Shown: positions 1 to 64,000 of the stretch, piece after piece
How positions within the stretch are numbered: position 1 is the first letter of the stretch
Layout: each line of letters begins with the position of its first letter
From: Pirellulales bacterium
GTDB lineage: Bacteria; Planctomycetota; Planctomycetia; Pirellulales; JAICIG01
Reading direction: 5' to 3'
DNA length: 64,000 nt
Assembly: GCA_035533075.1 (NCBI GenBank)
Contig: DATLUO010000194.1
Span: 62,001-126,000, forward strand
Notes under the pieces: model-generated
What the model saw: the letters and a program-made list of their open reading frames with translations, nothing else
Told to the model about the DNA's origin: nothing
The model's database searches: none
Made by a program: the position numbers and the translations under genes

Positions 1-1345
1 AGACGATCATGATGATCAGCTCGCCGAACATCGTCGGTTTGCGGACCTCGACGGCGGCGGCGCGAACGATTTCCAGGCGGCTTTTGCCGGGCGAGGCGCG
101 CGACAAGCGCCGCACGCAGTTTTCGACCATCACGATCGAACTGTCGACGACCATGCCAAAATCGATCGCCCCCAAGCTCAGCAGGCTGGCGGCGACGCCA
201 AACTCCAACATGCCGCAGAAGGCGAACAGCATCGAAAGCGGGATGGCCGAGGCCACGATCAAGGCTGCCCGCAGATTGCCGAGAAAGGCAAACAGCACGG
301 CGACGACGAACAGCCCTCCCTCGAACAGGTTTTTTCGCACCGTGTCGATCACGAAGTCGACCAACTCGGTGCGGTCGTAGACCGGCACGACGCCGACGTT
401 GGGCGGAAGGTTCTTTTGGATGGCGGCGAGCTTGTCCTTCATCGCCCACGTGACTTGGTGACTGTTTTCGCCCATGAGCATGAAGCCCAGGCCGAGGACC
501 ACTTCGCCCTTCCCGTCGGCCGTGACGGCGCCGCGGCGAATCTCGTGGCCGATCTCCACGTCGGCCACGTCAGCCACGCGGACCGGCACGCCACCTTCGG
601 CCCTGATCACAATCCTCCGCAACTCGTCGAGGCTGGTGGTGCGGCCCACGCCCTGCACCAGCAACATTCCGCTCGGCTCGCTGATGTTCCCGCCGCCGAC
701 GTTGAAGTTATTCTGTTCGACCGCGGCGACGGCCTCCGAGAACGTGAGTTGGTGCTTGATGAGCCGCTCGGGATCGAGGCGGATCTGATACTGCTTCTCG
801 AAACCGCCCCAGGTGTTGATCTCGGCCGCGCCAGGCACCGTTCGCATCGTGGGCCGAATCACCCAATCGTGAATGGTGCGAAGATCGGTGACACCGGTTC
901 CCTTACCCGTGACGATGTAATGAAACACCTCGCCGAGACCCGTGGCGACCGGTCCCATCTTCGGCCGGCCGATGCCGGCCGGCATGGCGACCGTGCCCAG
1001 GCGTTCGTTTATCTGCTGCCGCGCAAAATAAAGATCGGTGCCGTCGGCGAACACCACGACCACCTGCGACAGCCCGAACTTGGAGATCGAGCGAAGTTGT
1101 TCGATACCCGGCAACCCGCTCAGCGCCTGTTCGATCGGAAAGGTAATCAGCCGCTCGATGTCTTCAGGCCCCAGCGCCGGGGCCACGGTGTTGACTTGCA
1201 CTTGCACCGGCGTGGTGTCTGGGAAGGCGTCGACATCGAGACGCGCCAGCGACATTCCGCCGGCGACGACGGCCGCCAGCACGCCCAGCAGCACGAGCAG
1301 CCGGTTGCGCAGCGAGAAGTCGATAATGCAGTTGAGCAGATCCAT
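1..1345 (-). CDS. CusA/CzcA-family heavy-metal RND pump, N-terminal part
   Basis: This is the inner-membrane proton-driven pump of a heavy-metal efflux (HME-RND) system; about 448 N-terminal residues are visible and the gene runs off the left edge. The protein begins MDLLNCIIDF, followed by the first membrane helix (about residues 12-32). A periplasmic porter region follows, with the typical FPIEQALSGLPG and DGTDLYFARQQINERL segments. The second membrane block carries the family acidic motif as GMVVDSSIVMVEN. The ATG shares its A with the TGA of the upstream adaptor gene (TGATG), so the two are probably translationally coupled. The exported metal cannot be told from this half. The plus-strand open frames here are antisense shadows. 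Confidence 0.9.
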   Translation of the reverse strand, partial: MDLLNCIIDFSLRNRLLVLLGVLAAVVAGGMSLARLDVDAFPDTTPVQVQVNTVAPALGPEDIERLITFPIEQALSGLPGIEQLRSISKFGLSQVVVVFADGTDLYFARQQINERLGTVAMPAGIGRPKMGPVATGLGEVFHYIVTGKGTGVTDLRTIHDWVIRPTMRTVPGAAEINTWGGFEKQYQIRLDPERLIKHQLTFSEAVAAVEQNNFNVGGGNISEPSGMLLVQGVGRTTSLDELRRIVIRAEGGVPVRVADVADVEIGHEIRRGAVTADGKGEVVLGLGFMLMGENSHQVTWAMKDKLAAIQKNLPPNVGVVPVYDRTELVDFVIDTVRKNLFEGGLFVVAVLFAFLGNLRAALIVASAIPLSMLFAFCGMLEFGVAASLLSLGAIDFGMVVDSSIVMVENCVRRLSRASPGKSRLEIVRAAAVEVRKPTMFGELIIMIV

Positions 1346-2964
1346 CAGTTGTGACAATCGCAGCCCGCCCCCAGATTGCTTCTCAGCAATTGAGCCAGGA
1401 TCGCGGCGCTTCCCTGGGTGGCCAGTACCTCGCCGGGCAAAGCGCCGGCGAGCAATTCGACGTACTCGCCGTCGCGCGCTCCGGTGCGCACTTGCCGAAC
1501 GTGAAACAGCTTGTAAGAACCCTCTCGCAAGTAATCTTTGTCGCGAACGAAGATAAACCGAGCGTCGCCGGTCGATTGCACCGCCTCGGCGGGCACGACG
1601 ACGGCGTTCGGCTCCTCTCTCACTACAATCGTGCCGGAACCGAACGTTTGTCCGCGGAGCCGGCCGTCCGCGTTGTTCAATAGCACGCGGACTTGCAGCG
1701 TCCGGGTATGTGCGTCGACGGTCGGACTGATCCAAGAGATATGCCCTTCGGCCCTTTGCGAGCCATCGTCGGCATCAAACCGCACGATCAGCCCCGAGGT
1801 AACGTATCTGGCATCCTCTTGGCGAACGTTGAGCAAGAGCCATAGCCGGCGGGGATCGGCCACTGTCAGCAGCACCTTGGTGGTTTCCACGACCTCTCCC
1901 GCCACCACGTCGGAACTAAGCACGACGCCGTCATAGGGCGCGCGAAGCGGAATCAGGTTCGTGGTCTTCGCGCCGGCGGGAAGCGCCGACAGGCAGTTTG
2001 CGGGAATGTCCAGAAAGTGAAGCTCTTCTTCCAGACGTTCGATGCCCTCCTTCTCCATTTCGTCAGGCACGTCGAAACCGAGATTGACCAGCGATTGACG
2101 GGCGGAGACGAGGTTGATTTCCGCTTCTTGCAAAGCGGCTTCCGCCTCGTTCAGTGCCTTGGCCGTCACCAGTTTGTCTTTGGCCAGAACGCGCAGACGC
2201 TCGGCCGTGGTCCGCCGCAAGTCGAGTTGCACGACGCTTTGCAAGCATCGCGCCTTCGCCTCGCCCACCCGTGCCGCGTCGACGAGCAGCAAAACATCGC
2301 CCGAACGCACTTCGTCGCCCATGGTCTTCAGCATCGCCGCCACCGTCCCCTGGACCCGCGATGCGAGATGAGCCAGGCGCGTCGGATCGAACGTCAACTC
2401 GCCGTTTGCCGTCACCACGTCAGACATGGGGCGCTCTTGGACCACATCGACGTCGATACCGAACCTCGCTGCGCTTTCGGCGGAGGAAAACTGCACCCGC
2501 TGCTTGTGCAGCATGTTCTTGCTGTTGTTCTCCGGCCGGGCCATGCGTGCCAGTGCCCGCACGGTGTCGTACTTGGGAAGCTGCGGTCCGCCTTGCACCT
2601 GCGCCAGCTCCGGATGATCGAGCACGCACTCCGCCACGCCATGTTTGCGACAGAACCCGAATTCAGGCAATTTGGGCAGCAGCTCCGAAGAGCATTCGAC
2701 GCATTGCGAGCTCGGCACCAGGTGTTCCGAGCACCAGTCATCGCGTTGCTTGACCGCGGTCCCAAAGAGTTCGGAAACCTTCGGCATCTTCCATCCGGTG
2801 TGGTGGCCAACGTAGAGCACGGCTCCCAGGATTGCGAACACGATCACGTTCGGGACCGCGCCGATCAGGGAGGTCCAGCGCGAGGGGCGATTCTCGGCGC
2901 GCACCGCCTCGCTTCCGCGCGGTTGACGCGCCCGCCGTTGTGGCGTCGTTGTCGTTGTGTGCAT
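1345..2964 (-). CDS. RND periplasmic adaptor (CusB/CzcB-like) with Cys-rich N-terminal domain
   Basis: This 539-residue membrane-fusion protein should link the pump encoded just downstream to an outer-membrane channel. It has one N-terminal membrane anchor (about residues 33-52). A Cys/His-rich segment follows (about residues 75-118) in which a C-x-E-H ... C-x2-C pattern is followed by C-x-K-H ... C. The barrel-sandwich and hairpin region comes next (HLASRVQGTVAAMLKTMGDE, then a coiled coil at about 240-300), then the beta-barrel and membrane-proximal domains. The tail ends GCDCHN, another possible metal ligand set. It is longer than E. coli CusB (about 400 residues) because of the Cys-rich domain. 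A GAGG ribosome site lies 7 bases before the ATG. The Cys-rich part may bind soft or thiophilic metals; that is inference. Confidence 0.9.
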   Translation of the reverse strand: MHTTTTTPQRRARQPRGSEAVRAENRPSRWTSLIGAVPNVIVFAILGAVLYVGHHTGWKMPKVSELFGTAVKQRDDWCSEHLVPSSQCVECSSELLPKLPEFGFCRKHGVAECVLDHPELAQVQGGPQLPKYDTVRALARMARPENNSKNMLHKQRVQFSSAESAARFGIDVDVVQERPMSDVVTANGELTFDPTRLAHLASRVQGTVAAMLKTMGDEVRSGDVLLLVDAARVGEAKARCLQSVVQLDLRRTTAERLRVLAKDKLVTAKALNEAEAALQEAEINLVSARQSLVNLGFDVPDEMEKEGIERLEEELHFLDIPANCLSALPAGAKTTNLIPLRAPYDGVVLSSDVVAGEVVETTKVLLTVADPRRLWLLLNVRQEDARYVTSGLIVRFDADDGSQRAEGHISWISPTVDAHTRTLQVRVLLNNADGRLRGQTFGSGTIVVREEPNAVVVPAEAVQSTGDARFIFVRDKDYLREGSYKLFHVRQVRTGARDGEYVELLAGALPGEVLATQGSAAILAQLLRSNLGAGCDCHN

Positions 2965-3093
2965 GAAGAAGCCTCAGGCAGATGAATTGCTCGATAAGCC
3001 GCGACCGCAGCCGCGGGACGCGATAGCGAAAGATCACCGCGAAAGCGCGGTGCCCGGCGCCGCTAAGGGGGAAATCGACGTGCTAGAGGCGGC

Positions 3094-3555
3094 TTAACAG
3101 CGCAGCACGATGGTCGACAGCGCGCTCAGGAAGGTGGCGTCGTAAGACAGCCATAATGAGCTTGTGGCGAGACCCAGGGCGGAAAAAATGCCTGGACCAA
3201 AGGCGTTAAGCGGCGCGTCGGCGAAGGCCAATTCGCAGGGCTTGGAGAGCGCGGGCCAGGGCTCACCGACGACCCTCGGCATCGTCGCCACGGAAATCCG
3301 GAGGTGTGTGCAGTCGCAAGAATCGCCAGTTGGGTGCAAGTAGCCGGCTTTCTGATGCAAAACCAAGCCATTCTCTTGCGGTCCGTGATCGCAGTCACGG
3401 TGCAAGCCGCCGCGGTCCCCTTGGCAACAATGGCAGTTCGCAGGGCCAAAATCGAAGCACGCCGAGGTTCCGCAGAGGCACAAATAGAGCGACCGGCCAC
3501 TCCATGAAAGGAGCTGCATCGCCACAAGTGCGTTGATGAGCAGGATTTTCGGCAT
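3094..3555 (-). CDS. Small Cys/His-rich exported protein of the metal-efflux cluster
   Basis: The 153-residue product is unrecognised. A hydrophobic N-terminus (MPKILLINALVAMQLLSW) looks like a signal peptide or anchor. About eleven cysteines follow, in clusters such as LCLCG, NCHCC and SCDC, with many histidines between them. The gene lies 129 bp upstream of the adaptor gene on the same strand, so it probably belongs to the same operon as the RND pump, and a metal-binding or metal-sensing role is a reasonable inference. The ATG at 3555 was preferred to an upstream TTG because it starts directly at the hydrophobic leader. Confidence 0.6.
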   Translation of the reverse strand: MPKILLINALVAMQLLSWSGRSLYLCLCGTSACFDFGPANCHCCQGDRGGLHRDCDHGPQENGLVLHQKAGYLHPTGDSCDCTHLRISVATMPRVVGEPWPALSKPCELAFADAPLNAFGPGIFSALGLATSSLWLSYDATFLSALSTIVLRC

Positions 3556-3643
3556 GATCGGCCCGATCGCCAAGATCGCGTTTCTCGCTTTACTTTATCG
3601 GCCCGCGGGCGGCCGGTCAATCAAGGTATTTTGCCGAGACGAA

Positions 3644-3679
3644 TCAGTGACCGTGGTTCCCATGGCCGCCGTGCCGACC
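3644..3679 (-). pseudogene. Remnant of a His-rich C-terminal tail
   Basis: Twelve codons read GRHGGHGNHGH followed by TGA. The C-terminus of the membrane protein encoded at 7805-8482 reads GGGHGNHSH followed by TGA, and the DNA of the two tails is nearly identical. An in-frame stop lies a few codons upstream, so this copy is only a fragment left by a duplication or rearrangement. Confidence 0.5.
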
Positions 3680-3712
3680 AGATCGAGGTCGATGGCTACG
3701 CGGTCAAATCTG

Positions 3713-4009
3713 CTATGGGCCCCTAAAGATTGCCGCGATGTCCCGAGCTCCGTGCAGCACACGTGCAACCTCGATCCCGTCGTCGATCGCGGCATAGCAG
3801 ACCACATAGCTTTTAACGGAGAAGGTCCGCAGGCCGGGGAGTAGCTCGTCCCGGCGCTCGCCCATCTGCGGTTGAGTAGCGAGTGTTCCGAAGGCCCGGA
3901 AGAACCTCGCAATGAGGCGGTCGGCGGCTCGTGGGCGATCGGCCGCGATATACGCATGAATCTCGGCGAGATCCGCCTCCGCCAACAGGGAAACGACAAA
4001 TCGTTTCAT
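3713..4009 (-). CDS. parE: RelE/ParE-family toxin
   Basis: The 98-residue product matches the ParE fold pattern: an N-terminal VSLLAEADLAEIHAYIA helix, an RAADRLIARFFRAFGTLATQPQMG helix pair, and the C-terminal strands LRTFSVKSYVVCYAAIDDGIEVARVLHGARDI. ParE toxins poison DNA gyrase; RelE relatives cut mRNA, and the ParD-like partner favours the ParE type. Its ATG overlaps the stop of the antitoxin gene (ATGA), the usual TA arrangement. The length is normal, so it appears intact. Confidence 0.87.
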   Translation of the reverse strand: MKRFVVSLLAEADLAEIHAYIAADRPRAADRLIARFFRAFGTLATQPQMGERRDELLPGLRTFSVKSYVVCYAAIDDGIEVARVLHGARDIAAIFRGP

Positions 4010-4269
4010 TGGGCGCGGGCCGCCCTAAGTATCTCGTCGCTCTTGGCACGAATATTCGCGAGGAATTTCGGCAACGAATCAGGAAGATATTCAATGCACT
4101 GCCCGGCCTTGATTTGCTCGAAGCCAGCCTCAATTTGTTGGACCAGTCGCTCACGCTCTTCCAATAGGCTGAAGGCGGCACGAATAACGTCGTCTTGGCT
4201 CGGGTAAGCCCCCGTCGTCACTCGCTGTGCGACGAACGGCACAAGATCATCCGGCAGTTGAATGCTCAT
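4006..4269 (-). CDS. parD: ParD-like antitoxin
   Basis: The 87-residue product starts MSIQLPDDLVPFVAQRVTTG, a ribbon-helix-helix DNA-binding N-terminus. A helical C-terminus (LLEERERLVQQIEAGFEQIKAG) should wrap the toxin. Partner and overlap (ATGA with the toxin gene) define a type II toxin-antitoxin module. ParD proteins normally repress their own promoter. The start itself overlaps the stop of a 27-codon ORF upstream, so translation may be coupled to it. Confidence 0.85.
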   Translation of the reverse strand: MSIQLPDDLVPFVAQRVTTGAYPSQDDVIRAAFSLLEERERLVQQIEAGFEQIKAGQCIEYLPDSLPKFLANIRAKSDEILRAARAQ

Positions 4270-4349
4270 CGCTGGTCCTCGTGATGTTGCGGCCGGCTGA
4301 AATCCAGCAGCTTACTGCGTAATTGGGCATCAACCGTCACCCGCGTCAT
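4266..4349 (-). pseudogene. 27-residue leader ORF, probable antitoxin remnant
   Basis: The short ORF MTRVTVDAQLRSKLLDFSRP... has a good GGAGG ribosome site 8 bases before its ATG, and its TGA overlaps the ATG of parD. Its first 18 residues resemble small planctomycete proteins found in front of PIN-domain toxins (recalled from general knowledge, not searched). The expected remainder (CDESGRVLG-type sequence) is missing, so it is probably a truncated antitoxin that now acts as a translated leader for parDE. Confidence 0.45.
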
Positions 4350-4578
4350 CGCCATTTCCTCCGTTTCGCCTTGCTGCCAGATCGTCATTGTACACCGCAC
4401 TTGGTGTCGTTGACAGGGCTCTACGAGCGATCGCACGTCACTGCGGTTCGACTCGGAGATGAGCCAGGTCTGAACGCGCCTGCCTGCTGATTGACGCGCT
4501 GCAAAACCTTGTGCGACAATCGCTCCTGCTTCAATCCTGAGACACCAGTGTGAACACGTTCGCTCACGAGGCATCGCG

Positions 4579-6021
4579 ATGAAAACGATCGTCATTATCG
4601 GAGGCGGTTTTAGCGGCACCATGACCGCCGTCAATTTAGCCCGCTTCGCACGGCAGCCGGCGCGGGTGGTGATTGTCAACCATCGCCGGCCGCTCGGACG
4701 CGGGACCGCCTACGGCACGCGGCACCCCGATCATCTGTTGAACGTCGCCGCGCGGAACATGTCCGCCGTGGCCGACCAAGCCGATCACTTCGTCAACTGG
4801 CTGCGCTGCCGCGGCGAATACGGCGACCTGCCCGAAGCCGAGCTGCGCGAGACCTTCGCGCCGCGGCGGATCTACGGCGATTACCTGCGCAGCCTCGCGT
4901 TTGGCTATCTGCACCCCCTCGACGAGCGCGGGCGCGTGGTCATCGAGGCCTACGAAGACGAAGCGGTCGACGTCGAATCGCACCACGGCGGTGGTCTGCT
5001 GGTATCGCTGGCCAGCGGCGAGCTGCTCGAAACCGACCACGTCGTGCTGGCCACGGGCAACCAGCCTCCCGCGCCGCTGGCCGGATTGCCGGAAGGGTTT
5101 GCCCATCCGTGCTATGTGGCCGACCCCTGGAGCGACTGGGAAGCGCGGCTTTCCGACTCGATGCTCGACGTCGTGCTGCTGGGCACGGGACTGACGATGG
5201 TCGATACGCTGGTCACGCTCCTGTCGCGCGACTGGCAAGGAAAGATCATCGCCGTCTCGCGCAACGGCATGCTGCCGCTGGCCCACTTCCGCGGGATCGA
5301 GTACCACGACTTTCCGCCGTCCGCTCCCGAGGAGCTTGGGCTGAGGGCGCTCCTGGAATCGGTCGAGGAGCATTGTGGCCTGTTGCGGCAGCGAGGTGCG
5401 AATCCGGGCATTGCCATCGATCGGTTGCGCCCGCACACGCAACGCATCTGGAAGAATTTTTCTCTCGCCGAGAAGCAAGAATTTCTGTGCCGTTACGCGG
5501 CGCGCTGGAACATCATTCGCCACCGGATTGCGCAGCCGATTCACGAGCGTATGACGAAGGCGCTGGAGGAGGGGCGTCTGCGCGTGGTGCGCGGCACGGT
5601 CGACGGCGTCGAAGGCTGCGCTGGCGGCGTGCGGGTGTTGTTGGCGACCGACGCCGGACGCGACTCGGTCACGGCGGCGCTGGCGATCAACTGTACCGGC
5701 CCGCAGGCCCAGTTTTCGGCGACCAACGTTCCCCTTTTTCAAAACTTGCTCGAGCGCGGCCTGGCCAGGCCCGATCCGCTCGACATGGGCCTCGACGTCG
5801 ACGACCAGCTAGCCGTGATTGGCCGCGATGGGCTCACGAGCGGTTGCCTGTTTGCCTTGGGCCCCTTGCTGAAAGGAACGCTCTGGGAGACGACCGCCGT
5901 GCCCGAGCTTCGCGGACAGGCCATGCAATTGGCCCGCGTGTTGCTGGCCGACGAAATGCCCGACGGAGACGACAGCCGCTTTCGCGTACGCGAAGAAGCG
6001 GTGCTCGAGTACTATATTTGA
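4579..6021 (+). CDS. FAD/NAD(P)-binding protein (COG4529/YdhS-like)
   Basis: The 480-residue protein opens with a textbook Rossmann dinucleotide motif (IVIIGGGFSGTMTAVNLAR). It continues with the family signatures GRGTAYGTRHPDHLLNVAARNMSA and ETDHVVLATGNQPP, and a second nucleotide-binding loop, VVLLGTGLTMVDTLVTLL. This is the architecture of the YdhS/HI0933-like group of flavoprotein oxidoreductases, whose substrate is generally unknown. It is divergent from the toxin-antitoxin genes and followed by tolC-like sequence 160 bp later; no clear operon partner is seen. Confidence 0.85.
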   Translation: MKTIVIIGGGFSGTMTAVNLARFARQPARVVIVNHRRPLGRGTAYGTRHPDHLLNVAARNMSAVADQADHFVNWLRCRGEYGDLPEAELRETFAPRRIYGDYLRSLAFGYLHPLDERGRVVIEAYEDEAVDVESHHGGGLLVSLASGELLETDHVVLATGNQPPAPLAGLPEGFAHPCYVADPWSDWEARLSDSMLDVVLLGTGLTMVDTLVTLLSRDWQGKIIAVSRNGMLPLAHFRGIEYHDFPPSAPEELGLRALLESVEEHCGLLRQRGANPGIAIDRLRPHTQRIWKNFSLAEKQEFLCRYAARWNIIRHRIAQPIHERMTKALEEGRLRVVRGTVDGVEGCAGGVRVLLATDAGRDSVTAALAINCTGPQAQFSATNVPLFQNLLERGLARPDPLDMGLDVDDQLAVIGRDGLTSGCLFALGPLLKGTLWETTAVPELRGQAMQLARVLLADEMPDGDDSRFRVREEAVLEYYI

Positions 6022-6180
6022 GCGGCCACAGGGTTTTGGGTAAAGTCTGCGGGGCGCGGGATTCCCGAGTGAAGGGATTGCTCGCGATCGGCCGATTTTG
6101 CCTTACAGTACGTCCTGTCGTGGCCCTCCTGCTAACCCGCCGGCCGCCGTGGTTGCGCTACCGATTTGCACGGAGGCGAT

Positions 6181-7896
6181 ATGTTCCTGAGGCAACGGCT
6201 TTGGTCCGGCGGGTATCTGGCGTTGATCTGGCTCGCCGCCACCACGGGCTGCCGGACGCCGCGGCCGGCTGGTTCTCAAGCCGCTGTTGCTGCGCACAGT
6301 GGCTCGCCGAAGGCCGCGGAGGGCTCGCGGAACGCGACGGAAGTCGTTCCCTACAGAAGTGGAACGACCAGCCAGGCAAGCGCGTTTCCACGCCCTGCCA
6401 CCACGGCTTCGGCCGCAAGCAGCAGGCGGGACGCCCGCACCACAAACGAGAAGCCGACGCCGCCCGCTCGCCTGGCCAGCCTGCACCTCGTTCAACAACC
6501 CGTCGGCGTCGACGATCCCTTTGCGGGTCAGCCGGAGCTGCAGCTTCCGCGGCTTCTCGGTGAAGTGCTGGCCCGCAACCAGACGCTGGCGGCGATGCGC
6601 GCCGCGTGGCTCTCCGCCGCCGAGCGCTATCCCCAGGCGCGGGCGCTCGACGACCCCGTGTTCACCGGTATGGCCGCCCCCGCGTCGCTGAGCTCCGCCG
6701 TGACCAGCGTGCCTGGAAACGTGGCGGGCTACGTGGTGGGCGGCGCGCAGAAGCTCCCCTGGTTCGGCAAGCTGCAGTTGCGCGGCGACGCGGCACTGGC
6801 GGAAAGCCGGGCGGCCCGCTGGGACGTCGACGACGCGCGGCTGCAAATCATCGAGGCCGCGGGCCTGGCCTATTACGACTACTATCTTGTGAGGCAGGAT
6901 CTGGCGCTGAACGTCGAGAATACCGCCAAACTGCGCGAGTTCCACGACATCGCGGCGCGCAAATACGAAGCGAACCTGGCGCCACAGCAAGATATGTTGC
7001 AGGCCGAGGTGGAGCTGGCCGAGCTGGCCCGTCGGCAGATCGAGTTGGAGCGGTTGGAACGGATCGCCATCGCCCGCATCAACACCTTGATGCACCGCAT
7101 GCCCGACGCCTATGTGCCGGCGGCGCCGGCCAGCCTGCAAGCACCGTTGCTGGCGCTCTCCGCGGCCGAGTTGCGGGCGACGGCGGTCACGCGGCGGCCC
7201 GATCTGGCCTCGCTGGCGGCCAAGATTCGCGCCGAGCAGGCCCGCTTGCAGTTGGCCAACAAGGAATTCATGCCCGATTTCGAGGTCTTTGGCCGCTACG
7301 ATAACTTCTGGACTCAGGCTTCGCAGCGCGGGCAAGTGGGCCTGAACATGAACGTGCCGCTGTATCGCGACAAGCGTTACGCCGCGGTGCGCGAAGCGCA
7401 GTGGCGCTTGAGCCAGCGCCGGGCGGAATACGAACAGCGGATCGACGACATCAACCGTGAAGTGCAAACGGCCTACGAGCGGTTCGACGAAGCGCAGCAG
7501 ACGGTCGGGCTGTATACCGATCAGATTCTGCCCGCCGCGCGGAAAAACGTCGATTCCGCGTTCGCCGCCTACGAGACGAGCGGCGGCGACTTTTTGCGGC
7601 TGGTGGCCGCGCAACGGCAGCTCATCAGTTTGCAAGAGCGCTATCAGGAGTCGATCGCCGATTACCATCGGCGGCGCGTGGAACTGGAGCGGGTGGTGGG
7701 CCAGCCGCTTCCAAACGGACAGGCAGCGGAGGAGATACCGCCGGGCCGGCAAATAGCGCGCACATTCCGCGCGCCGCGGCCGGCGGCCGATCCCTTGGGA
7801 AGAATCAGTGACTGTGGTTCCCATGACCACCGCCGACCAGATGCAGCACGACCGCCACCAAGACAATTACACCGATCGCGGCGACAACGACCTTGA
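6181..7896 (+). CDS. TolC-family outer-membrane efflux lipoprotein (CusC-like)
   Basis: The product of about 571 residues has a lipoprotein signal (hydrophobic LALIWLAATTG followed by Cys). An unusual low-complexity linker of about 80 residues precedes the TolC/CusC repeat region with its long helical hairpins, e.g. AARKYEANLAPQQDMLQAEVELAELARRQIELERL and the equivalent second half near 440-520. It probably supplies the outer-membrane channel for one of the two RND systems nearby. The ATG at 6181 is preceded by GGAGG; an upstream TTG is less likely. The linker contains palindromic repeat sequence (see 6336-6447). The last roughly 30 codons run antisense into the convergent gene at 7805-8482, so the original stop seems to have been lost. 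Confidence 0.87.
   Translation: MFLRQRLWSGGYLALIWLAATTGCRTPRPAGSQAAVAAHSGSPKAAEGSRNATEVVPYRSGTTSQASAFPRPATTASAASSRRDARTTNEKPTPPARLASLHLVQQPVGVDDPFAGQPELQLPRLLGEVLARNQTLAAMRAAWLSAAERYPQARALDDPVFTGMAAPASLSSAVTSVPGNVAGYVVGGAQKLPWFGKLQLRGDAALAESRAARWDVDDARLQIIEAAGLAYYDYYLVRQDLALNVENTAKLREFHDIAARKYEANLAPQQDMLQAEVELAELARRQIELERLERIAIARINTLMHRMPDAYVPAAPASLQAPLLALSAAELRATAVTRRPDLASLAAKIRAEQARLQLANKEFMPDFEVFGRYDNFWTQASQRGQVGLNMNVPLYRDKRYAAVREAQWRLSQRRAEYEQRIDDINREVQTAYERFDEAQQTVGLYTDQILPAARKNVDSAFAAYETSGGDFLRLVAAQRQLISLQERYQESIADYHRRRVELERVVGQPLPNGQAAEEIPPGRQIARTFRAPRPAADPLGRISDCGSHDHRRPDAARPPPRQLHRSRRQRP
6336..6447. repeat. Palindromic repeat sequences inside the tolC-like gene
   Basis: The stretch contains an inverted repeat at 6343-6368 (GTCGTTCC, a 10-base loop, GGAACGAC). 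A second unit at 6422-6447 is, in reverse complement, nearly identical to the intergenic repeat around 39590-39615 (shared core GGCGTCCCGCCTGC). It is translated in frame as the linker of the lipoprotein. Confidence 0.65.
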
Positions 7897-8482
7897 CTCC
7901 TGAACGGCGGCCCGCGCCGGTCGCCCCGTTCGTCGGATCGGCGCGCATTTGCCGGGCGGGCGCGGCCCTTGGCGTTTCACGCCGGTGGCGCTGCTTGCGC
8001 CGTCCGTAGGCGGTCATGCCGCGTGGCTTGTAGATTGCCAGCGTCGTGGCTGTGAGCAACGCCAGCAGAGCGGCGCCGGCGACGGCCACCAGTCGAATTC
8101 TCAGCCCGCGCAGATCCGCGGCGGACAAGGTGCTCTCTGCCGCCGCGCTCGCCACGAAACTGATGAGCCGCGTGTGAACGAGCAAGAGGACGATCGCAAA
8201 TGTGTTGATCAGGAATTTCGCCAGGATCCAGTAGTGCCTGAACAAGCCCCATGGGGTGCCCAGCGACATGACAAGTCCGGTCAGCAGCGAGGCGAAGGAC
8301 AACGGCACGATAACGAACCAGGCGGTGAGATCCATCGCAAGGTAAGCGGCACGCACCATCAGGGCGTCCTGGCTGGCCAGACCGGTAACGGCGAGACCTT
8401 CGAAGGCAGCCACCGCACCGAGCCAGCCGACCGAGGAAGTGATGTGGGCGGTCAGTGCGACCTTACGGATGCCAGGCGTCAT
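7805..8482 (-). CDS. Multi-pass membrane protein with His-rich tail
   Basis: The 225-residue protein has about four N-terminal membrane segments (e.g. ITSSVGWLGAVAAFEGLAV, WFVIVPLSFASLLTGLVMSL, FLINTFAIVLLLVHTRLISF, LVAVAGAALLALLTATTLA). A basic linker and a last membrane helix (VVVAAIGVIVLVAVVLHLV) follow, ending GGGHGNHSH. It resembles DUF2269/CopD-like small membrane proteins, but the function is unknown. It overlaps the upstream MarR gene by ATGA, so it is the likely target of that regulator. Its 3' end overlaps the convergent tolC-like gene by 92 bp. Confidence 0.7.
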   Translation of the reverse strand: MTPGIRKVALTAHITSSVGWLGAVAAFEGLAVTGLASQDALMVRAAYLAMDLTAWFVIVPLSFASLLTGLVMSLGTPWGLFRHYWILAKFLINTFAIVLLLVHTRLISFVASAAAESTLSAADLRGLRIRLVAVAGAALLALLTATTLAIYKPRGMTAYGRRKQRHRRETPRAAPARQMRADPTNGATGAGRRSGVKVVVAAIGVIVLVAVVLHLVGGGHGNHSH

Positions 8483-8961
8483 GGTCGTTGCTCGTGGTGC
8501 AGAGTGTCTGAACGCAGCAGGGCCGTGTGGCGATAGGCCAAGTCCGTACTCTGCGCGAGGAACTCGGCAATCGCCCTGAGTTGGTCGCCGTCGAACCGCT
8601 TTAGAAGAGCGGTCACGTCGTTTCGTATTGGCTCGAACACGTGGTGGATGTCTGGCATTCGCTCGCCCGACTGACAAAGAATCTGCTTGCGCCGATCGCG
8701 CGCGTCTGATTTGCGAGACAAGTACCCTGCCCGCTCCAACCTGGCGACCACGCCGGTGATGGCGCCGGTCGTCAGGCCCGTGAGTGCGGCCAACTCGCTT
8801 CCGGTCATCGGCCCGCGCTCGCGCAACAAATCGAGGCACTTATGATCGGCGGGGCCGATCCCCAGACGCTCTGCCACCGCTTGGTGAAACAACACGACCG
8901 CGGTGCTGTGCCGGCGGACGAGACGGCCGACGATGTCGTCGATCAGATGCGATTTGCTCAT
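8479..8961 (-). CDS. MarR-family transcriptional regulator
   Basis: The 160-residue protein has the MarR winged-helix layout: a dimerisation helix at the N-terminus, a helix-turn-helix (GPMTGSELAALTGLTTGAITGVVARLERAGYL), and a wing with the characteristic DARDRRKQ sequence (the DxRxxR pattern). C-terminal helices complete the dimer interface. It forms a two-gene operon with the membrane protein downstream (ATGA overlap). A perfect palindrome and a promoter-like sequence lie 33-74 bp upstream of the start, consistent with autoregulation. The ligand is unknown; phenolic compounds or antibiotics are common in the family. Confidence 0.9.
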   Translation of the reverse strand: MSKSHLIDDIVGRLVRRHSTAVVLFHQAVAERLGIGPADHKCLDLLRERGPMTGSELAALTGLTTGAITGVVARLERAGYLSRKSDARDRRKQILCQSGERMPDIHHVFEPIRNDVTALLKRFDGDQLRAIAEFLAQSTDLAYRHTALLRSDTLHHEQRP

Positions 8962-8993
8962 GCTTGCCGTTCGGATTGCATTTGCTTCGTTAT

Positions 8994-9035
8994 TAGCTTA
9001 GATACTAAGCTATCTGCGAAGGGGTTGGCTGTCAA
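8994..9035 (-). promoter_or_regulatory. Promoter and palindromic operator of the MarR operon
   Basis: A perfect palindrome TAGCTTAGATACTAAGCTA (8994-9012, 8-bp arms, 3-bp centre) is placed for a dimeric MarR protein. On the minus strand a consensus TTGACA (9035-9030) lies 17 bases upstream of TAGCTT (9012-9007), so the operator would cover the -10 region and start site. Confidence 0.7.
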
Positions 9036-9063
9036 CCGTGTGCGGCGCGGCAAACTCTCTTGT

Positions 9064-9663
9064 CTACTGCGGCGTGCTGGCCCCGCCGGCGGCGCTGCCG
9101 GCCCCGAGCGAGCCGCCCTTTGGCCCGCCGAACGCGCCGCCGCCCGCGCTTGGAGGGCCCTTCATCGCCGCGGTTCCCGCGCTCTCCGAGGAGCGGACGC
9201 CGCCGGGCGTCGTGGTCGGGCCGCCTAGCACGGGCAGCGGCTCGCCTCCCATCGGCAGGGCACCGACCGCCGTCGCCCCGCCTTGCAGATAATAGGAGTT
9301 GGCCAGTCCCGTTTCTCGTTCCACTCCCTCAGCGGACCAACTCCGCGGCGGCTGCGGAGCCGCGGCGGGCGGTGATTCAAACGCCGGGGCCTTGCGGTAG
9401 CCGGCGGCCAGCGAGCCCGCGGCGGGCCGGCGCGGATCATATCTCAGCCAGCGTCGGCCATCGAACACACTCCAACTTCCGCCCGTCGTCCAGTACCACC
9501 AACGGCCATTATGCCAGGCGTAGCGCCAGCGGTTTTGCGATTGACCGCCGCGTGGCGCGGACCGCGCCAAACCACTTCGAGCTGTCCTTTGTGCCGCCGC
9601 GTCATTGGGCCGGCTGACCACGGTGGCGACGATCAACGCGACAAAAATGCTGAGGAATTTCAT
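9064..9663 (-). CDS. Secreted Trp/Arg-rich protein, paralogue of 11983-12597
   Basis: The 199-residue protein has a signal peptide (MKFLSIFVALIVATVVS ... AAAQ). An aromatic block follows that reads NRWRYAWHNGRWWYW ... VFDGRRWLRYDPRRP, and then a Pro/Gly/Ala-rich tail ending GSLGAGSAAGGASTPQ. A second copy of the same architecture lies 2.3 kb away on the same strand. Function is not recognised; the WRY-WHN-RWWYW pattern suggests a small beta structure or surface-associated protein. The ATG at 9663 was chosen because it begins the signal peptide; the open frame continues upstream without coding character. Confidence 0.65.
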   Translation of the reverse strand: MKFLSIFVALIVATVVSRPNDAAAQRTARSGLARSAPRGGQSQNRWRYAWHNGRWWYWTTGGSWSVFDGRRWLRYDPRRPAAGSLAAGYRKAPAFESPPAAAPQPPRSWSAEGVERETGLANSYYLQGGATAVGALPMGGEPLPVLGGPTTTPGGVRSSESAGTAAMKGPPSAGGGAFGGPKGGSLGAGSAAGGASTPQ

Positions 9664-10003
9664 CGTTTCGCAGTCCTTCCGGAACAAGTTACCGCCCCGC
9701 GACTGAATTATACCGCACGCTGTGTCAAAGATACTATCGGCAATAGCAAAGCGCCGAGCGGTGCGTGCGGATTCGCCCAGTTCGTGCCCGCCTGCCGCAC
9801 AGCCACCGACTTGTCGAATCGCACGGTTGGCTGCCGAGAGAAAACGCCGCCGACGGTCGCTTGCTCTAAAGGCGTGCGGGGCTATGCACTTGCGACATGT
9901 TGTGACAGCAACCCTGACTCGCTCGGTGGATAGCGGCACATAAACTGCCTAAGTGCGCCCACGGATAATAAGTAACAACGCACTTTCTTCGATGAGGTGA
10001 CCC

Positions 10004-10471
10004 ATGTTTACAAGAAAACATTTGGTGCTCGCCGCGCTGTGCGGCGTCGGATTCGTTTCTAACGCCTTCGCTCGCGAAGCGGTTGCGGCGCCGGCGAATC
10101 CTTTCAAGCCTGGCGACGAAATCGTCGCGACCGCCAGCGGCACGCCGCTGATGCGGGGCTATTCCACCTTGGCGACACTGGCCGAAGGCCAAACGTTGCG
10201 AGTTCTGAAGGTGGAGGGAGCTTGGGTGGGAACCACCGTCACGGTCAACGGTACGAAGATCGGCGGCTGGCTCTGGAACAAGCAGCTCGCGACGCCGCGG
10301 CAATACCAGGCCCTGCGGCAGGGCGTCCGCCGCAGCTATTCGTATCAACCGGCCCCGGTCTACCAAGGCCCCTACTTCGGTCAGCCGACTTATACGCAGC
10401 CGTTCGTCATGGGCGAGACTCCCTACGGCAGTTCGTATTGGCGGGCCGACCGCAAAGTTATGGGCTACTAA
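10004..10471 (+). CDS. Secreted SH3-like domain protein
   Basis: The 155-residue protein has a signal peptide (MFTRKHLVLAALCGVGFVSNAFA). The domain of about 75 residues that follows looks like a bacterial SH3 fold (FKPGDEIVATASGTPLM ... LAEGQTLRVLKVEGAWVGTTV ... GWLWNKQL). The tail is Tyr/Pro-rich. Similar small planctomycete proteins are envelope proteins of unknown role. The start is preceded by GAGG. It is followed by a long hairpin at 10514-10558. Confidence 0.65.
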   Translation: MFTRKHLVLAALCGVGFVSNAFAREAVAAPANPFKPGDEIVATASGTPLMRGYSTLATLAEGQTLRVLKVEGAWVGTTVTVNGTKIGGWLWNKQLATPRQYQALRQGVRRSYSYQPAPVYQGPYFGQPTYTQPFVMGETPYGSSYWRADRKVMGY

Positions 10472-10513
10472 CCAAGTCGGGCAGATGAGGACGATCCAAC
10501 GCACGCCCAGCCT

Positions 10514-10558
10514 GCCGACCGCGGATTTTCGATAGCAACGAGCATCACCGCGGTCGGC
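10514..10558. terminator. Hairpin between two small secreted-protein genes
   Basis: Perfect 11-bp arms (GCCGACCGCGG and CCGCGGTCGGC) enclose a 23-base loop just downstream of the gene ending at 10471. There is no U-run, so it could be a processing or attenuation hairpin rather than a classical terminator. Confidence 0.45.
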
Positions 10559-10625
10559 CTAACATGACGGCGCGACGACCATGTGGCGTCGCCTGTCGTT
10601 CAGCCATTCGAGAGGAGAAAAGTCG

Positions 10626-11015
10626 ATGTCGAAACCTACCTTGTTCCTTGCCGGGGCGCTCGGCGCGCTGATGTTTGTGCAGCAGTTGCCCGCCGGGCAG
10701 GAACTTTCCAGCCGCGCCGATCGCAAGATCACCGGCCAGTATTTCCGGCCGAACACGGCCTCGACGTATCAGCGAGGCGCCATCAGCCACGCTGAGGCGT
10801 TGGACTACTACGGCCGACGCTACAGCCAGATTCCCGCCGAGACCGCCAAAGAACACGCCGCCGAAATTCGCCGCAACCTGAACGCGGCGAAGAAGGAGTA
10901 CGCCAAGCTCGACAAAGAGGCCAAGGGCAACAAGCACGTCGAAGCCCACTTGAAAGCCATTCAAGAGCACCATGCCAAGGCCGAGGAGATGTGCGAGATC
11001 GTGAGCCGATCATAA
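10626..11015 (+). CDS. Small secreted helical protein
   Basis: The 129-residue protein has a signal peptide (MSKPTLFLAGALGALMFVQQLPAG). The mature part is charged and helical (HAAEIRRNLNAAKKEYAKLDKEAKG ... HLKAIQEHHAKAEEMCEIV). An AGGAG ribosome site lies 9 bases before the ATG at 10626. No family is recognised; it could be a periplasmic chaperone-like or metal-associated protein (late HH and Cys). It sits 26 bp before the methyltransferase gene and may be co-transcribed with it. Confidence 0.6.
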   Translation: MSKPTLFLAGALGALMFVQQLPAGQELSSRADRKITGQYFRPNTASTYQRGAISHAEALDYYGRRYSQIPAETAKEHAAEIRRNLNAAKKEYAKLDKEAKGNKHVEAHLKAIQEHHAKAEEMCEIVSRS

Positions 11016-11041
11016 GGCTCTCTTTGCCAAGGTTACTCGCC

Positions 11042-11776
11042 ATGCACGAGACGTCAGACAAGATCAGGGCCGACATCAAGCAGCGATTTGTGAAACTCGC
11101 ACTCTGCCCAACGGAAGAAAAGAAGTTTCCCGTTGGCCCCGCCAGTGCGAAGCGACTGGGCTACGACCCTGTTGAGATCGACGCGCTGCCAAACTCGGTC
11201 ACGGAGTCGTTCGCCGGCGTCGGCGACCCGTTTGCTCTTGGAGAACTCCGCCCCGGTGAAACGGTGCTCGACCTCGGCTGCGGGGCGGGCCTCGACAGCA
11301 TCCTCGCCGCCCGCCGCGTTTTCCCTACGGGCAAGGTGATCGGCGTCGATTTCGCCGTCGAGATGGTCGAGAAAGCCGTGCGCAACGCGGCGGCGGTCGG
11401 AGTGAGCAACACCGATTTTCGACAGGGAAATGCCGACGCAATTCCGCTGGAAGACGGCTCGGTTGACATGGTGATCTCCAATGGGCTGTTCAACCTCTGT
11501 CTCAACAAGCCGAAGGTTTTGGCCGAAGTGTTCCGCGTTCTGCGCCCCGGTGGCCGCCTGCAAATGGCCGACATCCTGCTGCACGACGACGTGACGGAGG
11601 AAGAAGTGGCCCGCAAAGGTAGTTGGTCCGACTGAATTGGCGGTGCCGTGTGGGGGCGGTCGCTCCTGCAAATGCTCGCCGACGCGGGGTTCGCGGAGGC
11701 AAAACTTCACGCGTGGACCGGTTACCACACGTCGTCCTGTACCGAGGGGGCAACGATTACGGCAAGGAAACCCTAA
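11042..11776 (+). CDS. ArsM-like SAM methyltransferase, candidate selenoprotein (UGA at 11633-11635)
   Basis: The N-terminal 197 residues form a class I SAM methyltransferase: motif I VLDLGCGAGLDSILAARR, post-I VIGVDF, and the VISNGLFNLC ... EVFRVLRPGGRL segment typical of arsenite methyltransferase-like proteins. Translation meets UGA directly after GSWSD. The same frame then continues for 46 codons as IGGAVWGRSLLQMLADAGF ... HTSSCTEG ... TARKP and ends at TAA, which is exactly the expected C-terminal domain of the family. ArsM relatives carry Cys in a CIGGA/CIAGA-type motif at the UGA site, so codon 198 is read here as selenocysteine. A stem-loop follows (11649-11670). A short 591-base product ending at the UGA, or a recent nonsense mutation, are the alternatives. 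Arsenic as substrate is inferred from family only. Confidence 0.72.
11649..11670 (+). promoter_or_regulatory. Candidate bacterial SECIS stem-loop
   Basis: The RNA can form a 9-bp stem (11649-11657 with 11662-11670, including G-U pairs) capped by the 4-base loop GGUC. The loop begins 22 bases after the UGA and has G in its first two positions, as described for bacterial SECIS elements. No energy calculation was done. Confidence 0.5.
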
Positions 11777-11982
11777 ATTGCTTGGCGACAACGCCGGAGC
11801 ATGGGCGGAGAGTTGAAAGCATGTCATTTCGTTCCGTGTTTGTCGCGCTGGTGATTGGTTTCGGGTTGGTGCATCGCTTGCGCTATGCTCCACCAGGGAG
11901 TGGTTCAGCGTGATCTGTCTCATGCCTTTGGTCGCCTTCGCGTTAGGTTCGTTCAGTTGTCGGCAGCCTTGGCAAGCGCCCG
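11777..11982. other. Intergenic region with possible 30-codon remnant
   Basis: An ORF from ATG 11821 to 11913 starts MSFRSVFVALVIGFGLV, which looks like the membrane anchor of a larger protein, then ends quickly. No ribosome site stands out. It may be a decayed gene start. Confidence 0.3.
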
Positions 11983-12597
11983 CTAATGCGGCGTACTTGC
12001 CCCGCCGGCGGCGCTGCCGGCGCCGAGCGACCGGCCGGTCGGCCCGCCAAAGGAACCTCCACCGGTCTGGCTTGGGCCGCGCATGGAAGGCGACATTCCT
12101 TCACTTAGACCGCTGGGCCCGGCGTGCGGGCCCAAGCCGGTTCCAAGCGGACTTGGCCCGCCAAGCACTGGAAGCGGCTCGCCCAAGGGCAGGCCGCGCC
12201 CGGCGCCTTCCAAGTAGAAGGAGTTGGTCAACCCCGTTTCTCGTTCCATATCTCCCGCGGCCGACCAGGTGCGCGGCGGCTCCGGAGGCGCGGCGGGCGG
12301 AGAGTCGAAGGCGGGGGCCTTGCGATACCCGCCAGCCAGGGCCCCCGAAGGCGGACGGCGTGCATCGTACCGGACCCATCGCCGGCCATTGAAGTAACTC
12401 CAATGCCGCTCGTGCGACCAATACCACCAGCGGTCGTTGTGCCACTGATACCGCCAACGGTTTTCGGGCTGTCCGCCGCGCGGCGCGGCTTGCGCGACGC
12501 GCGTTGCCGCGGGCCGCTGCGCCAGGGCCCCGTTCGGCCAGGCGGCCGTGGTGTAGGTCAAGAGCGCCGACGTAACTAACACTAGCTCTTTTATCAT
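11983..12597 (-). CDS. Secreted Trp/Arg-rich protein, paralogue of 9064-9663
   Basis: The 204-residue product has a signal peptide (MIKELVLVTSALLTYTTAAW). It has the same aromatic block as its paralogue (NRWRYQWHNDRWWYW ... YFNGRRWVRYDARRP) and the same Pro/Gly-rich tail ending GSLGAGSAAGGASTPH. Conserved internal phrases such as MERETGLTNSFYL and GEPLPVLGGP show that the two are true paralogues. The ATG at 12597 begins the signal peptide. Function unknown; probably an envelope protein. Confidence 0.65.
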   Translation of the reverse strand: MIKELVLVTSALLTYTTAAWPNGALAQRPAATRVAQAAPRGGQPENRWRYQWHNDRWWYWSHERHWSYFNGRRWVRYDARRPPSGALAGGYRKAPAFDSPPAAPPEPPRTWSAAGDMERETGLTNSFYLEGAGRGLPLGEPLPVLGGPSPLGTGLGPHAGPSGLSEGMSPSMRGPSQTGGGSFGGPTGRSLGAGSAAGGASTPH

Positions 12598-13043
12598 TTT
12601 TTCACCTGAATCTCGTGACGAAATAATCCCTTTTGCAAGTTTCGCGCCGCGCCGATCGCGTCCGGCGTCGAAGCGGTGTTGCGCCATGCTTTTGACGGCA
12701 AAAAGTGGTCGCGCGTTCGCGCCGCCGACGGTGATCAACCGCGGCCGGCGTGCGGATTCGCTCGTTAAAACGCACAGTCTCACAGGTTTCCCCCGTTCGA
12801 GGCTGCCATTCCTCCAAGATGTTTTGGTTTCCTCGCTTGTGCGTAAGTTCAAGTGGTGAACGTGATAAGCACCGATCACCGGCGGCGAACAGGCGCTTCC
12901 GGCCGCAGGTTGGCCCGCGGACTGCATTCCATCAAAGTCCGTGAAAGACCATATTGCCACGCACTTTTCACGAGATGGCGGCTTCGCGTTCTCGTGCGAT
13001 CAAGATCTGATGCTCATCCGACGCTGCTAGCGAAAGGAACCTT
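12598..13043. other. Divergent intergenic region
   Basis: The 446 bp between divergent starts should hold promoters for both neighbours. No recognisable gene, RNA or clear operator was seen. Confidence 0.5.
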
Positions 13044-14102
13044 ATGATAGGACGACGCCAATTCGGGGCCGCCGGCATGTCGGCGTTTGCGCTGGCCCTC
13101 ATGGACAAGAGGGGTTTTGCACAAGCCGGCGCAAAGCGGGTTTCCGTATCCACCGAAGGGATCCACGACGACATGAGCCGCTGCACCGGCAACACTCCGC
13201 TGGTGCGGCTCGACCGCATCGGCCGGGGCTGCGTGGCCGGCATCGCGGCGAAAGTGGAAAGCATGAATCCGCTGGGAAGCGCCAAAGACCGCATCGCCCC
13301 CGCCATGATCGACGCCGCCGAGCGGGACGGCAAAATCAGCGACGGAACCGTGATCGTCGAGCCGACGAGTGGCAACACGGGCATTGCACTGGCTTATGTC
13401 TGTGCCGCTCGCGGTTACAAGCTGAAGGTGACCATGCCCGAAAGCATGTCGATTGAACGTCGCCAACTGCTCAAAGCGCTGGGCGCCGAAGTCATCCTGA
13501 CACCGGCCGCCGAAGGGATGGCCGGCGCGGTGCGGAAGGCCGAAGGGATCGTCGCGAGCAACAAAAACCACTTCATGCCGCAACAGTTCAATAATCCGGC
13601 CAACCCCGAAATCCATCGAAAAACAACCGCCGAGGAAATCTGGCGCGACACGCGGGGGGCGATCGACATTTTTGTGTCGGGCGTCGGCACGGGTGGCACG
13701 ATTACCGGTGTCGGCGAGGGCATCAAGAGGCACAAACCGGGGCTGCGCGTGGTGGCCGTCGAGCCGGCAAAGAGTCCAGTCCTCACGCAAAAGCGAGCCG
13801 GCCAGCCGCTCAGGCCAGGCAAGCATGCTATTGAAGGCATCGGCGCCGGCTTTATTCCGAAGGTGCTGAATCTCGACGTCATTGACGAGGTCGTCCAAGT
13901 CACGGACGAGGACGCTTTTGAAACGGCCCGCCGCCTTGCACGGCTTGAAGGCGCGCTGTGCGGCCCCAGCTCAGGCGCCGCTGTTTGGGCGGCGCTGAAG
14001 CTCGCGCGCCAGCCGGAGCACGCCGGCAAGCTGATTGTCGCCCCTTTGGCGGACACGGGGGAACGGTATCTTTCGACGGGTCTCTATTCGGCTGGCGGCT
14101 GA
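13044..14102 (+). CDS. Cysteine synthase-like PLP enzyme with Tat-like leader
   Basis: The 352-residue protein belongs to the fold-type II PLP family (CysK/CBS). It has the PLP lysine in [10 protein letters not shown], the substrate loop [12 protein letters not shown], the phosphate loop [13 protein letters not shown], and GPSSGAA near the end. Before this core sit about 28 extra residues ([20 protein letters not shown] ... RGFAQA) that look like a twin-arginine signal peptide. A cofactor-loaded PLP enzyme is a plausible Tat substrate, but cysteine synthases are normally cytoplasmic. An AAGGAA ribosome site precedes the ATG. The reaction is probably O-acetylserine plus sulfide or a related beta-replacement; substrate not certain. 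Confidence 0.85.
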
Positions 14103-14318
14103 GGGATGTTGGTGAAGCAACAGTGGTGCGAGCACGACCGGATAAAGCCTGGCGCCACCGCTAAACCGAGCACAAGAGCCGTGCTGGTTTTACGCTGATT
14201 TACGAGCTTGACTCGTCATGCATGGAGAACGAGAATAAAGTTGCCGACGACCTCCTACCTCACGCCTTGGTACTTCGCGCCACAGTCAGGCACTTTCGCC
14301 CGAAAACAACACCAAGCG

Positions 14319-14546
14319 ATGACTCGCAAGGACGCACTGAAGAGACTGACTGGGCTGGCGCCACGGGTTGACGACCATTTGGAGAGGCTTGCCGCCAATC
14401 CGACCAGCCGGGATCGGCCGCATTGGACCGGCGAGATCAGGAATTGGATTCGACAAATGGAAGCTTTGCTTCCTGCAGTGGGAGGCAAGACGGCGGAGAA
14501 ATGGCGAGCTCGCATCGCCGAGTGGAAGGCGAGACTGGAGAGCTAG
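14319..14546 (+). CDS. Small basic protein, first of an unknown gene pair
   Basis: The 75-residue helical protein MTRKDALKRLTGLAPRVDDHLERL ... WTGEIRNWIRQMEALLPAVG ... ARIAEWKARLES ends one base before the ATG of its partner. No family is recognised. Tight pairing of two small soluble helical proteins, isolated from housekeeping genes, resembles orphan immunity or toxin-antitoxin cassettes, but there is no direct evidence. An upstream start is possible because the frame stays open from 14208. Confidence 0.5.
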   Translation: MTRKDALKRLTGLAPRVDDHLERLAANPTSRDRPHWTGEIRNWIRQMEALLPAVGGKTAEKWRARIAEWKARLES

Positions 14547-14547
14547 A

Positions 14548-14862
14548 ATGAACGTTGCGGTATCCAGACTTGAACATCTATTGGGCCGCGTATTCGACGG
14601 CGTCAGCGAGGGCCTCAGGGCCGAGCTTGATCTCGAGGAGTACGAGAAGAGGAAGCACGATTTCGTGTTCCATATGACCGACTGGATCGGCGACCTGGAA
14701 CAGCTAGCGGAGCTCTTTGGCGATCCTGACCAAGAGACCGATGAGACCGCGTCCAACGTCGTGTTGGGATTCCTGTACCACGTGATTCCCCATCTCAACG
14801 CCGCTGGCAGGCTCCTGCTGGGCGACGTTGGCGACCCCTTTTCAACCCCTAAGAGTGGTTAG
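14548..14862 (+). CDS. Small acidic protein, second of an unknown gene pair
   Basis: The 104-residue acidic helical protein (LEHLLGRVFDGVSEGLRAEL ... HDFVFHMTDWIGDLEQLAELF ... VLGFLYHVIPHLNAAGRLLLG) follows its partner by one base. The two gene products differ in charge (basic, then acidic), which fits a binding pair. Function unknown. Confidence 0.5.
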   Translation: MNVAVSRLEHLLGRVFDGVSEGLRAELDLEEYEKRKHDFVFHMTDWIGDLEQLAELFGDPDQETDETASNVVLGFLYHVIPHLNAAGRLLLGDVGDPFSTPKSG

Positions 14863-14998
14863 CAAGCACCAAGCCGACCGCTGCTCGGCAGCTTCCTCGC
14901 GCGGCATTCGACCGACTTTACCGCCGATATTCGTACGCTGCCGTCAGAAATCAAGACTGACAGGACGGCTGAGCGGGATTCCCACGCTCAACGCGGCG

Positions 14999-15113
14999 TC
15001 ATAGGTAGGCGTTGGTCACGTACTGCTGCACCATGTGTGTTGAAGTACGAAGCGTTCACGGCGACGGCATGCCGCATGACGTCGATCCAGCGATCACGGT
15101 CCTGGTAGTAATT
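14999..15113 (-). pseudogene. C-terminal remnant of an alpha-glucan phosphorylase-like gene
   Basis: The minus strand reads NYYQDRDRWIDVMRHAVAVN, then ASYFNT and, after a frame change near 15035, MVQQYVTNAYL and a stop. The pattern W-x-x-x-M ... F-N-T ... M-V-x-x-Y-V-x-x-x-Y matches the last residues of glycogen/alpha-glucan phosphorylases. Nothing of the remaining enzyme is present; the fragment abuts a broken YHS domain gene. Confidence 0.5.
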
Positions 15114-15213
15114 CCGAGCAAAAGCTGTACTGCTGTCCCGCGTAGGTCTCCGACAGGCCTTGCGCTTCTGCGACGATCATCCCACACACGGGATCGGTTA
15201 CGGCGTTCGACAT
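15094..15213 (-). pseudogene. Truncated YHS-domain gene
   Basis: Behind a good AAAAGGAGTC ribosome site the 39-codon ORF reads MSNAVTDPVCGMIVAEAQGL ... YAGQQYSFCS and then runs into foreign sequence (ELLPGP, stop). DPVCGM and YSFCS are the two halves of the YHS domain, which is linked to metal handling; the distal half is replaced by the glucan phosphorylase remnant, so this is a fusion junction in decaying DNA. Confidence 0.6.
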
Positions 15214-15547
15214 CAAATGACTCCTTTTTCAGTTGATCGCGGTCTTGTTCCGCGTTCGCGCAGCAGTACGGCGCGACGCCGGTTCGCGGTAGGGGCCTCG
15301 GAACGGCGCGTAGATAGCGTTCTCGTAGTCGCCGCGGCGGCCGAAATAAACGTTTCATGGCTTGTGGTCCCTGTGTCTACCGTGGCGACGTGGTCGCCGT
15401 CTGGTTGTGCGACTTTTCTGAAGGCAATCGCTGGGCCACGGCCGCGCGTCGCACTTTTCAGCCGGTTTCCGAGCGCCGTGGCCGTCCCGTCGCTGTGCTT
15501 GCGCGCGCGCCGTGCCGCTCATAGCGCGCTCAGCCGCGCGCCTTGTC

Positions 15548-15684
15548 TGCCACCAGCTTTAGAGATCGTCCTGCTTTCAGGAAAGATAGATAAACGGCCG
15601 AAGGCCGCCGTAGCCGCGAAGCGGCGTGATTCCATAGCCCAGGGGTCGGAACGATGTGAAACGCGGTGAAAAAAGCAGGACGGT
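15548..15684. repeat. Truncated copy of the 401-bp MITE-like element
   Basis: The left end TGCCACCAGCTTTAG and the following GATCGTCCTGCTTTC, a GGCCGCCGTAGC segment and the TCCATAGCCCAGGG segment match the element at 32890-33290. The right end stops inside a GAAAAAAGCAGGAC box, so this copy is shorter and lacks the right terminal repeat. Confidence 0.65.
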
Positions 15685-15909
15685 CTGGACGGTCTCGACG
15701 CGAACGGTCCAATAGCGTGTTGGCACGCGAATTGCCCTCGCTTGGCCGCGGACAACAGTGCATTCGACGCGAAACAGAAGAAAACGACCAGCGATGTACA
15801 CGACGCCCTTGCAACAAGATTCCCTGCGCACCACGGCGATCGCCGCTAGGCTGGCCGGGGTCCGCTCGCCAGCGGCCAGCAACCCGTTGCACGTGCGGCC
15901 GGCGGCGAC

Positions 15910-16107
15910 GTGACGCGGCGAGTGGCATTGTTCCTGTCGACCGCCGGCATGCCCGGCTTGCGGCGACTCCGCGTGGACGTGGCCGGAGACACCATCGTTC
16001 TTTCAGGCCGCGTTCGCACGTTTTACGAACGCCAGATCGCGGTCGAACGGTCGCGACGGGTTGCGGGCGTCATCGAAGTTGACGACCAAATCGAGGTTGT
16101 CGAGTAG
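15910..16107 (+). CDS. BON-domain-like small protein
   Basis: The 65-residue product (GTG start) has a BON-like strand pattern: LRRLRVDVAGDTIVLSGRVR, then FYERQIAVERSRRVAGVIEV and a final DDQIEVVE. BON domains occur in membrane-associated proteins such as OsmY. The frame before 15910 is not clearly coding, so the N-terminus may be lost; an overlapping ORF from ATG 15794 in another frame could be the original start separated by a frameshift. Confidence 0.55.
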   Translation: MTRRVALFLSTAGMPGLRRLRVDVAGDTIVLSGRVRTFYERQIAVERSRRVAGVIEVDDQIEVVE

Positions 16108-16237
16108 CGGGGTCCGGCGCTGTCGTGTATCTTATGGGTCGAACGTCGCAGTCTCCCCCACTGGCGCGGCGGAAGTGGGATATAATCGCGTGGTGTTCCC
16201 GGACGATTCATCCCGCTAGTCGACGACCAGCCGCTCC

Positions 16238-17557
16238 ATGAAAACGACGTTGCGTTTGGTTCTCGGCATGCTGCTGGGGGTCGTCTTGGGCGGTGGCCTC
16301 GTGACCGCCCATTTTACCGGGCGATTGACGCCACTCTATCACAAGCTCGGCTGGCATTCGTTGGCCGCCTCGACCGGGGCCGCCTCGCCAGAACACGCCG
16401 GCCCTAAGATGGGCGAGCAGGCCGATATGCCCGGCATGGAGATGTCGGGCGATGACGCCTCGGGCGGAGGCATGTCGGGCATGAACATGCCGGGCATGCC
16501 CGGTATGAGCATGCCAGGCACGGACCACTCGCAGCACAAGGCGGCGAAGGAGGCCGTGCCGGGCCATGTGATGGTCCAGTTCAGCGAGGCGCGGCAGCAA
16601 TTGATCGGCGTGAAGATCGGCCGCGTCGAGCGCGACCGGCTGCGGATGTCGGTGCGCGCCGTGGGCATCATCGAGCCCGACCAGACGCGGCTGAAACGGG
16701 TGCAGACGCGCATCAGCGGCTGGGTCACCAAGGTGTTCGTCAATTATGTCGGCCAGGACGTGAAACAAGACGATCCGCTCTTGGAGGTCTACAGTCCGAA
16801 CCTGCTCTCGACTCAGGAAGAATACCTGGTGGCCGTGGCGCAGGAGCCGCGCGTGCGCGGAGAGGGCGAGCCCCTGCTGGTGCGATCCGCGCGCCGTAGG
16901 TTGGAGCTGCTGGGCGTGCCCGCAGACGAAATCGAAAAGCTCGCCAAGACCAAAAAGCCCCGCGACACGCTGATGCTTCGCGCGCCGATCAACGGCGTCG
17001 TCTTGGAGCGCAACGTGCTGGAAGGCAACTATGTGGAGCCTTCCACCGACCTTTACCGCATCGCCGACCTGTCGGTGGTGTGGCTGCAGGCGAAGATCTA
17101 CGAATATGAATTGCCGCACATCGAGCTGGGGCAGCCGGTGACCGTCACGCTGCTGTCCGATTCGACCACCACGTTTCAAGGAAAGGTATCGTTCGTCGAA
17201 CCGATCGTGCAAGAGAAGACGCGCACCATCAAAGTTCGCGTGGAAATACCGAACGAAGACGAGCGTCTCAAGCCGGGTATGTACGCCGACCTGAAGATCG
17301 ACCACGACATGGGCCGGGGGCTGTTGATCCCGGATACGGCGGTGCTGCAGACGGGCGAGCGCGGCGTTGCCTTCCGGGCGTTGGAGGGCGGCTGGTTCGA
17401 GCCCGTGGAAGTCACGCTCGGCGGACGCTTCGGCCAGCGGCTTGAGGTGCGCTCGGGTTTGTCCGAGGGTGAGAAGATTCTGACGTCGGCCGTCTACTTG
17501 ATCGACTCCGAGTCGCAGATGCGGGCCTCGTCGGGTGGCGGGGGGCATCATCATTGA
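16238..17557 (+). CDS. CusB-like periplasmic adaptor with Met/His-rich linker
   Basis: The 439-residue adaptor has an N-terminal anchor (LVLGMLLGVVLGGGLVTAHF). About 60 residues rich in Met, His and Gly follow (e.g. GEQADMPGMEMSGDD, MPGMPGMSMPG). The adaptor core includes QTRISGWVTKVFVNYVGQDV, the coiled-coil hairpin with QEEYLVA, the lipoyl return strand TLMLRAPINGVVLERNVLEG, and beta-barrel strands. It ends in HHH. Such Met-rich segments bind Cu(I)/Ag(I), as in CusB and CusF. It overlaps the pump gene (TTGA), forming a cusBA unit. The outer-membrane partner is probably the TolC-like lipoprotein at 6181. Confidence 0.92.
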   Translation: MKTTLRLVLGMLLGVVLGGGLVTAHFTGRLTPLYHKLGWHSLAASTGAASPEHAGPKMGEQADMPGMEMSGDDASGGGMSGMNMPGMPGMSMPGTDHSQHKAAKEAVPGHVMVQFSEARQQLIGVKIGRVERDRLRMSVRAVGIIEPDQTRLKRVQTRISGWVTKVFVNYVGQDVKQDDPLLEVYSPNLLSTQEEYLVAVAQEPRVRGEGEPLLVRSARRRLELLGVPADEIEKLAKTKKPRDTLMLRAPINGVVLERNVLEGNYVEPSTDLYRIADLSVVWLQAKIYEYELPHIELGQPVTVTLLSDSTTTFQGKVSFVEPIVQEKTRTIKVRVEIPNEDERLKPGMYADLKIDHDMGRGLLIPDTAVLQTGERGVAFRALEGGWFEPVEVTLGGRFGQRLEVRSGLSEGEKILTSAVYLIDSESQMRASSGGGGHHH

Positions 17558-20500
17558 TCGAACGCATCATCGACTTTTCCGCCAGGAACAAGTTTCTGGT
17601 GATCGTGTTCACCGGCGTGGCCGTGGCCGCGGCGGTCCAGGCGATGCGTGCCATTCCGATGGACGCCATCCCCGACTTGTCGGATACGCAAGTCGTCGTT
17701 TTTTCCCGTTGGGACCGCAGCCCCGACATTATCGAAGACCAGGTGACCTATCCGATCGTCACGGCGCTGCTCGGCGCGCCGAAGATCAAGGCCATCCGCG
17801 GCTTCTCCGATTTTGGTTTCTCCTATGTCTACGTCATCTTTCAGGACGGCACCGATATCTATTGGGCCCGCAGCCGCACGTTGGAGTACCTGTCGAAGAT
17901 CCTGCCGTACTTGCCCGAAGGGGTGCGGACGGAAATGGGGCCCGACGCGACCAGCGTGGGCTGGGTCTATGAGTACGCCTTGGTCGATAAGACGGGGCAA
18001 AACGACCTGGCCGAGCTGCGCACCTACCAGGACTGGTATTTGCGCTATCAGCTTCAGGCGGTGCCGGGCGTGTCCGAAGTCGCCTCCGTCGGCGGCTTCC
18101 AGAAGCAGTACCAGGTCAACGTCGACCCCAACGCGATCTTGGCGTTCAACATTCCGCTGGCCACGGTGGTGCAGGCCATTCGCGATGGCAACAACGACAC
18201 CGGTGGCCGTCTGGTGGAGTTCAGCGGCGCCGAGTACATGGTGCGGGGCCGCGGCTACGCGCGGAGCGTCGGCGAGATCGAGAACATCGTCGTCGGCGTC
18301 GACTCGCAGGGCACGCCGGTGCTCGTCAAAAACCTGGGCACGGTCACGCTGGGGCCCGACATTCGCCGCGGCATCGTTGACCTCGACGGCGAGGGAGACA
18401 CCGTGGGCGGCGTCGTCGTCATGCGGGCAAACGAAAACGCCCTGAAAGTGATCGAGCGCGTCAAGGCCAAGCTCGAAGAGCTCAAGCCCTCGATGCCCAA
18501 GGGCGCCGAAGTCATTCCCACCTACGACCGTTCGGAGCTGATCGTTCATTCCATCGACACCCTGAAGGAAGAGCTGCTGATGGAAATCACCATCGTCAGC
18601 ATCGTGATCCTGGTGTTCTTGTGGCACATCCCTTCGGCCATTATCCCGATCTTGACCATTCCCGTCTCGGTCGTGCTGGCCTTCATTCCGATGTACTTTA
18701 TGGGTCTGACCTCGAACATCATGTCGCTGACCGGCATGGCCATTTCGATCGGCGTGCTCGTGGATGGGGCGATCGTGGAAGTCGAAAACGCCTACAAGCG
18801 GCTGGAGCAGTGGATCGAAAGGGGCCGGCAAGGCGACTTTCACGAAGTGCGGCTGCGGGCGTTGAAAGAGGTGGGGCCGTCCGTCTTCTTTTCGCTGCTG
18901 GTGATCGCCGTGGCGTTCATGCCGGTCTTTACGCTGGTCGACCAGGAAGGCCGGCTGTTCAAGCCGCTGGCCTACACCAAGAACCTGGCGATGGCGATTG
19001 CGGCGGTGCTGGCCGTCACGCTCGACCCGGCCATCCGCATGCTGTTCACGCGGATGGACCACTGGGAGTTCCGGCCGCGGTGGTTGGCCTGGCTGGCCAA
19101 CACGGCGCTGGTTGGTCGCTATTATCCCGAAGAGCGGCACCCGATCAGCCGCTGGCTGTTTTGGGCGTACGAGCCGGTCTGCAATTTCGCGCTGCGGCAC
19201 AAAGCCCTGACGATTCTGTCGGCCGTACTGCTGATGCTCACCACCGTGCCCGTCTATTTCCAGCTCGGCTCGGAGTTCATGCCGCCGTTGTACGAGGGCG
19301 ACCTGCTCTACATGCCCGTCACCCTGCCGGGCATCTCGGTCACCGAAGCGCAGGAACTGATGCAGACGATGGACCAGATTTTGATGGACACGCCGGAGGT
19401 CGAGCGGGTGTTCGGCAAGGCGGGGCGGTTCGGCACGTCGCTCGACCCCGCCCCCTTTTCGATGATGGAGACCACCATCGTGCTCAAGCCGACCTCCGAG
19501 TGGCGGAAAGTCGATCGCTGGTACTCGAACTGGCCGGAGTGGCTGCAAGTGCCGCTGCGGCATCTCTGGAACGACCGGATCACGCCCGACCAGTTGGAGG
19601 CCGAGCTGGACGAGAAGATGCAGTTCCCGGGGATCAGCAACGCCTGGACGATGCCGATCAAGGCCCGCGTCGACATGCTCTCCACCGGCGTGCGCACGCC
19701 CATCGGCATCAAGATCATGGGCGGCGACTTGAACGAGATCCAGCGTCTGGGAGAGCATCTGGAGATGATCCTGAAGCCCATCCGCGGCACGCGCAGCGTC
19801 TTCGCCGAGCGGACCGGCGGCGGCTATTTTGTCGATTTCGTGCTCAAGCGCGAGGCGCTCGCCCGCTACGGCCTGACGATCAAGGAAGCGGAGATGGTGA
19901 TCGTTGCGGCGGTGGGCGGCGAGGCTATCACCACCACGATCGAAGGCCGCGAACGGTACAGCGTCAACGTGCGTTATGCCCGCGAGCTGCGCGACAATGT
20001 CGACAAGCTGCGTTATGTGCTGGTGCCGACAACGACCGGCGCGCACATCCCGCTGGCCGAGCTGGCGGACATCGAGCTGGTGGCCGGCCCGGCCATGATC
20101 CGCGATGAGAACGCCCTGCTCACCGGTTATGTGTACGTCGATCTGGCCGACCGCGACGTGGGCGGCTATGTCAAAGAAGCCAAACAGGCGGTGGAGGAGC
20201 AACTTCAGCTTCCCACCGGCTATACGCTGGCTTGGAGCGGGCAATACGAGAACATGATCCGCGTGGAGGAGCGGCTCAAAACGGTGGTGCCGCTCACGCT
20301 GTTTCTGATCTTCGTGCTGCTTTACATGAATACGAAGTCAACCGTCAAGGCGCTGATCGTCATGCTGGCGGTGCCGTTCTCGCTCGTGGGCGCCGTCTGG
20401 TATCTCTGGCTGCTGGGGTATCACATGTCGATCGCCGTTTGGGTGGGCATGATCGCGTTGATGGGACTCGATGCGGAGACGGGCGTGTTCATGCTGTTGT

Positions 20501-20844
20501 TCCTCGACTTGTCGTACTACGACGCCGTGCGACAAGGGAAGATGCGGACCTACGAGGATCTTCGCGCGGCGATCATTCACGGGGCGGTGAAGCGTGTGCG
20601 GCCCAAAATGATGACCGTCGCGGCGGCCATGATGGGCCTGCTGCCGATCATGTGGTCGCTGGGCACGGGGGCCGACATGATGAAGCGCATCGCCGCGCCG
20701 ATGATCGGCGGCCTGGTGACGAGTTTCGCGCTGGAGCTGTTGGTGTATCCCTGCATCTATGCCATCTGGAAATGGCGCTATGAAATGAAGCACGGCACGG
20801 TCGATGTGAGCGCGCTATCGCTGCCCGAGTTGCGCGGGCATTGA
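17554..20844 (+). CDS. cusA: CusA-family copper/silver RND efflux pump
   Basis: The 1096-residue RND pump starts at a TTG that overlaps the cusB stop. It has the N-terminal helix with the MDAIPDLSDTQV motif, the charged transmembrane motif GVLVDGAIVEVEN in the first half, and AMMGLLPIMWSLGTG in the second. The three methionine regions that form the CusA copper site in E. coli are conserved: EGDLLYMPVTLPGIS, FSMMETTIVLKP, and RVDMLSTG. This supports Cu(I)/Ag(I) as substrate. The length is slightly above E. coli CusA (1047). The long antisense open frames across it are codon-bias shadows. Confidence 0.94.
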   Translation: MIERIIDFSARNKFLVIVFTGVAVAAAVQAMRAIPMDAIPDLSDTQVVVFSRWDRSPDIIEDQVTYPIVTALLGAPKIKAIRGFSDFGFSYVYVIFQDGTDIYWARSRTLEYLSKILPYLPEGVRTEMGPDATSVGWVYEYALVDKTGQNDLAELRTYQDWYLRYQLQAVPGVSEVASVGGFQKQYQVNVDPNAILAFNIPLATVVQAIRDGNNDTGGRLVEFSGAEYMVRGRGYARSVGEIENIVVGVDSQGTPVLVKNLGTVTLGPDIRRGIVDLDGEGDTVGGVVVMRANENALKVIERVKAKLEELKPSMPKGAEVIPTYDRSELIVHSIDTLKEELLMEITIVSIVILVFLWHIPSAIIPILTIPVSVVLAFIPMYFMGLTSNIMSLTGMAISIGVLVDGAIVEVENAYKRLEQWIERGRQGDFHEVRLRALKEVGPSVFFSLLVIAVAFMPVFTLVDQEGRLFKPLAYTKNLAMAIAAVLAVTLDPAIRMLFTRMDHWEFRPRWLAWLANTALVGRYYPEERHPISRWLFWAYEPVCNFALRHKALTILSAVLLMLTTVPVYFQLGSEFMPPLYEGDLLYMPVTLPGISVTEAQELMQTMDQILMDTPEVERVFGKAGRFGTSLDPAPFSMMETTIVLKPTSEWRKVDRWYSNWPEWLQVPLRHLWNDRITPDQLEAELDEKMQFPGISNAWTMPIKARVDMLSTGVRTPIGIKIMGGDLNEIQRLGEHLEMILKPIRGTRSVFAERTGGGYFVDFVLKREALARYGLTIKEAEMVIVAAVGGEAITTTIEGRERYSVNVRYARELRDNVDKLRYVLVPTTTGAHIPLAELADIELVAGPAMIRDENALLTGYVYVDLADRDVGGYVKEAKQAVEEQLQLPTGYTLAWSGQYENMIRVEERLKTVVPLTLFLIFVLLYMNTKSTVKALIVMLAVPFSLVGAVWYLWLLGYHMSIAVWVGMIALMGLDAETGVFMLLFLDLSYYDAVRQGKMRTYEDLRAAIIHGAVKRVRPKMMTVAAAMMGLLPIMWSLGTGADMMKRIAAPMIGGLVTSFALELLVYPCIYAIWKWRYEMKHGTVDVSALSLPELRGH

Positions 20845-20964
20845 CCGGGGGCGGCCAATCACCAATCATCACGAGCTTGACTTAGAGGGCTGCGAAGGTA
20901 AAGTGAACGTGGCTACCCCGCTCTTGCATTTGTCGCTCAGGCGTTTGGTCGGAGAAAGGAGACG

Positions 20965-21372
20965 ATGGCGCGTCCCGGACGAATGCAGGTTGAGCCAGTC
21001 CGGCTTAAAGGAAGTGGTGCAACTGGGCGTGATTTTGTCGTGCCAGGCCGGTCGACTCCGGAGTTGTTCTCGGCTCGGCTTATGGACCGTAGCGATACAC
21101 TTGTCGTTACTTGGACAGCCAGCCTCGGCCGGCGAGCCCTTGTCAACCGGCTCGCGAAGGTTCAAGAGCTTGCTGGAGGCCCAGGTGGCTTTACGCGGAT
21201 CAGAGGCATGGCAAGCGATCGTCTTCAAGCACGCATTGGGCTAGGTCGGTTCAGCCCCCACGAGGCGGCATTGGAGCTTGCTCGAACGCTCGGAGGACAG
21301 TGGCGCGTTGATGTAATGCGTCGGCCCCAAAGCACGACTTGGGACATCGTCGCGACTCGATTTGGAGATTAG
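20965..21372 (+). CDS. Unknown protein, first of a second small gene pair
   Basis: The 135-residue basic protein (MARPGRMQVEPVRLKGSGAT ... LFSARLMDRSDTLVVTWTAS ... GRFSPHEAALELARTLGG) has a strong AAAGGAGACG ribosome site. No family is recognised. The next gene starts 2 bases after its stop. The order (basic first product, acidic second product) mirrors the pair at 14319-14862, so a toxin and immunity-like relation is possible but not shown. Confidence 0.5.
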   Translation: MARPGRMQVEPVRLKGSGATGRDFVVPGRSTPELFSARLMDRSDTLVVTWTASLGRRALVNRLAKVQELAGGPGGFTRIRGMASDRLQARIGLGRFSPHEAALELARTLGGQWRVDVMRRPQSTTWDIVATRFGD

Positions 21373-21374
21373 TC

Positions 21375-21824
21375 ATGCTGGATACCACCGAAAACCGTTA
21401 CTGGCCGTTCGATGTTTTGTCCCCCGAACAGCGGTCGGAGGACGACCGGCGAGTGATTCACTTCCTTGAAACGGCATTTCAGGCAGGGTACAAGCCCTAC
21501 ATGTTCGCTTCCGAGAGTTTTGGGGCCACCAGTGAGGGCCGGGCCGCGGAGATTATCTATCGTGGCTGTCGCGGAAAACATTGGGAACTGTTTCTGGTAC
21601 ACGGTGAAGAGTTGGTCCTCTCGGCCCATCTTGATGACTTCGGTTCTGCTGCTGAGTCACTGCTGCGCTGGCTTGGTGGCGACGACGGGGCGGAAATCGT
21701 CGAGCTTATTCGAGGCCATCTCTTTAGCACAGAGGCCGCTCCCTCCGGATTTGTACTGCACGGTCGAAACGCGGCGGTCGACGCGATCGCTTTGCCGACG
21801 GCTCAGCTGCGCGGGCATGCGTAA
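21375..21824 (+). CDS. Unknown acidic protein, second of a second small gene pair
   Basis: The 149-residue soluble acidic protein begins MLDTTENRYWPFDVLSPEQR and contains FESFGATSEGR-like and HLDDFGSAAESLLRWLGGDD segments. It is coupled to the gene before it. The composition (low pI, single domain) is like many immunity proteins; no motif decides the matter. Confidence 0.5.
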   Translation: MLDTTENRYWPFDVLSPEQRSEDDRRVIHFLETAFQAGYKPYMFASESFGATSEGRAAEIIYRGCRGKHWELFLVHGEELVLSAHLDDFGSAAESLLRWLGGDDGAEIVELIRGHLFSTEAAPSGFVLHGRNAAVDAIALPTAQLRGHA

Positions 21825-21948
21825 CTTGCGTGGCATGCCACGAAAGACAACGGCTTCTTGATTCTCGGTATGCTAGCGTCCGCGAAACGTTCGGCGTATG
21901 ATGATCGCTTTGCGGACCGCCCAGGCACAAACTTCAAAGGTGATTCCT

Positions 21949-23046
21949 GTGATTCACACGCATTCGACGAGCGCGCTGGTGCTCTTCAGTCTTTTCGTCC
22001 CCTCGCTTTCGCCGGCGAATGCCGCCGAACGCGCGATGAAGGTCGCTACGGTAGACGTACCGCACGGGGGCAAAGCCGTGGCCGCCAAAACCGACGCAAA
22101 CGGTGTCATTCATCTGCTGTACGATTCGCCGGATGGTCCGCAGTATGTTCGCTCCACCGACGACGGCCAGACATTTAGCCATGCGACTGCGGTTGTCGAC
22201 CGCGAATCACGCAAGCCGGGATTGGAGTTCAGTGCTTGGGATATGGCGGTGGCGCCGGACGGCGCCGTCCACGTGGCGCTTGGCACGAATGCGTGGAAGT
22301 TGAAATCGCCCCAGGAACAATGGGGATATTATTATGCTCGTCTCGATTCCGGCGCGAAGGCGTTCTCGCCCCTGCGGAACATCAATCGCAAGCCGAGCGA
22401 GGGCTATTCTCTGGCGGCCGACGGTCACGGCAACGTGACCGCCTGTTGGCTCTCCGACAAGCTGTACGCCAACGTCTCCCACGACGGCGGAGCATCGTTC
22501 GGTTCGAACGTTGAAATCGATCCGAGCTTCAATCCCTGCAACTGTTGCACGACAAGCTGCGCCTACGGAGCCGACGGAAGGCTGGCTATCTTGTATCGCG
22601 AGGAGACGAACGACGACCGCGACATGTATCTCGTTCTGTGGGACCAGGACCGCAAGCAGGTGACGCGCACCCGCGTGGGCGGCACGTCATGGAAAGTCGA
22701 CGCTTGCCCGATGACGTACTATTCGGTCTCGGCAACGCCCTACGGTTTTTTAGCCGTTTGGCCGACTCGCGGTGAGATCTATTTCGCCCAACTCGACAAG
22801 GACGGATCAGCGCTCTCGGCGGAGGAGGTGAAGACGCCGGGCCTGTCGGGCATGCGCACGGGCGTGCTGGCCTTGAACGCCGCCGGCGGCAACACGCTCG
22901 TCGCCTGGAAAAAAGACGGTCAGTTGGGCTGGCAACTTTACGACAAGCAGGGCCGGCCGTCGGACCATGCCGCTTCGGCTGCCAGCGCGGGCACCGGTGC
23001 GGCAGGTGTGGTAAGCAAAGGCGGTCAATTCATTCTGTTCCGCTAG
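21949..23046 (+). CDS. Secreted sialidase/BNR-repeat-like protein
   Basis: The roughly 365-residue exported protein has beta-propeller-type repeats with BNR/Asp-box-like phrases (YVRSTDDGQTFS, NVSHDGGASFG). Between blades lies a Cys cluster, NPCNCCTTSC. Planctomycete proteins of this type are usually annotated exo-alpha-sialidase or hypothetical; catalytic residues of true sialidases were not identified. The GTG at 21949 was chosen because it has AAGG 8 bases upstream and begins a normal signal peptide (STSALVLFSLFVPSLSPANA); an ATG at 21898 in the same frame would add 17 residues. Confidence 0.7.
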   Translation: MIHTHSTSALVLFSLFVPSLSPANAAERAMKVATVDVPHGGKAVAAKTDANGVIHLLYDSPDGPQYVRSTDDGQTFSHATAVVDRESRKPGLEFSAWDMAVAPDGAVHVALGTNAWKLKSPQEQWGYYYARLDSGAKAFSPLRNINRKPSEGYSLAADGHGNVTACWLSDKLYANVSHDGGASFGSNVEIDPSFNPCNCCTTSCAYGADGRLAILYREETNDDRDMYLVLWDQDRKQVTRTRVGGTSWKVDACPMTYYSVSATPYGFLAVWPTRGEIYFAQLDKDGSALSAEEVKTPGLSGMRTGVLALNAAGGNTLVAWKKDGQLGWQLYDKQGRPSDHAASAASAGTGAAGVVSKGGQFILFR

Positions 23047-23047
23047 C

Positions 23048-25045
23048 TCATGGCAACATGTGCGGCCGCAGCAAGTTTCCGCCGCGCTGCGACAGAAGCT
23101 CATCGAGGATCGCCCGGTCCGTATAGCCTTTGTCGATCATCACGCCCAGCTCTTCGCGCGTGCGTTTCGCCAGACCGCATGGTTTGTCTTGACCGGCATC
23201 GCACGCGGCGAGCGTAAAGAAGTGCCCGGCACAACCGTCGTGCATGCCACAGGTGCAATAGACCGCCGACATCAGCCACTCCAGGCGGTCGGCTTTGTTT
23301 TGCGACTTGCCGAGACCAGGCGGCAAGTCTTCGTCACTCTCTGCCCGCGGGACAGTTGAACGCAGCTTCACGCGCTCGCCCACGGTCAAGGCTGCCATCG
23401 AAGAGGCATCGATCTCCAATAAAAGCTGGGTCCGCTCGCGCCACGGACGGACCTGTCGCACCACGGCCGGAGCATCGTCGGCTGCTCGGATCGTTACCTG
23501 TTCGCCGGCCTGAAGCGATCGCGCCCAGGGGAGCGCCTCGTGGTCGAGGATCAACTCGACTTGGCGGCGGTCCGGGTGCAAAAAGATCAGCGTGCCGGGC
23601 AGGCCCTCATCGGCCCAGCGTCGGCGGAGCAGCGCCTGTTGCGCAGCCCGTCGCTTCTTGAATGCCTCGTCGAACTCGGGCGGCGCATAAAACGCCTGCT
23701 GGCTTAACTCGTCGGCCAGGAGCGAGACCGCCACAAACCGCTTGGCGTCGTCCGTGTCGAACCAGACCCAGACCCGTTGGCCCTCGGCGAACTGGTCCAG
23801 CCGGCCCCACCAGCCATCGTGCCATATCTCTGCGTCGGGTCGGAGCGGCCATTGCTTGGGTTCTGTTTCGCCGTCGATGAGCAGCGTGACTCGCTCGCGC
23901 GGCACGTCCACGCCTTGCACCAGGGCAAAGCGCCGGGACGCGATGTCGAGATTGCCATGCGGTTTGGCCGTCTCGTGGCTTGAATCCTGGAACGGCTTGG
24001 AGTCGCCAGCGGCGACCTCTTGCCCGTAGATCGAGGTCTCCGGGTATTCGGCCGCCCAGGCGAACCATTTGACCTGGACGCTGTCCATTCCGATCAGCCG
24101 TGGCCCTCCTTCGACGGCCCGGCCGGTGATGTCCCAGTGCAAGCCAATGCGTTGATTGGTGAACGGCGCTTCCTTCAGCGTTTCATCGACGCGGAAGATC
24201 CAGCCGGCATCTCCTTGCAGGCCCGACGTGCCCCAGGGCTGATGATAGGCCGCCGCGGTCCGCGTCGGGCCATACCAGAACACGATGCGCGGCCGCCCGT
24301 CAGCCGTGTCATGAATCACGCCGGCCTTCTCCAAGGCGTCCAGCGGATAGGCCCTTGCCTGCTTGCCGTCCCAGACGCCCAGCACCATCGTGTCGGCCGG
24401 CAGACGCCCGTCCACAGGCGGCCGGCTCTTGCGTGAATCGCCATTCACCTGGCCGGGCAGGTCGACCGGTTGGTACTTGTCGTACATGAAGTAAGCGACG
24501 GACTGCGGATAGCGCTTTTGCCAGAAGCCCCAGTCGGTGACCAGCGTGGGTCTCGGTTCCAGCCGGTGCCCTTTCTTGGGACCGTCGAAGGCAACGCCGG
24601 TCAGGCAGGAATAAAGCGTGCCGTCCTGATCGCTCTTCATGACCATGACGCCTTTGCGCCAACCGTAGAAACGGAACGGACCGTCGTCGGGCGCGAAGCC
24701 CCGCGCGAAGCCCGCGTCGGGATCGTGGACGAAGATGCCCCAACTGTCGCTGAGCACTCGATAGGCGTTGAGGAAAAACCGGATCGGTATGACGCCGTCG
24801 TTGACGTAGTTGTCGGTTTGAACCTGCACCCAGCAGAGAACTCGGTCGTCATCGCGCAGAGCCGCCTGGCGGCGGTTTGCCTCCACGCGGCAATGAGAAC
24901 AGTTCGGATGGATCAGCGTCTCGAAAGCGTCCGGCCGGGCGATCACGTCGGGCGCCTGTGCCGGTTCGTCCGCCGGCGCCCATTCGCCAGTCGCGAGAAA
25001 GGTCCCTAGAAGCAAGGTCAGGACGAGCGAGTGGTTTAAGCGCAT
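23048..25045 (-). CDS. DUF3179 protein with CcmH-like C-terminal domain
   Basis: The 665-residue exported protein has a signal peptide (MRLNHSLVLTLLLGTFLATG). A heme-like or redox motif follows (HPNCSHCR), then the DUF3179 core with ADTMVLGVWDGKQARAYPLD, HDTADGRPRIVFWYGP and LTGVAF. The last roughly 75 residues differ: VYCTCGMHDGCAGHFFTLAA, then CGLAKRTREELGVMIDKGY and DRAILDELLSQRG. That resembles the CcmH/CycL cytochrome c maturation fold, where a Cys pair precedes a helix bundle (R-x-x-I-x-x-x-I-x-x-G). The C-terminal part may give thiol-redox activity. A CcmH-like domain on a DUF3179 protein is unusual as far as I know. Confidence 0.72.
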   Translation of the reverse strand: MRLNHSLVLTLLLGTFLATGEWAPADEPAQAPDVIARPDAFETLIHPNCSHCRVEANRRQAALRDDDRVLCWVQVQTDNYVNDGVIPIRFFLNAYRVLSDSWGIFVHDPDAGFARGFAPDDGPFRFYGWRKGVMVMKSDQDGTLYSCLTGVAFDGPKKGHRLEPRPTLVTDWGFWQKRYPQSVAYFMYDKYQPVDLPGQVNGDSRKSRPPVDGRLPADTMVLGVWDGKQARAYPLDALEKAGVIHDTADGRPRIVFWYGPTRTAAAYHQPWGTSGLQGDAGWIFRVDETLKEAPFTNQRIGLHWDITGRAVEGGPRLIGMDSVQVKWFAWAAEYPETSIYGQEVAAGDSKPFQDSSHETAKPHGNLDIASRRFALVQGVDVPRERVTLLIDGETEPKQWPLRPDAEIWHDGWWGRLDQFAEGQRVWVWFDTDDAKRFVAVSLLADELSQQAFYAPPEFDEAFKKRRAAQQALLRRRWADEGLPGTLIFLHPDRRQVELILDHEALPWARSLQAGEQVTIRAADDAPAVVRQVRPWRERTQLLLEIDASSMAALTVGERVKLRSTVPRAESDEDLPPGLGKSQNKADRLEWLMSAVYCTCGMHDGCAGHFFTLAACDAGQDKPCGLAKRTREELGVMIDKGYTDRAILDELLSQRGGNLLRPHMLP

Positions 25046-25200
25046 CGGCAGTCCTCCGCGAGATGGTTTCATTCGACATCGATCAGCTCGACATCGTGGA
25101 GTATAGTCGCAACCGCAACGCAAGCAAACCGGCCGGGCACGGATTGCTTCCAGGCCCGGCCGGTGCGGCGGTCGAGTAGTGTGGCGCCAGGGCGGCGCGT

Positions 25201-25764
25201 TTAGGGCGACTTGACGATCTTCGAGACGTCTTCCAAGAGCTTCGACACTTGGCCCTTGGTGAAATCGTCGGCGCCGTAGGCGCGGCTCGATTTCACCTCC
25301 ATGCCGCGATAGAAGAGAGCGGTCAGCCCGGCATCGGGATTCAGGCCGTAATTGGCCGGACCGTTTTCGAATTCGACGGGAACGACGACCGGGATGTTCT
25401 TGATCTTCCGATCTTCGACAAGCTTGGCTGCTTGAGCTTCCAGCTTGTCGCGGTCGTCGCCCAACAGATTGACGAAAGCCTTGAGCTTCTCGTCTTTGTG
25501 CTGTTCGATGATTTCATCCAGCTTCTTGACCAAACTGGCCAAGGCCGCGTCTGACTTTCTGGCGAAAATCATGACGACGGGGCTGCCGCCGTACTTTCAG
25601 CGATAGCACAACTCTCGGCCCACGGGCACGCCGTCGTTTTCGGCGCCCGCGCACTTGACAACCTGAAACGCTTCGACGAAATCGCCGACCTGCGGGCCGC
25701 TCTTGAGCGCACCCGCGGCCAGCGCCGCCGCAAGCAAGCCGACATAACTCACTGATTGCACCAT
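25201..25764 (-). CDS. Thioredoxin-like protein with C-Y-R-U motif, candidate selenoprotein (UGA at 25599-25597)
   Basis: Read through one in-frame UGA, the minus strand gives a 187-residue exported protein: MVQSVSYVGLLAAALAAGAL (signal peptide), PQVGDFVEAFQVVKCAG (peroxiredoxin/thioredoxin-like entry strand), GRELCYR-U-KYGGSPVVMIFAR, then a helical and strand region to KIVKSP. The UGA occupies the second cysteine of a CxxC motif, which makes CxxU at residues 53-56. The frame stays open and coding-like on both sides. The start has a GGAG site 6 bases upstream. Without readthrough the gene would be split into a 55-codon fragment and a 123-codon ORF that starts at an ATG inside the fold's strand. 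A redox role in the envelope is inferred. Confidence 0.72.
25574..25592 (-). promoter_or_regulatory. Possible SECIS-like stem-loop after the UGA
   Basis: On the minus strand, ACGGCGG (25592-25586) can pair with CCGTCGT (25580-25574) around a 5-base CAGCC loop, 11 bases after the UGA. The loop is closer to the UGA than the commonly cited 16-37 bases, and its G is third, so it is only a weak match. Confidence 0.3.
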
Positions 25765-26017
25765 ACATGGCTCCTTTGATTGGGTAATGGGTTCCGTTCA
25801 ACTCGACCCTCCGCAGGCCCCAGTCTAATCGCTCGCCCGTCCCATTGGCAATCTCGGTCAGGGGCGTCGACGTCGCGTTTCCAAAGCGCTCAGCTTTTCC
25901 CCATCAGGCGGAAAAAGTCGTCGTTTTCGTTATGGTGTGGCAAGACCCGATCGTCGCGGACGTTCGCCGGACACGCGAAAGCTTGCGGCGGAATTCAGAC
26001 CCCCACCGAGGGTCCGC

Positions 26018-26770
26018 TCAGCGCAGGCCGCCTGAGATATAAAAACTTTCGCCCGTGATCCAACGGGAATCGGCCGACGCCAGGAACACGGCGGCCGGGG
26101 CGATGTCCTGGGGCTGCCCGATGCGGCCCAGCGGCGTTTGCGCTTCGGTCTGTGAACGGAACTCGCCTTCGGCGATTCCAGCGGCCTGCAGACCTTCGGT
26201 TTCGACCATGCCCGGATTGATCGAGTTGACACGGATCTGCCGCGGCCCCAACTCCTTGGCAAGCGAGCGGGTGACCGCGTTCACCGCGGCCTTGGTACCG
26301 CTATAAACAGAGGCGCTTGGAAACGCGAGCGTGGCGACCACTGAGCTAATGTTGATCACGCTGCCCCCTTCGGGACCGAAATGCTTGGCCGCTTCCTTGG
26401 TCGCGAGCAATAGCCCCAGCACGTTGAGGTCGAACTGCTTGTGAAAGTGCTCGGCGGTCACGTCTTCGAGCGGGGCAAACTCGTAGATGCCGGCGTTGTT
26501 GACCAGCACATCGAGCCTGTCGAAGGCCTGTTTCGCCTCGGCGAACAAGCGTTCGATCTGGTCGGGCCTGGTCATATCGGCCTGCACCGCCACCGCCTTT
26601 CCGTCGCCGCGCACGATTTCGGCCACCACGCGGTCCGCCCCTGCTTTGCTGGAGGCGTAATTGACGACGACCGCCGCCCCTTCAGCGGCGAACTGCCTGG
26701 CGATTTCGGCGCCGATGCCTTTCGAGGCGCCCGTGACAACGGCTACTTTGCCGGCGAGTTTCTTGGACAT
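26018..26770 (-). CDS. SDR-family oxidoreductase (FabG-like)
   Basis: The 250-residue classical short-chain dehydrogenase has the nucleotide-binding motif TGASKGIG near the N-terminus, LVNNAGIYEF in the middle, and the catalytic Ser ... Tyr-x3-Lys as ISSVVATLAFPSASVYSGTK. The end, ITGESFYISGGLR, matches the family. It reduces a carbonyl or oxidises an alcohol with NAD(P)H; the YASSKAG loop after beta-2 suggests NADP(H). No partner gene shows a pathway. Confidence 0.93.
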   Translation of the reverse strand: MSKKLAGKVAVVTGASKGIGAEIARQFAAEGAAVVVNYASSKAGADRVVAEIVRGDGKAVAVQADMTRPDQIERLFAEAKQAFDRLDVLVNNAGIYEFAPLEDVTAEHFHKQFDLNVLGLLLATKEAAKHFGPEGGSVINISSVVATLAFPSASVYSGTKAAVNAVTRSLAKELGPRQIRVNSINPGMVETEGLQAAGIAEGEFRSQTEAQTPLGRIGQPQDIAPAAVFLASADSRWITGESFYISGGLR

Positions 26771-26944
26771 GACACAATCTCCTTGAACTTAGGTTGGTTC
26801 GCCCTTGCTGAATACCAACACCTCCGTCTCGTCTTTCAGAAAAAATCGCGGCAACGCAACCATTCCGGCTGCCGATGAGTTAGCGGCACGAAAGCGAAAA
26901 CTACGGCGTTGACCTTGGTTAGTCGGTCGTCGCCAGGCTGTTCT

Positions 26945-29014
26945 CTACGGTCTCAGCTCCGCCACCACGCGCTTCGCCCCGTAAATCTTGTCCAGCGCTT
27001 CGAGAATCGCGGCGGAGTGGACCGAGACCGCACGGGCCTGCGTGTCGCTGTAGACGAAGTCGAGCACCAGCGATTGAATGTTGCCGTCGAAGATGATGCC
27101 CACCAGCTCGCCGCGGCGGTTCACGACCGGACTGCCCGAATTGCCGCCGATGATGTCGGCCGTACATACGAAGTTGAACGGCGTTTCCGCCCGGACGGCC
27201 TGGCGGCGTTTCAGCCATCGTTCGGGCAACTGAAAGGGCGGCACGTCGCCGTGCTCGCGGGCATGGCCGTAAATGCCGCCCATCGTCGTCCAGGGCGGCA
27301 CTTGCTCGCCCCGCTCTTCAAAGCCCTTCACCACGCCGAACGCCAGCCGCAACGTGAAGGTGGCGTCGGGATAGTTGTCGCCCCCGTATAAAGCGAACTG
27401 CGCCTTGGCCAGTTTGCCGTAGGCTTGCTGGAACGGCTCCTGGACTTCTTCTTCATAGGTCTTGCGCACCTGCCTGGCCGGACCGTCGACGAGCCGCGCC
27501 AGCTCGATCATCGGATCGTCCGACGCCTCGACCGCCTTGCTCCCCGCCTCGACCAGCTTGCGGCGCAGCGCCACGTCGGCCAGACGGCTGCCTTCGATCA
27601 ATTCCGTGGCCCGCCGCACCGGCGACTTTTGATCGAGCACTTTCCGCACCAGCTCGTTGTCGGCCCCGGCCAGCTCTTCGTACATGCCCAGCGAATCGGC
27701 CAGCTTCACGATCTCCAAGTCGTTATAGATCGGCGCTTCGGAGTATAGCTGCTGCTTGAGCGAGTCGAGACCCGCTTCGGCGTATTCCCGCAGCCGGTCG
27801 GCATTGGGCTTTTCGGTCTCGGCGGTCAACCGCACGATCATGCGGGCAATACGGAACAGATCGGTGTTCAGCGCCTGCCCGCCCTCGAGGAGATACCAGT
27901 TGTCGTAGATGTTGCCCCAAGTGGCCAGGGCGTCGTCAACCTGTTTCCAGGCGTCGCCGTACGATTGCTTCAACTTGGCATCGCCGGCGACGGCTTTGCG
28001 GAGCTTGTTCTCCGATTGCTGCTTGTCGCCCATGATCGCCGGATCTTGCAGGCCGGCCAGACCGCCCAGCCGGGCCTTGCGCGAGTTCTGATAGCCGAAC
28101 AACTCGTCCTGGGCGCGACGGGCATTTTCACGGCTGCGGTCGCTATAAGTTCGCAGCATCACTTCGCGGCGCCTGAGCACATTGAGCGAAAGCGGAAATA
28201 CCCGGTCGCGCAAGAACCGCAGGTGGGCCACGGTGTTCAGCCGGTTGGTGCGTCCCGGATTTCCGGAAACGAACACCAGCTCGTCGTCGCCGGCTCCCGA
28301 CTCGCTCCAAGCGAGATAGTGTTCGATCTTGGCCGGCTGGTCGTCTTCGTAGGCCCGAAAGAAACAGACGTCGAGATCGTAGCGGGGAAACTCGAAGTTG
28401 TCGGGGTCGCCCCCGAAAAAGGCGATCGACTTTTCCGGGGCAAACACCAGCCGGACATCGGTGTATTTCTTGTAGCGATAGAGATGGAACTGCCCGCCTT
28501 GATAGAGTGTGATCACGTCGCTGCGGAGGCCGGTTTTCTGGAACGATTCTTCCTCGATGGTGTTCATGGCGGCCTGCCGCGCGGTCCGGGCTTCGGCGGC
28601 CGAAAGCCCCGCTACGGCCTGATTCACGCGGTCGGTCACGTCTTCGATGCTCATCAAGACGTTCAGCTCCAGGTCGAGGCATTTTTTTTCGCCTTGCCGC
28701 GAGGCGGCGTAAAAGCCGTCTTCCACATAGTCGTGTTCGGCGTCGCTCAGCTTTTGCAAGGCGTCGGCGCCGACGTGGTGGTTGGTCATCACCAGTCCGT
28801 CGGCCGAGATGAACGAGCCGGACCCGCCGCTGTTGAACCGCACGCTGGCCCGTTGCAGGTGTTCCAGCCACGCGTCGCTGGGATTGAAGCCGTATTTCTG
28901 CTTTAGCTGCTCGCGGGGCGGATGATTGAAGAGCCACATGCCCTCGTCGGCCCGCGCGGCGGAGAAGTTGGTTGCGAAGATCAGCATGGCGAAAAGGAGA
29001 GATTGGTTTGTCAT
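26945..29014 (-). CDS. S46-family serine peptidase (dipeptidyl-peptidase 7/11-like)
   Basis: The 689-residue secreted protease has a signal peptide (MTNQSLLFAMLIFATNFSAARA). Then comes the S46 start, DEGMWLFNHPPREQL. The catalytic His is in GLVMTNHHVGADAL, a likely Asp in DPDNFEFPRYDLDV, and the Ser in IIGGNSGSPVVNRRGELVG. The length fits DPP7/DPP11 (about 700). The family releases N-terminal dipeptides in the periplasm and is typical of bacteria that live on protein. Confidence 0.92.
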   Translation of the reverse strand: MTNQSLLFAMLIFATNFSAARADEGMWLFNHPPREQLKQKYGFNPSDAWLEHLQRASVRFNSGGSGSFISADGLVMTNHHVGADALQKLSDAEHDYVEDGFYAASRQGEKKCLDLELNVLMSIEDVTDRVNQAVAGLSAAEARTARQAAMNTIEEESFQKTGLRSDVITLYQGGQFHLYRYKKYTDVRLVFAPEKSIAFFGGDPDNFEFPRYDLDVCFFRAYEDDQPAKIEHYLAWSESGAGDDELVFVSGNPGRTNRLNTVAHLRFLRDRVFPLSLNVLRRREVMLRTYSDRSRENARRAQDELFGYQNSRKARLGGLAGLQDPAIMGDKQQSENKLRKAVAGDAKLKQSYGDAWKQVDDALATWGNIYDNWYLLEGGQALNTDLFRIARMIVRLTAETEKPNADRLREYAEAGLDSLKQQLYSEAPIYNDLEIVKLADSLGMYEELAGADNELVRKVLDQKSPVRRATELIEGSRLADVALRRKLVEAGSKAVEASDDPMIELARLVDGPARQVRKTYEEEVQEPFQQAYGKLAKAQFALYGGDNYPDATFTLRLAFGVVKGFEERGEQVPPWTTMGGIYGHAREHGDVPPFQLPERWLKRRQAVRAETPFNFVCTADIIGGNSGSPVVNRRGELVGIIFDGNIQSLVLDFVYSDTQARAVSVHSAAILEALDKIYGAKRVVAELRP

Positions 29015-29145
29015 TGAGTTGATTTTCTTTGGACTGCGATGAAGTTCAACGACGCAATTCTAGCAGCCTATTCTCTGGCTTCTAGTGGCTTTAGCGACTC
29101 CGGCAATTGCTGGGGCGATTGCCGCTTCAAGCTCTTCGAGGGCGG

Positions 29146-29322
29146 ATGAGGCTCCTCCTCGACACGCATGTGTTTCTTTGGTACGTGAGTGCCGATGCTC
29201 GGTTGCCGAAGCGATTCGAGGATGCGATCCGCGAACCGGCGAATGAGGTTTTACTTAGCGTCGCCTCGGTTTGGGAAGCCGTGATCACGCTGCCCGGTAA
29301 AAATAATAGCCGGCCAGGCTGA
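29146..29322 (+). pseudogene. Truncated PIN-domain toxin (VapC-like)
   Basis: The ORF reads MRLLLDTHVFLWYVSADARL ... LLSVASVWEAVITL and then stops after 58 residues. The acidic LLLDTH start and the SVASVWEAVI strand are typical of PIN toxins, but more than half, including the second acidic cluster, is missing. The break lies at the 3' end of the convergent TauE gene. An antitoxin partner is not visible. Confidence 0.7.
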
Positions 29323-30094
29323 AGCCGATGAACACGACCACGCGCCGCACAAAGTTGCGGTCGAGACGCCGGGCGACGCGCGCCCCGCCGTAGCCGCCCA
29401 GGATGGCCGCCGCCGCCATCGCCAAGGCGAACGCCCAGTCGACCTTGCCCGAGGCGATGAAGACCACGACCGCCACGCCGTTGATGGACGAACCCAGCAA
29501 CGTCTTCAGGCCGTTCATCTCGTGAATGTCGTGCAGGCCCATCAGCGCCAATGCGGCCAGCATGAGTATGCCGATGCCCGCACCAAAATACCCGCCGTAG
29601 ATGGCGATGCCGAATTGAAACACGATCACCAGACCGACGTGCCGTGGCTGCGAGGTCTCGCCGATCGTCCCCAGGCCAATCCAACGCGCGATGCGGGGTT
29701 GCAACCAGAACAGCAGCGCCGCTGCCAGGATGAGCCACGGCACCAACGCCTTGAACGATTCGGCCGGCATCCGCATCAGCAACAGCGAGCCGATGAGTCC
29801 GCCCAGCAAGCTGGGCGCGAACAAGCGTCGCGCCCACCAATGCACCTGGCCTAGCTCGCCGCGGTAGCCCGCCATCCCGGCCAACGATCCGGGAAAGAGC
29901 GCCACCGTGCTGGTTGCATTGGCGACGACGGCGGCGGTGGCATCCTGGCCCAGCACGGCGATCAGGGCGGGAAAAGTCAACAGCGTGCCGCCGCCGGCCA
30001 CGGAATTCACCGCGCCGGCCACGGTGGCCACGACGCAAAGGCATAGGGTGTCTAGGATTACGTCAAGCTGCACGGCCATGGGCGGTTTGGTCAC
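29285..30094 (-). CDS. TauE/SafE-family membrane transporter
   Basis: The 269-residue protein has about eight membrane helices and the two family signatures, AGAVNSVAGGGTLLTFPAL in the first half and YGGYFGAGIGILMLAALAL in the second. The family exports sulfite, organosulfonates or related anions. It is a single gene. Its 3' end overlaps the truncated PIN gene. Confidence 0.92.
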   Translation of the reverse strand: MTKPPMAVQLDVILDTLCLCVVATVAGAVNSVAGGGTLLTFPALIAVLGQDATAAVVANATSTVALFPGSLAGMAGYRGELGQVHWWARRLFAPSLLGGLIGSLLLMRMPAESFKALVPWLILAAALLFWLQPRIARWIGLGTIGETSQPRHVGLVIVFQFGIAIYGGYFGAGIGILMLAALALMGLHDIHEMNGLKTLLGSSINGVAVVVFIASGKVDWAFALAMAAAAILGGYGGARVARRLDRNFVRRVVVFIGFSLAGYYFYRAA

Positions 30095-30508
30095 ACGAAT
30101 GTAAAATCAAGAAAAGTTTTGGCACGCAAATTGGGTTGTTGACGCGCCCCGCGCCAAGCTCCTACAGTAACCTGCTGATCTATTGAAGGGCGATAGATTC
30201 AATTCAACGTCGATTCAGCATCGAGAAGCAGCTTCGAGAAGTAGGAGTTGGTGCCGGTGGCATTCTTGCGAAGCACCGGCAGACATCATGGGCCAGAGAA
30301 CGCGGCGCGGTTCGCCGGCTTGCTGCCCGTCAGGGTCTTGCCAAGCGCCGGGCGACGCGTTGCTCGTGAGGCAAAGTAGTGCCAGGGGCTTTAGCCAGGG
30401 AGGATCGCCACGGCCCTCGCTCGCGTCGCGGGCGTGCCACAAGCTTGGCATTCGTATTGCCAGGCCGCAAGTGCCGCGGGGTCCCGTGTACAGGAGAAAG
30501 GTGCTTCG
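30095..30508. other. Intergenic region with short repeat relics
   Basis: The stretch holds imperfect inverted sequences around GGTGCCGGTGGCATTC and GCACCGGC (30250-30285), a GTGCCAGGGGCTTTAGCCAG unit (about 30380) and TTGGCATTCGTATTGCCAG (about 30445). They look like remains of palindromic mini-repeats. No gene seen. Confidence 0.4.
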
Positions 30509-30997
30509 ATGACTGCCGGAGCAATACTTGCGATTGTCAGCAAAGAGGTGCGCGACGAACAACACGAGCTCGATCGGCACTTGGCGCAGATTGAGCATTT
30601 GTTTCGCGAATCCCGCGTGTCGACGGCCAGCGGCGCGCTGCGCTTGCTCGAAGCGCTGGACGAGTTGAGCGAGCATTTAGGGATGGTGTTTGCGTTGAAG
30701 GAGAGCGACGGCTATTTCGGCGACGTGCTGGAAGCGACCCCTTCGTTGTGCCGCTGTGCCGACGAACTGAAGAGCGACCACCGTGCTTTGTTCACGGAAC
30801 TGAGCCATCTGATCGACCAATGCGACCTCGACGTCGAGCGGCATCGCTGGCCGCAATGCTGGAAAATGGCCGAGATGACGTTCGAGAATTTCCGCCAGCG
30901 GCTGGAAGCCCATCAAGTGGGCGAGGCCGATCTGGTGCAAAAGGCGTTTACGCTCGATATTGGGGCGGCGTATTGCACAGGAGAGCAATCGAGATGA
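30509..30997 (+). CDS. Hemerythrin-like HHE protein
   Basis: The 162-residue helical protein has His and Glu spaced like a hemerythrin diiron site: DEQHELDRHLAQIEHLF, SEHLGMVFALKESDGYF, KSDHRALFTELSHLI and LEAHQVGEADLVQ. Such proteins bind O2, NO or sense iron. A GGAGAAAGG ribosome site precedes the ATG. Its TGA overlaps the ATG of the zinc-ribbon gene, so both are made together. Confidence 0.7.
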   Translation: MTAGAILAIVSKEVRDEQHELDRHLAQIEHLFRESRVSTASGALRLLEALDELSEHLGMVFALKESDGYFGDVLEATPSLCRCADELKSDHRALFTELSHLIDQCDLDVERHRWPQCWKMAEMTFENFRQRLEAHQVGEADLVQKAFTLDIGAAYCTGEQSR

Positions 30998-31206
30998 TTC
31001 AACGAACGCATTTTATTCAACCTTGCCCGACGTGCGGCCGTAGTTTGCGGGTGCGCGTCGAGTATTTGGGCCGGCAGGTGGCTTGTCAGCATTGCCACGG
31101 CCGGTTCGTGGCCTGCGACCCCGAAAGCCCGGCCAGTTCGCTTTCGGATTCCGGCCTGGCCTTGTTGAAGCGTGCCGACGAATTGTTGAACCGCGTGGAA
31201 TCGTAA
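30994..31206 (+). CDS. Small zinc-ribbon protein
   Basis: The 70-residue product has two Cys pairs (PCPTCGRSLRVRVEYLG, then ACQHCHGRFVAC) that form a zinc ribbon, and a short C-terminal helix. The start overlaps the hemerythrin-like gene (ATGA). Its role is unknown; the pairing suggests it assists or regulates the diiron protein. Confidence 0.65.
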   Translation: MIQRTHFIQPCPTCGRSLRVRVEYLGRQVACQHCHGRFVACDPESPASSLSDSGLALLKRADELLNRVES

Positions 31207-31208
31207 CC

Positions 31209-31817
31209 TCACTTATCGATGTTTTGTTCGAGCGCCATCCAACAGATGAGGTGGATCTCCGCGGGTGAGATGGGCGGCAGCGGCGCAGAAGCCTGGAAGG
31301 GCTCCAAACCCAACCGCTCGACTTCGTCGACAAGGGCCTTCGATTTTGCCTCGTCGCTTTCCATCTCTCGCGAATAAACCTCGCGCAAGGCCAACTCGTC
31401 GCGCCGCGAACACGGGCTTTCGATTGCGTCGAGGGCCCGCTCAAATCGCGGTTGCGCAACGTCGGCGGGCGGATAGTTTCGCAAGAATTGAGCCAGCTCG
31501 CGGTTGAACTTGGCAACCCGCGGCTGCAAGTTGGCCGGGTCGGTCTCGTGCATCCAAGACCTGAAAATGTCCTGCCGCGCACGCTCCCAGGCCGAGAAGG
31601 CCGTCTGTTTCAAATCAAGCGGAATGACGAGCGGCGTTTTCTCCGAGCACTCGATCAGACGCAGGCAGGTGCCGATTTCGCTGGCGATCGGTCCGCCCTC
31701 GAAGGGAACGAACCGCAAATAGCGCCGGTCGCCCACGGCGGCGCAGAAAAAGTGCCCGCGACGGCGCCCCTTGACCATGCCCGACCCCGCTTCGACTTCA
31801 AGTTTCAGCAGTTTCAT
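31209..31817 (-). CDS. Unknown 202-residue protein, resembles a helicase C-terminal tail
   Basis: The protein has a beta start (MKLLKLEVEAGSGMVKGRRR), a basic-aromatic middle (SAWERARQDIFRSWMHETDP) and a tail LEPFQASAPLPPISPAEIHL. In my recollection this tail resembles the C-terminal region of SNF2-type helicases that sit beside Eco57I-like methylases, but that was not checked. No Walker or nuclease motif is present. It is 36 bp downstream of the AAA ATPase gene on the same strand, so it may be either an effector of that ATPase or a helicase relic. Confidence 0.45.
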   Translation of the reverse strand: MKLLKLEVEAGSGMVKGRRRGHFFCAAVGDRRYLRFVPFEGGPIASEIGTCLRLIECSEKTPLVIPLDLKQTAFSAWERARQDIFRSWMHETDPANLQPRVAKFNRELAQFLRNYPPADVAQPRFERALDAIESPCSRRDELALREVYSREMESDEAKSKALVDEVERLGLEPFQASAPLPPISPAEIHLICWMALEQNIDK

Positions 31818-31853
31818 GGCGGTTAATGCTTTCTTCGAAGCGTTGGAAGCAGA

Positions 31854-32804
31854 TCATTTGAGTACAGGCTGCCTGATGGACCCAGCCTTTGCGCGTGGGT
31901 CATCAGCCGGCAGCAAGAAGTGACGCTCGAATGAATAGACCGACGCATAGATATCAGGCGAATGCGTGCCGATAATCAATTGCGATCCTGGTTTGAGCTT
32001 GCGAAACGCGCGCAGCAGGGTCGCGTGCCACTGCGGGTCGAGATGCAATTCGGGCTCGTCGATGAACACCAGGCCGGCAGGCGCCGGCTCGGTGAGCATT
32101 CCAGCGGCGAAACAAAACAACTCGATTTGTCCCGAGCTGAGAGCGTCGACGGCCAGTCGCTGCCCATTCGATAGTTGGCAAAACACCTCGAGTTGGAAGT
32201 CGGGGCTTTCGTCGATCGGTTCTACCGTGAACGATTGGCCGGGGTAGAACATTTGCCAGACCGAATTGAGCTGGTCGATGACGGTCCCGTATTTTGAGGG
32301 ACGACCGGCGTCGCCGTGACGCGCGGCGACGTAAAAATCGTAGTTGCGCGCATTTACCAGGAACTGCTTGATGTTCTTCAAACGGTTCTTCTCCAACCGC
32401 GCCGCGCCGGTCTTGGGCGTGCTGACCTGCTGCGGCCCCGGCAGCGCCGGCGCTCGCCAGGACGAATAGTATTCGGCGTAAATGGATCGCTCACCTTCGA
32501 TCTGCGTGCTGTTGCAGTGGAAGGTAAAGTTGTCCTCACGCGTCTGCACGACGACACGGATCTGATAGTCGTCCGCACCGAGATGAATCGCGGATGGTCC
32601 GGACCTACCGCGAATCTGGCGCGCGTTTCCCGTAGCCAGCAGGCAGGCTTCCAGGACGGTCGTCTTGCCGCATCCGTTTGGCCCACCCAGCACCGCAATG
32701 GGCGTGGGAAAATCACGCGGCCCGATGAACGAGAGCTGCAAGTGATCTGTGCCGCGAAAATTCTCGATGGTGAGCTCGCGGATTCCTAGTTCTAGATCAG
32801 CCAT
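31854..32804 (-). CDS. AAA-family ATPase (RecF/ABC-type)
   Basis: The 316-residue ATPase has Walker A GGPNGCGKTTVLE (about residue 40), the ABC-like signature DALSSGQIELF, Walker B GLVFIDEPELHLDP, and a terminal His switch in IIGTHSPDIY. It lacks the TOPRIM nuclease of OLD proteins. ATPases of this kind are the sensor subunits of several two-gene phage defence systems (Septu, PARIS) as well as repair proteins. It is upstream of the 202-residue ORF, in an island with a truncated restriction methylase, which supports a defence context. Confidence 0.85.
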   Translation of the reverse strand: MADLELGIRELTIENFRGTDHLQLSFIGPRDFPTPIAVLGGPNGCGKTTVLEACLLATGNARQIRGRSGPSAIHLGADDYQIRVVVQTREDNFTFHCNSTQIEGERSIYAEYYSSWRAPALPGPQQVSTPKTGAARLEKNRLKNIKQFLVNARNYDFYVAARHGDAGRPSKYGTVIDQLNSVWQMFYPGQSFTVEPIDESPDFQLEVFCQLSNGQRLAVDALSSGQIELFCFAAGMLTEPAPAGLVFIDEPELHLDPQWHATLLRAFRKLKPGSQLIIGTHSPDIYASVYSFERHFLLPADDPRAKAGSIRQPVLK

Positions 32805-32889
32805 GAATGCAATCAGAAGTTAGTGTTCACCCACCGGTTTTAAATTCGCCTCCGCCGACATGTTCGTTGTAGCAGACCCCATCCGCCTG

Positions 32890-33290
32890 TTTGCCACCAG
32901 CTTTAGCTGGTGGTTGGCGAACCGAGATAATACAACTCTTGAGCCGGCTTTAGCCGGCTTGCGGTGGAGCGGTGCAACGGCACGGCTAGAGGGATCGTCC
33001 TGCTTTCTGGAAAGAAAGATAAGGCCGACGGCCGCCGTAGCACCGAAGGTGCGTGAGTCCATAGCCCAGGGCGCAGCCCTGGGTAGCGTTACAACGTAGC
33101 CGAATAGCCCTGAAAGGGCGCGACTCCCGGTGGACCGCCTCACGGAGTAACGCCCTTTCAGGGCTACGAGCGTGATTCGCTTCGTAAACCCAGGGCTGCG
33201 CCCTGGGCTATGGAGTATGACCCCTTCGGGGTCGGAAATGCGACAAGCTCCCAAGAAAAAAGCGGGACAATCTCTAAAGCTGGTGGCAAA
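32890..33290. mobile_element. 401-bp MITE-like element with 17-bp inverted termini
   Basis: Perfect terminal inverted repeats, TTTGCCACCAGCTTTAG (32890-32906) and its reverse complement (33274-33290), bound a non-coding stretch. Inside are nested palindromes: CCAGCTTTAGCTGG, GCCGGCTTTAGCCGGC, and paired AGCCCAGGGCGCAGCCCTGGG-type boxes. A shortened relative is at 15548-15684. It has no transposase, so it would have to be mobilised in trans. No obvious target duplication was identified. Confidence 0.65.
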
Positions 33291-33355
33291 CATGCCGCGC
33301 TGGCACTTCGAGTCGGTGGGCGGAGAGATTGCCTTGCGCATGGCTACCTGACGGG

Positions 33356-35932
33356 CTAGGAAGCCCGTCCTCCTGTGGCGCGGAAGTGGGCCAGCGTGGC
33401 GGCCAGGCGGCGGTCGTAGTCGCCGAGCGTGGGATGATCGGCGATGGTGCCCGGCCGCCACGATTCGTGAAACGTCTCGAAGATGTGCGTGAGATGCCGC
33501 TCTTCAAGGCCGTAGAGATGAGCCACCACGGCGTCGAGCTCCGAGATCATGCCAAGCTTTTCGTCGGCTTCCAACGGCCCGAAGTCGACGCCGACCGCCG
33601 CGGCCCAGCCGTCGTAACGCTTATCGACCGCCGCCAACCGCCCGGCTAACGTCACCACTCGCCGCCAAAGGGGATTGTCGCGATCGGGCCGCGGGATCGG
33701 GAAAGGGTTGAGCACGAAGAAATTCATCGACGTTTCGACGAACCGACGCGCATACCAATCGAGCGGCAACGATGATAGCACACCGAGCAGGTATGCCTGG
33801 TCGCGCTCGTCGCCACGCGGCCACAGGAAATAGGGACCCTTATTCGTGATGAATAACTTAGGCGGCACGAGGGCGGTAACAACGGTTCGTTGATTGGTGC
33901 GGTTCGTGATATCGCGAAACGCGATCCTCGGTTGATAACACGGCAGCGTCTTCGCTCCGCTCCACCAACCCTCCGCGCGTGTACCCTCGTGCTGGAACTC
34001 GAAATACGGCGACGACGACAGCTTGCGGCCGCGCCGCCGCTTCGCCTGTAAGTGTTCGACCACAGCCTCAGGGTCGGCCCAGGCGTAGTAACGGCCCGTG
34101 TCGGGCTGCCAAAGATCGAACGACTCGCCTTTGAACACCGGCCAATAACCCTTCGGCCGCGTTTCGGAGTTAAGATCCATTAGGGGTTTGTCGTTGGTCG
34201 CGTGCAACTCGCTGTGTGGGCGAGACCGCCACGAACCGTTTCCATTCATGTCGAGCCGCGGCGCCGCGCGGAGCCGCGCAAAGACTTCCAGCGATTCGTC
34301 GGACGGCAACAGCGGCAGCGACGACGTGTCGGTCCACGTCGCGACCTCCTGACCGCTGAATTCGGCGGGAGCACGCCTAACGCCGAACTGGAAGCGTTCG
34401 AAGCTGGGAAAGGGCCCGCGCAACCGCACTACAGTAGCAGGCACACTCCGTGTGCCGTCGCTTTGAGCCGCAGCGGCGTCCACAGACGAGTTCGGCGTCT
34501 TCTCAGATTCGGCTACGGCACACGGAGTGTGCCTGCTACTTTGCGCACCTCGACAAATCCGCGCCAGCGCGATCGTGTACCGCGGCTCGGCCTCGTCAAA
34601 CACCCAGCCCTGCGTGTTGAGGAGCATGTCGAGGTCAACAGCGCTGGCCGACTTGAAGGGATCCTCCCGAAACTCCTTCGACCCTTTCGCGTTCCAGGCC
34701 GAGCGCGGCAGAACGACCCCGATGCGGCCGCCGCCGTTGGCCACAAGCTGCCAGAATCGCCAGCAAAACGCCTTGTAGAGATCCGGATCGCCCGTGCCCA
34801 TGCCGGGATACGGCCCGCTCAAAAGCGCCGCGCGCATCGCGTTGGCCTGCGCGAGCTCCTTCTCGTAGAACTCAACCAGATCGGGGCGTGCTTCGCGCAA
34901 CTGCGCCTTGAGCCGCTCCTGCTCGCGCTGCGTCAGCCCGCGCAAGCCCGGCTCGTGACGCGCCCAAAAAGCATGTTCCTCCAGCGTCGCTTCTTCCCAA
35001 GGCGGATTGCCCAAAATCACATCGAAGCCGGCCCGCTCGCGCAAGAAGACCTCGGGAAAGGCGACCGGGAAGTGCAGCGCGTTCAGCCCCGCCAACGCCT
35101 TGACCGCCGCGCGCTGCTGGCGCGAGCCGACGACGGTCGCTTTCACTTCGTCCCAATGCTCCAGGTCGATCGTGAGCGCTTCGTTCGACATCCGGCACGC
35201 CGTTACGATGTCGCACAACGCCTCGGCCGGTTTGACCGCCTCGCGGGCATCTTCGTACGCCTTGCGGGCCTTGCGCAAGTCGGCCCGTGTCGCGTCGGCG
35301 ATCCGCGCCAACCGCTTGAGCGGCTCCAACGCTTCGCCCACCAGCGATTCGGTATTCATGCGGAACAGCGTGCGCTTCTCGTCGGCGGCGAAATCGACGA
35401 TCTCTTCCACGCGCGCAATGCCCACCAGCGAATTGCCGCATACCAGGTTGTGGTCCAACAGCGACAGCGGCAGGCCGGGCACAAACGTGTGAATCCAGAT
35501 CGACAGCCGCGCAAGCTGCACTGAGACCGGGTTGAGATCGACCCCGTACAGCGAGCGCCGGGCGATCAAACGCCGCACGAGCTGCGTGTCTTCGATCTCG
35601 ACGGAATCGGCCAACGGGCCCAGCGCCTGGCGGGCCGCGTTATAAAGCTGAGCCAGCTCTTGGCGCACGCCCGGCAGCGGCCGGCGGGCCAGATATTGCG
35701 ACATGGCCCGCTCGATATGGTCGACCGCGGCCACCAAGAAATGGCCGCTCCCCATGGCGATGTCGGCCACGCGGAAGTCGAAAAGCTGCTCGGCGGCCGT
35801 GTCGTCGTCGAGCTTGTCGAGCCGCGCGAAATGCTCGCCCAGCGCCAAGCCGAGCGGCTGAAATGCGGTCCCGGCCGGAAGCGTCACCGGCCGAAGCTGC
35901 ACACCGCTGAGAAAGGAATCCATTTCGAACAT
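33356..35932 (-). CDS. N-terminally truncated Eco57I-type restriction-modification methylase
   Basis: The 858-residue protein has the N6-adenine methylase motif I as VADIAMGSGHFLVAAVD and motif IV as DVILGNPPWEEATL, with the family's long insertion YGVDLNPVSVQLARLSIWIH between them. The C-terminal target-recognition region follows (e.g. ITNKGPYFLWPRGDERD). Full-length relatives are about 1,200-1,600 residues. The start is close to motif I and the N-terminal half (helical, nuclease-like in some) is absent, so the gene is probably a remnant of a defence operon. A 108-bp palindromic insertion (34433-34540) is translated within it in frame. Confidence 0.82.
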   Translation of the reverse strand: MFEMDSFLSGVQLRPVTLPAGTAFQPLGLALGEHFARLDKLDDDTAAEQLFDFRVADIAMGSGHFLVAAVDHIERAMSQYLARRPLPGVRQELAQLYNAARQALGPLADSVEIEDTQLVRRLIARRSLYGVDLNPVSVQLARLSIWIHTFVPGLPLSLLDHNLVCGNSLVGIARVEEIVDFAADEKRTLFRMNTESLVGEALEPLKRLARIADATRADLRKARKAYEDAREAVKPAEALCDIVTACRMSNEALTIDLEHWDEVKATVVGSRQQRAAVKALAGLNALHFPVAFPEVFLRERAGFDVILGNPPWEEATLEEHAFWARHEPGLRGLTQREQERLKAQLREARPDLVEFYEKELAQANAMRAALLSGPYPGMGTGDPDLYKAFCWRFWQLVANGGGRIGVVLPRSAWNAKGSKEFREDPFKSASAVDLDMLLNTQGWVFDEAEPRYTIALARICRGAQSSRHTPCAVAESEKTPNSSVDAAAAQSDGTRSVPATVVRLRGPFPSFERFQFGVRRAPAEFSGQEVATWTDTSSLPLLPSDESLEVFARLRAAPRLDMNGNGSWRSRPHSELHATNDKPLMDLNSETRPKGYWPVFKGESFDLWQPDTGRYYAWADPEAVVEHLQAKRRRGRKLSSSPYFEFQHEGTRAEGWWSGAKTLPCYQPRIAFRDITNRTNQRTVVTALVPPKLFITNKGPYFLWPRGDERDQAYLLGVLSSLPLDWYARRFVETSMNFFVLNPFPIPRPDRDNPLWRRVVTLAGRLAAVDKRYDGWAAAVGVDFGPLEADEKLGMISELDAVVAHLYGLEERHLTHIFETFHESWRPGTIADHPTLGDYDRRLAATLAHFRATGGRAS
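34433..34540. repeat. 108-bp palindromic element inside the methylase gene
   Basis: Two perfect 25-base inverted arms (34433-34457 and 34516-34540), each with its own inner GGCACAC-TCC-GTGTGCC hairpin, flank a 58-base loop. It is exactly 36 codons long and reads in frame as a Ser/Arg/Thr/Ala-rich insertion (SSRHTPCAVAESE ... DGTRSVPAT). Confidence 0.8.
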
Positions 35933-35960
35933 TGAGCGTCCCCCGCGCAGCCGTCATTAT

Positions 35961-36467
35961 CTACAACCAGAGGTTGGTCACAATCCCCGCCAGTTTTTCC
36001 GCTTCGGCCTGTGTCAAATCTTCGGGTATCCGAATCACGGCTTCGACGCCCGGCCGCACGCGAACACGCTGCTCGATCATCCGTACCACCTCGCTCGCCT
36101 CAGCGGAAGTGCGGTGCGGAATGATCGCCGGCAATTGCGGATGGGAGTTGTTTTGCGTCGGCGACGCCGCCCCGCCGGCGGCCTCGCGCGCCACGTCGAT
36201 GGCGGGATGAAGCCAGATCAGCCGCGACGGCTGTCCGCGCCGACCGACGCGGAACTCACCGCAGCCGTTGTCGGCAAAAGCCCGCAAAACGTTGATGGCC
36301 GTGCGACGATCGATGCCGCTGGCGCCGAGGCTGTCTACGGAAGTTTCCCCCCGATTTGGATTCTTATGGCGAGCAGCCAGTTCGTCTAAAACGTGCCTCG
36401 CTGCCGAATCGTCACGATAAAGCTCGCGCATGGCTTGGCGGTCCCAACCGCCGATTGCAATAGACAT
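35961..36467 (-). CDS. Unknown DNA-binding-like protein upstream of the methylase gene
   Basis: The 168-residue product (MSIAIGGWDRQAMRELYRDD ... VLDELAARHKNPNRG ... GIDRRTAINVLRAFADNGCG) has a winged-helix-like N-terminal half. The C-terminal region (RVRPGVEAVIRIPEDLTQAE) could be an interaction domain. It lies 28 bp upstream of the methylase on the same strand, so it may be its regulator. It is not recognised. GAGG stands 8 bases before the ATG. Confidence 0.55.
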   Translation of the reverse strand: MSIAIGGWDRQAMRELYRDDSAARHVLDELAARHKNPNRGETSVDSLGASGIDRRTAINVLRAFADNGCGEFRVGRRGQPSRLIWLHPAIDVAREAAGGAASPTQNNSHPQLPAIIPHRTSAEASEVVRMIEQRVRVRPGVEAVIRIPEDLTQAEAEKLAGIVTNLWL

Positions 36468-37899
36468 CGTATAGACCTCGCTAACAGCAAACAAGTCAGC
36501 CGTAACGACTCCTTTTTACCCTATTCGAGCGCCTTGTCAACCATTACGTCCATAAATTTTTTACAGGGTGCTTGCCCAGCGCCGGATCGCCCCTCTCGCA
36601 TGGCTTGCAGAAGAGGCGATGCGCGTCCGCCGGCCCCATCCGGGGCCGAGTTGCGAGCGCTTCGCGTAGCCGTAACACCTGAGGAGGTCGTGCATGGGAC
36701 GCTCGGCCAGAGCGACACGGTTCTCATCCCCCGCGGCGTCGAGCAGCGTCGGACGGGGCCGACATCCACAACGCCAACACGCACGAGGCCCTGGCCACCG
36801 GGCGTGCTGAAACATTGAGCAATGCCGCCACGCGGCCGCCGGTGCCGATCGGCTTCCGCAAATTTGCGTAAGCCGATGAAACACGGGATTTTTGCGTATC
36901 GCGGTCCCGGGCTGCCGCGTTTCCGGAGGCCCTGGCCAATTGCTGCGCAGCGCACAGGTAGGTTTTGCGTAGATCCATCCCAAGCCAGTCAGCAGGTAGA
37001 ACAGCGGGAACGGGCAAGCACCCATGACGAAGGGAGCCCGTGGTTGGCCGAAGCGACTGGCCGACGAAATTTTTTCGTGCGGGGTGGAAAAGTTGGGACG
37101 ACAAAAGCGTATTGCCTTATAGCGCGAAAGAAAGCGGCTACTGAGGACATGGCCTCTGAGCGTGCTGAAGAATTGAGCAGCAAGGCCAACCTGGCGGTCT
37201 ACTCGAACCTCGCCGCGCACGGCTGCCGCAAATTTGCGCCAGCCGATGAAACACGAGGTTTTTGCCCTCGATTGACCTGATAGAGGGTTTTTTAGCGGCT
37301 GCTCAAATGAGGTGCATAGTGGTCATCTGGCTGCCTGTTCTTTGAGCACTTCTATTGTTCGTGCGGCAAACCAGCCCGCCGGCCTTCGTCGAGCTGCGGT
37401 GAGAAGTCGAAAAGATCCGGTCCCAAGCCAGCGGCGCGGTAGAACATCGGGAACGATGCGGGGCAGCGCCCTCCACGGATCCATGCCAAGCCAACCGCGC
37501 GGTAGAACGAGAGGAATGACAGAAAGCTTACAGACAGAAAAATGAGCGGCGATGGTCGTGAATCCAAAATCGAAAATCGAAACCCAAATCACCCCGTACC
37601 CCCCAGATTTACCGTTGCGGCAGCGGTTTTGAAGGCCGGATCGGAATTGCCGCAACCTGTTTGAGGCACTGGCTTTAGAACAAGTATTCAACCTGATGCG
37701 AGTTTTATTTTTGACAACGGTAATTGTTTTTCCGCAACGGTAATTCGCGGGCGGCAATTCCGCCGGACCGCCAGCCGTTCGGCTGCCGAAAACGCACCGC
37801 CGGGCGGACATGAGAAACCGAAAACGGCGGCCCGCCGCCGCGGGTGACGAGTCGGGCAGCACGACGCTCAAGCGTCGCGCCGGGTCTTTGACAACTTGG
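36468..37899. repeat. 1.4-kb gene-free region with dispersed repeats
   Basis: No convincing gene was seen. Two similar segments of about 100 bp (36805-36900 and 37161-37270) each contain the palindrome CGCAAATTTGCG, at 36857-36868 and 37227-37238, followed by AGCCGATGAAACACG. A second unit, CCAAGCCAG ... GGTAGAAC ... GGGAA, occurs three times (about 36980, 37431 and 37487). The region looks like accumulated repeat DNA next to the decayed defence genes. Confidence 0.55.
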
Positions 37900-39531
37900 T
37901 TATGACGAGATGCAGTCCCGAATCTCCGGCTGCTCGATCCGCTCCATCTCGACCGGATAATTTTCGAAAGCCATCGTGTAATAGCTTTCGAACAACGGCT
38001 GCAGATAACCTTCGATCGCCTGGTCGTATTCGGGCTTCACCAGAAACTCGCGGCCATGCGGCGTGGCCCGGATCTCGCCCTCTTCCACCACGACCTCGCC
38101 GCCTTTGATCACATACCGCGGATGGCCGAACATGCGGGCAATATCCGGGTCTTCGTCGTAGATGACCAGGTCGGCGTCGGCCCCGACGCCAAGCTGCCCC
38201 TTCTGCGAGAGGCCCAAGGCCCGGGCCGGCCCCGCCGAGGTGATCGTGGCGATCTCGCCCAACGTGTACTCGCGGTCGAGCTGGGGCAGGTGGATCCGCC
38301 CTTTGGCATGATCCGACAGCTTGGCCAGGCACTCGCGGCGGAAATCGGCCGACATCAAAAGCTGGATGATCTCCGGATACCGCCAGAAGCACGCGCCGTT
38401 GGGATGGTCGGTCGTCAGGTAAACGCGCCAGGGATCGTCGATCAACAGCAGCAGCTCCAGGCCGGCCGCCCATTGCACGGCGTTGACCAGGCTGTTGGGC
38501 CGATAGGTATAGGGCACGATGCCGCAGCCGGTCTCGTTCTCGACGTCGAGGTTGCCCCATTTTCGCCCGGTGAGCTTGTAGAGCAGGTGCTGCCACGGGC
38601 CATCGGCGGTGATCGTCACGGTGTCGCCGAACAACACCGCGCCCGCATCGGTGGTGAACGTCGGATGGGCATTGAAGTATTCCGCCATGGCGACGGTTTC
38701 CGAACGCATCGAACCCCAATCGTCGCCGCCGTAGGCGTGATACTGGAGGTGGGCCAGGTGGGCGCGGTGCCCTTCGAGACGCTTCATCGTTTCGATGGTC
38801 GTGGTGATGTTGCCCGGCACGCCCAGGTTGTTGCAGTGCAGGTGCAGCGGATGCGGCAAGCCGAGTTCGTCGACGATCTGCGCCAGCCCAGAGACGATTG
38901 TGCCGGGCGTGAGCTTGCTGTAACCCTCGATCGGCGAGTCGAGTTGTTTGGCGTCCTTGCCCCATTTCCAGGCCGCCACGCCGCCGGGGTTGACCGCCTT
39001 CACGCCGTAGGCCTTCGAGGCCCAGATTTGCCAGGCCACCACCTGCCGGGCACGCTCGACTTCGCCCGCTTCCAGTAGATCGAGCACGATCTCGTTATTG
39101 GCCATCAGCACCAGGCAGCTCTTGTCGACGATCGGCACATCGCGCAGCTCTTCGTGCGTGTGCTTGGCCGAGAGGATGGGAACGGCGGCTTCATTGACGG
39201 TGGTCCAACCCATGCCGGCGTAAAGATAGCCGGTGGCAAAGGTCGTGGGCGTCATGCCTCCCAGGCCGGCGCGGGTCGTTCGCGAGCGGATGAAGGCGGT
39301 GGTGCGGCGATGGTCTTCGGGCGTCATGGCCCGCGCGAAGTTGATGGCCCCGCCGGCCACGTGCGTGTGAACATCGACGCCGCCGGGAAAGACGATCATC
39401 CCCGTCGCGTCGATGGTGCGTCCGCCCTCGACCGCCGCGACGATCCGCCCGTCGGCGATCGCGATGTCCTGCACGACGCCGTCGATGCCGTTCGCCGGGT
39501 CGTAAACTTTGCCGCCTTTAATCCGAAGCAT
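37900..39531 (-). CDS. fhcA: Formylmethanofuran dehydrogenase/formyltransferase subunit A
   Basis: The 543-residue amidohydrolase-fold protein starts MLRIKGGKVYDPANGIDG. The metal-binding HxH is VDVHTHVAGG and the next part reads NFARAMTPEDHRR. Further family-specific regions are LHCNNLGVPGN, EYFNAHPTFTTDAGAVLFGD and ADLVIYDEDPDIARMFG. FhcA is the hydrolase subunit of the formyltransferase/hydrolase complex that turns formyl-tetrahydromethanopterin to formate in bacterial C1 oxidation, which planctomycetes possess. Here it is alone; subunits B, C and D and Mch are not in the window. Confidence 0.92.
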   Translation of the reverse strand: MLRIKGGKVYDPANGIDGVVQDIAIADGRIVAAVEGGRTIDATGMIVFPGGVDVHTHVAGGAINFARAMTPEDHRRTTAFIRSRTTRAGLGGMTPTTFATGYLYAGMGWTTVNEAAVPILSAKHTHEELRDVPIVDKSCLVLMANNEIVLDLLEAGEVERARQVVAWQIWASKAYGVKAVNPGGVAAWKWGKDAKQLDSPIEGYSKLTPGTIVSGLAQIVDELGLPHPLHLHCNNLGVPGNITTTIETMKRLEGHRAHLAHLQYHAYGGDDWGSMRSETVAMAEYFNAHPTFTTDAGAVLFGDTVTITADGPWQHLLYKLTGRKWGNLDVENETGCGIVPYTYRPNSLVNAVQWAAGLELLLLIDDPWRVYLTTDHPNGACFWRYPEIIQLLMSADFRRECLAKLSDHAKGRIHLPQLDREYTLGEIATITSAGPARALGLSQKGQLGVGADADLVIYDEDPDIARMFGHPRYVIKGGEVVVEEGEIRATPHGREFLVKPEYDQAIEGYLQPLFESYYTMAFENYPVEMERIEQPEIRDCISS

Positions 39532-39570
39532 AGTTTTAGGGTGCGCGTGTTTTGCCGATCTCGTTGTGGC

Positions 39571-39647
39571 GCAGGCTTCCCGCCTGCCGATTTGTGGTGC
39601 AGGCGTCCCGCCTGCGGGTTTGCGGCAGGTGTCCCGCCGGCCTGCCA
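39571..39647. repeat. Palindromic repeat cluster (GCAGGCGTCCCGCCTGC family)
   Basis: Three imperfect units of the type GCAGGC-T/G-TCCCGCCTGC follow one another just upstream of fhcA. A closely similar unit is found within the tolC-like gene (6422-6447). Confidence 0.65.
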
Positions 39648-39847
39648 GTTTTCGCCGGTTAGGACTTCAAGTTACCAGTCGGCGTCCGCGAACGCGAGTG
39701 TGTCGGCGGCCGTGATGCACTCGATGATTCTATTGCCGAACCGGATAATCGCTCTGACCCGCTTGCATGCCGGCCCGGCCGGCCTATCATGGCGGTGGCG
39801 GATGTTCTGCCAACCTCGTTCAACCCCTTTTTACGGAGGCGATTTCG

Positions 39848-40246
39848 ATGCGAAGCCTGACTCTTGCGGCGGCGACCCTGGCGATCACGGCCATCTGTCT
39901 TTCCGGTCTCTCGCGGGCCGACGACGGCACCGGTCCGACCGGCACCTGGAAATGGTCTGCGACGTTCAACAACCAGACCCGCGATTTCACGCTCAAGCTC
40001 AAACTGGAGGGCGACAAGCTCACCGGCGCCATGCTTGGACCGAACAATCAAGAAACCGCGATCGAAAACGGCAGCTACAAAGACGGCGAGGTGGCGTTTG
40101 CGGTCACGCGCGAGCGAAACGGGCAAAAGTTCACCGTCAAGTACAAAGGCAAGGTGAGCGGCGACACCATCAAAGGCACCAGCGAGATCGAACGCGACGG
40201 ACAAACGCGGTCGCGCGACTGGGAAGCCAAACGCGAGAAAGCGTGA
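39848..40246 (+). CDS. Secreted beta-barrel-like small protein
   Basis: The 132-residue protein has a signal peptide (MRSLTLAAATLAITAICLSG ... SRA). The mature region is strand-rich (GTWKWSATFNNQTRDFTLKL, KFTVKYKGKVSGDTIKGT) with a lipocalin-like alternation. Such domains recur in planctomycete secreted proteins and their ligands are unknown. A GGAGG site stands before the ATG at 39848. Confidence 0.65.
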   Translation: MRSLTLAAATLAITAICLSGLSRADDGTGPTGTWKWSATFNNQTRDFTLKLKLEGDKLTGAMLGPNNQETAIENGSYKDGEVAFAVTRERNGQKFTVKYKGKVSGDTIKGTSEIERDGQTRSRDWEAKREKA

Positions 40247-40288
40247 TGACTCACAAAATCGTCGCCGTTGGCATCTTTGCTCCGCGTC

Positions 40289-41752
40289 ATGCACGACTGT
40301 GATTGCCAGTTTCCTGTTCCACCCGTCTCCACGCGGCGGCAAGTGCTGCAACAGGCCGCCTGCGGATTTGGTGGCGTGGCGCTGGCCGGACTGCTGGGCG
40401 AGCAGGCCCGTGCCGCGGCGAATCCCTTGGCGGCCAAACCGCCGCACTTTGCGCCGCGCGCCAAACGCGTGATCTTCCTCTTCATGCAGGGAGGTCCGAG
40501 CCAGGTTGACACGTTCGACTATAAGCCGCTGCTGGCCGAGCGGGACGGCAAGCAGCTCTCGTTCGCCGACGCGCGGCTGATCGCCAACCGCGGACAGCGG
40601 CAGTCGTCGCAACGGGTCATGGCGTCGCCGTGGAAGTTTGCCCGATATGGCGAGTGCGGCCGCTGGTCGTCGGAACTTTTTGCGCACACCGCGGCTCACG
40701 CCGACGATCTTTGCTTCGTCCATTCGCTGCACACCGAAGGCGTGGCTCACGGCCCCGCCACGCTCTTTTTGCACTGCGGCGCCGCGAACCTGGTGCGGCC
40801 CTCCACCGGCTGCTGGGTGGTCTATGGCCTGGGGAGCGAAAACGAAGACTTGCCGGCCTTCGTGTCGATCGCCCCCTCGTCGGGCAACGGCGGACCGCGC
40901 AATTACGGCAACGCCTTTTTGCCCGCCGTCTATCAAGGCATACCGCTGGGCAACGCGGCCGCCAGCGCACGGGCCGCCAGCGCACGGGCCGCCACGTTCG
41001 ACAACCTGACCAATGCCAGCCTGACGTTCGACGACCAGCGGCGGCAGCTCGACTTGCTCTCGCAGCTCAACGGCGAGCAGCTCAGGCAGAAGCCGGGCGA
41101 AAGCGAGCTGGAGGCCGTCATTCAGTCTTATGAGCTGGCCTGGCGAATGCAGACGCACGCTCCCGCCGTGCTCGACCTGGGCCAGGAACCGGCCGAAACG
41201 CTCGACTTGTACGGCATCGGCGAGATGCCCACCGACGATTTCGGCCGAAAGTGCCTGCTGGCCCGCCGGCTGTGCGAGGCAGGCGTGCGCTACGTCCAAG
41301 TGACCTACGGCGACAACACCGCCAACCCCGCCTGGGACCAACACTCGAACCTGCCCAAGCACGCCGAGCATGCCCGTGCCGTCGATCGGCCGATTGCCGG
41401 ACTGCTGGCGGACCTGAAGCGACGCGGACTACTCGACGACACGCTGGTCTGGTGGGGCGGGGAATTCGGCCGCACGCCGTACGCCGAGAAGAACGGCACC
41501 GGCCGCGACCACAACCCCGGCGGTTTCACTATGTGGCTGGCGGGCGGTGGCGTGAAGCCGGGCTTCGCTTTCGGCGGCACCGACGAGTTCGGTCACGAGG
41601 CGATCGCCGACAAGGTCCACATTCGCGATCTGCACGCCACGCTGTTGCACCTGCTGGGCCTGAACCACGAGGCGCTCACCTTCCGCTACGCCGGCCGCAA
41701 CTTCCGGCTGACCGACGTCGCCGGACGAGTGATCAAACCGCTTTTAGCGTAA
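40289..41752 (+). CDS. DUF1501 domain protein, Tat-exported
   Basis: The 487-residue protein has a Tat leader (STRRQVLQQAACGFGGVALA). The sulfatase-like DUF1501 fold follows: the N-terminal motif RVIFLFMQGGPSQVDTFDYK, the middle ARRLCEAGVRYVQVTYGDN, and the C-terminal VWWGGEFGRTPYAEKNGTGR with HNPGGFTMWLAGGG. Planctomycetes carry many such genes, normally in tandem with DUF1549/DUF1553 partners; this one is without a visible partner. Role in extracellular polymer or sulfur-ester metabolism is proposed in general but unproven. Confidence 0.9.
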   Translation: MHDCDCQFPVPPVSTRRQVLQQAACGFGGVALAGLLGEQARAAANPLAAKPPHFAPRAKRVIFLFMQGGPSQVDTFDYKPLLAERDGKQLSFADARLIANRGQRQSSQRVMASPWKFARYGECGRWSSELFAHTAAHADDLCFVHSLHTEGVAHGPATLFLHCGAANLVRPSTGCWVVYGLGSENEDLPAFVSIAPSSGNGGPRNYGNAFLPAVYQGIPLGNAAASARAASARAATFDNLTNASLTFDDQRRQLDLLSQLNGEQLRQKPGESELEAVIQSYELAWRMQTHAPAVLDLGQEPAETLDLYGIGEMPTDDFGRKCLLARRLCEAGVRYVQVTYGDNTANPAWDQHSNLPKHAEHARAVDRPIAGLLADLKRRGLLDDTLVWWGGEFGRTPYAEKNGTGRDHNPGGFTMWLAGGGVKPGFAFGGTDEFGHEAIADKVHIRDLHATLLHLLGLNHEALTFRYAGRNFRLTDVAGRVIKPLLA

Positions 41753-41754
41753 CC

Positions 41755-43644
41755 CTACCGCTTGCGGCTCAGCCACGTGCGACGAGAAGGATCGTCGCTC
41801 GTCGTCGAACCGCGGCGCTGGTCGGCGAGAACGGCGACCAGGAACATGCCCGTCAAACCCAGAAACTGACCGGCTCGTCCGTCCACAAGCCCCGCGCTGG
41901 CAACGGCTATATCGTCCGACTCAATCGCCAGAGTGAAGAGTGGCTCTTCGGCGAAGCAAGCGTCGGCGGCCTCAGCAACGTTGGCAGTTGTGTCCGCGTG
42001 ATCCGTTTCCGCAAGCACGTTGGCGATCCAATCCTCGTCGTTGAGCGATCCCGACTGCCAAACGCGGAAAACATCGGCCGGCGAAACCGCATCGCCCGAC
42101 TCAGGCGCCTCGTCGCCAGGCGGGGTGGAATCCGTGGCACGCCGTTTCGCCGGCTTCAAGGGCACCTCGAGCGGGTCGTCGACCAGGATGCTGTTAGTCG
42201 CAAAGCGGACGGGGGTGTCGGCGGGCAGGGCTACCGACTCCGCCGGTGCGGGGTGGCTTGTAGCCGGCGTCACGATCAATGGCACGACGGGCACGCCGCT
42301 TTCAATGTGCGGCGTGGTGAAGAGGATGAATTCGATCAGCACCAACGGCGGATCGGTATCGGTTTCGCTGGACGTGCTGGAAGAAGCATTGGGGCTGGTC
42401 GCGGTGGTCGAGGCGGCCGAGATGACGGTCGGCGTCGCCGTGGCCGAGGCCAGGCTCTGCACGAGGTTGTTGGCTACCGGCGTGCCGAGGCCGGTCACGA
42501 GATCATAGCCTGAAGTTGCGGTGTTGCCGCCGGCGCTGCCGGAGGTCACGTCATGGAAATCGGTGGTGGACGTGCTGGCCACGCTGTAAAGGTCTGCCTG
42601 CGCATTCGCCAAGGAACTCTGGCCCGCGTTTTGCCGGGCCTGATCGGCGACGGCGACCAAGCCCGACCATTGCGGTGCGCCGGCACTGGTGCCGCCCACT
42701 TGGAACCAACCCGACTGGCCGCTGTAGCTGATCGAATCGTAGACGGGCACGCCGGTGTTCGGGTTGGCGTTATAGGCCACGTCGGGCGTGGCGCGTTTTC
42801 CGCTGGAATCCAGGGTGGTGGGCACCACGCCCGATTGATACGTCGGTTCGGGCTCATAGGCGCTCAGTCCGCCGCCGCTGCCGCTCCAGCCGCTTTCACT
42901 GACATAGGTGCCCGAAGGCAAGTCAAGGTTCAACGTCGTTCCGCCGACCGAAAGGACGTTGGGCGATGCGGCGGGCCAGATCACCTGGCCGCCGCTGTCG
43001 CCCGACGCGGCGACAAACGTGACGCCCGGCGTCGTGAAGTGGTAATCGTAGGAACTCTCGCTGGCGAACTCGCCGGCGCCCCAGCTCATCGAGACGGCCA
43101 CGACTCCGGGATGGTTTCTCGCAACGTCGACGGCTGCCAACAGATTGCCCAGGCTGCTGTCGTTCGCCTCCACCAACAACAAATTCGCCCCCGGCGCCAT
43201 GGCGTGCGCCCACTCGACATCGAGCGAAGTTTCCAAGGCCCAGCCGCTGTTGTTCTTGGGCAGCCTCGTGCCGCCGTTTTGATTCACGACCGTCAAACTG
43301 GGGTCGGAAAGGCCGAATTGGTGATCGAAGGCGTGCAGGTCGCTGGCGACCTTCGAATCGCCATAGGCGTCGACGATGGCGATGGTCTCGCCGGCGCCGG
43401 TCAACGAAAGCTGGTTGAATCCATAGGCCCGACTCATTTGTTGCGGAGAGTATCCGCTGGGAACGGTATTGGTGATCGTTGGCGCGCCGTGCGCGGCCGG
43501 CACCGCCAGGACGTTGTCGAGGCCCGACGCCAAACCGGCCGCCGAAAGCAACTGGCGAGCTTCCAGAGGCTCGACGTTGTGCAATCCGCGACGGAATAAA
43601 CGTGGGAAATGGCGCAGCAGGTACGAAGGGCGGCTACGAGACAT
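41755..43644 (-). CDS. S53-family (sedolisin) peptidase with LEPR-like N-terminus
   Basis: The 629-residue exported protein begins MSRSRPSYLLRHFPRLFRRG and contains VEPLEARQLLS, the N-terminal LEPR-type sorting signal of planctomycete extracellular proteins. The sedolisin domain shows the Glu/Asp pair in ALETSLDVEWAHA, the oxyanion Asp in FVAASGDSGG, and the catalytic Ser in VGGTSAGAPQWSG. A Ser/Thr-rich linker and a C-terminal acidic region follow. It is transcribed toward the DUF1501 gene (2-bp gap). Confidence 0.87.
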   Translation of the reverse strand: MSRSRPSYLLRHFPRLFRRGLHNVEPLEARQLLSAAGLASGLDNVLAVPAAHGAPTITNTVPSGYSPQQMSRAYGFNQLSLTGAGETIAIVDAYGDSKVASDLHAFDHQFGLSDPSLTVVNQNGGTRLPKNNSGWALETSLDVEWAHAMAPGANLLLVEANDSSLGNLLAAVDVARNHPGVVAVSMSWGAGEFASESSYDYHFTTPGVTFVAASGDSGGQVIWPAASPNVLSVGGTTLNLDLPSGTYVSESGWSGSGGGLSAYEPEPTYQSGVVPTTLDSSGKRATPDVAYNANPNTGVPVYDSISYSGQSGWFQVGGTSAGAPQWSGLVAVADQARQNAGQSSLANAQADLYSVASTSTTDFHDVTSGSAGGNTATSGYDLVTGLGTPVANNLVQSLASATATPTVISAASTTATSPNASSSTSSETDTDPPLVLIEFILFTTPHIESGVPVVPLIVTPATSHPAPAESVALPADTPVRFATNSILVDDPLEVPLKPAKRRATDSTPPGDEAPESGDAVSPADVFRVWQSGSLNDEDWIANVLAETDHADTTANVAEAADACFAEEPLFTLAIESDDIAVASAGLVDGRAGQFLGLTGMFLVAVLADQRRGSTTSDDPSRRTWLSRKR

Positions 43645-43765
43645 GGCGATCTCCGGGCAACAGGCAAGCGAAGCGCGAAACGGCTTCTGACAACGCAGCA
43701 TGTATTGCCCTTAGAATAACGACTTTCCGCCGGATGACGCAAGCATTTCAGTCGACAAATCGTAA

Positions 43766-43901
43766 GGTGGGGCCAGCGAGCTTGCGAGCGCCGGCCCACC
43801 GTGTTTGAAGGGTAAGGCGTCAGGCAAACGTCAATTCAGATATTTCTGAACCCTGAACCCTTTGATGGTGGGCCGGCGCTCGCAAGCTCGCTGGTCCCAC
43901 C
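43766..43901. repeat. Inverted pair of REP-like 35-bp repeats
   Basis: GGTGGGGCCAGCGAGCTTGC... (43766-43800) and its near-exact inverse (43867-43901) flank a 66-base spacer. Each unit is itself an imperfect palindrome. The same family forms a pair at 55703-55841. Confidence 0.75.
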
Positions 43902-44004
43902 CCACGCCTGACGATGGTGGTTCGCCGCTCGTCCGGGCGCGCCGGGTCTGGCCCCGCGTTACGGCCTCAACTGACAGAATCTGTCAGTTCGCCAATGGTG
44001 GGAG

Positions 44005-44946
44005 TTATTGCTGCCGGCCGAACCAGGCGAAAAACGCCGCGATGAGGACGGCGTTCACCAGCAGCGCCCCGTAGAAGAACCGGTGCCCGCGGCCACTGAG
44101 CGGACGGTTCGTCAGTCCCAGGACTAACACGACCCACATCGAGTAGAGCAAAAGCGGCGGGCAAACGATGCCGAACACGGCCGTATACCAGGCGCGGCGG
44201 GCGGCGCGGTCGTCGGCTTCCGTGCGCTTGGCGTTGTCTTCGTTCGCTTCACCCGCGGCGACCTTCTTTCTGCCCGCTGCCGGATCCCATGGCGGAACGA
44301 CGATCTTCAGCGCCTCGTCTTCCGCCGTCCGCGCCCGGAGCGGCGCCAACGCGACTGGCTTCACGGCGGATTCGCCGTTCATGCTCGCCCTCGCGGGCGG
44401 TGGGGCCGCCGGCGGCTGCATGGGAATCGGTGGAATCTTGATTTCCGGCAGCGGAGCCTCGGCGGCGGTCGCCATGCGCGAGATGGTTTGCGCCGGCGGA
44501 AGCTGAGCTGCCGGCGCCGGCGGCGGCGCGGGGCGCGGGGAGGCAACCGCCGGCGCCACGCTCGGCGGTGCGGTGTCCGGCACCGGCCCTACCGCCGGCA
44601 GCGGCTGGGCGATGGCGGCCGTCGGCTGGCCCTCGCGGCCGGTGCCGCACTTCCAGCACACGGGAAACTGCGCCAACACCTGCTCGCCGCACTTGGGGCA
44701 TTTCCAAGGCGGTTTCTGCTCCTTGCCCGGCCGCTTCAATTGCGGAATGGGAAACAAGAGTTGCATCGCCCGTTCGAAGTCGGGCGGGCTGACCTGCACC
44801 TGCACCCGCGTCGTCGGCGCCCCGTCGGGACCCTTCTCAGGCTCGAGCAGCACGGCGGAAATGCCGGCCGCCTCGAGCTTGCTGCGGATCATCTCGGCTT
44901 CCATCGTGCCTCGCAAGGCGGCAACCGTGAGCAAGTTCTCGGCCAT
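44005..44946 (-). CDS. DUF2007 domain protein with zinc ribbon and membrane helices
   Basis: The 313-residue protein begins with a DUF2007-like signal-transduction fold (NLLTVAALRGTMEAEMIRSK, AAGISAVLLEPEKG). A rubredoxin-like zinc ribbon follows (WKCPKCGEQVLAQFPVCWKCG). After a long Pro/Ala-rich linker come two C-terminal membrane helices (TAVFGIVCPPLLLYSMWVV, FYGALLVNAVLIAAFFAW). It is likely a membrane-anchored protein with a cytoplasmic sensor part. Function unknown. It is divergent from the BlaI regulator. Confidence 0.6.
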   Translation of the reverse strand: MAENLLTVAALRGTMEAEMIRSKLEAAGISAVLLEPEKGPDGAPTTRVQVQVSPPDFERAMQLLFPIPQLKRPGKEQKPPWKCPKCGEQVLAQFPVCWKCGTGREGQPTAAIAQPLPAVGPVPDTAPPSVAPAVASPRPAPPPAPAAQLPPAQTISRMATAAEAPLPEIKIPPIPMQPPAAPPPARASMNGESAVKPVALAPLRARTAEDEALKIVVPPWDPAAGRKKVAAGEANEDNAKRTEADDRAARRAWYTAVFGIVCPPLLLYSMWVVLVLGLTNRPLSGRGHRFFYGALLVNAVLIAAFFAWFGRQQ

Positions 44947-45055
44947 CACCCCATTGTACCTTATCCATCGCCTTGGTCATCGACGAAGCTGACTGTTTCG
45001 CGGGCGGATTTAGCGATAGCGAACGATGCTGGTGAGAATTCTTTCGGCCTGGCTA

Positions 45056-45104
45056 TTGACAGAGGGCAAACAGTCGGCATAATCAACTAAACTATTAGTT
45101 TAGT
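45056..45104 (+). promoter_or_regulatory. Promoter and operator of the BlaI-BlaR1 operon
   Basis: TTGACA (45056-45061), a 16-base spacer and CATAAT (45078-45083) form a strong sigma-70-like promoter. Immediately after it is the perfect palindrome ACTAAACTATTAGTTTAGT (45086-45104, arms of 9, 1-base centre). The position across the start site fits repression by the dimeric BlaI-like protein encoded at 45123. Confidence 0.75.
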
Positions 45105-45122
45105 CCTTGGTTTGCCGATCCG

Positions 45123-45503
45123 ATGCCCGACCCCAATCCCAGCCAGCGCGAGCTCGATGTGCTGAAGGTCCTCTGGGACCTCGGCGAAGCAAAGGTCCGC
45201 GACGTCCACGCGGCCATGTGCCGACAGAAGGAGACCGCCTTCACCACCGTGCAGACGCTCTTGCGGATCATGGCCGAAAAAGGGCTCGTCAAACAGCGCA
45301 CCGAGGGGCGGACGCTCTTCTATTCGCCCCTGCACACGAGAGAGCAGGTCAGCTCCCGGTTCCTGGAGCGTGTGTTTGACGGGGCCATCGACAAACTGGT
45401 GCTCAACCTTTTGCGGGCAGAAGACATATCTCCCGACGAAATGCGCGGGCTGGAACGACTGATCGCCAAGGCCCGCCGCGAAAAACAAGCCTCCGAGGAG
45501 TAG
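45123..45503 (+). CDS. BlaI/MecI/CopY-family repressor
   Basis: The 126-residue winged-helix repressor reads PSQRELDVLKVLWDLGEAKV, AFTTVQTLLRIMAEKGLVKQ (recognition helix) and LFYSPLHTREQVSSRFLERV, all diagnostic of the family. It ends 4 bp before the BlaR1-like gene. In the known system the sensor protease inactivates the repressor; here the operator and promoter at 45056-45104 indicate autoregulation. Confidence 0.93.
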   Translation: MPDPNPSQRELDVLKVLWDLGEAKVRDVHAAMCRQKETAFTTVQTLLRIMAEKGLVKQRTEGRTLFYSPLHTREQVSSRFLERVFDGAIDKLVLNLLRAEDISPDEMRGLERLIAKARREKQASEE

Positions 45504-45507
45504 CACA

Positions 45508-48500
45508 ATGGTCAGCTCACAACAAATCGTCGTCAAGTGGATTGAGTATGCCGCGACGGGAGCGGTGCTGCTCCTGGCGGCCCGTCTCGCTGTCGGACGT
45601 CTGCGGCAGCCCACCGACCGGATCAAGCTGATTTTGATGAGCTTCGTCGTGGCGGCGGTCATCCCCGTGCTCGTCAGCCTTTCGCGAGTTCCCGCCTGGC
45701 ATTTGGGAATCATGGTGGCGGCCGACGCCGAGCACCGTTCGCCGCAGGCAAAAACATCGGCGTCGCTTCCTCTCGCTCTAGCGGCACCGCCAGAAATGCC
45801 AGCGACGAGCGAGATTAGCAGGCCCGCGGAAGGCATTGCTGCGAATGACTTACGGCCCCCGGTCCGCTCCAATACTGACTCGCCGGTTGGCACACCGCCG
45901 AGCAAGTTCGACGTTTGGGTTCCGATGGCGATCGGACTGCTGATCGCGCATGGTTTTGCGACGGCTTGGTTCCTTGCAGAGCGGCTGATCGGCGTCCGCT
46001 GGCTGCGGCGGATGGCGGCCCGAGCTGTTCCAGCCACACCGGCTGTCCGCGCCGTATGGGCGTCGGTCGCCGGAGGGCGCGGCGACGCAGTGCGGTTGCT
46101 CGTTTCGAACGACGTCGATACGCCGCTGACTTATGGATTTTTGCCGCCAACGGTCGTCATTCCGGAGCCGATTGCCGACGGCGATCAGATGGTCCTGCGG
46201 TTCTGCCTGGCGCACGAGTGGTCGCACGTGGCCAGCGGTGACGTCGCCATGTGGCGGCTGGCGTGGCTTTGCCAATTCGCGCTCTGGTTTCAACCGCTGT
46301 TCTGGCGCATGCGGCGTGAGCTGCGGTCGTGCCAGGATTTTGTCGCCGACCATTGCGCGGCGGGCGCCGGCCGCGACGCCGTGGAGTATTCGGAGCTGCT
46401 GTTGGATTTTGCCCGGCAGCGAATGGGCCGGCCCGTTGCCGGGGCGATCGCCCTTCTCGACCGATCGAGCCAGCTTTCACGCAGAGTCAAAATGCTACTC
46501 GCTTCGCCGATCGCTTTGCGGTCCCGCTCGCCGCTGCTGTTTTGTCTGGCGGCGGGAAGCCTATTACTCGTTGGCGCTATGCTCGTCAGCACCGTGCGCC
46601 TCGACTCCGTTCACGCCGACGATGCCGACCAGCCCGCCAGTTCAGAAAAAACCGACAAGACGCCGTCGCAAGAGCAAGCTGCCGCTGAGAAGCCCAAACA
46701 GGGCGAGACACTGCACTACACCGGCGTCGTGCTTGACAAGGACAGTGGCAAAGGCATTCCCAACGCCACGGTCGTCGTTCGACGATCGAAGTACTCGTCG
46801 GAGGAAAACACCATCATCGAAGAGACGCGGCACAAGACCGACGCCGAAGGAAAGTACTCCTTCGAGATTCCGCCGGAACAGGTTGCCGTCTCCGCGCTGT
46901 ACATCGAGCTGGACGTGGAGCACGACGACTACGCGGCGCAAAAGGGGTTCGGCTACGCGCTCTCGATGATCCGCAAAAACGAAACGCTGGGCGAACGCCC
47001 GTTCTTCGAAAAGGTCGAGCTGCGACCCTCCGACCCCGTCACGGGCACGGTCGTCGATCCCGACGGCAAGCCTCTCGCTGGCGTGAAGATTCAGGGCTAT
47101 TCGAAAGCCAACGCGTCCGACTTCCGCGATTACGGCTCGTTCACCGACACTCTCACGGACGACGCCGGCAAGTTCCGCCTGCCTCTCGTCAAGGGCGGCG
47201 TGGGCGTGTTCTGGGTGTTGCCGACGGAGTATGCCAGCACGTCGCGAGCGGTCGACAAAGAGCGCGGCGACGTGGGAGAAACCCGGCTGCGGCCGGGCGT
47301 GCGCGTGTCAGGACGCCTTTTGAACACTGAGGGCCAGCCCGTCGCCGGCATTCCCGTGAACATCTACTACGAGGGTGGCGGTAACGAAACGGTCAACAAT
47401 CTTCCCGTGCATAGCTCCATCGAGCGCAGTACCATCACGGACCGCGACGGCCATTTTGCGTTCGATCCGCTGCCTACTGGTGAATACCGCGTTATCCCGG
47501 AAGAGCACCGATCTGATCCGATCATCCGCGACCGCACCCGCTATGAAATCCCCGGGGTCTTTTCGCCCATGAAGGTGACGATTCAGGAAGGCGTCGCCTG
47601 CGCTCCGATCGAGATTCAGGCCTCGCCATACGTCCTGTTCAACGCGCAGTATCTCGACAGCAAAGGCAACAAAACGCGAGGTCACGAGGTCCACGTCTTC
47701 GGCCGCATGGACGGCCAGTTCTGGTTCGGGCAGGGGCGTCCCAACTCCGAAGGGACGATCTCCATGCGCATTCCGCACGGGATGGACGTTCAGCTCAATC
47801 TCTCGACGAACGAGCACGGCGCATTGCGGTTCCGCCGCGGCAAAGGCAAGGACCTGGAGAATAAACAAAGTCGCGTTGAAATGGGCACTTTGAACGACGA
47901 CGTGGAAGAGTTCGAGATCATCCGCTACGTGGCGCCGATCGTGTTGGTCAATGCCGCCGATCCCGACGGAAAGCAAGTCAAGGACTTCCGCGTGACCGCG
48001 GCCTATCCGTGGGGCAAGCAAGAATACATTCTCGAAGGAGAGCAGCGTTCCGATTTGAGCTTCGAGCACCAGAACGACGGTCGCTATCGAACAAGCCAGA
48101 TGCTGCCGGATGAGGACGTGAAGTTTACCGTCACCGCGCCGGGCTACGAAGCGGCCAGCGAAACCGTGCGGCTGGGCGAAGGGGAAACGAAGGATCTCGT
48201 GCTGACGCTGAAGCAAAAGGATGAAGCCGCCAAACCAAAGGCGGCCCAGTCCACCACGCTTCGATACTCGGGCGTGGTTCTCGACAAGGAGACCGGCAAG
48301 CCCATACCGGACGCCACGGTCGTGGTTGGGCGAGCAAAGCACACCCAGCAGGAAGAGGAAGACATCGGCGAAACGCGATACATGACGGACGGCGATGGCA
48401 AATACTCTTTCGAGATCTCTGCGGAGGAGCTGGCCATTCCGGGGCTATACGTTTGGGCGAACGCCGAGCACGACGGATACATCGAGCACGGCGACGGCGC

Positions 48501-49791
48501 ATTGCTTTCCCTCATTCGCAAGAACGAAAGCCTTGGCCAGCGTCCGCCCTTTGAAAAGCTGGAGCTGCGCCCGGCCGAGCCTGTCGTGGGCACGGTCGTC
48601 GCTCCCGACGGCAAGCCGCTCGGCGGCGTCAAACTGCGAGGATACACGGACATCAACCGGTTAAACCGCGAACGTGGCAACTGGGTTGACGGCACCACGG
48701 ACGAGGCCGGCAGATTCCGCTTGAACTTCGTCAAGGGCGGGGTGGGCATGATCTGGGTCTTGCCCACCCAATATGCCAGCACTTCGCGTGTCGTCGACAA
48801 AAAACGTACCGACCTGGGCCAAATCCGTTTGCGGCCGGGCGTGCGCGTGTCGGGACGTGTCTTAAGCGCTGAGGGAAAGCCGCTGCCGAAGATTCCGATG
48901 ACGATCACCTACGGGGGCGGCGGGGATGAACCTGACAGCGGAATCCCTAATGTCGCGACATCGACTTTCCTCCGTCGTACTGCCCTCACCGACGACGAGG
49001 GCCGTTTCGCCTTAGATCCCGTGTCGACCGGCAACTACCGCGTCACCCCGGAAGAGTACCGCCTTGACCCCATTGTGGATGACCAAACTCGCTATGAAAT
49101 CCCGGGCGTCTTTATGCCAGTGAGCGTGAAGATTCAGGAGGGTGTCGCTTCAGCACCGCTTGAAATCCAGGCATCGCCGCACATTCTCTTCAATGTGCGG
49201 TTCGTCGACAGCAAAGGCGCGCCGGCACGTGAGGACGAGTTCTTCTTGTCCGGAATCCTGGACGGCGAGTCCTGGCACGACACGTGCCTTCCAAACGCTC
49301 AAGGAATGACGACACTTCGCGTTCCGCACGGAGTGCAAAACGCGACCGTCCAATTCGTCCCGACGGAGTTTGGCTCCGTGCGGTTCCGCCGTGGTAAGGG
49401 CAAACCTTTGGAAAATCACGTTTTCCAGGCAAAGCTCGGCACCTTGAACGACGACGTGGACTTCGAGGTCGTCCACTACCGCGCACCGATCGTTCTGGTC
49501 AACGTGGTGGACGATGACGGCAAGTCCGTCAAAGGTTTTCATGTGGCCGCCGCATATCCGTGGGGCAAGCAGGTCTATACCCTTGAGGGCGAGCTGCGCT
49601 CCGATTTGGCCTTCAAACGTCAGAGTGACGGCCGCTACCGAACGGTGGAAATGCTGCCCGACGAGGACGTGAAGTTCACCGTCAGCGCGCCCGGCTACGA
49701 AGCGGCCAGCGAAACCGTGCGGCTGGGCGAAGGGGAAACGAAGAATCTCGTGCTTACGCTGAAGAAAGTTGTCGAAGCGACGATGGACTAA
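45508..49791 (+). CDS. BlaR1-like M56 metalloprotease with duplicated sensor repeats
   Basis: This is a 1427-residue protein. Residues about 1-370 form the M56 membrane protease with hydrophobic segments and the zinc motif HEWSH (H236). The anchor LFCLAAGSLLLVGAMLV ends the membrane part. From residue about 402 two direct copies of a unit of about 510 residues follow (nucleotides 46711-48258 and 48259-49791). Each begins like a carboxypeptidase-regulatory domain (GVVLDK-x-x-GK-x-IP-x-ATVVV) and ends APGYEAASETVRLGEGETK. The last 50 bases or so of the two units are almost identical, so the duplication is recent or homogenised. This region replaces the penicillin-binding sensor of BlaR1, so the signal is likely a different extracellular ligand. 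Confidence 0.87.
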   Translation: MVSSQQIVVKWIEYAATGAVLLLAARLAVGRLRQPTDRIKLILMSFVVAAVIPVLVSLSRVPAWHLGIMVAADAEHRSPQAKTSASLPLALAAPPEMPATSEISRPAEGIAANDLRPPVRSNTDSPVGTPPSKFDVWVPMAIGLLIAHGFATAWFLAERLIGVRWLRRMAARAVPATPAVRAVWASVAGGRGDAVRLLVSNDVDTPLTYGFLPPTVVIPEPIADGDQMVLRFCLAHEWSHVASGDVAMWRLAWLCQFALWFQPLFWRMRRELRSCQDFVADHCAAGAGRDAVEYSELLLDFARQRMGRPVAGAIALLDRSSQLSRRVKMLLASPIALRSRSPLLFCLAAGSLLLVGAMLVSTVRLDSVHADDADQPASSEKTDKTPSQEQAAAEKPKQGETLHYTGVVLDKDSGKGIPNATVVVRRSKYSSEENTIIEETRHKTDAEGKYSFEIPPEQVAVSALYIELDVEHDDYAAQKGFGYALSMIRKNETLGERPFFEKVELRPSDPVTGTVVDPDGKPLAGVKIQGYSKANASDFRDYGSFTDTLTDDAGKFRLPLVKGGVGVFWVLPTEYASTSRAVDKERGDVGETRLRPGVRVSGRLLNTEGQPVAGIPVNIYYEGGGNETVNNLPVHSSIERSTITDRDGHFAFDPLPTGEYRVIPEEHRSDPIIRDRTRYEIPGVFSPMKVTIQEGVACAPIEIQASPYVLFNAQYLDSKGNKTRGHEVHVFGRMDGQFWFGQGRPNSEGTISMRIPHGMDVQLNLSTNEHGALRFRRGKGKDLENKQSRVEMGTLNDDVEEFEIIRYVAPIVLVNAADPDGKQVKDFRVTAAYPWGKQEYILEGEQRSDLSFEHQNDGRYRTSQMLPDEDVKFTVTAPGYEAASETVRLGEGETKDLVLTLKQKDEAAKPKAAQSTTLRYSGVVLDKETGKPIPDATVVVGRAKHTQQEEEDIGETRYMTDGDGKYSFEISAEELAIPGLYVWANAEHDGYIEHGDGALLSLIRKNESLGQRPPFEKLELRPAEPVVGTVVAPDGKPLGGVKLRGYTDINRLNRERGNWVDGTTDEAGRFRLNFVKGGVGMIWVLPTQYASTSRVVDKKRTDLGQIRLRPGVRVSGRVLSAEGKPLPKIPMTITYGGGGDEPDSGIPNVATSTFLRRTALTDDEGRFALDPVSTGNYRVTPEEYRLDPIVDDQTRYEIPGVFMPVSVKIQEGVASAPLEIQASPHILFNVRFVDSKGAPAREDEFFLSGILDGESWHDTCLPNAQGMTTLRVPHGVQNATVQFVPTEFGSVRFRRGKGKPLENHVFQAKLGTLNDDVDFEVVHYRAPIVLVNVVDDDGKSVKGFHVAAAYPWGKQVYTLEGELRSDLAFKRQSDGRYRTVEMLPDEDVKFTVSAPGYEAASETVRLGEGETKNLVLTLKKVVEATMD

Positions 49792-49795
49792 CGAA

Positions 49796-52249
49796 ATGGC
49801 GATCCGCTATTGGTTGACCCTACTGGCCACAATACTGGCAAGCGCGCAAAGCCTGCCGGCTCAACAACCGTCGACCGGATCGGCGACCGTCGATCCGCCG
49901 GTCGTGGAGAACGTCGATTTCGAGCGGCATGTGGCGCCTCTTTTTAGCCGGCTTGGCTGCAATTCCGGCGCGTGCCACGGAAGGACCGAAGGGCAAGGCG
50001 GCTTTCGGCTGAGCCTTTTCGGAGGGGCGCCGGCGAAAGATTATCTGGCGGTCACGGAGCAGGAATCGCGGCGCGTCGTTACCGAAGCGCCCCACGAGAG
50101 CCTGATTCTCGCGAAGCCGTCGCGGCATGCCGACCACGAAGGCGGTTTGCGCATGCCCGACGATTCGTGGCAATATGCGGTCGTTCGTCGCTGGATTGCC
50201 GACGGAGCTCGCCACGTTGCCGGAAGCGGCGAGGTCCGCAGGCTTGTCATAGGTCAGGCTTTCCAGCCTGGCTTGGAATCGTCCGTGCGTGGGCGTCAGA
50301 CTGGAAAGCCTGACTCACAGACGACACTGTTCAAGCTGGCACCGCGCGACGCCTTGCGCTTGCGTATCACGGCTGAATTTGCCGATGGCACCGTCGAAGA
50401 CGTTAGCGCTTTCGTGGAGTTTCGGTCGATTGACGAGGCCGTGGCCACGGTCGATGACCATGGCCGGGTAACAGCGGTCGGACCAGGATACGCTTCGATC
50501 GTGGCCTCTTACCTCGGCTCATTCGCCCATGGGCCGCTCGTCGTCCCGTATCCGCCGGCTGAGGAGTCGCAGCCGCGCCTGCCACCGGCCAACCTGATTG
50601 ATGAGGAAATCGACCGCCGACTCGCCGCGCTGGGGCTTGCCTCGTCGCTACCCGCGTCTGACGAGGAATTCTTGCGGCGCGCCACGCTGGACGTGCTGGG
50701 AACCGTGCCAACCGTCGACGCCGTTCGCGATTTTCTGGCCGACCAGGATCCGCTCAAGCGGGCCCGCGCGATCGACCGGCTGCTGGCGCACCCGCGGCGG
50801 GCGGCCGTGTGGGCCTCGAAGATGTGCGACGTCACTGCCTGTAACGTCGACACGATGGAACCGCCCGAGGCGCTGCGGCCCAAGCGGGCCAAAATGTGGC
50901 ACGACTGGCTCCGCCGCCGCTTCATCGACAATGTTCCCTACGACCAACTGGCCCGCGGCGTCCTGTGCGCCACCAGCCGGGACGGCGAGCCGATCGACCG
51001 CTGGATCGAGGAGGAGGCCGAGCGAGAGGCGGCAGCCCTGGCGTCGTTCGACTCCGACTATGCGCGGCGCCCTGGTCTCGATCTCTACTGGCGGCGCGTC
51101 GGCGCGGAGGGTCCTCCGCCCGTCGAGGATCTGGCGGAGCTGACCGCCTCGGCGTTTCTGGGCCTGCGGCTGCACTGCGCTCGCTGCCACCATCATCCCT
51201 ACGATCGCTGGTCGCAGCGCGATTTCGCCGGTTTTGCGCAGATTCTCGGGCGGGTGCAATTTGGCGCCTCGACGGCGTTGCGGAGCGAGATGAATCGCCA
51301 GCTCGAGGCCCGCCGGCAAAGGCGTGCTTCGGGTGCAACGTATCCGACGTTACCGCGGCTGCGGGAGGTTTACGTCAGTGCCACGGCACGGCCCCTGATC
51401 GACGCGGCGCCCGAAGCAAGCGCGCCGGCGACCGCTCCCGGTGGCCCGGTTCTGGCGGACACGTCGGATCCGCGCCAGCCGTTCGCCGCTTGGCTCACGC
51501 GGCCCGACAATCCCTTTTTCGCGCGCAGCTTCGTCAATCGCGTCTGGGCGAAGTATTTTGGCGCCGGCCTGGTCGAGCCGGTCGACGACATGTCGGCCTC
51601 CAATCCAGCCCGTCATCCCGCGCTGCTGGAACGGCTCGCCGCGGAATTCGTTCACTCGGGCTACGACATCGGCCGACTGGAGCGGCTGATCTTGTCGTCG
51701 AACGCCTACCAGCGTTCGGCGCGTGCGGCGGGCAACAACGCCGCCGACTCGCGGAGTTTTGCCCGTGCCACCGTGCGCCCATTGCCGGCGGAGACCTTGA
51801 TCGACGCGTTGAACACCGCTCTGGAAACCACGGAAGATTTCGGCCCGGACGCTCCCGCCGGCAGCACGGCGCACGAGGTCGCACCGAACCGCTTGTCCGG
51901 CACCAACCTCGACACAATCTTTCGGCTGCTTGGCCGCGGCGCTCGCCGCTCGCTGTGCGATTGCGACCGGGCGGCCGGACCCTCGATCCGCCAGCCGATC
52001 TTTTTGATGAGCGATCCAAGTGTCCTCAAGAAAATCGCCGGCGGACGGCTTACTCGGCTGCTCGACGCAGGCTGCGACGACCGGACGATAATTGCGGAGC
52101 TTTACCTCGCGACACTCACTCGTTTTCCCGACGAAGACGAGCTTGAGTTCCTGGCATATCGGGTTTCCACCGCCCCGGATCGACACGCGGCCTTTGCCGA
52201 CGTGCTGTGGGCGATTGTTAATACGCGCGAGTTTTCAACCAACCATTAA
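49796..52249 (+). CDS. DUF1549/DUF1553 protein (planctomycete cytochrome-type)
   Basis: The 817-residue exported protein has a signal peptide (WLTLLATILASAQSLPAQ). An N-terminal LGCNSGACHG segment resembles the planctomycete cytochrome c motif. The DUF1549 part follows (LIDEEIDRRLAALGLASSLP ... FLRRATLDVLGTVPT) and the DUF1553 part is near the end (NPFFARSFVNRVWAKYFGAG). Such genes stand in front of a DUF1501 gene, as here (14 bp). The protein is probably a redox or scaffolding partner. It includes a 62-bp palindromic repeat read in frame (50253-50314). Confidence 0.9.
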   Translation: MAIRYWLTLLATILASAQSLPAQQPSTGSATVDPPVVENVDFERHVAPLFSRLGCNSGACHGRTEGQGGFRLSLFGGAPAKDYLAVTEQESRRVVTEAPHESLILAKPSRHADHEGGLRMPDDSWQYAVVRRWIADGARHVAGSGEVRRLVIGQAFQPGLESSVRGRQTGKPDSQTTLFKLAPRDALRLRITAEFADGTVEDVSAFVEFRSIDEAVATVDDHGRVTAVGPGYASIVASYLGSFAHGPLVVPYPPAEESQPRLPPANLIDEEIDRRLAALGLASSLPASDEEFLRRATLDVLGTVPTVDAVRDFLADQDPLKRARAIDRLLAHPRRAAVWASKMCDVTACNVDTMEPPEALRPKRAKMWHDWLRRRFIDNVPYDQLARGVLCATSRDGEPIDRWIEEEAEREAAALASFDSDYARRPGLDLYWRRVGAEGPPPVEDLAELTASAFLGLRLHCARCHHHPYDRWSQRDFAGFAQILGRVQFGASTALRSEMNRQLEARRQRRASGATYPTLPRLREVYVSATARPLIDAAPEASAPATAPGGPVLADTSDPRQPFAAWLTRPDNPFFARSFVNRVWAKYFGAGLVEPVDDMSASNPARHPALLERLAAEFVHSGYDIGRLERLILSSNAYQRSARAAGNNAADSRSFARATVRPLPAETLIDALNTALETTEDFGPDAPAGSTAHEVAPNRLSGTNLDTIFRLLGRGARRSLCDCDRAAGPSIRQPIFLMSDPSVLKKIAGGRLTRLLDAGCDDRTIIAELYLATLTRFPDEDELEFLAYRVSTAPDRHAAFADVLWAIVNTREFSTNH
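50253..50314. repeat. 62-bp palindromic repeat inside the DUF1549 gene
   Basis: Inverted arms of 18 bases with one mismatch (GTCAGGCTTTCCAGCCTG at 50253-50270 and its inverse at 50297-50314) enclose a 26-base loop. It encodes FQPGLESSVRGRQTGKPD-type sequence. A half site occurs intergenically near 53672-53690. Confidence 0.7.
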
Positions 52250-52262
52250 TCGAGGAATTGTC

Positions 52263-53573
52263 ATGCTCCGCTCGAATACGCCGTGTGAATCGCGGGCCGA
52301 TTCTCGCCGCCACTTTCTTCAAATTGGCACAGCCAGTCTGGCCGGCCTGTCGCTCAGCCGGGCACTGAGGCTCAGGGCCGACGAACCCTCGCCGCGCTCT
52401 CCGCGGGCGGCGAACGTGATCATGCTGTTTCTCACCGGCGGACCTTCGACCATTGACATGTGGGACATGAAGCCCGGCGCCCCCGAATCCATTCGCGGAG
52501 AGTTTGGGCCGCAGCAAACGTCCGTGCCCGGCATTGAAATCTGCGAACATCTTCCCCGTCTCGCGCAAGCAATGAAAATAGCGACGCTGGTGCGGTCCGT
52601 CTCGCACACAATTGCGGAGCACACGCAAGGGCAGAGCTATGTGATGACCGGCAATGCTCCGTCGCCGTCGGTGGCATATCCTTCACTGGGATCGCTGACG
52701 TCGCACCTAGCGAGTTCGAACAGGGGCATGCCTGCCTACGCGACCTTGGGAAACGTGCCTGCGGCGTCGGCGGGCGATCTGGGCGTCGCGTTCGACCCCT
52801 TCACCATTGCGAGGGTCGGGGGGCAATCGGAGGAGCGGCCGGCGGACTCCATCGGCCTGCCCGACGGCTTCTCATCGGAGGATCTCGCCCGGCGAATGGC
52901 GATCCGCGAGCGGATTGATGGCCGCCTCAGGGGCCATTCCAAATCGGAGCTGCCGGCGCAGCTCGATCGCTTCCAGGCGGAGGCGGCCGACATCCTTCTG
53001 TCGGACAAGGTCAACCATGCGCTCCGCGTGGAGAGCGAGCCTGAGTCGGTCCGCGAGCTTTACGGACAAACGAGCTTCGGGCTGCACGCGCTGGCCGCAC
53101 GGCGTTTGATCGAAGCCGGGGCCCGTTTCGTAACCATCGGGTTTGGCGATTGGGACACGCACCTCAACAACTTTACGCGATTGCGGCAGACATTGCTTCC
53201 GCAGCTCGATCAGGGGCTGGCGGCCCTGCTCACCGATCTGGACGACCGCGGGCGGTTGAACGACACGATCGTCTATTGCGCGGGCGAATTCGGCAGGACG
53301 CCATCCGTGAACCCGGCCAGCGGACGCGACCATTGGGCGCGGGCCATGACTTCGCTCGTGGCCGGTGGGGGATTCCGCCGAGGTTTTGTGTACGGCGCGA
53401 CCGATGACGAAGGAGCTGAGCCGACCGACGGCTTGTGTTCGCCGGACGACCTGAGCGCGACGATTCTCCAGCGGCTTGGGTTTGCGCCGGCGCACACCGT
53501 TTTGACCCGTAGCGGCCGCCCCATCCCGATTTTCAAAAACGGCAATCCAGTGCAGGCATTGACTTCCGGTTAA
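52263..53573 (+). CDS. DUF1501 domain protein, Tat-exported
   Basis: The 436-residue partner of the DUF1549 gene has a Tat leader (SRRHFLQIGTASLAGLSLSR). The fold motifs are NVIMLFLTGGPSTIDMWDMK, ARRLIEAGARFVTIGFGDW and VYCAGEFGRTPSVNPASGRD. A GAGGAA ribosome site stands before the ATG. The pair is the standard planctomycete DUF1549-DUF1501 operon. It is a distant paralogue of 40289-41752. Confidence 0.92.
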   Translation: MLRSNTPCESRADSRRHFLQIGTASLAGLSLSRALRLRADEPSPRSPRAANVIMLFLTGGPSTIDMWDMKPGAPESIRGEFGPQQTSVPGIEICEHLPRLAQAMKIATLVRSVSHTIAEHTQGQSYVMTGNAPSPSVAYPSLGSLTSHLASSNRGMPAYATLGNVPAASAGDLGVAFDPFTIARVGGQSEERPADSIGLPDGFSSEDLARRMAIRERIDGRLRGHSKSELPAQLDRFQAEAADILLSDKVNHALRVESEPESVRELYGQTSFGLHALAARRLIEAGARFVTIGFGDWDTHLNNFTRLRQTLLPQLDQGLAALLTDLDDRGRLNDTIVYCAGEFGRTPSVNPASGRDHWARAMTSLVAGGGFRRGFVYGATDDEGAEPTDGLCSPDDLSATILQRLGFAPAHTVLTRSGRPIPIFKNGNPVQALTSG

Positions 53574-53728
53574 GACGACGCGCGGGAGCAACAGCCACTG
53601 GCCGCGGCAAAAGCCAAAAAAGAGCCGCATCCTTCAAAGGAAGGCACCCGCAACGAGCTCGGCGGGGGCAAGGTGGGAAAGCCTGACCTACCTACTGCTA
53701 GCAGTTCGGAGATTTTCGTCGCGGACCG

Positions 53729-54752
53729 TCAAGCATGGTTTGTAAGCTTCATCTGCAGGTCCGCTTGCAGGCGGGCCCAGACGCTTTCCAGTTCGTCCCA
53801 CGAGAGCGTTTGCAACTGCTCCAACGGCGTGACACTCTGGCCTAGCGACTTCTGCAACGATTGGATGTCCGCGCGCCGCGTCGAGGCCCGACCCTCAGCA
53901 AGCCCTTGCTCAAGCCCTTGCTTCAATCCCTCGGCTTGCGCGGCCTGCTTGGCGCTGGTCACCTCGGCGGAAATATCACGGCGCATTTTCAGCCGCGACT
54001 GGTAAAGTTCACGCTCACGATCGGTTCTCGAAATCATAAACAGGTCTTCCAACGCCCAACGAACCTCCGGCGCGTCCAGCGGCTCGGGCACCGCCTGCGG
54101 GTCGAGCTGTTCGCCATGCCGCAAGAAGAACAGGCCAGCGGTCCAGCGGCGTCGTTAATTCGTCGATTCCTTTGTTGAACTTCGGCAATTCCAGGATATG
54201 CATTTCCATCTGATCCGTAAAGAGGGTCTGATGGCGGCGTTCGCGCAGCTCAAAGGTGAGATGGTAATCGTCCAGCTCGGGAAAGAGCGGTGTATCGACA
54301 AAGCACACGGCGATGGTGGGCCTTAATGCCGCGTAATCTTCGCTTTCGTGCAGTTGGTCCTGGTGCCGCCACGCCCAATAGTCGAGCGATCGCTGGCGAA
54401 AAACGCCGGTAGCCAGCATTTGCATCTCGATATAAAACTGCCGGCCGCTTTTGTCGCGCGCCTTGATATCGACGATCGAGAGCTTGTCATCCGGTGCATC
54501 GTTTTGATTGAACGGCGTCACGATGTGATCGACGCCGACTCCGTAGTTGCTGATCACGCGGACGCCGGGCAAGCGATCGAGCATGGCCCCATCGAGCCGC
54601 GGATGCCCGTAGGTGTAAACGGCATCGACCGTCTCGCGGCTTCCTTCAAGGGCGACTTGCCAGGGGAGCCAGGTTACACGTTCGCCGGCCAAATCGAGAA
54701 TGTCGGCGGCCAAGGGCCCGTCGGCCACGACGCGTGCAGTAGTTGTTGGCAT
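53729..54752 (-). pseudogene. Chimeric Rpn/PD-(D/E)XK nuclease pseudogene fused to a 2-hydroxyacid dehydrogenase start
   Basis: The first 77 codons encode a D-isomer 2-hydroxyacid dehydrogenase N-terminus (ILDLAGERVTWLP ... YTYGHPRLDGAMLDRLPGVR ... NYGVGVDHI). At 54521 the frame passes without a stop into a PD-(D/E)XK/Rpn-family nuclease (NDAPDDKLSIVDIKARDKSG, QFYIEMQMLATGVFRQR), missing its own N-terminus. Near 54125-54140 a one-base shift separates DRWPVL from the rest (LRHGEQLDPQAVPEPLDAPE ... to 53729). Rpn proteins promote recombination. The gene is broken twice and the dehydrogenase half is lost. Confidence 0.8.
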
Positions 54753-54778
54753 GAATGCGATTAACGAGTGAAACGGCG

Positions 54779-55444
54779 TTACCGTCCGAGCAGACCGAAA
54801 AACAATCGCCGCGGTTCCGCAGGCGAAGCCTCGTCCGGTTCGTTCGCCGGTGCGTCGTCGTCCTCGTTCAGCGAAGCCGGCAGGTTCACTTCCTCGCCGG
54901 CCTCACTCTCGGCGCCCCGGTAGTAGGCGTCGTAGTCGCCCGACCGTCCGTCGGCCGGCGGCGTTGCGGGAGCGTCGGTCGCGGCCAAGGGCAGCGGCAG
55001 ACGCTCGGACTTCTTATATCCGCCCCCGTTGTCGTCCTTGTCGTCTTTGCCCTCGACTTTGACACAGTGCCCGCACACGCAGCAGTATTCCTCGACCACC
55101 CACTTATAGTCGGGCACCTCCTTGGTGACCTCCGTCTTCACCAGCTTCTTCCGTGAATGCACCTTCGCACACGTCGGTTGCCAGAGAATCGTGCGGTGAC
55201 GATGACCGTGGCCATCGCACTCGACCTTGACGCCGCGTTTTTTGCTGGGTCCGGGGATGCAAAAGTCTTCGCATTCCGTGGAGTATTCGGTCGTGGTTTC
55301 CTTCTTTTTGCCGCACTCCAAGCGGCAGATTTTTTTGCAGTTCCGCTGGCAGCCGCAGTGTTCGCAATAGTGGCCCGCGTTCGCAACAGCGGCGCTCAAC
55401 AAGACAGCGGTCGCCGCCAAGAAAGCATGGCGGATGCGCATCAT
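54779..55444 (-). CDS. Secreted Cys-rich protein
   Basis: The 221-residue exported protein has a signal peptide (MMRIRHAFLAATAVLLSAAV). Its Cys-rich mature region reads HYCEHCGCQRNCKKICRLEC, then CEDFC and CCVCGHCVKVE, with a His-rich stretch between (DGHGHRHR). The C-terminal region is acidic and Pro/Ala-rich. About 16 cysteines suggest disulfides or metal clusters. Similar small Cys-rich proteins occur in planctomycete envelopes. Function unknown. GGGGAA precedes the start. Confidence 0.65.
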   Translation of the reverse strand: MMRIRHAFLAATAVLLSAAVANAGHYCEHCGCQRNCKKICRLECGKKKETTTEYSTECEDFCIPGPSKKRGVKVECDGHGHRHRTILWQPTCAKVHSRKKLVKTEVTKEVPDYKWVVEEYCCVCGHCVKVEGKDDKDDNGGGYKKSERLPLPLAATDAPATPPADGRSGDYDAYYRGAESEAGEEVNLPASLNEDDDAPANEPDEASPAEPRRLFFGLLGR

Positions 55445-55902
55445 GATGTTTCCCCGATGTGGTACATTTTGATTTGGCTGACTTTTCGGTACATCCGCGC
55501 TCGATGGCGCCATTGGATTTATCGGATCTTGCGACGCGCCGCCGCATGCGACGTGTCGTACACGTCACCGAGTCCGCACTGGGCATAACCCGCATAATCG
55601 TTCAGGGTCTACAGCAGAATCATGGTAAATTTACCGTGACCGGCAAACTCAACCTGGTGCTTTGCCAGTCGTCCATTGAGAGACGGCGCAAACGCGTCGT
55701 AGGGTGGGAACCAGCGAGCTTGCGAGCGCCGTCCCACCATCGTTAGGCATCGGATTGTTTGTCCTGACGCCTGACGTCTGACGCCTGAAACCTGACGCCT
55801 CAAATCGGTGGGCCGGCGCTCGCAAGCTTGCTGGTCCCACCCTACAAAGAGCCAGGAGGACGCACTGGCAAGCGTGCCGGCGGTTTGCGATAATCTGTCT
55901 GG
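55445..55902. repeat. Intergenic region with REP-like inverted pair
   Basis: The 458 bp contain one inverted pair of the 35-bp repeat family (55703-55738 and 55807-55841), the same as at 43766-43901. Nothing else is recognised; the first 250 bp probably hold the promoter of the gene at 54779. Confidence 0.65.
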
Positions 55903-56742
55903 ATGATACTTCGAATCGAAGGACCGGATGCGATGTTGGGCATTTTCGGGGTGATTGTGCTGGTCTTGGGTGGCTTTTCCGCCGGAGGAGCCATCTTCGA
56001 TTGGCCGTTCCTGTTCTCCGACGGCTACCGCGAATACAACTGGGTGCGCTCGGCGGGCCGCGAGGGTGCCCGTGGCATGCTGATCTTGTTTGGCGGCATC
56101 CTGGTGGTTATCGGTTTCGTGGCGCAGGTCGTCGACGCCGCTTCGCGCATCTCGCTTCAGGCCGGACGCGGCATCGGTCCGGATCGCTTTGCACAATCGG
56201 CCGAGCAAGGTGCGGCGGTCGATGAGTCGTCGAAGGAGTCGGGCGCCGTTGCGACGGTCGCGACAGCGCCGGCCACGGCACCGCCGCTGGTCGCCGGTCC
56301 TACGACGGGCAAAGTCGAGCCGCCATCCGGCGCCGGAACCGCCACGACGGTCTCCAAGGCTCCCACGGCGAGCACCGCGCCGGCCTGGCAGCCGCTGACC
56401 ATCTTCGAACCCGAAGCCGTCCCGCAAGAGAGCGACACGCTGTTGGTGTTAAAGTACCGCTTCGAGGAAGGGCATCGACCTCTGGCCGGCGGTCATTATA
56501 TCTGGGTCATCGACGTGCTCGATAAGACCGCGGAAGTGGAATACGACGCCGGAGCGATGCAGCAGGAGGGACAGTTGACTCACATCGTCCGCGCGCCCTT
56601 CGTACAAAGCGGGTTCGACCGGACGTGGTCGACCTCGATCGTCGTCGAATTCGACGGACGACGCCAGCCGGCATCGAACACCCTGCACATCGCCCCCGGC
56701 GAAGAAGTGCGCTCGGTTCCTCCGCCCGCCCCGCGGCAATAG
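55903..56742 (+). CDS. Membrane-anchored protein of unknown function
   Basis: The 279-residue protein has two membrane helices (MLGIFGVIVLVLGGFSAGGA, GMLILFGGILVVIGFVAQVV), an Ala/Pro/Thr-rich linker and a C-terminal beta domain (LLVLKYRFEEGHRPLAGGHY ... STSIVVEFDG). No family recognised. The start could also be the ATG at 55933. It may be co-transcribed with larC 118 bp downstream. Confidence 0.6.
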   Translation: MILRIEGPDAMLGIFGVIVLVLGGFSAGGAIFDWPFLFSDGYREYNWVRSAGREGARGMLILFGGILVVIGFVAQVVDAASRISLQAGRGIGPDRFAQSAEQGAAVDESSKESGAVATVATAPATAPPLVAGPTTGKVEPPSGAGTATTVSKAPTASTAPAWQPLTIFEPEAVPQESDTLLVLKYRFEEGHRPLAGGHYIWVIDVLDKTAEVEYDAGAMQQEGQLTHIVRAPFVQSGFDRTWSTSIVVEFDGRRQPASNTLHIAPGEEVRSVPPPAPRQ

Positions 56743-56860
56743 AATCTTGCCGGATTTTGTTGCGAATGAGATTCGCTATGGACAAACGGGCGGGCAATCG
56801 CGAAACTCGACAGCCTACGGCGGCAGCCAAACTCAGCCGGACAAGGCGAAACACGACACT

Positions 56861-58039
56861 GTGAGAATTGCTTATCTCGACTGCTTGAGCGGTATCAGCG
56901 GCGACATGACGCTGGCCGCGCTCGTCGACGCAGGCGTCGATCTGGCGGCCATCAACGCCGGCATCGACTCGCTGGGGCTGCCCGGCGTGAAACTGACGGC
57001 CAACGAGGCGAAGCGCAAGGGCTTCCGCGGCCTCCACATCACCGTCGAACACCCGCCGGAACACGCCCATCGCCATCTGCACCACATCACCGACATGATC
57101 GACGGCAGCACGCTGAGCGGCCGTCAGAAAGATCTGGCCAAGCGCATCTTCACGAAGCTCGGCGAAGCGGAAGCCAAGGTTCACGGCACGACGATTCGCA
57201 AGGTCCATTTCCACGAGGTCGGGGCGGTCGACTCCATCGCCGACATCGTCGGTGCGGCGATCGGCTGGGACCTGCTCGCCGTCGACCGCATTGCCTGCTC
57301 GCCGGTTCCCACCGGACACGGGACCGTGACCATCGCCCACGGTACGTGCAGCATTCCCGCTCCGGCGACGGCCGAGCTGCTGCAAGGCATCCCTCTGGCG
57401 GAGTCGCAGGTGGCGGCGGAACTGACCACGCCCACGGGCGCGGCCATCGCCGCGACGCTCGTCGATCAGTTTGGCCCGCTGCCCGCGATGACGATCGACC
57501 GCATCGGATACGGCGCCGGAACGCGCGACCTGGAACAGCAGCCGAACCTGCTGCGGCTGTTCGTCGGCGAGTCGGCCGATGGCCTGGCGGCCGATCAGGT
57601 GTGGGTGCTCGAAACGAATCTCGACGACGTGTCGGGCGAAGTCATCGGTTTCGCCACCGGCAAGCTGTTGGAGGCCGGAGCGCTCGACGTATACACCACC
57701 GCCATTCAGATGAAAAAGAACCGGCCGGGAGTGACGTTGACCGTGCTCTGCCAGCCGTCCTTGGCGGAGAATGTGGAGCGGATTTTGTTTCGCGAGACGG
57801 GCACGCTCGGCGTGCGTCGCTGGCCGGCCAGCCGACACAAGCTGGAGCGAAAGCCGCACCAGGTCGAGACCGAGTTCGGCCCGATCGACGGCAAGCTGGG
57901 CTGGATTGCCGGGCAGGAGCCGAGTTTTTCGCCCGAATATGAGTCGTGCAGCCGGATTGCCCGTGAACGGGACGTGCCGTTGCGGGACGTGTATGAAGCC
58001 GCGCAGCGGGCGTGGCAAGCGGGCGTAGGGAGTGGTTAG
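56861..58039 (+). CDS. larC: Nickel-pincer cofactor biosynthesis protein LarC
   Basis: The 392-residue protein starts at GTG with RIAYLDCLSGISGDMTLAAL. The His-rich loop HPPEHAHRHLHHI is typical of the LarC nickel-binding domain. The catalytic C-terminal domain includes VHFHEVGAVDSIADIVG, NLDDVSGEVIGF and RETGTLGVRRW. LarC inserts nickel into the pincer cofactor of lactate racemase-like enzymes. larB and larE are not seen here. The stop codon TAG falls within the 7-bp tandem repeat that begins at 58032, so the last residues come from that repeat. Confidence 0.93.
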   Translation: MRIAYLDCLSGISGDMTLAALVDAGVDLAAINAGIDSLGLPGVKLTANEAKRKGFRGLHITVEHPPEHAHRHLHHITDMIDGSTLSGRQKDLAKRIFTKLGEAEAKVHGTTIRKVHFHEVGAVDSIADIVGAAIGWDLLAVDRIACSPVPTGHGTVTIAHGTCSIPAPATAELLQGIPLAESQVAAELTTPTGAAIAATLVDQFGPLPAMTIDRIGYGAGTRDLEQQPNLLRLFVGESADGLAADQVWVLETNLDDVSGEVIGFATGKLLEAGALDVYTTAIQMKKNRPGVTLTVLCQPSLAENVERILFRETGTLGVRRWPASRHKLERKPHQVETEFGPIDGKLGWIAGQEPSFSPEYESCSRIARERDVPLRDVYEAAQRAWQAGVGSG

Positions 58040-58118
58040 TGGTTAGTGGTTAGTGGTTAGTGGTTAGTGGTTAGTGGTTAGTGGTTAGTGGTTAGTGGTT
58101 AGTGGTTAGTGGTTAGTG
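58032..58118. repeat. Tandem 7-bp repeat (GTGGTTA), about 12 copies
   Basis: The unit GTGGTTA repeats about 12.4 times without interruption. A reverse-complement-like stretch, ATCCACTACCCACTATCCAC, follows at about 58140. The repeat could form a long hairpin after larC. It is a short-unit repeat with no spacers, not a CRISPR. Confidence 0.85.
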
Positions 58119-58198
58119 CCGCGCAGCGGCTCCTCCAACTATCCACTACCCACTATCCACTCACCACTGGTCAGTGGGCGGACAACGGACAAACAAGG

Positions 58199-58765
58199 AT
58201 GTTTCTTCTTGGCCAGATTGAAGGCACGACCATCCTTTTTCTGGGCGGCCTTGCGCTGACGTGCGGAGTGCTGCTGTTTCGCACGCACCGGCAACTCGCC
58301 GTGAGGCCGAAAGCGGAGCTGCCGTCGCCGTCGGGCTGGTCGCAGTCTCAGTCTGAGCCGCGCCCGGCCCATCGCCTTGACGCGCCGAAAGACCTGCGGC
58401 GCTGGGAAGTCGAGGCACACGGCCTGGCGCGCGAGTTGAACGCCCAGCTCGACACGAAGATCGGGATTCTTGAGGAGCTGATTCGCCAGGCGACGCGGCA
58501 AGCCGAGCGGCTGGAGGCGGCCATCGAGTTGGCGGCAGCCGTCGCTCCGCAGGCAGCCGCCGAGAAGAAAACGCCCGTCGAGCCGAGCGTTTTGCGGATC
58601 GACGCCGCGGGAACGCGGGCAGGCGCTTCCGCGGCGCGGCGCCAGACCGAAATCTACGCCTTGGCCGACCAGGGCCTCTCGACCCCCGCCATTGCGACTC
58701 GCATCGGCAGCCCCATCGGCGAAGTCGAGTTGATCTTGGGCCTCCGCGGTTCGCTGAAAGCGTGA
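58199..58765 (+). CDS. Membrane-anchored coiled-coil protein with HTH-like tail
   Basis: The 188-residue protein has one N-terminal helix (TTILFLGGLALTCGVLLF), a long coiled coil (ELNAQLDTKIGILEELIRQA), and a C-terminal helix-turn-helix-like end (EIYALADQGLSTPAIATRIG). It is similar in layout to DUF6115/DUF2802 proteins. The role is unknown, perhaps membrane-linked regulation. Confidence 0.6.
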   Translation: MFLLGQIEGTTILFLGGLALTCGVLLFRTHRQLAVRPKAELPSPSGWSQSQSEPRPAHRLDAPKDLRRWEVEAHGLARELNAQLDTKIGILEELIRQATRQAERLEAAIELAAAVAPQAAAEKKTPVEPSVLRIDAAGTRAGASAARRQTEIYALADQGLSTPAIATRIGSPIGEVELILGLRGSLKA

Positions 58766-58863
58766 GTTCGGCCTGACCTGCTTGGTTTTCCTTCACGATT
58801 CATTCGCAAACCTTCTTCCAATTGCTCGACGAACCGCCGGCGCAACTCGACGGGCTTGATGAC

Positions 58864-59037
58864 CTACACCTCTCGCTGGCTGCAACCGAGTTCACGCGCC
58901 AGCGACTGCGGCGTCCGGCGTCCGCGGCCGGCGAGCAACTCCAGCAGCTTTAGCATTCGCAGGAACTTTTCAGCCTGTTTCGTCCGCCGCTCGGCGTCGG
59001 TCCGTTTGCGCTCGAAGCTGATCGTTTGCCGGGTCAT
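58864..59037 (-). pseudogene. Truncated HTH (WYL-regulator N-terminus) fragment
   Basis: The 57-codon ORF ends LARELGCSQREV, which is cut within the helix-turn-helix of a DeoR/WYL-type regulator (LLAGRGRRTPQSLARELGCS). A stop follows where the recognition helix should continue, and no WYL domain follows. Presumed remnant. Confidence 0.5.
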
Positions 59038-59257
59038 CTGGGACAGCATAGCATGGGGCAGCGCAAATCTCACGCCCCCGCGATCGTTGACGTTGTGCCG
59101 GTTTTGTTCCAGGCGGATTCGTCCCGTAGGGACGGCGGAGTTTAGCCGTGGGCGCCAACCTTAAGTTTAGCCAACTACCGCTGCGTTCTCGTACGGCCAA
59201 GCCATCCCGGCCAAGCTCTGCCCCAGCCACCCTTGCGTGCCACTTGTGCAAAAACGT

Positions 59258-60358
59258 TCAGCCGCACGTGTCGGACAATTGACGCACGTAATCGAGGGCT
59301 TCTTCGAGTTCGGGCACGGCCACGCCCGACGCGCGGCCGTGGCGGTCGCAACGGCCCAGCAAGATGAGCGTTTCGTAATCCTCGTGCTCGGCGAGCCGCT
59401 TTCTGGCGCGCTGCCCGAGGCTGCCGTCGAGGACAGCGTGGGCTTCCATGTGGTGCTCAATCAACCAGCGTGTGCGGTCGGTAATGAATCCTTCCAGGGC
59501 CTCCAGCCCGGCGGCCACGTGGTCGTGCGGGTCGATGGCCTTGCCGACGTCGTGCAGCAGGGCGGCCAGCAGGAACTCTTCGTCGTAGGGCAACTCGTGC
59601 GACGCCAGATCGTACACCTGCAGGCTGTGATACAGCGCGTCACCTTCGGGGTGATACTTGGGCGACTGCTTCACTTGCTCCAGCGGCAACAGCAGCATGT
59701 GGTAGATCTGGAAGCGGTCGACCTGGTTCTCGGCTTCGGCCAGGGCGTCGTCGAGCGCCAAGTCGGGATACTCGCGGGCCAGAAACTGCTCCAGCTCGGC
59801 GATGCTGGCACGCTCGATCGGCTTGCCCGTCACCGAGCTTTTGAATGCGAAATGGGCCATGTTCTCGGCATAGACGGTCAGCTCGAACCTGAAACGATCG
59901 ACGACGTGTACGTGGGTGTAGATGCGTTCTTCGCCCTGCTTGCGCACCTGTTTGCGTTGGACCGTGTAGCCCAAGCCTTCCCGCTCCAGCGCGGCGGCGA
60001 CCGCTTCGATGCTGTCGGAAAAAACGTGCAGGTCGATGTCGCTGCCGCGGCGCACGTGGCCGGTGAGCGTGCTGCCGATCAGCCGCGGCCGGAAGGACCG
60101 CAGAAGCCGCATCATTCTCAGGGCCGCGATCCGCATGTCGCGGAGATTTTCCAGCCGCCGCTGGCCCTCATAAAGCCGGGCAAAGACCTGGATCTCGTCG
60201 CGGATCTCCCGATTGCTGGGCAGATCCTTGGGCTTCACCCAGCCGCCCATGCGGCGTGCGGCCTTGAGTTTTGCCCGGTAGTATTCCGATTCGACGCGCT
60301 CGTACATCAAGCGGGCAGCTTCCCAGGCGATTTGCTGCCGGAGTTTGCCTTTGGACAT
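59258..60358 (-). CDS. Nucleotidyltransferase-HD domain protein
   Basis: The 366-residue protein has an N-terminal helical region (MSKGKLRQQIAWEAARLMYE), a nucleotidyltransferase-like core with GSTLTGHVRRGSDIDLHVFS (the GS ... DxD pattern), and a C-terminal HD domain with YHSLQVYDLA and LLAALLHDVGKAIDPHDHV. The design recalls the CCA-adding/GlnD-type combination of NTase and HD hydrolase; a nucleotide-signal or tRNA-repair function is possible. The start was set at 60358; longer forms begin at 60424. Confidence 0.8.
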   Translation of the reverse strand: MSKGKLRQQIAWEAARLMYERVESEYYRAKLKAARRMGGWVKPKDLPSNREIRDEIQVFARLYEGQRRLENLRDMRIAALRMMRLLRSFRPRLIGSTLTGHVRRGSDIDLHVFSDSIEAVAAALEREGLGYTVQRKQVRKQGEERIYTHVHVVDRFRFELTVYAENMAHFAFKSSVTGKPIERASIAELEQFLAREYPDLALDDALAEAENQVDRFQIYHMLLLPLEQVKQSPKYHPEGDALYHSLQVYDLASHELPYDEEFLLAALLHDVGKAIDPHDHVAAGLEALEGFITDRTRWLIEHHMEAHAVLDGSLGQRARKRLAEHEDYETLILLGRCDRHGRASGVAVPELEEALDYVRQLSDTCG

Positions 60359-60639
60359 TCGCTTCTGGTGCGCCGAGACAAGGCCCATCGAAGCGGCGCC
60401 GGGCCGGTAGCACGCGCGGACCACAACGGCCCGGCACGCTTGTTAGACAATGATATGCTTTCCGAAGGAGAAGTTCCAGCCGTTGGCAAGGCGGCGCTGA
60501 GGCCGGTCCTACCGCCGGGGGCCATGAAATCATTTGAAACGGGGAGCAAGTTCGCTATCATGTCCTTCAGGCAAGATCGCGTTGAGGGCAGCGGCGCCCC
60601 CGTGCAAGCGGTTTCTTTTTTCTGCGAATCGAGGGCTTC

Positions 60640-61776
60640 ATGTCATATTCACGCACGCTCGTTGCGGTAGGTGGCTCGGTTGCCGTGGCAATCCTTTGCG
60701 GCTGCGGCAAGTCGCAGCCCAATAACCCGGCGGCCGCGCCGGCCGGCTCCGGCGTGACCGAGCTTGGCACGGGCGTATTCCAGCCGAACACCGCAGCCAG
60801 CCCGGCTCCAGCAACGACTGCCATGCCGCCCGCGACCGCGTCTGCCGGCGCCATGCACGCCGGGCCGGTTGTCAACGGTGCCGTAACCAGCGGCCCCGAA
60901 GTCAACGGCCCCGCTGGGACGGGGCCCGTGGTGACTGGCCCCGCCGTAACGAGTTCTGTGACTGCGGACCCGGCCACCACGGTGCCCGATGCGATGCCGG
61001 CAGGCACATCGGCAGCGGGCAGTTCGGTCGCGCCTCGGCTGACCCAGGGCAACGCCCCTTCGGGCGCGATGGCTTCCGGCGATCTGTCTGCCTTGTCCGC
61101 CGCGGCGAATCAATGGCGGTTGCAAGGGGGCAAACTGGCCGGCGTGAAGCGATTTCAAGAGAAGTCGGTGGTGGCCGGCTACAGTTGGATGATCGATCTG
61201 CTTCCCTACCTGGGGCATAGCGATCTCTATAACCGCTTCGATTTCAATAAGGGATGGCACGAAGAGGCCAACATTGAGCTGACGTGCCAGGTCATTCCGG
61301 CGTTCATCGACCCCTCGAATCCGAACCGCAACATGCAGATCATCGGCGCCAAAGACGTGATCGGGCCGGCCTTCACGCACTATGTGGGCATGGCCGGCGT
61401 CGAGGACTCTCGCAATCGGGTGGCCGCCTCTCTGCCGCGCAGCGATCCGCGGGCGGGCATCTTCGGCTACGACCAGATCGCCCGGCCCGAAGAGATCACC
61501 GACGGCGCCGGCAACACGCTGATGCTCGTCAACGCCGGAAAGATCGTGGGACCGTGGGCATCGGGTGGCGGCGCCACCGTCCGCGGCGCGCGGGCGCCCT
61601 ATTTCGACCCGATCACCGGCTTCGGCCCGGCCGGCGACCCCGGCGGAGGCGCGGTGGTGGCCCTGGCCGACGGTTCGGTCAGGCGGATCTCCAAAGACAT
61701 CGATCCGGCCGTGTTCCGGGCATTGTGTACGATTCACGGCGGCGAGACCGTCGATCTGCCGGCCCATGCGCCGTAG
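60640..61776 (+). CDS. DUF1559-type lipoprotein
   Basis: The 378-residue lipoprotein has a lipobox-like AVAILCGCGKS. A Pro/Ala/Thr-rich linker of about 100 residues follows, and then the DUF1559 region (WMIDLLPYLGHSDLYNRFDF, the VGMAG and EEITDGAGNTLMLVNAG signatures, and ADGSVRRISKDIDPAVFRAL). DUF1559 proteins are pseudopilin-like and abundant in planctomycetes; here the type IV pilin leader is replaced by a lipoprotein signal. GAGGG precedes the ATG. Confidence 0.87.
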   Translation: MSYSRTLVAVGGSVAVAILCGCGKSQPNNPAAAPAGSGVTELGTGVFQPNTAASPAPATTAMPPATASAGAMHAGPVVNGAVTSGPEVNGPAGTGPVVTGPAVTSSVTADPATTVPDAMPAGTSAAGSSVAPRLTQGNAPSGAMASGDLSALSAAANQWRLQGGKLAGVKRFQEKSVVAGYSWMIDLLPYLGHSDLYNRFDFNKGWHEEANIELTCQVIPAFIDPSNPNRNMQIIGAKDVIGPAFTHYVGMAGVEDSRNRVAASLPRSDPRAGIFGYDQIARPEEITDGAGNTLMLVNAGKIVGPWASGGGATVRGARAPYFDPITGFGPAGDPGGGAVVALADGSVRRISKDIDPAVFRALCTIHGGETVDLPAHAP

Positions 61777-61779
61777 TGG

Positions 61780-61854
61780 GATTTTGGATTTTCGATTTTG
61801 GATTTTGGATTGACTAGCAACGAAATCCAAAATCCAAAATCCAAAATCCAAAAT
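61780..61854 (+). terminator. Inverted GATTTTGG repeat after the DUF1559 gene
   Basis: A stretch of GATTTTG repeats (61780-61811) is followed by its complement, AATCCAAAATCC units (61824-61854), allowing a stem of about 30 bp four bases after the stop. It can act as a terminator or mRNA end. A related unit lies at 37560-37590. Confidence 0.6.
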
Positions 61855-61879
61855 TGAAGGCCGAGGGGGAAACAAACCC

Positions 61880-63337
61880 GTGCGATCCTATACCGTCGTC
61901 ATTGTCGCGTTGCTGTCGCTGCTGCTGTCCACCGCCGCGGCGCGGGCGGATTTCGTCGAATACATCCTGCCGGGCACCACGCTCCGCGTTCTGCTGCAAG
62001 GCAAGGCCACCGGCCTGCAAGGCGGAAATATGTCGCTTCAGCATCCGTTGGGCACACTCTATTTCGATCTGCACGACTGCAAGATTCACCCGGTGCCCAC
62101 GCTCAACCAGCAGTACAAGAAACGTCTTGTCGCCGGCCAAAACAAGAAAGACGCCGCGGCGATGTTCCAGGCCGGCGTTTGGGCGCTGAAGCACGGCATG
62201 ATCAAGGAGTACTACGAGGCCGTGGAAGCGGCGTTGGAAGTCGATCCCAAGAACGCCGAGGCCAAACGCATCCTGGCGCTGCGCGATCAACTGCACAAGC
62301 CGCTGCCGCAGCGCGACGGCGAAGCGGAAGCACTGCGAAAGTTCGTCCACCGCAACGAAATGAAGTTCGCCACCAGCGACCATTTTTCGCTGCTGTACGA
62401 CACGCCCGACAAACCCGATAAGAATGCCCGTAGCAAGAAGCCTCGCCATCAGCAGCGGCTGGAGCTTTTGGAACGCGTCTACGAGAGCTTCCTGCTCACG
62501 TTCTATTCGCATGGCGTCGACCTGGAAGTGCCCCAGCAGCGGCTGCAGGTCGTGCTGTTCAACAACTACGCCGATTACAAGGACTTTTCGACCCGGCTCA
62601 GCTCCGAGTTGATCAACGCCTCCGGTTTCTATCTGCCGGAACAGAACATCAGCTTCTTCTTCGACCACGGCTCCAGCGCAAAGTTCAAAATGCTGGACAA
62701 GCTTTCCACGACGCTCAAAGACGCGGGACAACGGGCGGTGAAGGCCAAGGCCCGCGGCGCCAAAAACATCGTGCGCTTGGCCAACACCGTCGAGTTGCTC
62801 ATCGACATCGACCAGGAAAGCCAGGACATCGAAGTGGTCAGCCACGAGGCGACGCACCAGATGGCGTCCAACACGGGCTTGTTTCCGCACCAGGTGCGGG
62901 TGCCCAAGTGGGTCCACGAGGGGCTGGCCGCGTATTTCGAGTCGCCCAACGACGGGGCCTGGAGCGGCATCGGCGCGGTCAACGAACTGCGGCTCAAATA
63001 CTACCGCGCGTTGGAACCCGACCGCGAGCACTCCAATCTCAACTTCATCGTCGGCGACCAGATTTTCGATTACGCCCGTTCGCTGGGCGCCATGTTGCAC
63101 GGTTATGGCCAGGCCTGGGCGTTGACGCACTTTCTGGTCGAAAAACATTTCGACGACTTGATGCGGTTCTATAAAGCCCTGGGCGAGCTGCCGCCCGACA
63201 TCGACTTTACGCCCGACGTGCTGAACCCGCTGTTCGACCGCGCGTTCGGCGCCGACCGCGGAGGGCTGGACCAGGAATGGCGGTCGTACATGCGTTCGCT
63301 CAAGACCGACGTCGAGGAAGTGCTGGGGGCCAAATGA
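61880..63337 (+). CDS. DUF1570 protein (gluzincin-like)
   Basis: The 485-residue exported protein (GTG start) has a signal peptide (SYTVVIVALLSLLLSTAAAR). A tetratricopeptide-like segment follows (AAMFQAGVWALKHGMIKEYY) and then a metalloprotease-like core with HEATH (the HExxH pattern) in DIEVVSHEATHQMASNTGL. KWVHEGLAAYFE supplies the downstream Glu. DUF1570 is the family name; peptidase activity is probable but unproven. Its stop overlaps the next start (ATGA). Confidence 0.87.
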   Translation: MRSYTVVIVALLSLLLSTAAARADFVEYILPGTTLRVLLQGKATGLQGGNMSLQHPLGTLYFDLHDCKIHPVPTLNQQYKKRLVAGQNKKDAAAMFQAGVWALKHGMIKEYYEAVEAALEVDPKNAEAKRILALRDQLHKPLPQRDGEAEALRKFVHRNEMKFATSDHFSLLYDTPDKPDKNARSKKPRHQQRLELLERVYESFLLTFYSHGVDLEVPQQRLQVVLFNNYADYKDFSTRLSSELINASGFYLPEQNISFFFDHGSSAKFKMLDKLSTTLKDAGQRAVKAKARGAKNIVRLANTVELLIDIDQESQDIEVVSHEATHQMASNTGLFPHQVRVPKWVHEGLAAYFESPNDGAWSGIGAVNELRLKYYRALEPDREHSNLNFIVGDQIFDYARSLGAMLHGYGQAWALTHFLVEKHFDDLMRFYKALGELPPDIDFTPDVLNPLFDRAFGADRGGLDQEWRSYMRSLKTDVEEVLGAK

Positions 63338-64000
63338 CATCGACCCAAACGGCGGCCCGGCTGGTGCTCAAGCCGCGCAAAGCCCGTCCCTTCTTCGGCC
63401 GGCATCCTTGGGTGCTCGATTCCGCGGTCGAGCGGACCGAGGGCGGGCCGGCCGACGGCGATGTGGTTGACCTGATCTCGGACCGCGACGAGTGGATCGC
63501 CCGCGGCATTTACAACGGGCAGAGCCGCATTCGCGTGCGGCTTTACACTTGGCGGGCCGACGAGCCGCTCGACGAAGCGTTCTGGCGGCGCCGCATCGCA
63601 GCCGCGCTCGCCCTGCGCGAGGGGCTGCCCGACGGCGCCGGCACGACGGCGGCGCGGCTGGTGTTCAGCGAAGGCGACGGCGTCAGCGGGCTGATCGTCG
63701 ACCGTTACGCCGATTACCTGGTCGTGCAGGTCTCGGCGCTCGGCATGGCGTCGCGGCTGACGCTGTTGGTTTCGGTCCTGGCCGAGCTTGTCAAACCGCG
63801 CGGCATTCTCCTTCGCCACGATCCCGATGTGGCCAAGCTCGAAGGGCTGCCGCCGATCGTGGGCGAGGAGTTGGCCTGGGGTGAATCGCCCGATGGCCCG
63901 GTGTTCATCGAAGAGCACGGTCTGCGTTACGGCGTCGATCTTTCAGCCGGGCAAAAGACCGGCTTCTTTCTCGACCAGCGCGAGAACCGTCGCGCGGCCG
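63334..64000 (+). CDS. RlmI-like rRNA large-subunit methyltransferase, partial
   Basis: The 222 visible residues include a PUA domain start (LVLKPRKARPFFGRHPWVLD, ERTEGGPADGDVVDLISDRD), the family's middle, VFSEGDGVSGLIVDRYADYL, and the SAM-binding lead-in GQKTGFFLDQRENR. RlmI methylates C1962 of 23S rRNA. The gene overlaps DUF1570 by ATGA and runs past the right edge. Confidence 0.9.
   Translation, partial: MTSTQTAARLVLKPRKARPFFGRHPWVLDSAVERTEGGPADGDVVDLISDRDEWIARGIYNGQSRIRVRLYTWRADEPLDEAFWRRRIAAALALREGLPDGAGTTAARLVFSEGDGVSGLIVDRYADYLVVQVSALGMASRLTLLVSVLAELVKPRGILLRHDPDVAKLEGLPPIVGEELAWGESPDGPVFIEEHGLRYGVDLSAGQKTGFFLDQRENRRAA

Follow-up and report, generated by a model that had tools for sequence, protein, structure and literature searches.

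The window analysed here, a 64-kb stretch of DNA from a Pirellulales bacterium, carries on its minus strand a gene for a predicted selenoprotein. Its frame (25764-25201), read from the sequence, runs MVQSVSYVGLL...GRELCYR-UGA-KYGGSPVVMIFARK...VKSP-TAA and contains a single internal stop, the TGA at codon 56, which is followed by 131 codons and a TAA. The features of the gene itself are:

25201..25764, minus strand: coding sequence of the predicted selenoprotein, 187 residues, Sec at codon 56, stop TAA
25771..25777, minus strand: Shine-Dalgarno sequence AAAGGAG, 6 nt 5' of the ATG at 25764, read directly
25606..25608, minus strand: TGC codon of Cys53, the partner of Sec56, an invariant column in the homologue alignment
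25597..25599, minus strand: predicted Sec codon UGA, at the position held by the second C-x-x-C cysteine in homologues

The UGA sits inside LCYR-U-KYGGSPVVMIF. The sequence-only reading of this locus, which proposed an exported, thioredoxin-like protein with CxxU in place of CxxC, had the frame and its coordinates right, and the UGA at 25599-25597 (minus strand) does take the place of the second Cys of C-Y-R-C. Scans of the 64-kb window found no other UGA with comparable support. The signal peptide that was proposed with it fits the family better than the protein: by eye, most homologues have a typical one, with a charged N-terminus, a hydrophobic core and AxA, whereas the N-terminus of the window protein, MVQSVSYVGLLAAALAAGALKSG, shows no Lys or Arg before residue 21 (again by eye, no predictor). 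The family is probably exported, and the window protein may be as well.

Conservation and decoding of the UGA

A read-through homologue search was run over 147 genomes of the same order and gave homologues in 84 of them at E<=0.001, 76 with a match better than 1e-20 (hand count). In 13 of these genomes, the window's own included, TGA lies exactly at the second Cys of C-Y-R-C, and most of the other homologues read have TGC or TGT in its place. The codon is kept in the nearest relative, whose protein is 78% identical to that of the window, and in eleven further genomes. Over the whole set of homologues read, TGA is found at the codon 56 position in 34 (20 and 14 more, from about 30 genomes) and a Cys codon in 45, numbers that reflect unequal sampling of the two forms. 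It had been suggested that homologues with no residue aligned to the UGA would speak against a selenoprotein; we found either Cys or Sec aligned there.

The Sec machinery, whose absence would likewise have been an argument against this reading, is complete in the genome of the window. It encodes a tRNA-Sec with a UCA anticodon, SelA (E=2.8e-142) and SelD (E=3.5e-84), and SelB is also present. The SelD open frame (L056, G000:C31) is 745 residues long, more than SelD alone, and is possibly a fusion. In the 147-genome set, 23 of the homologue-bearing genomes have a high-scoring tRNA-Sec and 53 do not; by hand count, UGA forms occur in 13 of the former and 0 of the latter (Fisher 7.5e-9).

Translation continues past the UGA. 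Over the 129 codons 3' of it, comparison of the window gene with its nearest relative (L011/L012) gives a dS of 0.676 and a dN of 0.177 (dN/dS ~0.26), and therefore the frame is translated; purifying selection acts on it. With the machinery complete, the UGA conserved and coding continuing beyond it, the selenoprotein reading is well supported, and that the UGA is a real Sec codon can be taken as nearly certain, as far as sequence allows.

Two other ways to account for an in-frame UGA were considered and rejected on the stops of the open frames, the Sec machinery, conservation and selection. One is a genome-wide reassignment of UGA, with Trp, Gly or Cys as its new meaning, or readthrough of it by a near-cognate tRNA; if it were read as Cys, the protein would be intact and carry a CxxC too. 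However, UGA terminates 8 of the 17 long ORFs of the window, the genome holds a complete Sec system, and UGA forms are missing from the 53 homologue-bearing genomes without a high-scoring tRNA-Sec, which leaves this explanation extremely improbable. Just as improbable is a pseudogene or sequencing error in which a Cys codon was turned into a stop. A single base change from TGC to TGA would suffice for it, and an intact Cys paralogue (L041) exists in the same genome; yet the same codon is TGA in 34 homologues from about 30 genomes, purifying selection persists after it, and the two hairpins described below are specific to UGA genes. The recurrence of the UGA in independent genomes makes a sequencing error, in particular, very unlikely.

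Two hairpins downstream of the UGA

The SECIS of E. coli fdhF is one extended hairpin that starts beside the UGA, with a SelB-binding apical hairpin and an essential G-U. The window gene has in common with it an apical G-U loop, here proposed to bind SelB, 3' of the UGA, but here two separate hairpins are predicted:

25545..25580, minus strand: hairpin H1, 36 nt, proposed bypassed spacer, register varying by clade
25525..25543, minus strand: hairpin H2, CUUGGCCA-GUU-UGGUCAAG, proposed SelB-binding SECIS hairpin
25533..25535, minus strand: apical GUU loop in H2, at 61 nt from the UGA, its G and U invariant in the alignment

H2 is conserved both as sequence and as structure. In 20 UGA homologues codon choice in the stretch 56-75 nt downstream of the UGA's first base is remarkably constant (TTG-GCC-AGT), even though their proteins go down to 35% identity with that of the window. 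These codons make up H2, and its consensus across UGA homologues is CUUGGCCA-GUY-UGGUCAAG. In the 34 sequences, changes on both sides are seen in 4 of 8 pairs, and 95% of cells are paired; slid controls reach no more than 49%. Upon synonymous shuffling H2 has a mean z of -2.80 in the 20 UGA genes and -0.37 in the 45 Cys homologues. A pattern search for further H2-like elements within the window returned only this one.

H1 is conserved in another manner. It is a hairpin in every one of the 34 sequences, with a span of 34-40 nt, but RNAalifold on the whole set gave no H1 consensus, and its pairs are non-homologous between clades, with no column-wise covariation. Since the registers differ, synonymous shuffles were used for H1, and the Cys homologues served as control; its mean z is -2.74 in the 20 UGA genes and -0.12 in the 45 Cys homologues. 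The difference between UGA and Cys genes is significant for both hairpins (Mann-Whitney, 2e-9 for H2 and 1e-8 for H1). In the 14 further UGA genes the z values are -2.12 for H2 and -2.32 for H1; 13 of them came from a search with a model in which H2 is included, and so are biased towards it, while L087 came from a protein search, and the model has no H1 structure in it. The exceptions are L046, in which neither hairpin shows excess stability by this measure, and L164, in which H1 shows none. A register that varies by clade is what can be expected if the presence and size of H1 alone matter.

Which of the two hairpins binds SelB can be judged against the bSECIS model, which asks for a G among the first two bases of a loop of 3-9 nt, a stem of at least 4 bp and 16-37 nt from the UGA to the apical loop (PMC13188914). 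H2 satisfies the loop and stem rule in 34 of 34 genes, yet its loop lies 60-61 nt from the UGA, outside this range and with another conserved hairpin in between. When H1 is subtracted, the distance becomes 21-27 nt in all 34. Two other genes of the same genome have a GU-loop hairpin 26 nt after their UGA (hand counts): L133 (G000:C39), TlpA-like with UINC, and L135 (G000:C252), Prx-like with TUPVC. Both are further selenoprotein candidates of this genome. From the rule fit, the spacing without H1 and the 26-nt loops of these two genes we infer that SelB binds at H2 and that H1 acts as a spacer to be bypassed; the former is probable, and the latter is favoured with less assurance. Taken jointly, Sec insertion at codon 56 and H2 as its SECIS make a reading in which we place strong confidence.

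The main alternative is that H1 is the SECIS recognized by SelB and H2 an accessory element, for example a pause or anti-termination hairpin. H1 starts close to the UGA, and it agrees with the published bSECIS model in all tested respects in 10 of the 34 genes, the window's own among them. In the other 24 genes, however, H1 departs from the model, either by missing the G that it asks for or in some other feature, and the register of H1 is clade-dependent while H2 is nearly invariant and its GU loop invariant. We consider this alternative unlikely. The sequence-only reading had folded this very hairpin and described it as a weak SECIS match. The weak match has an explanation, as SelB probably does not bind at H1. 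The SECIS itself is not merely weak; it appears to consist of two hairpins, and the part that binds SelB likely lies further downstream than that reading looked. The range proposed there for folding, 25599-25540 (minus strand), cuts through H2, which ends at 25525.

Based on H2 as the SelB site, the following mechanism can be proposed. SelB carrying Sec-tRNA(Sec) would decode the UGA at codon 56, recruited by H2 through the G-U apical loop 61 nt 3' of it. H1, 36 nt here and 34-40 nt in homologues, would fold out between the UGA and H2 and thereby bring H2 to an effective distance of 21-27 nt, as is classical for a bacterial SECIS. In the product, Cys53 and Sec56 would form a redox centre for thiol-disulfide exchange or peroxide reduction. 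There is about an even chance that these genes represent a class of bacterial SECIS in which the SelB hairpin lies at some 61 nt from the UGA and the working distance is restored by bypassing a spacer hairpin, kept as a structure but free in sequence and register, and that the selenoprotein family using it, widespread in planctomycetes, is new. SECIS searches limited to 16-37 nt would miss such elements, and hence selenoprotein counts in planctomycetes, perhaps also outside them, may be too low. With its two hairpins, the arrangement also makes it possible to ask directly how SelB gauges distance on the ribosome.

The protein, its family and its neighbourhood

An AlphaFold model of the window protein was built from a 3-sequence alignment (pLDDT 66.7, pTM 0.66) and is poor around the CxxU. 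Fold comparison with this model gave 77 PDB matches at E<=0.001 with a TM of ~0.5, the best being TlpA/ResA and the core of deiodinase 2, with peroxiredoxins also among them. By this weak comparison the fold may be thioredoxin-like, as had been proposed; the position of the motif is not the usual one. In the model, strand 62-68 and helix 73-88 both come after CYRU (53-56). The CxxU stands ahead of the first core strand, whereas a thioredoxin CxxC usually lies at the N-terminal end of the helix that follows this strand, although the model is of low confidence there. The TlpA/ResA reductases and the deiodinase 2 core share only 12-14% identity with the window protein, and their motif follows the core strand. 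The likeliest active site is the Cys53-Sec56 redox pair, and a thiol-redox role is predicted with good confidence.

The family is large and apparently undescribed, with matches at E<=1e-15 in 316 of 398 genomes sampled from the class. Pfam and NCBIfam offer no model for it, a plasmid tblastn gave no match, and a single-protein scan gave two named relatives, one of them in a Pirellulales MAG. In the part of the 2026 prokaryotic selenoprotein table at hand (PMC13188914) there is no recognizably identical family, the likeness being judged by description only. With the CxxU/Trx-like selenoproteins of that table the window protein has in common the CxxU motif and perhaps a Trx-like fold, but many of those families are cited there with NCBIfam models, whereas none matches that of the window. 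Two Porphyra-associated planctomycetes, P1 and P2, are described as encoding all of the Sec machinery, with several selenoprotein candidates, fdhA and fmdB being named in the section of their report that was consulted (PMC4807772); the genome of the window shares the complete machinery and the several candidates with them.

Within the family, Sec and Cys forms are interleaved. A 65-row tree calls for at least four changes between them, two of which are forced by well-supported branches, and the genome of the window carries its Cys paralogue (L041) beside the Sec form. One Cys homologue, L163 (G083:C2), has a TGT codon, yet its H2 is complete, with all seven pairs. Its genome encodes tRNA-Sec and SelA, and the gene looks like a recent change from Sec to Cys. 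Such repeated exchange, together with paralogues in one genome, provides a natural setting in which to see what is gained by Sec. In a divergent homologue, L171 (G605:C11), the UGA is shifted by one codon in the 3' direction (RYYUAYHG) and there is no CxxU; TTGGCCAGTTTGGTCAA is kept downstream.

The neighbouring gene at 23048-25045 (minus strand) matches DUF3179 (E=5e-19), with an N-terminal CSHC and no internal UGA; in the nearest relative it is not adjacent to the homologue. DUF3179 is listed among selenoprotein families in the part of the table available (PMC13188914). Elsewhere in the window, at 33039-33083 (minus strand), there is an Acido-Lenti-1 RNA (RF01687) with 44.1 bits, above the gathering score.
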